From contig JAKBMG010000192.1 of assembly GCA_021831685.1 (NCBI GenBank), positions 1-38,639 of the forward strand: a DNA stretch of 38,639 bases, given 5' to 3'. The DNA comes from Bacteroidota bacterium. Its GTDB lineage: Bacteria; Bacteroidota; Ignavibacteria; Ignavibacteriales; Ignavibacteriaceae. A model generated the notes under the pieces. It had not been told where the DNA came from, ran no database searches, and saw only the letters and a program-made list of their open reading frames with translations. Positions 1 through 38,639 of the stretch are shown here, one piece after another. The translations under genes and the position numbers were made by a program. Positions within the stretch are counted from its first letter, which is position 1, and each line of letters opens with the position of its first letter.

Positions 1-1617
1 GATACTCCCGGTCACGCCGATTTTGGCGGTGAAGTTGAACGGACTTTAAGGATGGTTGACGGCGTTCTTCTGCTTGTGGATGCTGCAGAGGGTCCGTTAC
101 CACAGACAAAGTTTGTTTTAAAGAAATCCCTCGACTTAAATCTAAAGCCAATCGTAGTCATAAATAAAATTGACCGTAAAGACGCCCGTCCTAATGAGGT
201 TCTTAATGAAGTTTTTGATCTTTTTATTTCCTTAGGCGCAACTGAAGATCAACTTGATTTCCCATTTGTCTATGCAATTGCTAAAGAGGGTATTGCAAAA
301 GTTAACCTTGAAGATGAAAATGTAAGTCTTGCGCCGCTGTTTGACTCAATTATTAATAAAGTACCAGCTCCGCAATGTGATCTCGAAAACCCTTTCCAAA
401 TGCTTATTTCTGCAATTGATTATAACGATTATTTAGGAAGAATTGGAATCGGAAGAATTCATAACGGCTCTGCTAAAGTGGGGGATAATATTATTCTTAT
501 TACTAAAGATGGCGATAAGACTAATGCTAAAGTTTCAAAGCTATATCTTTTTGAAAATATTAAACGCATTGACGCTGAAGAAATTTCAGCCGGAGATATT
601 GGAGCTATTGCTGGATTAGAAGATGTTGATATCGGTGATACTATTACGAGCCCTCTTAAGCCTGAGCAGCTTCCGTTCGTTGCAATTGATGAACCTACAA
701 TTACTATGAACTTTATGGTGAATAATTCTCCTTTTGCCGGACAAGAGGGAAAGTATGTTACTACAAGAAATATAAGCGAAAGACTATCAAGAGAATTAAA
801 ATCCAATGTAAGCTTAAAAGTTGAAATGACTGATTCACCGGATACATTTAAGGTTAGCGGTAGAGGGGAACTTCATTTAGCAATTTTAATCGAAAATATG
901 AGACGTGAAGGTTATGAGATGCAATTAAGCAGGCCGGAAGTTATTTATAAAAAGGTTCACGATGTTTTATCTGAACCGATGGAGCATGTAATTATTGATG
1001 TGCCGGATGAATTTGTTGGTGTAGTTATCGAAAAGCTTGGTAAAAGAAAAGCTGAAATGAAAAACATGCTAACTTTTAATAACAACACCCGTTTAGAATT
1101 TATTATTCCTTCACGCGGCTTAATAGGCTACCGTGCAGAGTTTATGACGGACACAAAGGGTACGGGGATTTTACATCATAATTTTAACGGATATGAACCT
1201 TTCAAAGGTGAAATGATCCACCGCCAAAGAGGCGCTTTAGTTGCAATGGAAGGTGGCACTGCTTCTTCTTACGCAATGTTTAAGCTGCAAGAAAGATCTG
1301 TTTTCTTTGTAGACCACGGTACCCGTGTTTATGAAGGAATGGTTGTCGGAGAAAACTCCAGGAACAATGATATGCATGTAAACGTAACTAAAACCAAACA
1401 ACTTACTAATATGCGTTCTTCAGGAGCTGACGAAGCAATAAGACTGGAGCCACCAACAATATTGACTTTGGAACAGGCAATTGAGTGGATTACCGATGAT
1501 GAATATGTCGAGGTTACTCCGCAAAGCATTAGAGTTCGTAAAAGATTTCTAACTGATATGGATAGAAAAAATGCAAGACTTGCTGCTAAACAAAATGCAG
1601 CAGAAGTTATTTCGTAA
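1..1617 (+). CDS. typA: Ribosome-associated GTPase TypA/BipA (5'-truncated by window edge)
   Basis: Translational GTPase of the EF-G/LepA superfamily that binds the ribosome and helps 50S assembly and stress adaptation (family knowledge). The reading frame is open from base 1, so the gene enters from outside the window. The first codons read DTPGHADFGGEVER, the G3 switch II motif, which lies before the first internal methionine at base 52. G4 follows as NKIDRKDAR. Then come the beta-barrel domain II, EF-G-like domains III and V, and the TypA-specific C-terminal domain with GLIGYRAEFMTDTKGTG and the MEGGTASSYA stretch. About 538 codons are present against roughly 605-610 in the family, so some 70 N-terminal residues including the P-loop are missing. 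The next gene, pepD, starts 41 bases downstream on the same strand. Confidence 0.96.
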   Translation, partial: DTPGHADFGGEVERTLRMVDGVLLLVDAAEGPLPQTKFVLKKSLDLNLKPIVVINKIDRKDARPNEVLNEVFDLFISLGATEDQLDFPFVYAIAKEGIAKVNLEDENVSLAPLFDSIINKVPAPQCDLENPFQMLISAIDYNDYLGRIGIGRIHNGSAKVGDNIILITKDGDKTNAKVSKLYLFENIKRIDAEEISAGDIGAIAGLEDVDIGDTITSPLKPEQLPFVAIDEPTITMNFMVNNSPFAGQEGKYVTTRNISERLSRELKSNVSLKVEMTDSPDTFKVSGRGELHLAILIENMRREGYEMQLSRPEVIYKKVHDVLSEPMEHVIIDVPDEFVGVVIEKLGKRKAEMKNMLTFNNNTRLEFIIPSRGLIGYRAEFMTDTKGTGILHHNFNGYEPFKGEMIHRQRGALVAMEGGTASSYAMFKLQERSVFFVDHGTRVYEGMVVGENSRNNDMHVNVTKTKQLTNMRSSGADEAIRLEPPTILTLEQAIEWITDDEYVEVTPQSIRVRKRFLTDMDRKNARLAAKQNAAEVIS

Positions 1618-1658
1618 CCAAAAGTTACTTGTCTAAAATAAATTAGTAAGGAGATAAA

Positions 1659-3119
1659 ATGTCTGAAGATTTTATTCAAGGTTTGAAGCCCGAGTTATTA
1701 TGGAAATATTTTTATGAAATAGCGCAGGTACCTCGTCCTTCAAAAAAGGAAGGTAAAATAATAGAACATATTAAAAACTTTGCAACCAAAAATAGTCTTA
1801 ATTATAAAGTTGATAAGGTTGGAAATATAGTTATCTCAATTCCTCCAACAAAAGGTTTTGAGAAATCTCCGGTCGTTGTTTTACAAGGGCATATTGATAT
1901 GGTCTGTGAAAAAAATAAAGGGACAAAACATGATTTTGAAAAAGACCCGATCAAATTATTAAAGGAAGATGGTTGGGTAACAGCCGATGGAACTACTTTA
2001 GGAGGCGATAACGGAATAGGCGTAGCTGCGGCGCTTGCTGCCGGTACAGATAAGGATTTTACTCATGGTCCATTGGAAATCCTTTTGACAATTGATGAAG
2101 AGACTGGTTTAACCGGAGCTAACAATTTACAGCCGGGTTTTATAACCGGTAAAATATTATTGAATTTAGATTCTGAAGAAGACGGTGCTTTTTATGTAGG
2201 ATGCTCCGGAGGGATTGATACTGCAGGTTTATTTAAACCCGATTTTCAAGAAGCTCCTGATAATAAAATTGCTTATGAGGTATTAGTTACAGGACTTAAA
2301 GGTGGACACTCTGGTTTGGATATAAATACAGGTCGCGCTAACGCAATTAAATTATTAGCAAGATCTCTAAAAGCATTGGAAAACATTGATTTTTATCTTG
2401 CGAAAATAGAAGGTGGAAGTAAAAGAAACGCTATTCCAAGGGAAGCTGAGGCAATAATTTTCATTAATCCATCAGAAGAAAAAGCAATAGCGGCAATTTT
2501 AAGTGATATTCAATCAGACTTTTTAAATGAGTTTAATAGAGCGGACAATAAATTAAAAATTGAATCTAATAAATGTGAAACGGATACCAAAAGAGTATTC
2601 ACAAATAATTTTAAGGATAAAATTATTAACATACTTTTATCACTTCCGCATGGAGTTGTGGCAATGAGCCAAGACATTCCGGAATTAGTTGAGACTTCGA
2701 CTAATGTCGCAACAATTACATTCGAGGGAAATGAATTAGTTGTAGGAACAAGTCAGAGAAGTTCGATCGACAGTGCAAAGAAGTATATCGCTCAAAGTGT
2801 AGAATCGACATTTAAGTTATCAGGTGCAAGTGTGAAAACAGGCGACGGCTATTCTGGATGGAAGCCGAATTTAGATTCAAAAATTCTAAAAGTTTCTAAG
2901 AATGTTTTTGCAAAATTGTTTAATAAGAAACCTGAAATAAAAGCAATTCATGCCGGATTGGAATGCGGCATACTGGGTGACAAATTTCCTGGGCTTGATA
3001 TGGTTTCTTTTGGCCCTACAATTCAAGGAGCCCACTCCCCAGATGAGAGGGTGAATATTGAAACCGTTGGAAAGTTTTATGATTTGTTAAAAGAAATTTT
3101 GGGAGAGATTGCCGGTTAA
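1659..3119 (+). CDS. pepD: Aminoacyl-histidine dipeptidase (peptidase D, M20 family)
   Basis: Cytosolic di-zinc aminopeptidase that splits dipeptides, including Xaa-His. At 486 residues it matches the length of the E. coli enzyme. Metal and catalytic residues are in the expected places: H78 and D80 in GHIDMVCEK, D117 in GGDNGIG, E147-E148 in DEETGLTGA, the LNLDSEEDG stretch, and a C-terminal HAGLECG followed by GAHSPDERV, which supplies the last histidine ligand. The start is fixed by AAGGAG at 1648-1653, five bases before the ATG. It lies 41 bases after typA and is convergent with the MerR gene, whose stop is only 34 bases away. No clear terminator is visible in that gap. Confidence 0.95.
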   Translation: MSEDFIQGLKPELLWKYFYEIAQVPRPSKKEGKIIEHIKNFATKNSLNYKVDKVGNIVISIPPTKGFEKSPVVVLQGHIDMVCEKNKGTKHDFEKDPIKLLKEDGWVTADGTTLGGDNGIGVAAALAAGTDKDFTHGPLEILLTIDEETGLTGANNLQPGFITGKILLNLDSEEDGAFYVGCSGGIDTAGLFKPDFQEAPDNKIAYEVLVTGLKGGHSGLDINTGRANAIKLLARSLKALENIDFYLAKIEGGSKRNAIPREAEAIIFINPSEEKAIAAILSDIQSDFLNEFNRADNKLKIESNKCETDTKRVFTNNFKDKIINILLSLPHGVVAMSQDIPELVETSTNVATITFEGNELVVGTSQRSSIDSAKKYIAQSVESTFKLSGASVKTGDGYSGWKPNLDSKILKVSKNVFAKLFNKKPEIKAIHAGLECGILGDKFPGLDMVSFGPTIQGAHSPDERVNIETVGKFYDLLKEILGEIAG

Positions 3120-3153
3120 ATTATGCTACATAAAATCTAAAAAGAGAGTTTAT

Positions 3154-3600
3154 TTAATTCTGGCTAATTATATTCTGGATTAATTCTTTAATCCTTCCAC
3201 ATTCTGAATAATTATTATAAACTGAACAACTTCTACAATCCCTGGTTTGACATGGATTATCCTTATGGTTAAAATTCCAGCAGGGTTTTGAGTGATTTTT
3301 GAAAGCAGGGCAATTTTCTCGTTCAGTTTGGGTGCAATTTACAATTTCATAGCACGGGATCATTGAATAAATCGTCTTGATTCCTGCAATACTTATTTTG
3401 CTTTCGTTGATAGCACTTCTAATGCATTTCAGTCGCTCAATGTCCGAATTTGAATATAAGCGATGGCTTGATTCTTTTTTAAATGGGATAATTAAACCTT
3501 CTTTTTCATACATTCTTAGAGTGTGAACAGAAATATTTAACAATTTCGCCGCGCTTCTAATGGGCAAAAGAGGGAGATGAAAATTTTCTTCATTAAACAT
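3154..3600 (-). CDS. MerR-family regulator with eight-cysteine C-terminal domain
   Basis: DNA-binding regulator. The winged-helix MerR head covers about residues 13-80 (RSAAKLLNISVHTLRMYEKE, then HRLYSNSDIERL). Instead of a typical effector domain, the C-terminal 66 residues carry eight cysteines (C83, C89, C97, C107, C117, C122, C125, C134). Their pattern, CYEIVNC-x7-CPAFK-x5-PCW, resembles the Cys/Trp motif seen in some sensory proteins, then CQTRDCRSC. This suggests metal, Fe-S or redox sensing (inference). I use the ATG at 3600; the frame stays open to a TTG at 3666, which would add 22 residues not typical of the family. The gene is divergent from lpdA across 278 bases, so it is a candidate regulator of the lpdA-lipA operon. 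The effector is unknown. Confidence 0.8.
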   Translation of the reverse strand: MFNEENFHLPLLPIRSAAKLLNISVHTLRMYEKEGLIIPFKKESSHRLYSNSDIERLKCIRSAINESKISIAGIKTIYSMIPCYEIVNCTQTERENCPAFKNHSKPCWNFNHKDNPCQTRDCRSCSVYNNYSECGRIKELIQNIISQN

Positions 3601-3759
3601 TTGTAATTTATCTTTTCTAATTTGATATTTATAAATATCAATTCTCTTGCCAAAAGTTAATAGCAATCAAGTTAATAATAGAATATAATTTTACCACCTT
3701 TGGGAAATCTGTGAAGATATTTTCTTTTTTATGGAACAAATAATGATGAAAATATCAAT

Positions 3760-3793
3760 TTGACTTGTAGGTCACAAAACATGTTATGCAAGT
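3760..3793. promoter_or_regulatory. Candidate operator/promoter between MerR gene and lpdA
   Basis: In the divergent intergenic region, TTGACT (3760-3765) is followed by nested inverted repeats: TGAC (3761-3764) with GTCA (3771-3774), and ACTTG (3763-3767) with CAAGT (3789-3793). TATGCA lies about 19 bases from the TTGACT. MerR proteins usually bind dyads inside an elongated 19-20 base promoter spacer, which this layout resembles. The dyads are short and could be chance; this is a suggestion only. Confidence 0.3.
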
Positions 3794-3878
3794 ACCACCG
3801 AGGGAGAATGAATTTCTATTTTTAAATATAGTTATTTATATTTCAAAACAATTTAATAAAAAATAGGAAATCCTTTAA

Positions 3879-5282
3879 ATGAGTAATCAATACGAGATTG
3901 CCATATTAGGTGGTGGGCCTGGAGGTTATGTTGCCGCAATCAGGGCAGCTCAACTTGGCTTTAAAACTGTTGTAATTGACAAGGACAAATTAGGGGGAAT
4001 TTGTTTGAATTGGGGATGTATTCCGACTAAATCCCTTCTACGTAACGCAGAAATATATGATAATATAAAAAATCACGCAACTGATTTTGGGATAAAAGTA
4101 ACTGGCTTGGAGTTCGATTTTAACAGAATTATTGCAAGAAGTAGAGATATTTCCGACCGCATAACTAAAAATGTTGAAATGCTTATTAAAAAAAACAAAA
4201 TTGATAGAGTGCGAGGGTATGGCAAACTAATTTCTGCTAAGGAGATTGCTATTTATGACGAAGTTGGGAAGAAAATTCAAACTCTTTCTGCCGATAAAAT
4301 TATTGTTGCTACCGGAGCAAAACCACGGATTCTTCCTACAATTCCGGTAGACAGAAAGAATATTATAACCAGTACAGAAGCAATGATTTTGCCGGAACAA
4401 CCAAGAGAATTAATCATAATCGGAGCAGGCGCAATCGGAATTGAGTTTGCATATTTTTATTCAGTTTTAGGAACTAAGGTGACAGTTTTAGAAATGATGG
4501 ATTCAATTCTTCCAATTGAAGACAAAGAAATTTCTGATGCATTAGCCAAAATATTGAAGAAAAGAGGAATAGAAATCTTAACAAAAGCAGCCGTAGAAAA
4601 GGCTGAGGTTAGAGGAGATAGAGTTTTCGTAACTGTAAAGATAGATGGAGAAAATAAAGAATTATCTGCGAATAAAGTCTTAAGCGCAATCGGAGTAACA
4701 GGAAACATTGAAGGTTTCGGGCTTGAAGAACTTGGAGTGGAAATCTTAAAGAACCATATAAAAGTAAATAAATCTACTTATGAAACAAACGTAAAAGGAA
4801 TTTATGCCATCGGTGATGTAATTGGACCACCCTGGCTTGCGCATGTTGCATCGCATGAGGGAATTCATTGCATTGAAAAGATTAAAGGATTGAAAATCCC
4901 GGATATTGACTATAATAATATTCCCGGCTGCACTTACTGTCAGCCACAAGTTGCCAGTATTGGTTTAACTGAAGCAAAAGCCCGCGAAGAAGGTTATGAA
5001 ATAAAGATAGGCAAGTTTCCATTCATGGCAAGCGGAAAGGCTTTTGCCGTAGGTGAAAGAGAAGGATTTGTTAAATTAATATTTGATGCTAAGTACGGTG
5101 AAATTCTTGGAGCGCATATTATTGGACCGGAGGCTACCGAACTAATTGCTGAAATCGGCATTGCAAAATCTCTCGAAGCTACTGCTGAATCAATCTTTAG
5201 AACAGTTCATGCTCATCCAACCTTGTCAGAGTCAATCATGGAAGCCGCAGCTGCAGCTTACGGTGAGGCGATTCACATTTAA
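3879..5282 (+). CDS. lpdA: Dihydrolipoyl dehydrogenase (E3)
   Basis: FAD-dependent disulfide oxidoreductase that reoxidises dihydrolipoamide on E2 and passes electrons to NAD+. The 467 residues contain the FAD-binding GGGPGG at 11-16, the redox disulfide pair C42/C47 in GGICLNWGCIPTKS, the NAD-binding GAGAIGIEFAYF, a second FAD contact (YAIGDVIGPPWLAHVASHEG), and the catalytic His-Glu pair H446/E451 in HAHPTLSE. All key residues are intact. It is the first gene of a five-gene operon with lipB 13 bases downstream. The ATG at 3879 has an AGGAAA-like site about ten bases upstream. The same E3 could also serve a 2-oxoglutarate complex or glycine cleavage. Confidence 0.97.
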   Translation: MSNQYEIAILGGGPGGYVAAIRAAQLGFKTVVIDKDKLGGICLNWGCIPTKSLLRNAEIYDNIKNHATDFGIKVTGLEFDFNRIIARSRDISDRITKNVEMLIKKNKIDRVRGYGKLISAKEIAIYDEVGKKIQTLSADKIIVATGAKPRILPTIPVDRKNIITSTEAMILPEQPRELIIIGAGAIGIEFAYFYSVLGTKVTVLEMMDSILPIEDKEISDALAKILKKRGIEILTKAAVEKAEVRGDRVFVTVKIDGENKELSANKVLSAIGVTGNIEGFGLEELGVEILKNHIKVNKSTYETNVKGIYAIGDVIGPPWLAHVASHEGIHCIEKIKGLKIPDIDYNNIPGCTYCQPQVASIGLTEAKAREEGYEIKIGKFPFMASGKAFAVGEREGFVKLIFDAKYGEILGAHIIGPEATELIAEIGIAKSLEATAESIFRTVHAHPTLSESIMEAAAAAYGEAIHI

Positions 5283-5295
5283 TTTTAGAGTTTTA

Positions 5296-6027
5296 ATGTC
5301 AGGACTTAAACAAAAGAAAAATATTAATATTTGCGACCTCGGTTTTATTGATTACAAAGAAGCTTGGGATCTTCAAAAGGAAATATTGCAATTAAGACAC
5401 GAAAATAAAATTGAAGATGTATTTTTTCTTTTAGAGCACCCAAATACTTATACGCTTGGTAAAACCGCCGATAAAGCTCATTTAATAGGTTCGATAGATT
5501 ATTTAAATGATAACAATATTTCTGTTTATGATATAGACAGAGGAGGCGACATTACCTACCACGGTCCGGGGCAAATTGTAGGATATCCTATAATTGATTT
5601 GAACCTTTGGTATCGAGACACTCATAAGTATTTAAGAGCACTTGAGGAAGTAATAATAAAAACATGCGCACATTACGGTTTGGAAGGAATAAGAGACTCA
5701 AAATATACCGGTGTTTGGATTGAGGACAGAAAAATTGCCGCAATCGGTATTAAGGTTAGTCATTGGATAACTATGCATGGTTTTGCTTTTAATGTGAATA
5801 CAAATTTATCTCTTTTTAATGGCATAGTTCCTTGCGGAATTTATGACAAGCAAGTTACCTCATTAGAAAAAGAATTAGGAAAAAAGCTTGATATACTGGA
5901 AGTTAAAAATCTTTTAGCGGAAAACTTCAGGGAAATATTTGGTTACACAGAAACGACTGAGCTTCCAAAAGAAGCTCTAGCATCAAAAATATTACAAACA
6001 CAAACTAAGAAAGGTCGATATGGCTAA
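5296..6027 (+). CDS. lipB: Octanoyltransferase LipB
   Basis: Transfers octanoyl from acyl carrier protein to the lipoyl-domain lysine, the first step of endogenous lipoylation. The frame is open upstream into lpdA, but the residues before M(5296) are antisense-free lpdA overlap without family character. The ATG at 5296, 13 bases past the lpdA stop, gives 243 residues, close to family length. Signature RGGDITYHGPGQ binds the acyl group. The catalytic pair is K153 (GIKVSHWITMHG) and C180 (PCGIYDK), 27 residues apart exactly as K142/C169 in E. coli LipB. The gene overlaps the E1 gene by 8 bases, so translational coupling is likely. It supplies the substrate that LipA, encoded at the end of the same operon, converts to lipoyl. 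Confidence 0.95.
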   Translation: MSGLKQKKNINICDLGFIDYKEAWDLQKEILQLRHENKIEDVFFLLEHPNTYTLGKTADKAHLIGSIDYLNDNNISVYDIDRGGDITYHGPGQIVGYPIIDLNLWYRDTHKYLRALEEVIIKTCAHYGLEGIRDSKYTGVWIEDRKIAAIGIKVSHWITMHGFAFNVNTNLSLFNGIVPCGIYDKQVTSLEKELGKKLDILEVKNLLAENFREIFGYTETTELPKEALASKILQTQTKKGRYG

Positions 6028-8149
6028 AAAGAATACATCCGGGAATGGTTCGATTGATAAGCCAGTTTCTACTTTGAGTAATAAAGAAGTCTCTAATAAC
6101 GATAACGGAAAATCCGAAAAAGTTTTATCCATACAACAAAAGCATTTAACCAAAGAAGAATTATTAAAGGCTCTACGTTTGATGCTTCTTGCAAGAGGTA
6201 TTGATACTAAATCGATGAATTTGCTACGTCAGGGAAAAACCTTTTTCCATATAGCAGGCGCCGGGCACGAAGCTATTCAAGTAGCTGTTGGTTTTTCAGT
6301 AGATGCAAATAAGGATTGGCTGTATCCTTATTATAGGGATTTAGCAGTTGCTCTTTCTGTAGGATTAACTCCAGAAGAATTTTTTCTTCAATGTTTTGCT
6401 AAAGCAGCAGATCCCTCAACCGGAGGAAGACAGCTTCCATGTCATTGGGGATTGCGAAGGATTAACCTTCCAACACAATCAAGTCCGACCGGAACTCAAT
6501 TTCTCAACGCTGTTGGTTCAGCATTGGCGATTGTTAAAGTCGGTGAGCGAAATATTGCTTACGTTAGCAGCGGCGAAGGTACGACAAGTCAAGGTGAGTT
6601 CCACGAAGCGGTAAATTGGGCAAGCCGGGAGAAACTTCCAGTTTTGTTTGTAATCGAAAATAATAAATATGCAATATCTGTTCCGGTTCAACTTCAAACA
6701 GGCGGGAAAAAACATTCGATAGCAGAAATGATGAGCGGATATGCTGATCTCCACCGTCTGAGAATTGACGGAACAAACTTTCAAGAATCCTATGATGCTG
6801 TTCAAGAATCAATAAAATATATTAAGGATGGAAAAGGACCTGCATTAATTGAAGCAGATGTAGTTCGTCTGCTTTCACATTCATCATCTGACGACCAAAA
6901 GAAATACAGAGATCCGAAGGAATTGGAAGAAGATTTAAGAAATTGTCCGATTGAGAAATTGTCTAAAAAATTAATAGCAGATGGTTTTCTAACTAAGGAA
7001 GAATATGAAACAATGAAACTTGATGTGCATACAGAAATTGATAATGCCGCAGATCGAGCTATCAAAGAAAAGGATCCTACTCCAGAAAGCGCAGCCAGAT
7101 TCGTTTTTGATGAAAGTGGATTAAAAGAAAAATTGGAATATGAAAAATCGATTCCTTCCGGTAAGCCGGTTGTAATGGTAGATGCAATCAACCATGCGCT
7201 ACATGAAGAAATGGAATTTAACAAAAATATTTTTGTCTTTGGTGAAGATGTTGCAGACAGTAAAGGCGGTGTATTTACCGCTACAAAAGGGCTTTCTACA
7301 AAATATGGATTCGACCGAGTTTTTAATTCTCCGCTTGCCGAAGCCAGCATTATAGGTGTAGCTACTGGTATGGCTTTATCTGGATTGAAGCCGGTTGTTG
7401 AGGTCCAATTTGGAGATTATATTTGGCCTGCATTTATGCAATTCAAGGATGAATTAACAACAATAAGATACCGATCCAATAATCATTGGTCGGCGCCTGT
7501 TGTTACGCGTGTTGCAGTAGGCGGATATATACGCGGAGGGCTTTATCACAGCCAGAACATTGAGTCTATATTTTCTCACCTTCCGGGAATTTTGATTGCT
7601 TATCCGTCAAACGCAGCTGATGCAAAAGGACTTCTAAAAACCGCTTGCCGATTAAATGATCCTGTCTTATTTTGTGAGCACAAAGGATTGTACCGGCAAA
7701 GTTTTGCCATGTCTGCTTCACCCGATAAAGATTATCTAGTTCCATTCGGAAAAGCAAAAGTTGTTAAGGAGGGAAGTGACTTAACAGTAATATCTTATGG
7801 AGCTTCTCTTTGGGATTCTGTTTTTGCAGCTCGCAGACTTGAAGATGAAGGATACTCAGTTGAAGTAATTGATTTGCGGACTATAATCCCGTTAGATGAA
7901 GAAACCATCTTTAACTCAGTGAAAAAAACTAACAAGGCAATTGTCGTACATGAAGATACGCTCACGGGTGGGTTTGGCGCAGAGGTTGCGGCAAGGATAG
8001 CGGATAATTGTTTCCAATTTCTTGATGGTCCCGTAAAAAGAATTGCAGCTAAGGATGCATTTGTTCCTTACTCACCTATTTTGGAAAATGTTATTTTGCC
8101 TAATAGAGAACAAATTTTTCAGGGAATTAAAGAATTATTAGAATTTTAA
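6020..8149 (+). CDS. 2-oxoacid dehydrogenase E1, fused alpha and beta subunits
   Basis: Thiamine-diphosphate-dependent decarboxylase component that also reductively acylates E2. Residues 1 to about 370 form the alpha part: GRQLPCHWG, SSPTGTQFLNAVGSALA, and the ThDP/Mg site running from SSGEGTTSQGEFHEA to IENNKYAISVP. From about residue 380 the beta part follows (FGEDVADSKGG, NSPLAEASIIGVATGMAL, VEVQFGDYIWPA, GGYIRGGLYHSQNIE). These subunits are separate in the classic heterotetramer; the single-chain fusion of 709 residues is common in Bacteroidota relatives. The heterotetramer type serves pyruvate, branched-chain or acetoin substrates and sequence alone does not decide which. The first 50 residues are polar and low in complexity. 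It overlaps lipB by 8 bases. Confidence 0.93.
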   Translation: MAKKNTSGNGSIDKPVSTLSNKEVSNNDNGKSEKVLSIQQKHLTKEELLKALRLMLLARGIDTKSMNLLRQGKTFFHIAGAGHEAIQVAVGFSVDANKDWLYPYYRDLAVALSVGLTPEEFFLQCFAKAADPSTGGRQLPCHWGLRRINLPTQSSPTGTQFLNAVGSALAIVKVGERNIAYVSSGEGTTSQGEFHEAVNWASREKLPVLFVIENNKYAISVPVQLQTGGKKHSIAEMMSGYADLHRLRIDGTNFQESYDAVQESIKYIKDGKGPALIEADVVRLLSHSSSDDQKKYRDPKELEEDLRNCPIEKLSKKLIADGFLTKEEYETMKLDVHTEIDNAADRAIKEKDPTPESAARFVFDESGLKEKLEYEKSIPSGKPVVMVDAINHALHEEMEFNKNIFVFGEDVADSKGGVFTATKGLSTKYGFDRVFNSPLAEASIIGVATGMALSGLKPVVEVQFGDYIWPAFMQFKDELTTIRYRSNNHWSAPVVTRVAVGGYIRGGLYHSQNIESIFSHLPGILIAYPSNAADAKGLLKTACRLNDPVLFCEHKGLYRQSFAMSASPDKDYLVPFGKAKVVKEGSDLTVISYGASLWDSVFAARRLEDEGYSVEVIDLRTIIPLDEETIFNSVKKTNKAIVVHEDTLTGGFGAEVAARIADNCFQFLDGPVKRIAAKDAFVPYSPILENVILPNREQIFQGIKELLEF

Positions 8150-8178
8150 TAAACTAATTTGAATTTAGGAGCAACAAA

Positions 8179-9927
8179 ATGGATGTCGTAATGCCAAAAA
8201 TGGGTGAGAGCATAAACGAAGGAACTATTATAAAGTGGCATAAGAAAAAAGGCGATCCCGTTAAGCGCGATGAAATAATTCTTGAGATAAGTACTGATAA
8301 AGTTGATACGGAAATTCCCTCACCAGCCGAAGGAATTCTCTCGGAAATTATTTTTAAGGAAGGCGATACTGTTGCAGTTGGAGTGGTTCTAGCAGTAATT
8401 AGCGGAGAAGGTGACAACGCGGTTAAAGAAAAAATCGAAGATAAAATTCCCGTAGTTGAACAGAAAATAATTGAACCAAATAAACCTCAAGAAAAAGTTA
8501 TCTCAAGTGAACATGGTGAACTACAAAATATTCAAGAAGAGAGTTCTTCGAACAAAGGAGAATTGATTGATATTATTATGCCAAAAATGGGAGAATCAGT
8601 CATGGAAGGGACAATAATCAAATGGCATAAAAAGGTTGGCGATAAGATTAAAAAAGATGAGACAATTTTTGAAATAAGTACAGATAAAGTTGATACAGAG
8701 GTTCCTTCTCCGGCAAATGGAATATTAGCGGAAGTTTTGATAGCCGAGCAGGAAACAGTTGATGTCGGGACTATAGTAGCTAAACTTTCTACAAGCGATT
8801 CGTTAAAGAATAACAAAATGATGAATCCATCGGAATCTTCTGGAACAGTTATTCAAGCAAAAATAGATAATCAAGAAAAGGCTGAACCTATTTTGATGCA
8901 TGATAATTTTGCTTCCGGCAAATTGGCTCCTGGAGAATTTACTAGCGTTGAAACTGAACCGTCATCATTTTTGTCGCCTTTAGTATTGAACATAGCAAGG
9001 CAGGAAAAAGTAAAATTTGAAGAACTTGCGAAAATTAAGGGTACCGGTTTAAGCGGACGCATAACTAAAAATGATCTTTTGAGTTACATAGAAAAAAGAA
9101 ATCAACAAAAATCTGAACCGGAGCAAAGAGAAATTAAAGAACGAGTAGTCCTCAATACTCCAGGAGAAAATGATAAATCAAATTTCAATTATGATTCGAT
9201 TAAACCTGCTTATAATTCAAGTGAAGTTGAAATAATTCCGATGGATAATATACGCCAAAGGATTATGCAACACATGATAAACAGCCGTGATACTTCAGTT
9301 CATGTTTCAGCAATGCTTGAGGTTGACATGAGCAAGATATATCATTTCATCCAAGAAAACCGCGAAAAATATCTAAAGGAAGAGGGAATTAAATTAACCT
9401 ATATGCCTTTCATAGCAAGGGCTTGTGTACAGGGATTACAACAATTTCCACTAGTTAACTCTACAATTGAAGGTGCAACGATAATCCGTAAAAAGTATGT
9501 AAACCTTGGAATTGCAGTCGCTGTTGAACCGTCGGGATTAATAGTTCCTAATATTAAAGCGGCGGACGAAAAAAACTTAAGCGGACTTGCAAAATCAATA
9601 AACGATCTTGCCCAAAGAGCTAGATCTAAAAGACTTACGCCGGATGATATTACAAATGGTACATTCACGATAACTAATTATGGTGTATTTGGAACAATTT
9701 TCGGTACCCCTATCATTAACCAACCCGAAGTAGCAATATTGGGAGTTGGAACTGTAACCAAAAAACCTGTTGTTATTGAAGTAGACGGCTCTGACTCAAT
9801 AGCAATAAAACCGGTAATGGCTTTAACGTTATCTCATGATCATCGCTTGGTCGATGGCATGTTGGGTGGGAAATTCTTAAAGTTCTTAAAAGATACACTC
9901 GAGAATTTTAACGGCAAAGCATTTTAA
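8179..9927 (+). CDS. 2-oxoacid dehydrogenase E2, dihydrolipoyl acyltransferase with two lipoyl domains
   Basis: Core of the complex: swinging lipoyl arms carry the acyl group from E1 to CoA. Domain order is lipoyl 1 (about 1-76, lipoylated K41 in STDKVDTEIPSP), a charged linker, lipoyl 2 (about 131-205, K170 in STDKVDTEVPSP), a linker, the E1/E3-binding peripheral domain (about 264-307, SPLVLNIARQEKV and GTGLSGRITKNDLL), and a catalytic domain (about 355-582). The catalytic domain ends in SHDHRLVDG with H555 and D559. The two lipoyl domains are near-identical at their turns. A good ribosome site (TAGGAG) precedes the ATG. It sits 29 bases after E1 and 18 before lipA. Substrate (acetyl versus branched acyl) is unresolved. 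Confidence 0.94.
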   Translation: MDVVMPKMGESINEGTIIKWHKKKGDPVKRDEIILEISTDKVDTEIPSPAEGILSEIIFKEGDTVAVGVVLAVISGEGDNAVKEKIEDKIPVVEQKIIEPNKPQEKVISSEHGELQNIQEESSSNKGELIDIIMPKMGESVMEGTIIKWHKKVGDKIKKDETIFEISTDKVDTEVPSPANGILAEVLIAEQETVDVGTIVAKLSTSDSLKNNKMMNPSESSGTVIQAKIDNQEKAEPILMHDNFASGKLAPGEFTSVETEPSSFLSPLVLNIARQEKVKFEELAKIKGTGLSGRITKNDLLSYIEKRNQQKSEPEQREIKERVVLNTPGENDKSNFNYDSIKPAYNSSEVEIIPMDNIRQRIMQHMINSRDTSVHVSAMLEVDMSKIYHFIQENREKYLKEEGIKLTYMPFIARACVQGLQQFPLVNSTIEGATIIRKKYVNLGIAVAVEPSGLIVPNIKAADEKNLSGLAKSINDLAQRARSKRLTPDDITNGTFTITNYGVFGTIFGTPIINQPEVAILGVGTVTKKPVVIEVDGSDSIAIKPVMALTLSHDHRLVDGMLGGKFLKFLKDTLENFNGKAF

Positions 9928-9945
9928 TTTAAGGAAATTATTTAT

Positions 9946-10854
9946 ATGATAATTAATCAACATCAAAGAACATTTAAAGAAGAGATTGAAAAAGTTAAAA
10001 TACCTCTAGGTAAAAGACCGGACTGGTTGAAGGTAAAATTGCCCTCCGGAGAGAATTATAATGATGTGAAAACATTAATGCGCGAGCAACATCTTCACAC
10101 AGTTTGCGAAGAAGCGCGATGCCCAAATATTGCGGAATGCTGGAATAATCGCTCTGCGACATTTATGATCTTAGGAGATACTTGTACTCGTAGTTGTGGA
10201 TTTTGTAATATCAAAACTGGAATGCCAACAGAACTAGATATTAATGAACCTAGAAGAGTTGCAGATTCTGTAAAAGAGCTTGGATTAAAACATGTAGTTA
10301 TTACTTCAGTAAATCGCGATGAGTTAATGGATGGCGGAGCCTCAATATTTAATGAAACAATTAAACTAATTAATTTAAGTATGCCTGACACGACCGTAGA
10401 GATTCTAATTCCGGATTTTAAAGGTGATGAAAATGCTTTTCAAATAATTATGAAGAATCCACCGGATATTTTGAATCATAATTTGGAAACAGTACCAAGA
10501 TTATATCACGCCGTACGTCCTCAAGCAAAGTATGAAAGAAGCTTAGCCCTAATAAAGTGGTTCAAGGGAAACTATTTGAGAACTAAAAGTGGTATAATGG
10601 TCGGCATAGGTGAAAAGACGGAAGAAGTTTTAGAATTGATGAAAGATTTAGTAGATAATGGATGCGATATTTTAACGATAGGGCAATATTTACAACCAAC
10701 AAAATTACATTTGCCGGTTGACAGATTTGTTACTCCGGAAGAATTTAGAATGTACAACGTAGAAGGACTTAAAATGGGTTTTAAGATTGTTGAATCTTCA
10801 CCTTTAGTTAGAAGCTCTTATCACGCCGATAAACATGCAAGAGCAATTTTCTGA
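9946..10854 (+). CDS. lipA: Lipoyl synthase (radical SAM)
   Basis: Radical-SAM enzyme that inserts two sulfurs into octanoyl groups already attached to lipoyl domains. It binds two 4Fe-4S clusters: the auxiliary cluster through C54, C59 and C65 (CEEARCPNIAEC), which is sacrificed as sulfur donor, and the radical-SAM cluster through C80, C84 and C87 (CTRSCGFC). The C-terminal RSSYHA supplies the family's serine ligand to the auxiliary cluster. GEKTEE and TIGQYLQPT are also typical. Length of 302 residues is normal. It is the last gene of the operon, 18 bases after E2, with AAGGAA upstream. It completes the lipoylation pathway begun by LipB within one transcript. Confidence 0.97.
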   Translation: MIINQHQRTFKEEIEKVKIPLGKRPDWLKVKLPSGENYNDVKTLMREQHLHTVCEEARCPNIAECWNNRSATFMILGDTCTRSCGFCNIKTGMPTELDINEPRRVADSVKELGLKHVVITSVNRDELMDGGASIFNETIKLINLSMPDTTVEILIPDFKGDENAFQIIMKNPPDILNHNLETVPRLYHAVRPQAKYERSLALIKWFKGNYLRTKSGIMVGIGEKTEEVLELMKDLVDNGCDILTIGQYLQPTKLHLPVDRFVTPEEFRMYNVEGLKMGFKIVESSPLVRSSYHADKHARAIF

Positions 10855-10874
10855 TAAAAAATCCTCTCAGAATA

Positions 10875-10906
10875 TTTGTAAAGTCTTATGTTAATCATTA
10901 AATTTG
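10875..10906 (+). promoter_or_regulatory. Bacteroidetes-type promoter of atpD-atpC
   Basis: TTTG (10875-10878), 20 bases, then TAAATTTG (10899-10906). This is an exact match to the -33 TTTG / -7 TAnnTTTG architecture used by the Bacteroidetes primary sigma factor. The predicted start lies about 25 bases before the atpD ATG at 10938, leaving room for the AAGG-type ribosome site in ATAAGGGTTC. Confidence 0.6.
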
Positions 10907-10922
10907 ACAACTTAAATTTTAA

Positions 10923-12347
<1,425 letters not shown>

Positions 12348-12349
12348 AA

Positions 12350-12775
12350 ATGGCAGATTTATTTTTAGAAATAGTAACTCCGTCAAAGTCTTCTTTCTCA
12401 GGCAATGTAATTTCGATAACTATTCCAGGCGCTATCGGTAGTTTCCAAGTACTAAAAAACCACGCACCTATTATTAGCACTTTTGAAATCGGAGTAATTA
12501 AAGTCGAACTATTAAATAAAGCTCCAGAGTATTTTGCTACAAGCGGAGGCACAGTAGAAGTTCTGAATAATAAGATCAGAGTTTTAGCCGATACGGTTGA
12601 ACCCCTGGCTGATATTGATTTGAATAGAGCAAAACTTTCTCTCGAGAGAGCTAAACATAGATTAGAAAATAGAAATGTAGAAGATATCAATATTGCGCGC
12701 GCTGAAGCTGCATTAGCAAGAGCTACGAACAGAATTAAACTGGTAGAAAAATACCAGAACGATAGCTCATTATAA
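12350..12775 (+). CDS. atpC: F1Fo ATP synthase subunit epsilon
   Basis: Central-stalk subunit coupling and regulating F1. The N-terminal beta-sandwich shows the family stretches GAIGSFQVLKNHAPIIS and ATSGGTVEVLNNKIRVLAD. The C-terminal helical hairpin follows (NIARAEAALARATNRIKLV). At 141 residues it has the normal two-domain length. The start is two bases after the atpD stop and has no ribosome site of its own beyond purines at the end of atpD, so coupled translation is likely. A strong terminator 25 bases after the stop closes the operon. Confidence 0.94.
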   Translation: MADLFLEIVTPSKSSFSGNVISITIPGAIGSFQVLKNHAPIISTFEIGVIKVELLNKAPEYFATSGGTVEVLNNKIRVLADTVEPLADIDLNRAKLSLERAKHRLENRNVEDINIARAEAALARATNRIKLVEKYQNDSSL

Positions 12776-12800
12776 ATCTAAAAAATAATTTGAATGATTA

Positions 12801-12832
12801 TGGGATAGACTTTTCTATCCCATTTTTATTTT
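12801..12832 (+). terminator. Rho-independent terminator of atpD-atpC
   Basis: Perfect 9-bp stem TGGGATAGA (12801-12809) with TCTATCCCA (12814-12822), four-base loop, followed directly by TTTTTATTTT. It sits 26 bases after the atpC stop. Confidence 0.87.
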
Positions 12833-12869
12833 AAACTAAAAAGCCGCTTTACAAATTGCAAAACGGCTT
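12833..12869 (-). terminator. Rho-independent terminator of the sodA operon
   Basis: Inverted repeat AAGCCG (12841-12846) with CGGCTT (12864-12869), extended by TTT/AAA with one unpaired C. Read on the minus strand the stem is followed by TTTTTAGTTT. It lies just after the sodA stop, back to back with the atpC terminator. Confidence 0.7.
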
Positions 12870-12891
12870 AAGAAAGTGATTATTATGTAAA

Positions 12892-13500
12892 TTATTTGAT
12901 TGAGGAAAATCTGGAAGCTACTTCTTCCCAATTAATAACTTTCCACCAATTTTCTATATATTCTGGTCGGCGATTTTGGTATTTCAAATAGTAGGCATGC
13001 TCCCAGACATCCAGCCCAAGAATAGGTGTACCTTTTATTTCCGCAACATCCATTATTGGATTATCTTGGTTTGGTGTTGAAGAAACCATAAGTTTTCCGT
13101 TCTGAACTAATAGCCACGCCCAGCCCGAACCAAATCTTGTTGCCGCAGCAGTTGTAAACTTAGCTTTAAATTCATCGAAAGAAGTGAAAGTTGCGTTGAT
13201 AGCATCCGCTAATTTACCTGAAGGTTTACCGCCCCCCCCTTGTTTCATTATTGTCCAGAAGAGGGAATGATTATAATGCCCACCTCCGTTATTTCTTACT
13301 GCTGCCGGAACTTTAGAAGCTGTAGCCAACAATTCCTCGAGTGAAAGTTTTTCTAATTCTGTCCCGGTGATAGCATTATTAAGATTGGTTACATACGCGT
13401 TATGATGCTTCGTATAATGAATTTCCATCGTCATTTTGTCGATGTATGGTTCAAGAGCATCATATCCGTATTGAAGTTTTGGCAATTCAAATTTACTCAT
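12892..13500 (-). CDS. sodA: Superoxide dismutase, Mn-type or cambialistic
   Basis: Dismutates superoxide to peroxide and oxygen in the cytosol; no signal peptide is present. Metal ligands are H28, H78 ([13 protein letters not shown]), D164 and H168 ([19 protein letters not shown]). The glycine at 74 and glutamine at 145 ([10 protein letters not shown]) are the second-sphere pattern of Mn enzymes rather than Fe enzymes, although the metal cannot be settled from sequence. The 202-residue length is standard. AAGGAG lies just upstream of the start. It is last in a minus-strand group with the iron-sulfur carrier (51-base gap) and a small unknown gene. A run of eight C (G on the coding strand, 13232-13239) encodes part of a four-glycine stretch. 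Confidence 0.96.
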
Positions 13501-13551
13501 TTTAATTCTCCTTATAAATTATTTTTTATAGTTAATTTTTATTCTAAAATA

Positions 13552-13902
13552 TCAAACTCCGAATGATTCGCCGCATCCACAAGTCTTAGATGCGTTAGGA
13601 TTGTTAAAGACAAAACCTTTACCATCTAATCCATCGGTAAAATCCAATTCAGTTCCTGATAAATAAAATAAGCTTTTACCGTCTACATACAATTTAATAT
13701 TGTTTGTCTGGATTAATGTATCGGATTCCTTTTGTTCTGCATCGAATCCCAATGTGTATGTTAAGCCAGAACAACCTCCACCTTTAACTCCAACTCGCAA
13801 TCCATAATCCAAAGGGACATTGTTTTCCTTCATTATTTGCATTATTTCATTAGCAGCTTTTTCGGTTATCTTTATTTCTGGTTCAATTTGTATGAGTGGC
13901 AT
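13552..13902 (-). CDS. A-type iron-sulfur cluster carrier (IscA/ErpA/SufA family)
   Basis: Small carrier that receives Fe-S clusters from a scaffold and hands them to target enzymes. The three conserved cysteines are C44 in GGGCSGLTY and C108/C110 in the C-terminal CGCGESFGV. At 116 residues the length is typical. Which subfamily (IscA, ErpA or SufA) is not decidable here; no other isc or suf genes are in the window. It lies between a small unknown gene (36 bases upstream) and sodA (51 bases downstream), in line with an oxygen-stress grouping. Lipoyl synthase and PurF, both Fe-S enzymes, are encoded elsewhere in the window and are possible clients (inference). Confidence 0.93.
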   Translation of the reverse strand: MPLIQIEPEIKITEKAANEIMQIMKENNVPLDYGLRVGVKGGGCSGLTYTLGFDAEQKESDTLIQTNNIKLYVDGKSLFYLSGTELDFTDGLDGKGFVFNNPNASKTCGCGESFGV

Positions 13903-13938
13903 ATATAGAATCCTTATCTCTAATTAAATATTTAAATG

Positions 13939-14229
13939 TCACAGTGGGTCGCCGATCTTTGTCGTAACGAATTCCGGATAGTTTAATTTCCATCCGGCTT
14001 CATTTATTTTTATTAAGATTCCTTGTTCTTCAAAGTGATTTGTTAATTTTTCTGTAATGACTTCAGCTTCGGGCAGAGAAACTTTCTCGCCTTTCTTTTC
14101 TAAATATTTCATTACTCCATATTGCAAGTCTCTAAGAAAAATTTTAGAGTTATGGAAAACTGGAAATTTAGCCTTTAAAAAAGTCAGGAATAAAGAGTAA
14201 TCATTTTGCAGAATATAATTTTTTTTCAT
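13939..14229 (-). CDS. Small protein of unknown function
   Basis: I do not recognise this 96-residue protein. It is soluble-looking, with mixed helix and charged residues (FLRDLQYGVMKYLEKKGEKV, then EKLTNHFEEQGIL) and no cysteine, signal peptide or membrane segment. The frame extends ten codons further to an ATG at 14259, but the ATG at 14229 has AGGGA six bases upstream and is preferred. It is the first gene of a likely three-gene minus-strand operon with the A-type Fe-S carrier and sodA, so a role around Fe-S or oxidative stress is possible but not shown. Confidence 0.7.
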   Translation of the reverse strand: MKKNYILQNDYSLFLTFLKAKFPVFHNSKIFLRDLQYGVMKYLEKKGEKVSLPEAEVITEKLTNHFEEQGILIKINEAGWKLNYPEFVTTKIGDPL

Positions 14230-14531
14230 CGTTTTATCCCTATTATATCGAAATTTCATATATATAATTAAATCTTTCTTTTAATAGCATTAATTTATTC
14301 TTTCATAAATTCAATTGTTGTGATTCAACTTGCATCCAATACGCTAGGTATTTTGGATCAAAAATAACCTTCGGAAATATTTTCCTCCTTCTTTTTTTTA
14401 TATATGATAAAAGAAATTTTATCATATATAAACATACAGCATAATCCGAAGATTTTCAGAATCGATTTTATTCAATTTGCATCAAACTAAGTGTTAAAAA
14501 TAAAAAATTTACAATCATTTTTGAGGAACAA
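14230..14531. other. Divergent intergenic region, 302 bases
   Basis: Separates the minus-strand unknown/iscA-type/sodA group from the plus-strand thioredoxin/trxB pair, so it should hold both promoters. I see no coding potential and no exact TAnnTTTG promoter. The conspicuous element is the long hairpin at 14397-14432, listed separately. Confidence 0.7.
14397..14432. repeat. 16-bp perfect inverted repeat with GAAA loop
   Basis: Bases 14397-14412 are perfectly complementary to 14417-14432 around the loop GAAA. The stem is almost pure A/T with one G-C pair. A T-run precedes the stem on the plus strand but none follows it on either strand, so it does not look like a standard terminator. It lies 100 bases before the thioredoxin-like gene in a divergent promoter region, where an operator or an mRNA leader structure is possible. 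Confidence 0.75.
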
Positions 14532-14876
14532 ATGTTACAGACAAATTTAAAACACATTTTATCGGAAGCAGATTTAAAAAAAGAAACAACTGAAAATGAA
14601 AATGTCATGGTATGCTGCGGAAGAATGGGACCAATGTGCGTGCCTGTTTATGGTATAATGGAAGAATTAGAATCTGAATATTCTCACGTCGCTTTCAGAG
14701 ATATGGAATTCGATTCTCCAGATGCAAAGGCAATAAGAAATTTACCAGAGTGCAGAGGTTTTGCAGGGCTTCCTTTCACCGTGTATTTTAAGAACGGGAA
14801 AGTTGCAAATGCCACCAGCAGCATACAATCAATGGAACAGGTAAAATCTATTCTTGATTCTGAGTTCAAAAAATAA
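14532..14876 (+). CDS. Atypical thioredoxin-like protein (CCGRMGPMC active-site region)
   Basis: Thioredoxin-fold protein of 114 residues, cytosolic. The usual WCGPC is replaced by C28-C29-GRMGPM-C36. Aligning C36-V-P with the second cysteine of CGPC-K leaves glycine at the normal nucleophile position, so C28 or C29 would have to act instead. The cis-proline loop is present as GFAGLPFTVYFKNGK, and the N-terminal ENVMV and MEELESEY segments match the strand-helix order. TrxB starts 17 bases downstream, so the pair very likely works as a reductase-substrate couple. It has GAGGAA upstream of the ATG. An extra cysteine lies at LPECRG. Related CCGRMGPMC proteins exist, as far as I recall, but function is poorly defined. 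Confidence 0.82.
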   Translation: MLQTNLKHILSEADLKKETTENENVMVCCGRMGPMCVPVYGIMEELESEYSHVAFRDMEFDSPDAKAIRNLPECRGFAGLPFTVYFKNGKVANATSSIQSMEQVKSILDSEFKK

Positions 14877-14893
14877 TTTATGGCTTATTAAAA

Positions 14894-15838
14894 ATGCTTA
14901 ATGAATATTATGACACTATAGTGATTGGTGGTGGACCGGCAGGTTTAACTGCCGGTATTTATCTTTCACGCTCGAAGATGAAAACGTTAATTTTAAATGA
15001 AGGAACTGTGGGCGGACAAATTATTTTAACTCATGAAATTGCTAATTATCCCGGAATAGAGAAAATATCAGGCTATCAGTTAGCTAATGTTATGAAGAGT
15101 CAAGCAAAAAGCTTTGGTTGTACAATAAAGTCCAATATAAAAATTACTGGAATGGATTTGACCGGAGATGTAAAAGCTGTGGGAATAAATAATAAAGAAA
15201 TTTATTCTGCCGGCTCGGTTATTTTCGCTACTGGGGGAAGGTCTAGGAACTTAAATGTTCCAGGCGAAGAGAAATTTAAGGGTAAAGGGATTTCCTATTG
15301 CGCAACTTGTGACGGTGATTTTTTCCAGGATAAAAATATTATTGTCGTCGGAGGTGGTAATTCTGCGCTTGAGGAAGCTGTTTCGCTGACTAAATATGCA
15401 AGTACAGTTACAATTGTTCATCAATTTGAGAATTTTCAGGCTTTTGAACACGCAGTAGAAGAAGCCCAAAATAATCCGAAAATAAACTTTATGATGGGAT
15501 CAAAAATTAAAGAATTTATCGGAGAGAATTCTCTTGAGAAAGTTATAATAGAAAATCTGAACACTCTTGAAATTTCTGAAATGAATATTGAAGGTGTATT
15601 TATTTTTATTGGCTATCAGCCGAATACAGAATCTCTTAAAGGGATTATAACTTTAAACGACAAAAATGAAATTATTGTGAATGAGAATTACGAAACAAAT
15701 ATCCCGGGAGTTTTTGCAGCAGGTGATTCAATTCAAAAAAAATACAGGCAAATAACCACTGCCGTTGCAGATGGAACAATCGCAGCCTTAAGCGCTATCG
15801 AATATATTAACAGTACCAAAATTCTAAATCATGCATAG
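14894..15838 (+). CDS. trxB: Thioredoxin reductase
   Basis: FAD-dependent reductase that passes electrons from NADPH to thioredoxin. The 314-residue chain has the FAD-binding GGGPAGLTAGIYLSR, the redox pair C136/C139 in SYCATCDGDFF, the nucleotide-binding GGGNSALEEAVSL, and the C-terminal FAD contact GVFAAGDSIQKKYRQ. Residues after the second nucleotide motif read IVHQFENFQAF rather than the HRR seen in E. coli TrxB, so NADH or another donor cannot be excluded. It lies 17 bases after the atypical thioredoxin gene with no separate ribosome site, suggesting coupling. No strong terminator follows, only the inverted repeat at 15874-15906. Confidence 0.92.
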   Translation: MLNEYYDTIVIGGGPAGLTAGIYLSRSKMKTLILNEGTVGGQIILTHEIANYPGIEKISGYQLANVMKSQAKSFGCTIKSNIKITGMDLTGDVKAVGINNKEIYSAGSVIFATGGRSRNLNVPGEEKFKGKGISYCATCDGDFFQDKNIIVVGGGNSALEEAVSLTKYASTVTIVHQFENFQAFEHAVEEAQNNPKINFMMGSKIKEFIGENSLEKVIIENLNTLEISEMNIEGVFIFIGYQPNTESLKGIITLNDKNEIIVNENYETNIPGVFAAGDSIQKKYRQITTAVADGTIAALSAIEYINSTKILNHA

Positions 15839-15873
15839 TTTTTTTCAAAGCTAAAACATCAAAATAATCTTGG

Positions 15874-15906
15874 CTATAAAGCCCATGCAATTTGGAAGGG
15901 CTATAG
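15874..15906. repeat. Inverted repeat between trxB and the Asp-box gene
   Basis: CTATA-aa-GCCC (15874-15884) mirrors GGGC-TATAG (15898-15906) across a 13-base loop. It could be a weak trxB terminator, although no T-run follows, or an operator for the next gene, whose ATG is at 15964. Confidence 0.4.
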
Positions 15907-15963
15907 CATTATCTAAATTATTTGTAAATTCATTCTGTAAAGTTTCTTAAAGAAGGAGACAGA

Positions 15964-17327
15964 ATGAATTTTAATTATTTAAAAAGACTTTCCATTATTT
16001 TATTTTTCCCAGCTTCTATAGTTTATAGCCAATCCGGAAAAGTTGTCCTAGTTTCAATGCCGGATGATCGGAACCCCGTTGAAACTTCAATCGCAATCAA
16101 TCCCAAAAGTCCCAAAAACATAATCGCCGCTTTCTTTCATACGATAAAGGTCTACCAGGATTTACGGATTTTACTTATACTTCATTTGATGGCGGCTTAA
16201 CTTGGAAAGAAGTTAGAACCGATAACCCACAAAAAAGGATTCAAGGAGATGATGCTGTAGCATTCGGCAAAGATGGTATTGCGTATCATTCTTATCTTTC
16301 CTTTTACGGATTGGAAAATGAAAAATCAAAACGACCTTCATCTGGAATATTTATTAACTCTTCTTCAGATGGAGGAATTACCTGGCCGACACGTTCCATT
16401 GTCGTAGATCACATAAATACTTCCGCACCGATGGAAGATAAACCTTATGTCGTTGTAGATAATTCTGATTTATCAAAATATAAAAATAATGTTTATGTGG
16501 CTTGGACACATTTTCAGAATTATGGGAGCAATGATCCTGCCGACTCCTCTCAGATATATTTCTCTAGCTCTATCGACAGCGGAAAAACATTTACGTCACC
16601 GGTAAGAATTTCTACAACTGGCGGGGATTGCAGAGATAGTAGCAACACTGTCGAGGGTGCAATTACTTCAGTCGGGCCAGAAGGTGAAATTTATATAGTA
16701 TGGGCTGGTCCTAAGGGTTTGGTATTTACTGAATCAGTAGACGGTGGAAAAACATTTAGCCCAGAAAAAGTAATTGGCTTTATTTATCATGGATGGGATA
16801 TGAAAGTTCAAGGTATTGAAAGAGCCAACGGAATGCCTGTCACAAAAACTGATTTAAGCAATGGAAAATATAAAGGATCGATTTACATTAATTGGTCTGA
16901 TGATAGGTTTGGCGATCCGGATATTTTTCTTAAATATTCGCGTGATGGAGGTAAAACCTGGTCGAATACTATTCGCGTAAACGACGACAGCCTAAGAAAC
17001 GGAAAAGCGCAATTCTTTACTTGGATGTCTGTCGATCCGGTTGATGGCTCCGTAAATATTGTTTTTTATAATAGGGGGGATACTTTTGGAAATCTAACCG
17101 GTGTTACTCTTGCCAGAAGTATAGATGGCGGTAAAACTTTTGTAAACTACAAACTGAATGTTGATTCATTCGACTGCAATAATAAAATCTTTTTCGGTGA
17201 TTATACGGGTATTGACGCCTATGATGGATTTGTTATTCCAATATTTATGCACTTTATTGACAAAGTAAACATATCAGTATCAGCAGCGTTATATCATTTT
17301 AAACCAGGTACACAAGAACAAAAATAG
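15964..17327 (+). pseudogene. Secreted Asp-box (sialidase-fold/BNR-repeat) protein interrupted by a frameshift
   Basis: An AAGGAGAC site precedes the ATG at 15964. The first segment encodes a signal peptide (LKRLSIILFFPASIVYS) and the start of a beta-propeller, but ends at a stop at 16198-16200. The continuation is in the third frame: it is open from before 16131 and reads SYDKGLPGFTDFTYTSFDGG and onward to 17327. So one base was lost, or two gained, around 16115-16140. Joined, the product is about 454 residues with six Asp-boxes of the S-x-D-x-G-x-T-W/F type (SFDGGLTW, SSDGGITW, SIDSGKTF, SVDGGKTF, SRDGGKTW, SIDGGKTF). This matches exo-alpha-sialidase-like propellers; no glycosidase activity is shown. 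The rest is uncorrupted, so a recent mutation or a sequencing error is likely. Confidence 0.8.
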
Positions 17328-17428
17328 ATTTATCATCTAAATGGAAATATGATGTGCAAAATGTGGTCTTGAATTTACAAATTTATTATTAAGTTTATTC
17401 CGTAAATTAAATTTTGAAGGAAGTTATT

Positions 17429-20137
17429 ATGGACAATATTGATCAAAAACCAAAACATGATACTGAATTTAAGTTCCGGAAATATTTTATTTTTTTAATA
17501 TTGTTATTTCCTATTGTAGTATCTTCTACTGTTTTCCCAAAGGATAGTGAAAAAGACATCTTACGCGCAACTTTAAAGAATGGTCTGCGTGTAGTTATTG
17601 TTAGGAATACATTAGCTCCGGTTGTTACAACCGAGATCAACTATATAGCCGGGTCCAATGAAGCGCCCAAAGGTTTTCCAGGTACTGCCCATGCTCTTGA
17701 ACATATGATGTTCAGAGGCAGTAAAGAACTCTCAGCGGATCAACTTGCTGACATTACCGCTGCAATGGGAGGAGATTTTAACGCCGATACCCGTCAAACC
17801 GTTACTCAATTTTTCTTTACCGTACCTTCCGAAGACTTAGACGTTGCACTTCACATCGAAGCAATAAGAATGAAAAGTCTATTAGCAACTGATTCTCTTT
17901 GGAAGAATGAGCGAGGAGCAATTGAACAAGAAGTGGCTTCCGATCTTTCCAATCCCCAATATGTTTTCTACACAAAACTTTTAAAAGAAATGTTCAATGG
18001 GACACCTTATGATCATGATGCTCTTGGAACACGTCCTTCGTTCGATAAAACGACTGGAGCAATGCTTAAAAATTTTCACGACACGTGGTACACACCTAAC
18101 AACGCTGTTCTTGTTATTGTTGGAGATATAAATCCTAATGCGGCACTAGATAAAGTGACCAAATTATTTGAAGCAATCCCTTCAAAGAAGACTCCAGATA
18201 GACCTGAAATAAATCTTAAGCCGATCAAAGCAGACACATTAAATTTAAAGACAGACCTTCCATATGGTTTAGCGTTAATTACCTTTCGATTACCTGGTTC
18301 AGATAACCCCGATTATTCAGCAGTGCAAATTCTATCCGATGTTTTAAGCAATCAAAGGGGAAATCTTTATTCAATGTTAGTTCCAACAGGTAAAGCACTT
18401 TATGCAGGATTTCAATATAGCGATCTTCCACAATCAGGATTGGGGTTCGCGCTTTCAGTTTTTCCGAAAGGTGCAGACTCAAAATATCTTATTAAAGAAG
18501 TTCAATCAATTTTGGATAAAGAAATTCAAAATGGTTTGTCTGAAGATTTAGTAGAAGCGGAAAAACGACATGAACTTGCAGATGCAGAATTTCAGAAAAA
18601 CTCCGTATCTGGGCTCGCATCGGCATGGTCTGAAGCGGTTGCTGTGGAAGGAAGAAATTCACCAGAAGATGATTTGAATGCAATAGAAAAAGTGACTGTT
18701 GCTGATGTAAATCGAGTTGCAAAAAAATATTTAGATTTCAATCATGCAATCTTTACAATACTCACTCCACAATCATCCGGCAAACCAATTTCCCAGAAAG
18801 GATTTGGAGGATCGGAATCTTTCGCTCCAAAAAATCCAAAAGAAGTCGAGCTTCCATTATGGGCTTCCAAAGCTTTAGGGAGATTATCTGTACCGGTATC
18901 CGACGTAAATCCTACAGTTACAATATTACCAAATGGAATTAAGCTAATTGTTCAACCCGAAACTGTAAGTAATACTATAAGTGTTTACGGAGAAATTAAA
19001 AATAATTCTGCACTTGAAACTCCAAAAGGCCATGATGGCGTTGACGGAGTATTACAACAATTATTCTCTTATGGCTCAAAAAATTTAGACAGAATAGACT
19101 TCCAGAAAGCTTTGGATGATATAGGTATTTATGAATCTGCCGGAACTTCATTCTCTGTTAAAACACTTTCTAATCATTTTGATAAAGCCGTAGAATTACT
19201 TGCAGAAAATGAATTAAACCCCGGTTTGCCTGATAATGCTTTTAACATATTAAAGATGCAATCTGCCGCAACAGTCGCCGGTGAATTAAATAGCCCTGAT
19301 TACTTATTTGGTAGAGCTTTAACCAAAGCACTTTATCCGGAGAATGATCCGATACAACGCGAGGCAACTCCCAAGACCATTAATTCACTTAAGCTAAAAG
19401 ATGTTAAAGATTATTTTGCAAAGGTATATCGCCCCGATTTAACAACTATTGTAGTAATAGGAAATGTTAGTCCCGATATGGCTAAAAAAGTTATTGAAAA
19501 ATATTTTGGTAGTTGGAAAGCTGAGGGACAAAAACCAGAGACAGAATTTCTACCAGTGCCATTAAATAAACCTGTAACATCTTCTGTACCGGATCAGAGT
19601 CGAGTTCAGGATAAGGTAACTCTTGCTCAGACGTTAGCGCTTACCCGTTCTAACCCTGATTATTATGCGCTTGAACTTGGGAACCATGTTCTTGGCGGTG
19701 CTTTTTATGCAACAAGATTTTATAAGGATTTGCGTGAGAACGCAGGTTTAGTTTATTATGTTACCTCGTCTTTTAACATAGGGAAAACGCGTGCGAATTA
19801 CTCGGTAAATTATGGATGTGATCCTCCAAATGTTTTAAAAGCTCGAGCGATTATTGAACGTGACTTGAAGCAAATGCAAACTAATAATGTAACTGCGCAT
19901 GAACTCGAACAGGCAAAGGCAATGCTTATGCGAGAAATTCCTCTTTCCGAAGCAAGTTTAAGTAGTATTGCAGGTGGTTTACTTTCGCGCTCAGTTAGTG
20001 AGCTTCCCTTAGATGAACCTACAATTGCTGCTAAAAAATATCTCCAATTGAATGCTAATGATGTTAGGAGAGCTTTTGCAAAGTGGATTCGTCCTGTGGA
20101 TTTTGTTCAAGTCACCGAAGGACCAAATCCAAAATAG
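17429..20137 (+). CDS. M16-family zinc metalloprotease (insulinase/pitrilysin-like), exported
   Basis: Clamshell peptidase for short peptides. A cytosolic lead of about 20 residues is followed by a hydrophobic segment (YFIFLILLFPIVVSSTVF), so the protein is exported or membrane-anchored in the periplasm. The inverted zinc motif is H88-A-L-E91-H92 with the third ligand E168, 76 residues on in ERGAIEQEV, the canonical spacing. The second half (from about residue 480) repeats the fold without the zinc motif, as usual for two-domain M16B proteins. The 902-residue length suits a fused active-plus-inactive pair. The ATG at 17429 is preferred over the TTG at 17414 because GAAGGAAG sits between them. 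It follows the Asp-box gene by about 100 bases. Confidence 0.92.
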   Translation: MDNIDQKPKHDTEFKFRKYFIFLILLFPIVVSSTVFPKDSEKDILRATLKNGLRVVIVRNTLAPVVTTEINYIAGSNEAPKGFPGTAHALEHMMFRGSKELSADQLADITAAMGGDFNADTRQTVTQFFFTVPSEDLDVALHIEAIRMKSLLATDSLWKNERGAIEQEVASDLSNPQYVFYTKLLKEMFNGTPYDHDALGTRPSFDKTTGAMLKNFHDTWYTPNNAVLVIVGDINPNAALDKVTKLFEAIPSKKTPDRPEINLKPIKADTLNLKTDLPYGLALITFRLPGSDNPDYSAVQILSDVLSNQRGNLYSMLVPTGKALYAGFQYSDLPQSGLGFALSVFPKGADSKYLIKEVQSILDKEIQNGLSEDLVEAEKRHELADAEFQKNSVSGLASAWSEAVAVEGRNSPEDDLNAIEKVTVADVNRVAKKYLDFNHAIFTILTPQSSGKPISQKGFGGSESFAPKNPKEVELPLWASKALGRLSVPVSDVNPTVTILPNGIKLIVQPETVSNTISVYGEIKNNSALETPKGHDGVDGVLQQLFSYGSKNLDRIDFQKALDDIGIYESAGTSFSVKTLSNHFDKAVELLAENELNPGLPDNAFNILKMQSAATVAGELNSPDYLFGRALTKALYPENDPIQREATPKTINSLKLKDVKDYFAKVYRPDLTTIVVIGNVSPDMAKKVIEKYFGSWKAEGQKPETEFLPVPLNKPVTSSVPDQSRVQDKVTLAQTLALTRSNPDYYALELGNHVLGGAFYATRFYKDLRENAGLVYYVTSSFNIGKTRANYSVNYGCDPPNVLKARAIIERDLKQMQTNNVTAHELEQAKAMLMREIPLSEASLSSIAGGLLSRSVSELPLDEPTIAAKKYLQLNANDVRRAFAKWIRPVDFVQVTEGPNPK

Positions 20138-20164
20138 TTAGGTTGTGGCTTATGTGGTTTTAAA

Positions 20165-20198
20165 ATGATGGATTGAAGGAATTTAATTTCACCATCAT
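20165..20198. repeat. Hairpin after the M16 protease gene, possible terminator
   Basis: ATGATGG (20165-20171) pairs with CCATCAT (20192-20198) across a 20-base loop that itself contains TGAA/TTCA. Only a broken pyrimidine stretch follows, so termination is uncertain. Confidence 0.35.
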
Positions 20199-20306
20199 TC
20201 CATCTTTCCATAAATCTAAAACACAAATAATATGACTTATTTTTTTCCAAATGTTTGTTAGAGACTAAAATGGGAAGTATTTGAATTCTGAGATTATCAA
20301 TACTAG

Positions 20307-20337
20307 TTGTAAAAAAAATCTTCATTTGATATATTTG
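20307..20337 (+). promoter_or_regulatory. Bacteroidetes-type promoter abutting the PASTA gene start
   Basis: TTG (20307-20309), 20 bases, then TATATTTG (20330-20337), a full match to the TAnnTTTG element. The expected transcription start falls at or within a few bases of the ATG at 20343, and no ribosome site is visible before it. The transcript may be leaderless. Confidence 0.45.
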
Positions 20338-20342
20338 ACATA

Positions 20343-21092
20343 ATGAAAAATTACCTAAAAAATCCCCGTATAAAAAGAATCTTATACTATTTAGCAGGCT
20401 TCTTTATATTCGTTTTAATAATGAATTATATTGTTATGCCGTGGTATGTCGACGAACCCGAAAAACCAGTTCCTAAAGTAATTGGGTTAAATACAGATGA
20501 TGCTATTAGTATTTTACGGAATGCAGATTTGGTTCCTGTTATTGGCGATACAACTTACGATGAAAAATATCCCAAAGGCAGCATAATTTATCAACGTCCG
20601 AATGCGGGAGAAATTGTTAAAATTAATAGAAGAATATATTTATTTATTAGCGGCGGTGAACCGATTGTGGCTGTACCGGTATTGATAGGAAAATCGATTC
20701 GTGATGCAAAATTTAGTCTGGAAAGAGTGGGGCTAAATCTCGGAAAGATAGATTCAGTTGCATCTACTAATCCATCTAATATGATATTTGATCAACAATT
20801 TGCTGCGGGCACGCCCCTAAAAAAAGGGGACTACGTTGGCGTTTCTTTAAGTATCGGTAATAATGCTAACGGAATTATTGTGCCAAATCTAATCGGGAAA
20901 TCTCTTACTGAAGCAGAAAAAATATTGGTTGACAGTACTTTGAAAGTTGGAAAGATTAATTATCAACCTTCTGTTTCTTTACTACCAAATACTGTTCTTG
21001 ATCAATATCCAAGCAATGGAATCCGAGTAACTTCGGGCTCGTCAATAGATTTATTTTTAACAAAACCTACAAACACAGAAAACAGACAATAA
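20343..21092 (+). CDS. Membrane-anchored triple-PASTA protein without kinase domain
   Basis: A short basic N-terminus (NPRIKR) and one transmembrane helix (ILYYLAGFFIFVLIMNYIVM, about residues 14-33) place the rest outside the cytoplasmic membrane. Three PASTA repeats follow at about 45-107, 112-177 and 180-245, each with the alternation of a V-P-x-L/V-I-G-x-S strand-turn, a helix and a P-x-x-G-x turn (for example VPVLIGKSIRDAKFSLERVG and VPNLIGKSLTEAEKILV). PASTA domains bind peptidoglycan fragments or act as spacers in kinases and penicillin-binding proteins; neither enzyme is attached here. Kinase-free PASTA proteins occur in Bacteroidota. rpe follows after a very short gap. It may lead the rpe-folP-cdaA series. 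Confidence 0.88.
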   Translation: MKNYLKNPRIKRILYYLAGFFIFVLIMNYIVMPWYVDEPEKPVPKVIGLNTDDAISILRNADLVPVIGDTTYDEKYPKGSIIYQRPNAGEIVKINRRIYLFISGGEPIVAVPVLIGKSIRDAKFSLERVGLNLGKIDSVASTNPSNMIFDQQFAAGTPLKKGDYVGVSLSIGNNANGIIVPNLIGKSLTEAEKILVDSTLKVGKINYQPSVSLLPNTVLDQYPSNGIRVTSGSSIDLFLTKPTNTENRQ

Positions 21093-21103
21093 AAGTGAAA
21101 CAA

Positions 21104-21757
21104 ATGGCAATTCTAGCTCCTTCAATTTTAGCAGCGGACTTATCTAATCTTGCTCAACAAATTAGAATGGTAGAAATAGCGGGAGCAAATTGGATCCATT
21201 GCGATATTATGGACGGACATTTTGTCCCTAACATAACTTTCGGCCCAATCATTGTAAAAGCAGCTAGAAGAGTTACCAAGCTTCCGCTTGACGTTCATTT
21301 GATGATTGAAAAACCTGATAATTACCTGGAAGATTTTATTAAGGCAGGGGCGACTACAATTACAGTGCATCAAGAAGAAGTTATTCATTTAAATAGAACA
21401 ATCAATGAAATTAAAACACTTGGCGCAAAAGCCGGCGTAGCAATAAATCCATCAACACCTGTAAGTACGCTTGAGGATATTGCAGAGTTTGTAGATCTAG
21501 TTTTGATAATGTCTGTCAATCCAGGTTTTGGCGGACAGACATTTATTAATAATTCTTTAAGGAAAGTTGGGGAAGTCGCCGAATTAAGAAAAAAGTTAAA
21601 CGCAAATTTCCTAATCGAAATAGACGGTGGGATAGATAGGGTTACGGCAAAGCAATCGCTTGATGCTGGGTGTGATGTCCTTGTCGCCGGTACATCAATA
21701 TTTAAAAGCGATAATATTTCTGCGGCAACTATAGAACTAAAAAATCTTATTGGCTAA
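21104..21757 (+). CDS. rpe: Ribulose-phosphate 3-epimerase
   Basis: Interconverts ribulose 5-phosphate and xylulose 5-phosphate in the pentose phosphate pathway. TIM-barrel motifs are all present: APSILAADLSNL, the metal-site HCDIMDGHFVPNITFG, DVHLMIEKP, VNPGFGGQTF, EIDGGI and the phosphate-binding VAGTSIF. The ATG at 21104 gives 217 residues and the family-typical beginning MAILAPSIL. A GTG at 21095, two bases after the PASTA stop, would add three residues; neither has a good ribosome site. An 82-base gap without an obvious terminator separates it from folP. Confidence 0.95.
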   Translation: MAILAPSILAADLSNLAQQIRMVEIAGANWIHCDIMDGHFVPNITFGPIIVKAARRVTKLPLDVHLMIEKPDNYLEDFIKAGATTITVHQEEVIHLNRTINEIKTLGAKAGVAINPSTPVSTLEDIAEFVDLVLIMSVNPGFGGQTFINNSLRKVGEVAELRKKLNANFLIEIDGGIDRVTAKQSLDAGCDVLVAGTSIFKSDNISAATIELKNLIG

Positions 21758-21839
21758 ATGAGAATATTCGGCTAATAGACATTCCGAAAGCAAGCCTTAT
21801 TTTTTATGACTCATTCTTAGAATTGTTAAAGGATGTTTT

Positions 21840-22994
21840 TTGATTATTCAGATAATAAATCTTTCCCCCGTTGAAGTCTTCAAACAGTACAGCGATATGT
21901 ATAAAATATATCGAGACGAACATCAACAAGGAATTACCGGTTTAGAAATTAGATCTATTCCCAGAAGACTTTCACAAGAAGTTCAGAACATAGTTTTAAG
22001 GGGAGAAGTAACTTCCTATATGCAGGACACTAAAACCGGAGAAATAAATTTATTTATACTCGCTTCTATTAAAGAGCTGAAAGAACTATCAAAAAGAATT
22101 TTATCGCTCGGCAATGAAGACATTGGTCATAATATCCACAATATAATAAACAACTTTGAGGATTATGATTTAAATAAATATTTAATCGGAAAGAAGGAAT
22201 TTAATTTTAATAATGCTTATGTTATGGGAATTCTAAATGTAACTCCGGATTCATTTTCAGACGGAGGATTATATTATGACAAAGACTCAGCAGTTAAGCA
22301 TGCGATAAATATGATTGACTTAGGTGCGGATATTATTGATATCGGTGGAGAATCAACACGTCCTGGTTCGGAAATTGTTTCTGCACAGGAAGAAATGAAG
22401 AGAGTAATTCCAGTATTGGAAAAAATAATTTCTGAAAAACCGGATGCAATTATTTCAATTGACACAAATAAAAAAATAGTTGCGGAAAAGGCTTTAGAAA
22501 TAGGCGCAAAAATAATAAACGATATTAGCGGTTTATCTTTCGATCCGGAAATTGCGGATGTTGTGAAAAAACACGATGCTACATTAGTCATAATGCACAT
22601 GAAAGGGACTCCTAAGAATATGCAGCTTAACCCTTCATATGATAATGTCATAAAAGAAATTTATGATTTCTTTTATGAAAAAATAGCATTTGCAAAAACG
22701 ATAGGGATAGATAAATTATTTATAGACCCAGGAATTGGATTTGGGAAACGGATAGAAGATAACTTTGAAATTATTAGAAGGTTAGGAGACTTCAAAAGTC
22801 TCGGAATTCCCTTGATGATCGGAATTTCAAGAAAATCCTTTTTGGGCAAAACATTAAATCTTGATGTAAATTTGCGTGACACAGCAACATCTATTGCCGA
22901 ATCAATTTCAATAAAGAACGGCGCAAGAATTATTAGAACGCATAATGTAAATTATGGCGTACAAGTTTGTAAACTTTTAAATTATCTTACTTAG
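21840..22994 (+). CDS. folP: Dihydropteroate synthase with N-terminal extension domain
   Basis: Joins para-aminobenzoate to the pterin pyrophosphate in folate synthesis. Residues from about 127 to the end are the DHPS barrel: VMGILNVTPDSFSDGG, DIGGESTRPGS, IINDISG, LVIMHMKGTPKNMQ, FIDPGIGFGK, GISRKSFLG and RTHNV. Ahead of it is an extra domain of about 125 residues (PVEVFKQYSDMYKIYRDEH to ELSKRIL), making 384 residues against roughly 270-280 for the core enzyme. Similar extensions are known in some bacterial and archaeal DHPS, with no firm function. The start is TTG at 21840, with AAGGA at 21829-21833; the nearby ATG at 21833 is out of frame. Two bases separate it from cdaA. Confidence 0.93.
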   Translation: MIIQIINLSPVEVFKQYSDMYKIYRDEHQQGITGLEIRSIPRRLSQEVQNIVLRGEVTSYMQDTKTGEINLFILASIKELKELSKRILSLGNEDIGHNIHNIINNFEDYDLNKYLIGKKEFNFNNAYVMGILNVTPDSFSDGGLYYDKDSAVKHAINMIDLGADIIDIGGESTRPGSEIVSAQEEMKRVIPVLEKIISEKPDAIISIDTNKKIVAEKALEIGAKIINDISGLSFDPEIADVVKKHDATLVIMHMKGTPKNMQLNPSYDNVIKEIYDFFYEKIAFAKTIGIDKLFIDPGIGFGKRIEDNFEIIRRLGDFKSLGIPLMIGISRKSFLGKTLNLDVNLRDTATSIAESISIKNGARIIRTHNVNYGVQVCKLLNYLT

Positions 22995-22996
22995 AA

Positions 22997-23815
22997 ATGA
23001 TCGAACTTTTTAAAATTGGATTTCTTACTGTCTCATTCACTGATATTATAGACATTTTAATAGTCACGTTTATTATTTATAAACTTTACGTGCTTTTGAA
23101 CAGAACCATTGCTGCACAAATATTTATCGGCTTGATGATAATTCTATTTTTATCTTTTATTGCTCAGGCGGTAAACTTAAAAGTTCTAAGTTGGTTATTA
23201 AGATTCGTAACTGATGTTTGGGTAATTGCTTTTGTAATTTTATTTCAACCGGAAATACGAAGGTTGCTTGTAATTGTTGCAAGAAATCCATTTTTCAGAA
23301 TGTTTGTAAAATCCGAATCTCTACAGTCAGCCTCTATAATTACCGAAGCGGCATTTGATCTTTCACAGCGCCAACACGGAGCTTTAATGGTAATTGTTAA
23401 GTCGACAGGGATTAGAGGTTACGTTGAAACCGGGGAAATAATGAACGCAAAGCTAAGCGCAGCACTGCTTGAGTCCATCTTTTTCCCGCGTTCACCTATG
23501 CATGACGGTGCAGTTGTAATTAATAAAGATACCATTGAAGCAGCCCGCTGTACATTACCCCTTTCAATAACTACTAGAGTGAATGGAGAAAGCTTAGGCA
23601 TGAGGCATCGTGCTGGACTTGGAATATCTGAGCAAGCGGACGTTATTAGCGTAATAGTATCTGAAGAAACTGGAAGCATTTCTGTTGCCGAAGATGGTCA
23701 ACTCTATAAAGGACTGTCTAAAGAAGCATTAAGAAATAAATTATCTAAGGCTTTTAAGGTACCAACCACAAAAGGATGGCGAAGGTTAATTGAACAATAT
23801 ATTAAAGAAAAATAA
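22997..23815 (+). CDS. cdaA: Membrane diadenylate cyclase CdaA (DisA_N domain)
   Basis: Condenses two ATP into cyclic di-AMP, a signal for potassium and cell-wall homeostasis. Three transmembrane helices occupy about residues 10-85, followed by the DAC domain. Both active-site motifs are intact: DGA at 170-172 (MHDGAVVI) and RHR at 203-205 (GMRHRAGLGISEQADV), followed by SEETGSISVA. At 272 residues it is CdaA length. It follows folP after two bases, a pairing frequent in Bacteroidota; in Firmicutes cdaA instead neighbours cdaR and glmM, absent here. The next gene overlaps its end by 26 bases. Confidence 0.95.
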   Translation: MIELFKIGFLTVSFTDIIDILIVTFIIYKLYVLLNRTIAAQIFIGLMIILFLSFIAQAVNLKVLSWLLRFVTDVWVIAFVILFQPEIRRLLVIVARNPFFRMFVKSESLQSASIITEAAFDLSQRQHGALMVIVKSTGIRGYVETGEIMNAKLSAALLESIFFPRSPMHDGAVVINKDTIEAARCTLPLSITTRVNGESLGMRHRAGLGISEQADVISVIVSEETGSISVAEDGQLYKGLSKEALRNKLSKAFKVPTTKGWRRLIEQYIKEK

Positions 23816-24458
23816 GGTTTGTGCAGTTATTCCGTTTTACAACGAAAGTGAAAATATAAACGGCATAATTAGAGAAACATTACCCTTTGTAGATAAAATA
23901 TTTGCAGTCAATGATGGTTCTACTGATGATTCTCTAACAAAAGTTTTTAAAGACGATAGAGTGACGTTAATAAGTTATCAGGATAACAGGGGCAAAGGTT
24001 TTGCCTTAAACGCTGGATTTAAAAAAAGCATTGAAGATAATTATGATTTTACAGTTACGATTGATGCAGACTTTCAACACAAACCTGAATATATTCCGAG
24101 CTTGATTAAAGGTCTTGAAAATAATGATGTGATTATCGGCAATAGATTAAATAAATTGAACCGTATGCCGTTTCTAAGAATTTTAAGCAATAAGATTACC
24201 TCGTTTTTATTAAGCGTTAAAACAAAAGAGAAAATATTGGATAGTCAATGCGGTTTCAGAGTGTACAGGACGAAAATATTAACGTCCATATTGCCGTCAT
24301 TTACAGGATTTGAAGCTGAGAGCGAAATTATCTTGAATGCTTCGAAAAATAACTTTAGAATTGCTTTTGTTTACATTCCAACAATTTACAATAATGAAAA
24401 AAGCAAAATGAAACCTTTAAATGCAATTAAAGGTTTTATAAAGGTAATGCTGAAATAA
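23790..24458 (+). CDS. Family 2 glycosyltransferase (polyprenyl-phosphate sugar transferase type)
   Basis: Inverting GT-A transferase. Motifs are AVIPFYNESENI at the N-terminus, AVNDGSTDDS, the metal-binding TIDADFQHKPEY (DAD), IIGNRLNKLNRMP and a C-terminal QCGFRVY region. The pattern resembles dolichol/undecaprenyl-phosphate mannosyl- or glucosyltransferases, but the membrane helices of the larger forms are absent; it is 222 residues. The only in-frame start before the first motif is TTG at 23790, inside cdaA, with GAAGG five bases upstream, so the genes overlap by 26 bases and are probably coupled. Acceptor and sugar are unknown. Confidence 0.85.
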   Translation: MNNILKKNKVCAVIPFYNESENINGIIRETLPFVDKIFAVNDGSTDDSLTKVFKDDRVTLISYQDNRGKGFALNAGFKKSIEDNYDFTVTIDADFQHKPEYIPSLIKGLENNDVIIGNRLNKLNRMPFLRILSNKITSFLLSVKTKEKILDSQCGFRVYRTKILTSILPSFTGFEAESEIILNASKNNFRIAFVYIPTIYNNEKSKMKPLNAIKGFIKVMLK

Positions 24459-24461
24459 TTT

Positions 24462-24926
24462 ATGATGAAGAATAAGAAGTGGAAAATAAAGGGCTTAAAA
24501 GACGATACGCCTTTGAGTGAAACTTCAAGAATTGTACTGCGGCAAAAATTAAATGGTGTTTTAAGCTCAATAAAAAAATACTTTATCAATACCTCTCCTG
24601 AAAATTTGCATAATCTTAGGATAGCATTAAGGCGGCTTAGGTACAATCTGGAAATCTTTATTTCTTGTTTTGATGAGAAAAAAATTATATTATTTTATCA
24701 GAAAGTTGAAAACCTTCAAGATGTTACTGGAAATTTAAGGGATCTGGATGTGTTATCGAAAAATATTGAGTTGAATAGCGCTCCCGGTGAAAATGACAAA
24801 ATGAAATTGCTAAGTGAAAAAGTTGAGATTCAAAAGAAAGAATTATTTGACGGGCTTAAATTAAGCTTAATGGAATTTCTTCATAGCAAAAACCTAAAAG
24901 AATTTAAGAAAATGATTTATAATTGA
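24462..24926 (+). CDS. Short CHAD-domain protein
   Basis: CHAD domains are alpha-helical bundles with conserved histidines and arginines that bind inorganic polyphosphate. Here the signature LHNLRIALRRLRYNLEIF is followed about 40 residues later by LQDVTGNLRDLDVL, both typical. The protein is only 154 residues, about half a full CHAD domain, with a basic N-terminus (KNKKWKIKG). It starts three bases after the glycosyltransferase stop and ends ten bases before the UPF0173 gene, so it is in the middle of the operon. A Ppx/GppA polyphosphate-type phosphatase lies 4 kb downstream. A truncated or half-domain form is possible. Confidence 0.75.
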   Translation: MMKNKKWKIKGLKDDTPLSETSRIVLRQKLNGVLSSIKKYFINTSPENLHNLRIALRRLRYNLEIFISCFDEKKIILFYQKVENLQDVTGNLRDLDVLSKNIELNSAPGENDKMKLLSEKVEIQKKELFDGLKLSLMEFLHSKNLKEFKKMIYN

Positions 24927-24936
24927 AGGAGGAAAA

Positions 24937-25614
24937 ATGAAACTTAAATATTTTTCGCACTCTGCATTTCAAATTACTGCAAATAATGGAAAAATAATAT
25001 TGATAGATCCCTTTTTAGACGGCAATCCGACATCGCCGGAAAAGTCAGATAATATAAATGCGGATTACATTATATTAACCCACGCACACGGCGATCATAT
25101 CGGAGATGCTTTCAAGATTGCAGAGCGATGCGGATCAACCTTTATTTGCGTCAATGAACTCGCAAATTACTGCCAGGCAAAAGGATTTACTGCACACAAC
25201 ATGCATATAGGTGGCGGTTTTAATTTTGATTTTGGAAAAGTGAAATTTACAATAGCTCATCATGGTTCAATAACTCCGGAAGGGCAATATGCCGGTGAAC
25301 CAGCAGGTGTCATTATCACTATAGGGAAAATTTCTATTTATCATACCGGCGACACCGGTCTATTTTATGATATGAAACTTATTGGAGAAATGACGCCCGT
25401 TGATATTATGCTGCTTCCTATCGGAGATAATTTTACGATGGGAATTACCGATGCCGTGAGAGCTGTTGAATTAGTAAACCCTAAATTAGCAATCCCAATA
25501 CATTTTAACACATTTCCGGTAATTGCAGCAAACCCAAAGGAGTTTAAGGATAAAATAGAAGACAAAGGTTTTCAGTGCAGAATTCTTAATTATGGCGAAG
25601 AAATAGAATTTTAG
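24937..25614 (+). CDS. UPF0173-type metal-dependent hydrolase (metallo-beta-lactamase fold)
   Basis: Predicted Zn-dependent hydrolase of unknown substrate. The metal-binding signature is LTHAHGDHIGDA, preceded by ILIDPFLDGNP and followed by IAHHGS, YHTGDTGLFYDM and the final ligand in IPIHFNTFP. Length 225 is standard for the family. A strong GGAGG at about eight bases before the ATG suggests good independent translation although only ten bases separate it from the CHAD gene. It ends the PASTA-to-hydrolase series; a 108-base gap follows before parA. Confidence 0.88.
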   Translation: MKLKYFSHSAFQITANNGKIILIDPFLDGNPTSPEKSDNINADYIILTHAHGDHIGDAFKIAERCGSTFICVNELANYCQAKGFTAHNMHIGGGFNFDFGKVKFTIAHHGSITPEGQYAGEPAGVIITIGKISIYHTGDTGLFYDMKLIGEMTPVDIMLLPIGDNFTMGITDAVRAVELVNPKLAIPIHFNTFPVIAANPKEFKDKIEDKGFQCRILNYGEEIEF

Positions 25615-25722
25615 TTTTCCCGGTCATAAATTATACTTTTTACGAAAAAATATTTTTAAAGAAATATTTAAAAGCTTATCTTAGAATCGTTTTATAATTT
25701 CAGTTTAATAAATTAGGTCTTA

Positions 25723-26493
25723 ATGGGAAAAGTAATTTCTATAGCTAATCAGAAGGGCGGAGTCGGAAAAACTACAACCTCAATAAATCTTTCATCATCT
25801 CTGGCAGCTGCGGAGAAAAAGACATTACTTATTGATATTGACCCGCAATCTAATTCATCATCAGGTTTAAGCGTTACAAATCATTCTCCATCAGTTTACG
25901 AAGTTTTGATTGGTCAGGAAGATATAAGTAAAGTAATAATTAATAGCTTTATGCCATATCTTGATATCTTACCTTCAAATATTAATCTTGTAGGAGCGGA
26001 GATTGAGATGGTTGATATGCCAGAACGCGAAAAATTAATGGGAAAGGCTATAAATCAAATAAAAGACAAATACGATTATATATTGATAGACTGTCCGCCA
26101 TCTCTTGGATTATTAACGTTAAATTCGCTTACTGCTTCTGATTCCGTTTTAATTCCGGTACAGTGCGAATACTTTGCTCTTGAAGGATTGGGACAACTTC
26201 TAAATACAATTAACATTGTCAAAAATCATTTTAACAAAAATTTAACTATCGAAGGAGTATTATTGACAATGTTCGATATCCGTCTTCGATTGTCGCAGCA
26301 AGTAGCAGATGAAGTAAGAAAATATTTTGGTGAAAAAGTTTATAAGACAGTGATTCATCGCAATGTTAGGATATCTGAAGCCCCTAGTTACGGCAAACCG
26401 GTTATCTTATATGATGCAGTTTCAACAGGGTCTAAAAATTATATTTCATTAGCAGCTGAGTTATTGGAAAGAAATTCAACAGAAGTTAAATAA
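25723..26493 (+). CDS. parA: Chromosome-partitioning ATPase ParA (Soj)
   Basis: Deviant-Walker ATPase that forms a nucleoid gradient driving segregation of ParB-bound origins. Residues 11-18 are KGGVGKTT with the signature lysine K11 and P-loop K16. Walker A-prime/B follow as [15 protein letters not shown] and [17 protein letters not shown], then [12 protein letters not shown] near the end. At 256 residues it lacks the long N-terminal DNA-binding extension of plasmid ParA, so it is chromosomal type. parB begins two bases after the stop. No parS-like palindrome (GTTTCACGTGAAAC type) was noticed nearby. Confidence 0.96.
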
Positions 26494-26495
26494 GT

Positions 26496-27440
26496 ATGAG
26501 CAAATTGAAATCAAGCCTTGGAAGGGGATTAGATGCTTTGATCAATCAACAAAATTTTGATGAAAGCAATCCTGTGTCTAATTATAAAGAAATTAAAATT
26601 GATGATGGAAAAGATTATGACATACTTGTAAAAATTCCCGTCGGTATGATCTCTCCTAATCCTTATCAACCAAGGATGAACTTTGACCCTGAAGCACTGG
26701 ATGAATTAAAGAGATCAATACTTTCCAACGGACTTATTCAGCCAATAACAGTTAGAAGATTTGAAAATAAATATGAGCTAATTTCGGGAGAACGCAGATT
26801 AAAAGCATGTAAAGATATCGGCTACAGAGATATCCCCGCTTACGTAATCAAGGTCGAAACCGAAGAGGCAATGCTTGCTATGGCTCTGATAGAAAATATT
26901 CAGCGCGAAAAATTAAATCCGATTGAAATTAGCATTGCCTACAAACGTTTGATGGATGATTGTCATCTTACTCAAGAACAGATTGCAGAAAAAGTTGGTA
27001 AAGATAGAACTACAATAGCAAATACTATTAGATTGTTGAAGCTACCGAAGGAAATTCAAGATAGTTTAATAAAAGAAGAAATTACATCGGGGCACGCAAG
27101 GGCTTTAATAAATCTGCCTAGTCCGGAGTTGCAGCTTGAAACCCTTTACAAAATTAGAGAAGGAAATTTGTCAGTTCGAAAAGTTGAACAATTAGTCAAA
27201 AAACTTTTAAGATTTCCGGAGGTAGAAAATAAAAGAGCTATTTCATTCGTCCCTAAGACGAATTCCATTTCGGCAAACTTAAGTGATATCGAAGACAAAC
27301 TAAGGAAGGTATTCGGAACAAAAGTTTTGTGTAAACAAAAACAGGATGGATCCGGCGAAATTACAATTGAATTTTATTCCTACGAAGAATTAGAAAGACT
27401 ATTTGAACTCTTTGAAATCATTAGCAAATCATATAATTAA
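26496..27440 (+). CDS. parB: Chromosome-partitioning protein ParB (Spo0J family)
   Basis: CTP-dependent DNA clamp that loads at parS. N-terminus is the typical KSSLGRGLDALI. The CTPase region has ISPNPYQPRMNFDPEALDEL, ISGERRLKACKDIGYRDIPA and ALIENIQREKLNPIE. The helix-turn-helix core follows as LTQEQIAEKVGKDRTTIANT, and residues from about 240 form the C-terminal dimer part. Length 314 is usual. Start is two bases after parA. The end overlaps the next gene by 38 bases if that gene uses its TTG at 27403. Confidence 0.95.
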   Translation: MSKLKSSLGRGLDALINQQNFDESNPVSNYKEIKIDDGKDYDILVKIPVGMISPNPYQPRMNFDPEALDELKRSILSNGLIQPITVRRFENKYELISGERRLKACKDIGYRDIPAYVIKVETEEAMLAMALIENIQREKLNPIEISIAYKRLMDDCHLTQEQIAEKVGKDRTTIANTIRLLKLPKEIQDSLIKEEITSGHARALINLPSPELQLETLYKIREGNLSVRKVEQLVKKLLRFPEVENKRAISFVPKTNSISANLSDIEDKLRKVFGTKVLCKQKQDGSGEITIEFYSYEELERLFELFEIISKSYN

Positions 27441-27906
27441 ATCTTTAGTGTTAATTTTCTTTGTTTCATCAATTCAATTTGCCCAGCAAATTTCTTTACC
27501 ACAGAAAAATAACTCTTCTCTTGATTCCGTTTTTGTTATGACTAAATCTCCTTGGGGTGCTGTTCTAAGAAGCGCTATTCTTCCGGGCTGGGGACAATTT
27601 TATAACGAGTCTTATGTGAAGATACCGATTATCTGGGGTCTCGGAGCATGGTTTATATACAATTGGAATTGGAACAATAAGAATTATCAACAATATAAAA
27701 ATCTTTATATTCAAACTAATAATGAGAATTATAAAACAGTACGGGATCTATATCACGATCAACGTGACTTGTTTTCTATCTATATGGGATTAACCTATTT
27801 CCTAAATTTAGTTGATGCTTATGTCGATGCTGAGCTATTTGATTTTACTGTGAAAGAAAATAATTACTCGGGTCAACCAATGTTAAATTTAAGGATCAAA
27901 TTTTAA
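27403..27906 (+). CDS. DUF5683-type exported/membrane protein
   Basis: Protein of unknown function typical of Bacteroidota. An N-terminal hydrophobic signal (SLVLIFFVSSIQFAQ) is followed by the diagnostic SPWGAVLRSAILPGWGQFYN, then IWGLGAWFIYNWNW and FSIYMGLTYFLNLVDAYVDA, which look like membrane-embedded helices. In Bacteroidota genomes DUF5683 genes commonly follow parA-parB, as here. The start is uncertain: TTG at 27403 inside parB or TTG at 27412; no ATG lies before the signal. The stop shares a base with the next ATG (TAATG). Confidence 0.72.
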   Translation: MNSLKSLANHIIKSLVLIFFVSSIQFAQQISLPQKNNSSLDSVFVMTKSPWGAVLRSAILPGWGQFYNESYVKIPIIWGLGAWFIYNWNWNNKNYQQYKNLYIQTNNENYKTVRDLYHDQRDLFSIYMGLTYFLNLVDAYVDAELFDFTVKENNYSGQPMLNLRIKF

Positions 27907-28613
27907 TGAAAAATTCAGTCTCATGTAAACAATGCGGTTCTGAAAATCCATTCTATAAATTAACATGCGACAGTTGTAAAACTTATCTCCGTGAACGTGT
28001 TTACAATATTGATTTGTGGAATATAATGGGGTTGTTGGTGGAAAATCCAAAAGAAGCTTTTACGAAAATAATATTTTCCGAACATAAGAATTTCATCTCT
28101 TTTATTATTTTGTTGGTTACCGGAAAATTATTAATAGATCTGATGTTTTTATCTTTGGTAACTCATAAGGAGGAGCCTTCGTTCGGCAATTTATTATATG
28201 TTTATTTAATTATCATAGCTTCTTTAATTGCATTCATAATATTGTTCTCGGTGCTATTTAAAATTATTAATGGCATATTCGGACTTAAAACCAGAGTTAA
28301 GGATGAATTTGCAATCCTAACTTATTCTATGTTTCCCAATATTTTTGGTTTGATTATTTTATTTACGATTGAAGTAACTGTGTTTGGAGGAAATATATTT
28401 TCGAATAATCCATCACCTTTTAATCTAAAGGAATTTTTTGCCTATGCGTTGCTTGCTTTTGAGGTGCTTCTTATCTTATGGAGCCTATTTTTAACAGGGG
28501 CAGGGATGTTAAGGCAGACAAATAATTTAATTTATTCGGTTTGCTTGGCCCTGATTTTCAATTTATCTCTTTATTATTTGTTGTACATAGGCTCAATTTT
28601 CTTATTCAGGTAA
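27906..28613 (+). CDS. Zinc-ribbon plus Yip1-like multi-pass membrane protein
   Basis: Two CxxC knuckles at the N-terminus (CKQCGSENPFYKLTCDSC) form a likely zinc ribbon. The remaining chain is strongly hydrophobic with about five transmembrane helices (for example ISFIILLVTGKLLIDLMFL, VYLIIIASLIAFIILFSVLF, IFGLIILFTIEVTVF, YALLAFEVLLILWSLFL and a C-terminal helix). The arrangement and the motif FAILTYSMFPNIFGLI resemble Yip1-type membrane proteins. No enzymatic motif is visible. Its ATG overlaps the stop of the DUF5683 gene by one base, so the two are coupled. It is convergent with ppx, 32 bases away. Confidence 0.7.
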   Translation: MKNSVSCKQCGSENPFYKLTCDSCKTYLRERVYNIDLWNIMGLLVENPKEAFTKIIFSEHKNFISFIILLVTGKLLIDLMFLSLVTHKEEPSFGNLLYVYLIIIASLIAFIILFSVLFKIINGIFGLKTRVKDEFAILTYSMFPNIFGLIILFTIEVTVFGGNIFSNNPSPFNLKEFFAYALLAFEVLLILWSLFLTGAGMLRQTNNLIYSVCLALIFNLSLYYLLYIGSIFLFR

Positions 28614-28625
28614 TAACAATACAGA

Positions 28626-28651
28626 TTATGAAATATATTTTTATTTCATAA
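28626..28651. terminator. A/T-rich hairpin between convergent genes
   Basis: A 10-bp inverted repeat (28626-28635 with 28642-28651, six-base loop) sits between the Yip1-like gene and ppx and overlaps the ppx stop codon (28646-28648). Stem is weak and T-runs are poor, so bidirectional termination is only a possibility. Confidence 0.35.
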
Positions 28652-29575
28652 ATATGAATTTGAAAAAAAAAAATCGACTATCGCACCATAACGTATTCCT
28701 TTAGTGCTTACCGAAACAGAATTAAGGCCCATCAATCTCATAATCCTTTCTAAAATAAAAGTTCCGGAGAGAAGAACGTCTTCGCGTCCTTTTACCACTG
28801 TTTTATATTTTTTCAAAATATCCTTTGAGGATAGATTTGAAATCTCTTCAAATAATTTATTAATGTCTTGGATTGTTAAAATACTTCCTTCAATTAACTC
28901 TTCATCAAAAGAAGTTAACCCTTGTTTAATGCAGGCAAGTGTTGTCGGTGTTCCGGCGATGGCAATTGCCGAATCAGCTTGAAACTGGTTTATAGAAACT
29001 CCCTCTAATTTAGTCGAAATTTCACTACCTAAATTATCTATCTCTAAAGCTAGAGGCGGATCATGCTTTAAATATTTTTCAGTACCGGCAACGGCTCCAA
29101 TCAAAAAACTTTTGCTATATGAAATATTTATTCCCTCACCAAATACTATTTCAGTGCTGCCTCCTCCAATATCAATTATTAGATTTTTACCCTTTCCCTT
29201 AAGATTAAAAGTGGCACCAAGGTAAGAGTATCTAGCTTCTTCTTCACCGGAGATTATTTTAACATCAAAATTAAATTTAGATTTAATTTGCTTAACTAAT
29301 TCCATGTTATTTGAAGCTATTCTAAAAGCATTTGTAGCAGTTACTAAAATATGATTGCAGCGATGATTTAATATTATTTTGTAATATTGTTCCAGAATGT
29401 CAAACATAGCTTCGATTTGTGGCGTGAGAATTCTTCCACCATGATATAAGCCTTTACCAATTCGCGGAATTCGAAACTCGTTTGAAATAGTCTTTATGCG
29501 TCTTTCTCTAATGTCAATTTCAGCGATTAGTAAAAGAATTGTATTAGTACCGATATCAATTGAAGCAATAGTCAT
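28646..29575 (-). CDS. Ppx/GppA-family phosphatase (exopolyphosphatase-like)
   Basis: Actin/Hsp70-fold phosphatase that hydrolyses polyphosphate or pppGpp. Motifs are ASIDIGTNTILLLIAE (phosphate 1), VTATNAFRIASNN, SGEEEARYSYLGA, the DIGGGSTEIVFGEG loop, AIAGTPTTLACIKQGL, and the C-terminal GREDVLLSGTFILERIM. At 309 residues it has only the two-domain core without the HD-like C-terminal domain of long Ppx. Polyphosphate versus pppGpp preference cannot be told. It is divergent from the next gene with 40 bases between starts, and no ribosome site is visible. A run of 11 A (28663-28673) lies near its 3' end, a possible slippage site. Confidence 0.88.
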   Translation of the reverse strand: MTIASIDIGTNTILLLIAEIDIRERRIKTISNEFRIPRIGKGLYHGGRILTPQIEAMFDILEQYYKIILNHRCNHILVTATNAFRIASNNMELVKQIKSKFNFDVKIISGEEEARYSYLGATFNLKGKGKNLIIDIGGGSTEIVFGEGINISYSKSFLIGAVAGTEKYLKHDPPLALEIDNLGSEISTKLEGVSINQFQADSAIAIAGTPTTLACIKQGLTSFDEELIEGSILTIQDINKLFEEISNLSSKDILKKYKTVVKGREDVLLSGTFILERIMRLMGLNSVSVSTKGIRYGAIVDFFFSNSYL

Positions 29576-29615
29576 TATTTTTTTTTATTTTTAATTTATA
29601 CAAATAAAGATAATT

Positions 29616-30149
29616 ATGAAAAACCAAAACTTAATTTCAAAAATCTTTTTATATCTTGCTGCTTTAACCGGAATCCTTTGGATTGGCTCCTATATATCTA
29701 GGCTAATTTTATCATACCAGTTATTTGACGGCATAGATTTCACCTTGCGAACTTACATAAATAATCAGAATTTACCCGCAATCTTTACCATCCTTGATGC
29801 GGCTACGATTTTGACCTTTCTCGTTTACGCAATGTTCATTTTATTTTTTACCTTATTTTTAGTCACATCAAAAATTAGCTTAAGGCAAAACGGTTGGCTC
29901 TTTATAGTCAGCTTAATAATCTTTCTTACGCTTCCGTTTGAGGCTTACCTAATGATTATAGATTATAAAACAATAATGATGATCAATTTCGGTCATTTTG
30001 ACCAGGCTACTTTATTAAGTTTGTATATTAAAAGATTTAAAATATTAGGTAGTTTTCCGATCATAGAAATATTAAGCTATTTTGCAGTGTTATTTTTTTC
30101 ATTGTTTCGTCCCTTAACGAGAATAAATATTAAGCAAAATGAAAATTAA
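29616..30149 (+). CDS. Four-helix membrane protein of unknown function
   Basis: I do not recognise this 177-residue protein. It has four predicted membrane helices, at about 10-32 (FLYLAALTGILWIGSYIS), 56-86 (TILTFLVYAMFILFFTLFLV), 95-117 (LFIVSLIIFLTLPFEAYLMI) and 146-167. No cysteine pairs or charged catalytic motifs stand out. The ATG has no clear ribosome site; upstream is A/T-rich and shared with the divergent ppx. Its end overlaps the next small gene by 11 bases, so it heads a tightly packed group with that gene, aroQ and a HAD hydrolase. Confidence 0.7.
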   Translation: MKNQNLISKIFLYLAALTGILWIGSYISRLILSYQLFDGIDFTLRTYINNQNLPAIFTILDAATILTFLVYAMFILFFTLFLVTSKISLRQNGWLFIVSLIIFLTLPFEAYLMIIDYKTIMMINFGHFDQATLLSLYIKRFKILGSFPIIEILSYFAVLFFSLFRPLTRINIKQNEN

Positions 30150-30411
30150 AGAAAAAGAATTTGAAGAAATATTACAAGAACTCAAATCACTTTCTGCTCA
30201 ATTAGGCGCAGAAGTTCGATTTGAAAAGGGAGATTTTAAGGGAGGTTATTGCCTTTTAAAAGAAAACAAAGTAATTGTAATCAATAAAATGGCAAACCTT
30301 CAACGAAAAGTAATGATTTTGTCAATGGCACTTAAGGAATTGGGGATCGACCAAATTTATCTAACACCAAAGATTAGAGAAATTATTGAGGAAATGAGTG
30401 AGGTAAAATGA
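30139..30411 (+). CDS. Small conserved-looking protein of unknown function
   Basis: A 90-residue soluble protein, lysine- and glutamate-rich with an amphipathic N-terminal helix (KEKEFEEILQELKSLSAQLG), a beta-rich middle (EVRFEKGDFKGGYCLLKENK, VIVINKM) and a second helix pair. The GGYC-LL-KENKVIVINK arrangement is familiar from short uncharacterised proteins of Bacteroidota relatives but I cannot name a family. It overlaps the membrane gene by 11 bases and aroQ by 4, which argues that it is real and translationally coupled. Confidence 0.72.
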   Translation: MKIKEKEFEEILQELKSLSAQLGAEVRFEKGDFKGGYCLLKENKVIVINKMANLQRKVMILSMALKELGIDQIYLTPKIREIIEEMSEVK

Positions 30412-30842
30412 AAATTCTGGTAATCAATGGCCCTAACTTAAATAAATTAGGAATTAGAGATAAAAGTCATTACGGCAAATTAACGCTTGATAAAATACAG
30501 ACCTTGCTGATTAAAGAGATTAACAATGTAGACTTTTCATTCATTCAATCAAATATTGAAGGCGAAATAGTGAACCTAATCCAAAAAGCAGAGAAATCTT
30601 TTGATGGATTAATTATTAACCCTGGTGGGTATGCACATACTTCAGTTGCAATAAAAGATGCCTTAGAAGATTGTAAGATTGTTAAAATAGAAGTCCATTT
30701 GTCCCATTTAGCCAAAAGAGAAGACTTTAGACAAACCCTTATAACTGCTTCCTCCTGTGATGGATATATTAGCGGTTTTAAAGAAAATAGTTATATGGCG
30801 GCAGTATTTTTAATTATTAAATTAAATAGTACAGGAAGGTGA
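30408..30842 (+). CDS. aroQ: 3-Dehydroquinate dehydratase, type II
   Basis: Converts 3-dehydroquinate to 3-dehydroshikimate in aromatic amino acid synthesis. Type II signature VINGPNLNKLGIR is at residues 5-17 with the catalytic tyrosine Y22 in HYGKLT. NPGGYAHTSVAIKDAL and the catalytic histidine in KIEVHLSHLAKREDFR follow, then the GYISGFKENSY substrate region. Length 144 is normal. The ATG overlaps the stop of the preceding gene (ATGA), and the HAD gene begins three bases after its stop. No other shikimate gene is in the window. Confidence 0.95.
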   Translation: MKILVINGPNLNKLGIRDKSHYGKLTLDKIQTLLIKEINNVDFSFIQSNIEGEIVNLIQKAEKSFDGLIINPGGYAHTSVAIKDALEDCKIVKIEVHLSHLAKREDFRQTLITASSCDGYISGFKENSYMAAVFLIIKLNSTGR

Positions 30843-30845
30843 AAG

Positions 30846-31529
30846 TTGATTAAAGCTGTTATCTTTGACCTGGATAATACATTAGTAGATTTCATGAAAA
30901 TGAAACGTCTTTCGATAGAAGAAGCCATTCGCGCAATGGTTGATTCGGGACTTCAGATTTCAATCGAAGAATCTAATAAAATTATTGATGAAATTTACAA
31001 GGAACAAGGAATTGAATATCAAAAAGTATTTGATGTCTTTTTACAACGTGTATTAAAAAAAGTTGATTATAAAATTCTATCAGCTGGAATAGTTGCATAT
31101 AGACGGGCAAGGGAAGCGGCACTGATACCTTACCCTCATGTTTATCCTACATTACATCAATTGGTTAAGATGGGAATGAAAATGGGGATAGTTTCAGACG
31201 CTCCGACAAAAGAGGCTTGGCTCAGGCTGGCTTACTTAAATTTCCATCACATTTTTGATGCTGTAGTCACATTTGAAGACACTGGTGAAAGGAAGCCACA
31301 TTCTGCACCATTTTTGATGATTTTGCAAAAACTAAATGTTGCTCCCGATCAAGCACTAATGGTAGGTGATTGGGCTGAACGTGATATTTTAGGCGCTTCT
31401 CAAGTCGGTATGAAAACTGCCTTTGCAAAATATGGGGACACGTTTAACACCCAAATACATAATGCTGATTATGAACTTAATGATATTAGCGAGCTAATAA
31501 AAATTATCCTTAAAGAAAATAGCTATTAA
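30846..31529 (+). CDS. HAD-superfamily hydrolase
   Basis: Phosphatase-like haloacid dehalogenase fold enzyme. Motif I is FDLDNTLVDF with D8 (nucleophile) and D10, motif II is IVSDAP around residue 117, motif III is the lysine in TGERKPHSAPF, and motif IV is MVGDWAERDILGA. The helical cap between motifs I and II marks subfamily IA. Substrate is unknown. The start is TTG at 30846; AGGAAGGTGAAAG at the aroQ end supplies a ribosome site. It is the last gene of the group. Confidence 0.88.
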   Translation: MIKAVIFDLDNTLVDFMKMKRLSIEEAIRAMVDSGLQISIEESNKIIDEIYKEQGIEYQKVFDVFLQRVLKKVDYKILSAGIVAYRRAREAALIPYPHVYPTLHQLVKMGMKMGIVSDAPTKEAWLRLAYLNFHHIFDAVVTFEDTGERKPHSAPFLMILQKLNVAPDQALMVGDWAERDILGASQVGMKTAFAKYGDTFNTQIHNADYELNDISELIKIILKENSY

Positions 31530-31623
31530 ACAAAAGTAGTTAAAGATTAAATTTATTTGATTTGTTGATATTGATATTATTAAATGAATTAGTTATTTTT
31601 ATATCAAATCTCAACGAGAAAAT

Positions 31624-32022
31624 ATGAAAGATCTTTCGATCAAAAAACTTTACTATTCCATCAGCGAAGTAAGTAAAATTACTGAAGTTGAGCAATACGT
31701 TCTAAGATATTGGGAAACTGAATTTGAAGAATTAAGTCCCCAAAAAAATCGCGCTGGAAATAGAATCTATATTAATAAAGATATTCAGCTAATATTAAAA
31801 ATTAAAATATTATTACGAGACAAGAAATATACAATTGAAGGTGCGAAGAAAGTGCTAGGTAATTTCGAACCTGAAATTACGAATATTGCTCAAGAAATCA
31901 AGGTTGAACAGATCAAGAATACACATACTTTTGTTGAGAATAAAAAAGAAAAACTTAATTCTCCTAAAAAAGATCTCGAAGAAGTAAAGGAAGTTTTAGA
32001 ATACATACTTTCTAAATTATAA
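31624..32022 (+). CDS. MerR-family (HspR/MlrA-like) DNA-binding regulator
   Basis: Winged-helix MerR head at residues 10-78: YYSISEVSKITEVEQYVLRY, WETEFEELSPQKN, GNRIYINKDIQLILKIKILL, YTIEGAKKVL. The rest (about 50 residues) is a charged tail with a short coiled-coil-like end and no cysteines, so the effector is not metal or thiol based by appearance. This form, with WETEF and RxYxxxDI, is common in Bacteroidota and relatives, and its targets are unknown. The stop lies only six bases before the tRNA-Pro gene, so cotranscription with the tRNA is possible. Confidence 0.85.
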   Translation: MKDLSIKKLYYSISEVSKITEVEQYVLRYWETEFEELSPQKNRAGNRIYINKDIQLILKIKILLRDKKYTIEGAKKVLGNFEPEITNIAQEIKVEQIKNTHTFVENKKEKLNSPKKDLEEVKEVLEYILSKL

Positions 32023-32028
32023 TTTAAT

Positions 32029-32102
32029 CGGAACGTGGCGCAGCCCGGTAGCGTACCTGAATGGGGTTCAGGTGGTCGTGGGTTCAAATCCCACCGTTCC
32101 GA
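32029..32102 (+). tRNA. tRNA-Pro (anticodon GGG)
   Basis: Full cloverleaf: acceptor CGGAACG (32029-32035) with CGTTCCG (32095-32101), discriminator A at 32102, D-arm with AGCCCGGTAGC, anticodon stem CCTGA/TCAGG with loop ATGGGGT, anticodon GGG at 32063-32065, and T-arm GTGGG-TTCAAAT-CCCAC. The 3' CCA is not encoded (ACA follows). A run of seven T at about 32113 could end the transcript. Confidence 0.96.
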
Positions 32103-32535
32103 CAATTCTATCGTTTTTTTGAGCACTATCTTTTTACTTAGAAATACTGGACGTGTTTATTTAACAAATTCCTAAAGGACAGCATGATTAATATGCATTG
32201 TTCTATCCAACTAATTCTCCTATAACAATACAAAAAAAGAATAGCACCAATCAAACCTAATTTCTCAATACACTTTGAATGCACTCTGAATACACTGTGA
32301 ATGCACTTCTTATGCCTTCATCTTGTACTTATCAACCTTATTAACTTCTATCTTTTCCATAATCAAACTATAGAAATTCTCTCCTGATAGCTCAATCAGC
32401 AATTAATAATCAAATCATTCATCAATTTCTAATTGATACTGTACAAAACATCCCTTCCTATGTCAAATCGCACTTCAATTTTATAAAACGAAATTTATTC
32501 CGTAATTTTAACCTAACAATTTAAATAAAGAATAA
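32103..32535. other. Gene-free region between tRNA-Pro and purF, 433 bases
   Basis: A/T-rich sequence without a credible reading frame on either strand; the minus-strand frame crossing the tRNA is the well-known spurious tRNA antisense product. It contains the four-unit 11-bp repeat at 32267-32310 and must include the purF promoter, but I see no exact TAnnTTTG element and no riboswitch-like structure that I can defend. Confidence 0.65.
32267..32310. repeat. Four tandem 11-bp repeats
   Basis: Units AATACACTTTG, AATGCACTCTG, AATACACTGTG and AATGCACTTCT lie end to end, with consensus AATRCACTNTG. The R base alternates A, G, A, G. The period is close to one helical turn, so all units face the same side of the helix. 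It lies 226 bases before the purF ATG. Confidence 0.85.
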
Positions 32536-34023
32536 ATGAAATTACGACTTAATGCCGATAAACCTAAATGCCATTGTGGAATATTTGGAATTTTTGGTAC
32601 AGACGAAGCAGCAGTTAATACATATTATGGTCTTCACGCACTTCAGCATCGCGGACAGGAAGCAAGCGGCATTGTAACACGAGATTTTAACGGAAAAGGA
32701 AAACCAATTTTTAATATCCACAAAGGCGAGGGATTGGTATCCGAGGTATTTGCAGACTCCAAAATATTTAAAAATGTTTTAACCGGAAATGCCGCAATAG
32801 GTCATAATCGATATTCCACGACTGGTTCATCCGACTCAAGAAAAAATATTCAACCGTTTGTAGTTAATTATCGATTGGGAAATTTAGCAGTTGCTCATAA
32901 CGGCAACTTAACTAATGCTAAACAACTTCGAGAAGAGCTTGTTGATGAAGGAGCTATTTTTCAAACAACAAGCGACACAGAAGTAATTTTACATCTGATT
33001 GCTCGAAGCAGATTAAGTAATCAAGTAGATCAAATTAAAGAAGCTTTGTCAAGACTTGAAGGCGCATATTGTTTAACCATTTTAACCAATGATAAATTAA
33101 TTGCCGCAAGAGATCCATTTGGCTTTCGTCCTTTATCTATAGGAAAATTAAATGGAAATTTTATTGTTGCATCCGAGACATGCGCCTTTGATATTAATTC
33201 TGCAAAGTTTATAAGAGAAGTCAATCCCGGAGAAATAATTGTGATTGATGAAAATGTTAAAAATGTTGAGGATATCCAATCTTACAACATCTTTGACACA
33301 GTCTCTCCCCAAAAACATTGTATCTTTGAATATATCTATTTCTCGCGTCCCGATAGCTTTATTTTCGGGCACAACGTTGATAAAATGAGACGAAGGTTGG
33401 GAAAAATACTAGCAAGAAAATATCCGGTTGAAGATAAGGACGGTGAAAAGGTTATTGTAATTAGCGTTCCGGATAGCTCTAACACCACAGCAATTGGTTA
33501 CGAAACTCAATTGGAGAAAATGGGAATAAACGCTAAGCTTGAAATCGGGTTAATACGAAGCCATTATATTGGAAGAACCTTTATCCAGCCGGAGCAGGAG
33601 AAAAGGAAAAACAGTGTTAGGATAAAATTCAATACTGTAAAAGGAGTATTGGAAGGTAGAACCGTAGTACTTGTCGATGACTCTATTGTTAGGGGGACAA
33701 CATCTAAGCAACTTATTAGTCTGATAAGAGAAGCAAATCCAAAATCAATTCACTTAAGAATTTCTTCTGCTCCTATTATGCATCCGTGTTATTATGGAAT
33801 GGACTTCCCAAGCCGTGAAGAATTAGTAGCAAATCAAATGAACGGCAATATTAAAGCAATAGAAAAATATTTTAATGTAGATAGTCTGGAATATTTAACT
33901 ATAGATGAAATGCTTGAGGCTGTTTCGGAAGCAAATCCAAATAATTTTTGTACAGCTTGTTTCTCGGGAAATTATCCTACAGATGTCGATGTAAGCTTTA
34001 AGAAAGAGATCTATGAAGTTTAG
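32536..34023 (+). CDS. purF: Amidophosphoribosyltransferase, [4Fe-4S] type
   Basis: First committed step of purine synthesis: converts PRPP and glutamine to phosphoribosylamine. A short propeptide of 13 residues precedes C14 in KCHCGIFGIFG, the glutaminase nucleophile after processing as in Bacillus-type PurF. The Ntn domain continues with HRGQEASGI, GHNRYSTTGSS and VAHNGNLTN. The phosphoribosyltransferase PRPP loop is VVLVDDSIVRGTTSKQ. Cysteines for the Fe-S cluster are in KHCIFEYIYFSRPDS, MHPCYYGMDFPS and CTACFSG, placing it with the oxygen-sensitive Fe-S class. Length 495. It stands alone between two gene-poor regions, with no other pur gene nearby. A weak ribosome site precedes the ATG. 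Confidence 0.96.
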   Translation: MKLRLNADKPKCHCGIFGIFGTDEAAVNTYYGLHALQHRGQEASGIVTRDFNGKGKPIFNIHKGEGLVSEVFADSKIFKNVLTGNAAIGHNRYSTTGSSDSRKNIQPFVVNYRLGNLAVAHNGNLTNAKQLREELVDEGAIFQTTSDTEVILHLIARSRLSNQVDQIKEALSRLEGAYCLTILTNDKLIAARDPFGFRPLSIGKLNGNFIVASETCAFDINSAKFIREVNPGEIIVIDENVKNVEDIQSYNIFDTVSPQKHCIFEYIYFSRPDSFIFGHNVDKMRRRLGKILARKYPVEDKDGEKVIVISVPDSSNTTAIGYETQLEKMGINAKLEIGLIRSHYIGRTFIQPEQEKRKNSVRIKFNTVKGVLEGRTVVLVDDSIVRGTTSKQLISLIREANPKSIHLRISSAPIMHPCYYGMDFPSREELVANQMNGNIKAIEKYFNVDSLEYLTIDEMLEAVSEANPNNFCTACFSGNYPTDVDVSFKKEIYEV

Positions 34024-34451
34024 GTTCTGCTTCCTTTATACTTCTTCCAATTTATTTTTCGATCCTAGTTTTTTTCCTCAGATTACCCATTTACTAAAAT
34101 ACAAAAGCAATATTGATAGTCATCTACTTAATCAAAAGGCTCAAACAAATAAACTCACTTAGGATGCAAGTTTGAAAATGGCAAAAGAGGGATATTCGGT
34201 AAAATTTTTAACAGGGAAGGGAAGATTTCTTTTACAATTGTTCCTTCCAGAATTCAAATATCTATTTTTAATTTAATCGGGAAATAAATTACTGATATTT
34301 TAACTAAGAGTAATGCAAGTGAAATTATATATAATCTTGAAAATTCCTTGGGAAACTTGCTAATCTCTGAAATTTATTTGTATAGAATTGTTATATTCAA
34401 TGAATCAAATAATGAAGTTCAAGAAAAAATCGGTAAATTTGCGGTGATAAG
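34024..34451. other. Gene-poor region between purF and pgsA-like gene, 428 bases
   Basis: A/T-rich, with only very short open frames (the longest noticed, from 34178, is about 32 codons without family character). I see no terminator, tRNA or repeat that I can support. Confidence 0.6.
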
Positions 34452-35024
34452 ATGAAAATGAACTCAAAAGATATTTTTACTTTTTCAAACTTGCTTAGTC
34501 TCATCAGACTGTTTTTATTTTTACCACTTTGGATTTTAATTAACAAAAATCCGGATATCCAAGTTCGAATAATTGTTGTTTCACTTTGCATGTTCGGTGC
34601 ATTGACGGACATTCTTGACGGATATTTTGCAAGAAGGCGTAATGAAGTAACCGAATTTGGTAAAATTATTGATCCCTTGGCTGATAAAATAGTAATTGGC
34701 GCTTTAGTTATAAAATTATTTACTATTGGTGAGATATCCGGATACTATTTATTAATGATAATTGTTAGAGATCTCTTAATCCTTGTAGGAGGAATAATTG
34801 TCACTAGGAGAATTGGGAAAGTTTTACCATCCAATATACTTGGGAAAATTACAGTTATAAACCTTGCAATTGTAATATTATTTATACTTTTTGATGTAAA
34901 TAAATCTACATTATTATTTGAAATAATATATTTTATGAGCATTATTTTGATAATTACTTCTCTAATTGGTTACATAATTAGAGCTAAAGAATTTCTAAAC
35001 CGAAAAGAAAATGAATCTATTTAA
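34452..35024 (+). CDS. CDP-alcohol phosphatidyltransferase (PgsA-like)
   Basis: Membrane enzyme of phospholipid synthesis that joins CDP-diacylglycerol to an alcohol such as glycerol 3-phosphate. The catalytic signature D-G-x2-A-R-x8-G-x3-D-x3-D is present as DGYFARRRNEVTEFGKIIDP followed by LADK. About five to six membrane helices span the 190 residues. Glycerol-phosphate specificity (pgsA) is the most common match for this size and loop, but alternatives such as cardiolipin-type synthases are not excluded. The ATG at 34452 and another two codons on (34458) are both possible. ftsY starts inside its last 14 bases, suggesting coupling. Confidence 0.88.
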   Translation: MKMNSKDIFTFSNLLSLIRLFLFLPLWILINKNPDIQVRIIVVSLCMFGALTDILDGYFARRRNEVTEFGKIIDPLADKIVIGALVIKLFTIGEISGYYLLMIIVRDLLILVGGIIVTRRIGKVLPSNILGKITVINLAIVILFILFDVNKSTLLFEIIYFMSIILIITSLIGYIIRAKEFLNRKENESI

Positions 35025-35946
35025 AAATTTTAATCTTGATAAGTTAAAAGATGGTTTATCAAAGACCAGGGCAAAATTATTAAACTCGCTAAATGAAACA
35101 ATTAGCGGTAAGGCCTTTATAGAAGAGGATTTCCTTGAGAAATTAGAAGAAATTCTAATTTCTTCAGACATAGGTTTTGATGTTGCTGATAAAATAATAA
35201 ATCAAACTCGGATCAAACTCAAGAATGAAAAAGATCGTTCAGATACAAATATTATAAGAATCGTTAAAGAAAAATTAATATCTATATTCGACTCTGAAAA
35301 CTATACTCCAAATGAAATAGTTAATCTAAAAATGAAGCCCTATGTTATTCTAATAATTGGAGTTAATGGTGTTGGAAAAACAACGACAATAGGCAAATTA
35401 GCCAATAATATTCGTAATAGTGGATTAGAAGTAATAGTAGGAGCTGCCGATACTTTTCGAGCAGCTGCAAGCGAACAGCTGAATGTTTGGGCCGAACGTG
35501 CAAAAGTCAAAATTGTTCAAAAACCTGGTGGTGATCCATCTTCTGTCGCATTTGAGGCTATTACAATAGCATTGGAAGAACATAAGGATGTAGTAATTAT
35601 TGATACAGCAGGAAGATTGCATAATAAAGCAAATTTAATGGAGGAATTAAACAAAATAAAACGAGTTATTTCAAAAAAGATTCCTAATGCACCACATGAA
35701 ACCCTATTAGTTTTAGATGGAAATACCGGACAAAACGCAATTATGCAAACAGAGGAATTTTCAAAAGTAACCAACATCACCGGATTGGTAGTTACAAAAC
35801 TTGATGGTACTGCAAAAGGCGGAGTAATTTTCCAAATCTGCGATAAACTAAAAATCCCAGTAAAATATATTGGGGTTGGCGAAGGAATAGACGATTTACA
35901 AAATTTTGATCCGAAAGCATTTGTATCTGCGATATTTGAAAATTGA
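35011..35946 (+). CDS. ftsY: Signal recognition particle receptor FtsY (NG domain form)
   Basis: GTPase that docks SRP-ribosome complexes at the membrane. N domain at about residues 1-100, then G1 GVNGVGKTTTIGKLA from residue 117, G2 ADTFRAAASEQL, G3 VIIDTAGRLHNKANL, and G4 TKLDGTAKGG, ending IGVGEGIDDLQNFDP. At 311 residues it lacks the long acidic A domain of E. coli FtsY; the N-terminus (NFNLDKLKDGLSKTRAKLLN) contains an amphipathic helix likely used for membrane contact. It overlaps the PgsA-like gene by 14 bases. A long gene-poor region follows. Confidence 0.95.
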   Translation: MNLFKNFNLDKLKDGLSKTRAKLLNSLNETISGKAFIEEDFLEKLEEILISSDIGFDVADKIINQTRIKLKNEKDRSDTNIIRIVKEKLISIFDSENYTPNEIVNLKMKPYVILIIGVNGVGKTTTIGKLANNIRNSGLEVIVGAADTFRAAASEQLNVWAERAKVKIVQKPGGDPSSVAFEAITIALEEHKDVVIIDTAGRLHNKANLMEELNKIKRVISKKIPNAPHETLLVLDGNTGQNAIMQTEEFSKVTNITGLVVTKLDGTAKGGVIFQICDKLKIPVKYIGVGEGIDDLQNFDPKAFVSAIFEN

Positions 35947-36678
35947 GGTTAGCAGAGAGCTTCAAGCCGTAAGGGAAAATCAGGAATAATATTTCGAAAC
36001 ACAAAATAAAAATTTCAAGGCCAATATAAGAAGTAGGGGTAATGAGGATAATTTATAATAAAGAAAGTTGTAAAAGCGTGTTTACATAATATACATTATC
36101 GGACGGTTAATTAAATGGAAGCTTACTGATTTCCCAGACTTCTCAATATCCCATTTTTCCTCATATCGAATCTGTCCTTATCTTCTTTCCCAAATACAAT
36201 TTCCCACCTGGTAACTCGTTTCATAAACTAAATTATATTACTTAATTCTGTAAAAACAATTTAGGGATTTAAATGCGTTATCCGTGTTTCAAGTTCTATA
36301 AAAGAAAGACTCGGAAAATTCTCGCACGTTTAAAAATAAATAATACCATTAAGAATTTAGGAAAAAATATCATTCAAATATCCTGAGTTAACATCCTAGG
36401 CTACCTGCTTTTGAAAGAATATTTTCCCCACCTCTCTTGAATAAAATATCCTTAATGCAAGTGGTATTTGATCGTTAAACAGAAAATATGTCAGCAGTAT
36501 TACTCAGTTATACCAAAATCAGATTGAGTATACCTAATTTTACAAATAAAAAGGCTTAAATATCTTTTTTCGACAAAACATTCCAACATGCGTTAGGATA
36601 TACTAACAAAGATTAACATAAATTACTAAATTTATATCACATTAGATGAGTTCTTGTAAAGTAAATACTATATGATTA
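35947..36678. other. Gene-poor region between ftsY and hydroxyacyl-CoA dehydrogenase, 732 bases
   Basis: Longest gap of the window. No frame over 60 codons and no tRNA, repeat or recognisable RNA is visible. The only frame with a ribosome site is 36273-36386 (37 codons, very lysine/arginine-rich, TTAGGGAT upstream), which I do not call as a gene. The two flanking genes converge here, so any terminators should lie in it, but none is convincing. Confidence 0.6.
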
Positions 36679-37527
36679 TTAATATTTATAAAAACCTTCA
36701 CCGGTTTTTCTACCGAGTTTATTTGCGTTTACCATTTTCTTTAGAAGTGGGCATGGACGATACTTAGAATCATTAAAACCATTGAATAATACTTCCATTA
36801 TTGAAAGACAAACGTCAAGTCCGATAAAATCAGCTAGAGCCAAAGGCCCCATAGGATGGTTCATACCCAATTTCATCACCGTATCGATTGCTTCGGCAGA
36901 AGCAACTCCTTCCATTAAAGTAAATATTGCTTCGTTTATCATTGGCATAAGTATTCTGTTAGATACAAACCCTGGGAAATCAAATACTTCAACGGGTGTT
37001 TTTTCAATTTTTAATGCTAATTGTTTTATTACGTCAAAGGTTTCATCTGATGTAGAATATCCCCGTATAATTTCTATTAACTTCATAACTGGGACGGGAT
37101 TCATAAAATGCATTCCAATAAATCTCTCCGGACGAATATCCTTTGACAATTCAGTAATAGAAATAGATGAGGTATTGCTTGCAAATATAGAATCATCTTT
37201 AACTATTTTATTTATCTCATTAAATATATTTTTCTTAGCAGCTTTATTTTCATAAATTGCCTCAATAACAAGATCGGTTAGGCTAGAAATTTGGCTAACG
37301 CCAATAATTAAGTCAATATTACCTAATGCTTCTATTTTAAGTTCTTCTGATATCGTTCCCTTTTTTACTTGCCTATCTAAATTCGATGAAATGATTTTAA
37401 TAGCTTTATTTGCCAGTTCCTGACTTGTTTCTATTAAGCTGACTTTATAACCTTTCAAAGCGAATATGTGAGCAATTCCATTGCCCATTGTCCCACCGCC
37501 AATTACAGAAATATTTGTAATTTTCAT
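36679..37527 (-). CDS. 3-Hydroxyacyl-CoA (3-hydroxybutyryl-CoA) dehydrogenase
   Basis: NAD-dependent oxidation of 3-hydroxyacyl-CoA, or the reverse reaction in butyrate/PHB-type routes. The Rossmann loop is [11 protein letters not shown] at residues 10-20, followed by the [11 protein letters not shown] and [20 protein letters not shown] motifs with the catalytic histidine, and the C-terminal domain [19 protein letters not shown] ending [13 protein letters not shown]. Length 282 is the single-function form. AAGGAG lies before the ATG. It lies 89 bases upstream of the delta-prime gene's stop, both on the minus strand. No other beta-oxidation gene is in the window, so the direction is unknown. 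Confidence 0.92.
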
Positions 37528-37616
37528 ATTATTTTCTCCTTATTTGAGGATATTAACTATAATCGTTTATATTATTTTTTTAAAAATCCGCTTTAACTGT
37601 TTGGTAATTTTTAATT

Positions 37617-38639
37617 TTAACCTATTCTATTAACTGAAGTCAGATTGGCAATATCAAAGATCATGTTTAAAGCAAGGACATTAAGGTTTACATTATTGGA
37701 AATTATCGATGAAAGATAATTTAACTTTTTAACAAGACTATTTATTTCAACTGAAGGAAATCCTTTATTAAATTTAGAAAATGTTTCTTCATACGTAAAA
37801 AAATATAAATTTCCATATCCAATTCGAAATTTTTGCAAGTCATTCAACCAGATGATTACCATTTGGATTAGCAATTTTATAGAATCAGAATCGTTTTCAG
37901 AAAGATATGGCGATATTTCCTCATAAGCTGAATTAAATTTTCTACCTAATGCATAACGCAAAAAGGAAATCGTTTTTTCCAGTAACTTTTTAAAATCATT
38001 TTCTATAAGGTTGGCTGCATTTAGGACAGAGCCTCCCGCGAATGGAGCGATTTCTTTTGAAAGAGTTTCTTCGACTTGGAAGTTATTAACAAGAATATTT
38101 GTCAAGTCTACATTACTTAAAGGATGAAAATTTATAGCCCAACATCTAGAAATGATTGTTTCTCTTAGGGAATCAGGGTAAGGGGTTATTAAAACAAAAA
38201 TAACTCCTGGCGGTGGTTCTTCCAAATTCTTTAGTAAAGCATTTTGGGCCTCCTCATTCATCAAATGAGCATCTGAAATAATAATAAATCGATATTTAAT
38301 ATCAGCATATGAAAAAGAAATGAATTTTCTAATGTCGCGAATACTTGTGACTTTAATATTATTGGCTTTAGGAATTGATATTTTATAGTAAGGATTTTGA
38401 ATTTTCTTTTCTATTTGGTCTCGTAAAATCTGGATCTCATCATTGCTTAGTTTTTCAATGCCGGTACTGCTTTCATTTTCATTTTTACCGCGAGGAAGTG
38501 GTATAATAAATTTGATGTATGGTTCGGATAAATTCAAGATTTGATTTTTTACTTTTTGAAATGATTCTGCTCCTATAAAGTGAGAATTGATAAGCTCTGC
38601 AAACTTGAAGGCTGTATAATCTTTTCCGCATCCTGCAAT
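37617..38639 (-). CDS. holB: DNA polymerase III delta-prime subunit (AAA+ clamp loader), 5'-truncated by window edge
   Basis: Clamp-loader subunit that helps place the sliding clamp on DNA. A leucine TTG at 38537 can be read as a start, but the frame stays open to base 38639 and adds clamp-loader character: IAGCGKDYTAFKFAELIN, the position of the P-loop. The gene therefore begins outside the window and has 340 codons here. The loop reads GCGKD where an active ATPase would have GKT/S, in line with delta-prime not hydrolysing ATP. Further motifs are RFIIISDAHLMNEEAQNALL, KNLEEPPPGVIFVLIT and the SRC arginine-finger stretch (ISRCWAINFHPLS). The sequence after about residue 200 is divergent. Confidence 0.85.
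   Translation of the reverse strand: MAGCGKDYTAFKFAELINSHFIGAESFQKVKNQILNLSEPYIKFIIPLPRGKNENESSTGIEKLSNDEIQILRDQIEKKIQNPYYKISIPKANNIKVTSIRDIRKFISFSYADIKYRFIIISDAHLMNEEAQNALLKNLEEPPPGVIFVLITPYPDSLRETIISRCWAINFHPLSNVDLTNILVNNFQVEETLSKEIAPFAGGSVLNAANLIENDFKKLLEKTISFLRYALGRKFNSAYEEISPYLSENDSDSIKLLIQMVIIWLNDLQKFRIGYGNLYFFTYEETFSKFNKGFPSVEINSLVKKLNYLSSIISNNVNLNVLALNMIFDIANLTSVNRIG

Follow-up and report, generated by a model that had tools for sequence, protein, structure and literature searches.

The tRNA-Pro to purF spacer

The window, i.e. the whole stretch of 38,639 nucleotides that was analysed, contains a row of 11-bp direct repeats in the 432-base gap between a tRNA-Pro gene and purF (Table 1). 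The repeats lie 225 bp upstream of purF and on the same strand, and their placement between these two genes, as given in an earlier note on this DNA, was confirmed. The array reads AATACACTTTG AATGCACTCTG AATACACTGTG AATGCACTTCT. All four units had been said to fit AATRCACTNTG. Units 1–3 do so exactly, but unit 4 ends in CT instead of TG and follows the consensus in its first nine bases only, so the array amounts to three units plus a partial one. The alternation of the variable purine (A, G, A, G) had been described correctly, and the suggestion that the array can be read as 22-bp repeats is borne out by Tandem Repeats Finder, which favours this reading (91% matches, score 76) over the 11-bp one (79%, score 55). 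Exact single units occur three times in the window, all within the array, while three more with one mismatch are scattered through it, a number within chance expectation. The array profile R1, which was built with the window array included, matches the window array at 5.1e-15.

Table 1. Coordinates of the array, its neighbours and the stretches that differ between relatives (positions in the window).
Feature	Position	Strand	Basis
tRNA-Pro (GGG), left neighbour	32029–32103	+	
Stretch without counterpart in G009 and G006 (element absent)	32107–32465	.	
Left arm of dispersed element, approximately −60 to −1 of other copies	32207–32266	+	homology
Stretch of ∼70 bp including the whole array, missing in G011	32256–32325	.	
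11-bp array, three exact AATRCACTNTG units and a broken fourth	32267–32310	+	sequence, Tandem Repeats Finder, profile R1
C-rich, G-poor tail of dispersed element	32311–32423	+	
purF, right neighbour, not specially linked to arrays	32536–34023	+	name from own sequence

The array and the tail together are 80–81% identical to the loci L030 and L051. The promoter half known from other copies (see below) is not recognisable in the purF copy. A search of the window against Rfam gave no match at gathering level apart from the tRNA, and no terminator-like hairpin was found in the region 31900–32600.

Four relatives (G005, G006, G008, and G009) have a short tRNA-Pro–purF spacer without the element; where the window has the longer of the two missing stretches, G009 and G006 hold about 100 and 60 other bases, respectively. 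The nearest relative, G011, has a purF that is 99% identical and flanks of the array site that are 98% identical, and the array is gone. The purF copy is best seen as a truncated, promoterless, decaying stray copy of a dispersed element.

Dispersal, anatomy and conservation of the element

Two adjacent units with up to three mismatches were matched 121 times (86 + 35) in the 4.5-Mb host genome (G000), compared with a single match (0 + 1) for the reversed control pattern. This is more than chance would give. We examined 34 arrays in G000 (the window and 33 fetched loci), the genome total being at least 34. All but one (33/34) overlap no ORF of at least 60 aa in a greedy ORF call, and their neighbours are diverse, e.g., purF, secA, and mutS (names from sequence reading). 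The genes to the right of the arrays are too diverse for a coherent regulon, which was rejected. Although 23 of 30 right-hand genes are co-directional with the array, tandem gene pairs show only 7 with and 4 against, and the excess therefore stems from divergent gene pairs. The window array thus belongs to an intergenic element present in many copies, and the 34 arrays resemble MITEs and BrickBuilt in being leader, repeat and tail without a gene. They are not placed as plasmid iterons are, at a replication origin beside a Rep gene: the 34 loci, on draft contigs of chromosome and plasmid taken together, have diverse neighbours. A viral origin was also rejected, since viral contigs gave no exact two-unit match. 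Isolated unit pairs in unrelated genomes (L064, L075, L082, and L085) were taken as chance. Several arrays in G000 and G011 (L021, L029, L038, L044, L104, L115, and others) lie ∼90–720 bases from contig ends, so further copies may be lost to assembly gaps.

The search for AATRCACTNTG arrays suggested in the earlier note thus found them in the rest of the genome, and it did so in relatives as well. A profile of arrays from G000, G001, G004, G008, G009, and G057 (alignment A1 holds 37 of 41 sequences, with four arrays omitted as too short or out of register) was run against 164 genomes. Arrays were found in 7 of the 13 genomes of the genus and in G057, which belongs to another family of the same order; eight other genomes gave weak matches only (E 0.002–0.01). 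Public genomes of relatives that carry a name, for instance BP9.bin83 and BP9.bin49, were assembled from metagenomes and are labelled ‘Bacteroidetes bacterium’.

Many copies have the array embedded in a longer homologous unit, which extends from roughly −195 to beyond +110 and is mostly 67–86% identical between copies. An intact copy consists of a promoter, a leader of ∼110 bp ending in an A-rich left arm, usually 3–4 units, and a tail that is C-rich and G-poor. The motif near the element start, TTG-N20-TAnnTTTG, has the form of a Bacteroidota-type promoter. Counted with at most one mismatch within 200 bp upstream of the array, it is present at 18/34 arrays in G000, 10/15 in G009, 7/18 in G011, 0/5 in G001, and 0/4 in G004. 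Matches on the opposite strand number 2, 0, 2, 0, and 0, respectively, and those further upstream 1 in G000 and 0 in G009. The arrays without a promoter at the expected place are 16/34 in G000, 5/15 in G009, 11/18 in G011, and all five and all four in G001 and G004. A promoter at a fixed distance is seen in about half of the copies. Most matches lie at −130 to −155 and are spaced in steps of about 11, because of where the array start is set. One 31-base type of the promoter (at most two mismatches) occurs 14 times in the genome, always at these elements (12 at counted arrays and two at degenerate copies).

The plus strand is depleted in G from −200 to +100 (6–14% in G000 and G009, compared with 15–21% in most bins further out). 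It is T-rich to the left and C-rich to the right of the array, most clearly in G000, G011, and G009. When the plus strand of 15 copies was folded, most behaved about like shuffled sequences (z −0.9 to +2.2 in six class-1 copies), the exceptions being L028 (−5.0) and L034 (−4.3). The opposite strand is more stably folded than shuffles in 8 of the 15 (z −2.2 to −5.7), with no folding pattern common to the 15 copies among those tested. Rfam gave no match up to E 1 for five loci, and a known structured RNA was therefore dropped. Base-pairing targets were rejected as well: each of the 67 copies of GAATRCACTCTGA in the genome belongs to an array or to a copy of the element, and an exact antisense target was therefore not seen. 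Terminal inverted repeats, the MITE criterion, reached a score of 10 in 0/34 copies (shuffled 3), and the ends of the element are diffuse in this family. Another small element, distinct from the arrays and bounded by GGGCACTTCTAAAAAC inverted ends, was observed in L158 (1384–1480), L044, L046, and L174. It adjoins a degenerate array element in L158, and appears to have interrupted the promoters of both L044 and L158.

Across all seven loci shared by G000 and G009, the array (7.9% mismatch) and the promoter core (7.4%) differ less than the promoter spacer (28.8%), the leader (21.5%), and the initial 100 bp of the tail (37.3%); p is 3e-20 for array vs. tail and 0.03 for core vs. spacer. Homogenisation within arrays could contribute to the low array figures. 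The contrast is weaker for the closer G011, for which 12 of 13 pairs were compared (L043/L104, where the break falls inside the element, was left out): mismatch is 5.6% in the array, where 25% of sites are gapped, 9.3% in the promoter core, 8.7% in the left arm, and 10.3% in the tail. The array loci of G000 also hold 13 of the 18 arrays in G011 and 7 of the 15 in G009, and at L032 the array lies between the same genes in G000, G011, and the more distant G004. The 15 array loci of G009 have the array in common and ten of them also the promoter motif; the intervening and outlying sequence has largely diverged. In a side case (L047 and L128), the array in the same neighbourhood of G000 and G009 has the opposite orientation to the genes.

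Unit number is exactly four in 14 of the 15 arrays in G009 and five in the last, but ranges from 2 to 17 in G000 and from 2 to 4 in G011. A single array (L022, 2980–3155) has grown to 16–17 units with a repeated variant unit, AATCCACTCTG, and is likely a recent slippage expansion.

Arrays upstream of DUF6266-type genes

A cross-species comparison of neighbours revealed a gene beside arrays that is common to G000, G001, G004, and G008 and encodes one shared protein. Of 14 genomes searched with this array-linked protein, 10 gave matches, 54 in total. The same or a similar unit forms arrays upstream of homologous genes in G000, G001, G004, G008, G057, and G011 (two units in the last). G009 has the gene with its own upstream array down to about one unit and 15 good arrays elsewhere, and G012:C95 shows no upstream array above threshold. 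Other homologues are preceded by other 11-bp units (ACAAGYCTCTG, AACTGCGCTCC, GAAAACGTCTT, AAWACCCTGTG, and more), and the A-rich left arm recurs before the GAAAACGTCTT arrays.

The array-linked family is homologous to DUF6266 (PF19781) according to HHalign (probability 97.2%, E 3.6e-11, 138 columns), with a similar order of predicted secondary structure. Unlike the members of DUF6266, its proteins stay below the Pfam cut-off, two of eight giving weak matches (E 0.019 and 0.038). β-hairpins, helices and a β-sandwich are predicted by AlphaFold2 for array-linked (pLDDT 85) and canonical DUF6266 (pLDDT 91) proteins alike. In the array-linked protein the sandwich is similar to FN3 domains, with middling scores, and no known DNA-binding domain was among the matches listed for its predicted fold. 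Canonical DUF6266 genes are present in 12 of the 198 genomes of a phylum sample. In a phage collection, tblastn gave no match for the array-linked protein or one canonical DUF6266 protein, and a plasmid search with another canonical protein gave none either.

With a lag-11 self-match of at least 17/22 as the criterion, arrays lie upstream in 13 of 29 genus-set regions and of 6 of 18 canonical DUF6266 genes. Together this is 19/47, compared with 2/76 for other ORFs (Fisher p 8e-8); these controls (≥100 aa) came from a mechanical ORF call, and some may be false. The remaining 16 genus-set regions (one only 221 bp long) and 12 canonical genes have no such array. The genus set covers 29 of the 54 matches (30 given loci less L249, which begins at a contig end), and the canonical set 18 of 19 loci, one at a contig end being omitted. 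Partial loci in the genus set, L255 and L267, score 16/22 and 15/22, below the threshold. Both positive controls (L254 and L266) sit in loci of array-bearing homologues, with which they may share the upstream region. Among periods of 7–20 bp, 11 bp stands out, the others reaching at most three per set. Period-10 self-matches were noted before the canonical genes L276, L284, and L274 (3/18, control 2/76; p 0.05), a signal too weak to claim. In the DUF6266 genes of genus g104 (L280, L286, L288, and L289) the array is followed by an inverted copy of itself or part of it, which would form a hairpin and is nearly perfect in L286.

The arrays have units specific to the paralogue behind them. On a tree of 27 proteins the unit types, as judged by eye, cluster: 13 changes are needed, whereas 200 shuffles averaged 18.9 and all needed more. 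Near-copies favour this clustering. Proteins of the two clades linked to the AATRYRC unit were found in 7/7 genus genomes with such arrays and 0/6 without. This co-occurrence has p 0.0006, rising to 0.005 with G008, whose sole array is the one beside the gene itself, not counted as dispersed; the clade grouping is post hoc, three of the six G007 matches are not on the tree, and four of the six array-less genomes are 79–99% complete drafts without any match. No mention of DUF6266 or PF19781 was found in the literature search, so the association with arrays is undescribed as far as our searches show.

A second dispersed 11-bp family was found in G000 with the ACAAG unit (37 matches, control 0), at 22 loci besides the gene's own array. 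At the 20 loci examined (L296–L315; contigs C55, C88, C90, C97, and others), each array counts three or four units and lies within an element ∼150 bp long. The arrays of this family read CCAGGCYTCTA-ACAAGCCTATG-ACAAGCCTCCA-CCAAGCCTATA. Terminal inverted repeats of ATTTTTGTCACAC are present in 13 of the 19 elements tested (shuffled 0/19), and TTG-N20-TAnnTTTG is not enriched (1/20, control 1). The unit matches that of the paralogue approximately, and this family may be tied to the DUF6266-type protein through unit similarity only.

Possible roles of the arrays

Plasmid iterons and the one-turn operators of OmpR/PhoB-type regulators are sites in head-to-tail order that precede the gene of the presumed binder and have a family-specific unit. 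The arrays before DUF6266-type genes share these features. Unlike such rows of sites, they also occur in tens of copies, beside housekeeping genes, and the presumed partner is a DUF6266-type protein rather than a Rep protein or a response regulator. The closest described element is BrickBuilt of Porphyromonas gingivalis, with 19 intergenic copies in one strain and promoter activity inside the element, as tested in E. coli (PMC4596501). Its host is likewise a member of the Bacteroidota, and it has the same order of leader, spacer-free tandem repeat and tail. It differs in a unit of 23 nt instead of 11 and in IS5-like inverted ends, which the first family here does not show above chance, and the parts of the source available report no protein family with matching arrays (PMC4596501). 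Among the matches listed for 11-bp repeats in Ignavibacteria and Bacteroidota or for small RNAs, only BrickBuilt was relevant. The closest multi-copy RNA family is FopS. The FopS/GibS sRNAs of Bacteroides are also multi-copy, have a single-stranded sequence in common, and start from a promoter of the Bacteroidota type (PMC11697453), a type of promoter seen at part of the arrays here. They end in a Rho-independent terminator, whereas nothing terminator-like was found in the window region; their consensus was deposited in Rfam according to the authors, whereas the elements here have no Rfam match; and no protein family with matching arrays is reported in the part of the source available (PMC11697453).

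The earlier note hinted at an operator of purF or an iteron array. The position of the array, upstream of purF on the same strand, is what one would expect, but the idea deserves next to no credence: the same array lies beside unrelated genes at 34 or more loci, the purF copy lacks the promoter half, and purF has no array before it in G005, G006, G008, and G009 and has lost it in G011. The purF copy probably does nothing for purF. Hardly more credible, and highly improbable in our judgement, is a plain minisatellite made by replication slippage. The variable copy number named in the earlier note as a sign of slippage is seen in G000 and G011, but the absence from all relatives it named is not, since relatives do carry arrays. 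Slippage changes copy number, yet as the main explanation it is contradicted by a unit that recurs at tens of loci and in further species, by the four units in nearly all G009 arrays, and by the conservation of the motif at shared loci and of the promoter distance.

Two other explanations take the dispersal into account. The elements could be selfish and MITE-like with a trapped minisatellite and no host function, and their link to DUF6266 would then be hitch-hiking. We regard this as unlikely, though a serious contender. Its anatomy, intergenic sites and tens of copies would fit, as would the absence of the element from the purF loci of relatives, the inverted ends of the second family, and the precedent of BrickBuilt with its promoters (PMC4596501). 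Against it, the first family shows no inverted ends above chance; it would also not account for an array and a promoter core far more conserved between species than their surroundings, and it leaves the arrays of other units upstream of DUF6266 genes unexplained. Alternatively, the copies could be paralogous genes for FopS-like sRNAs. Each would yield an unstructured transcript poor in G, with 11-nt repeats as binding sites for mRNAs or an RNA-binding protein. The fixed distance of the promoter where one is seen, the 31-base promoter type confined to these elements, the G-depleted and mostly unfolded strand that is presumably transcribed, and the 14 members of FopS with Bacteroidota-type promoters (PMC11697453) all speak for this. 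We nevertheless consider it rather improbable, as Rfam and the terminator search were negative, two of the 15 copies are strongly folded, the promoter of the second family is at control level, and a period of 11 bp common to unrelated arrays suits the DNA helix better than an RNA.

The explanation that we put forward, and for which the chances seem to us about even, is that one-turn arrays are read by a DUF6266-type protein that controls itself and acts on dispersed, orphan upstream modules. Beyond the fact that arrays precede these genes, each step is what we infer, including protein binding, DNA rather than RNA as the ligand, and any regulatory effect. An array would be a row of binding sites, each one helix turn long, to which the protein might bind cooperatively along one face of the DNA. 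That unrelated unit sequences share the one-turn period favours double-stranded DNA as the ligand. The proposal of the earlier note that proteins line up on the same helix face thereby gains partial support, the 11-bp period recurring before DUF6266-type genes despite differing units. Since an array of this kind is often found upstream of the DUF6266-type gene, the protein may control its own gene; the G009 gene without an array of its own and the array-less G012:C95 indicate that self-control would not be universal. The dispersed copies would be orphaned, non-autonomous upstream modules that have spread through intergenic regions, and the protein may act on them in trans. A wider and more tentative version, which we hold to be somewhat doubtful, is that DUF6266-type proteins are nucleic-acid-binding array readers throughout the phylum, every paralogue having a one-turn array upstream of its own gene, with units that diverge along with the protein and arrays that escape as dispersed non-autonomous elements and are still acted on.

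If true, a Pfam family of unknown function would gain a first role that can be tested, and a candidate ligand. Together with its evolving one-turn targets, such a small protein would also be a natural series for studying how sequence recognition changes. Repeats of this kind beside a housekeeping gene need not be its operator and can be stray copies.
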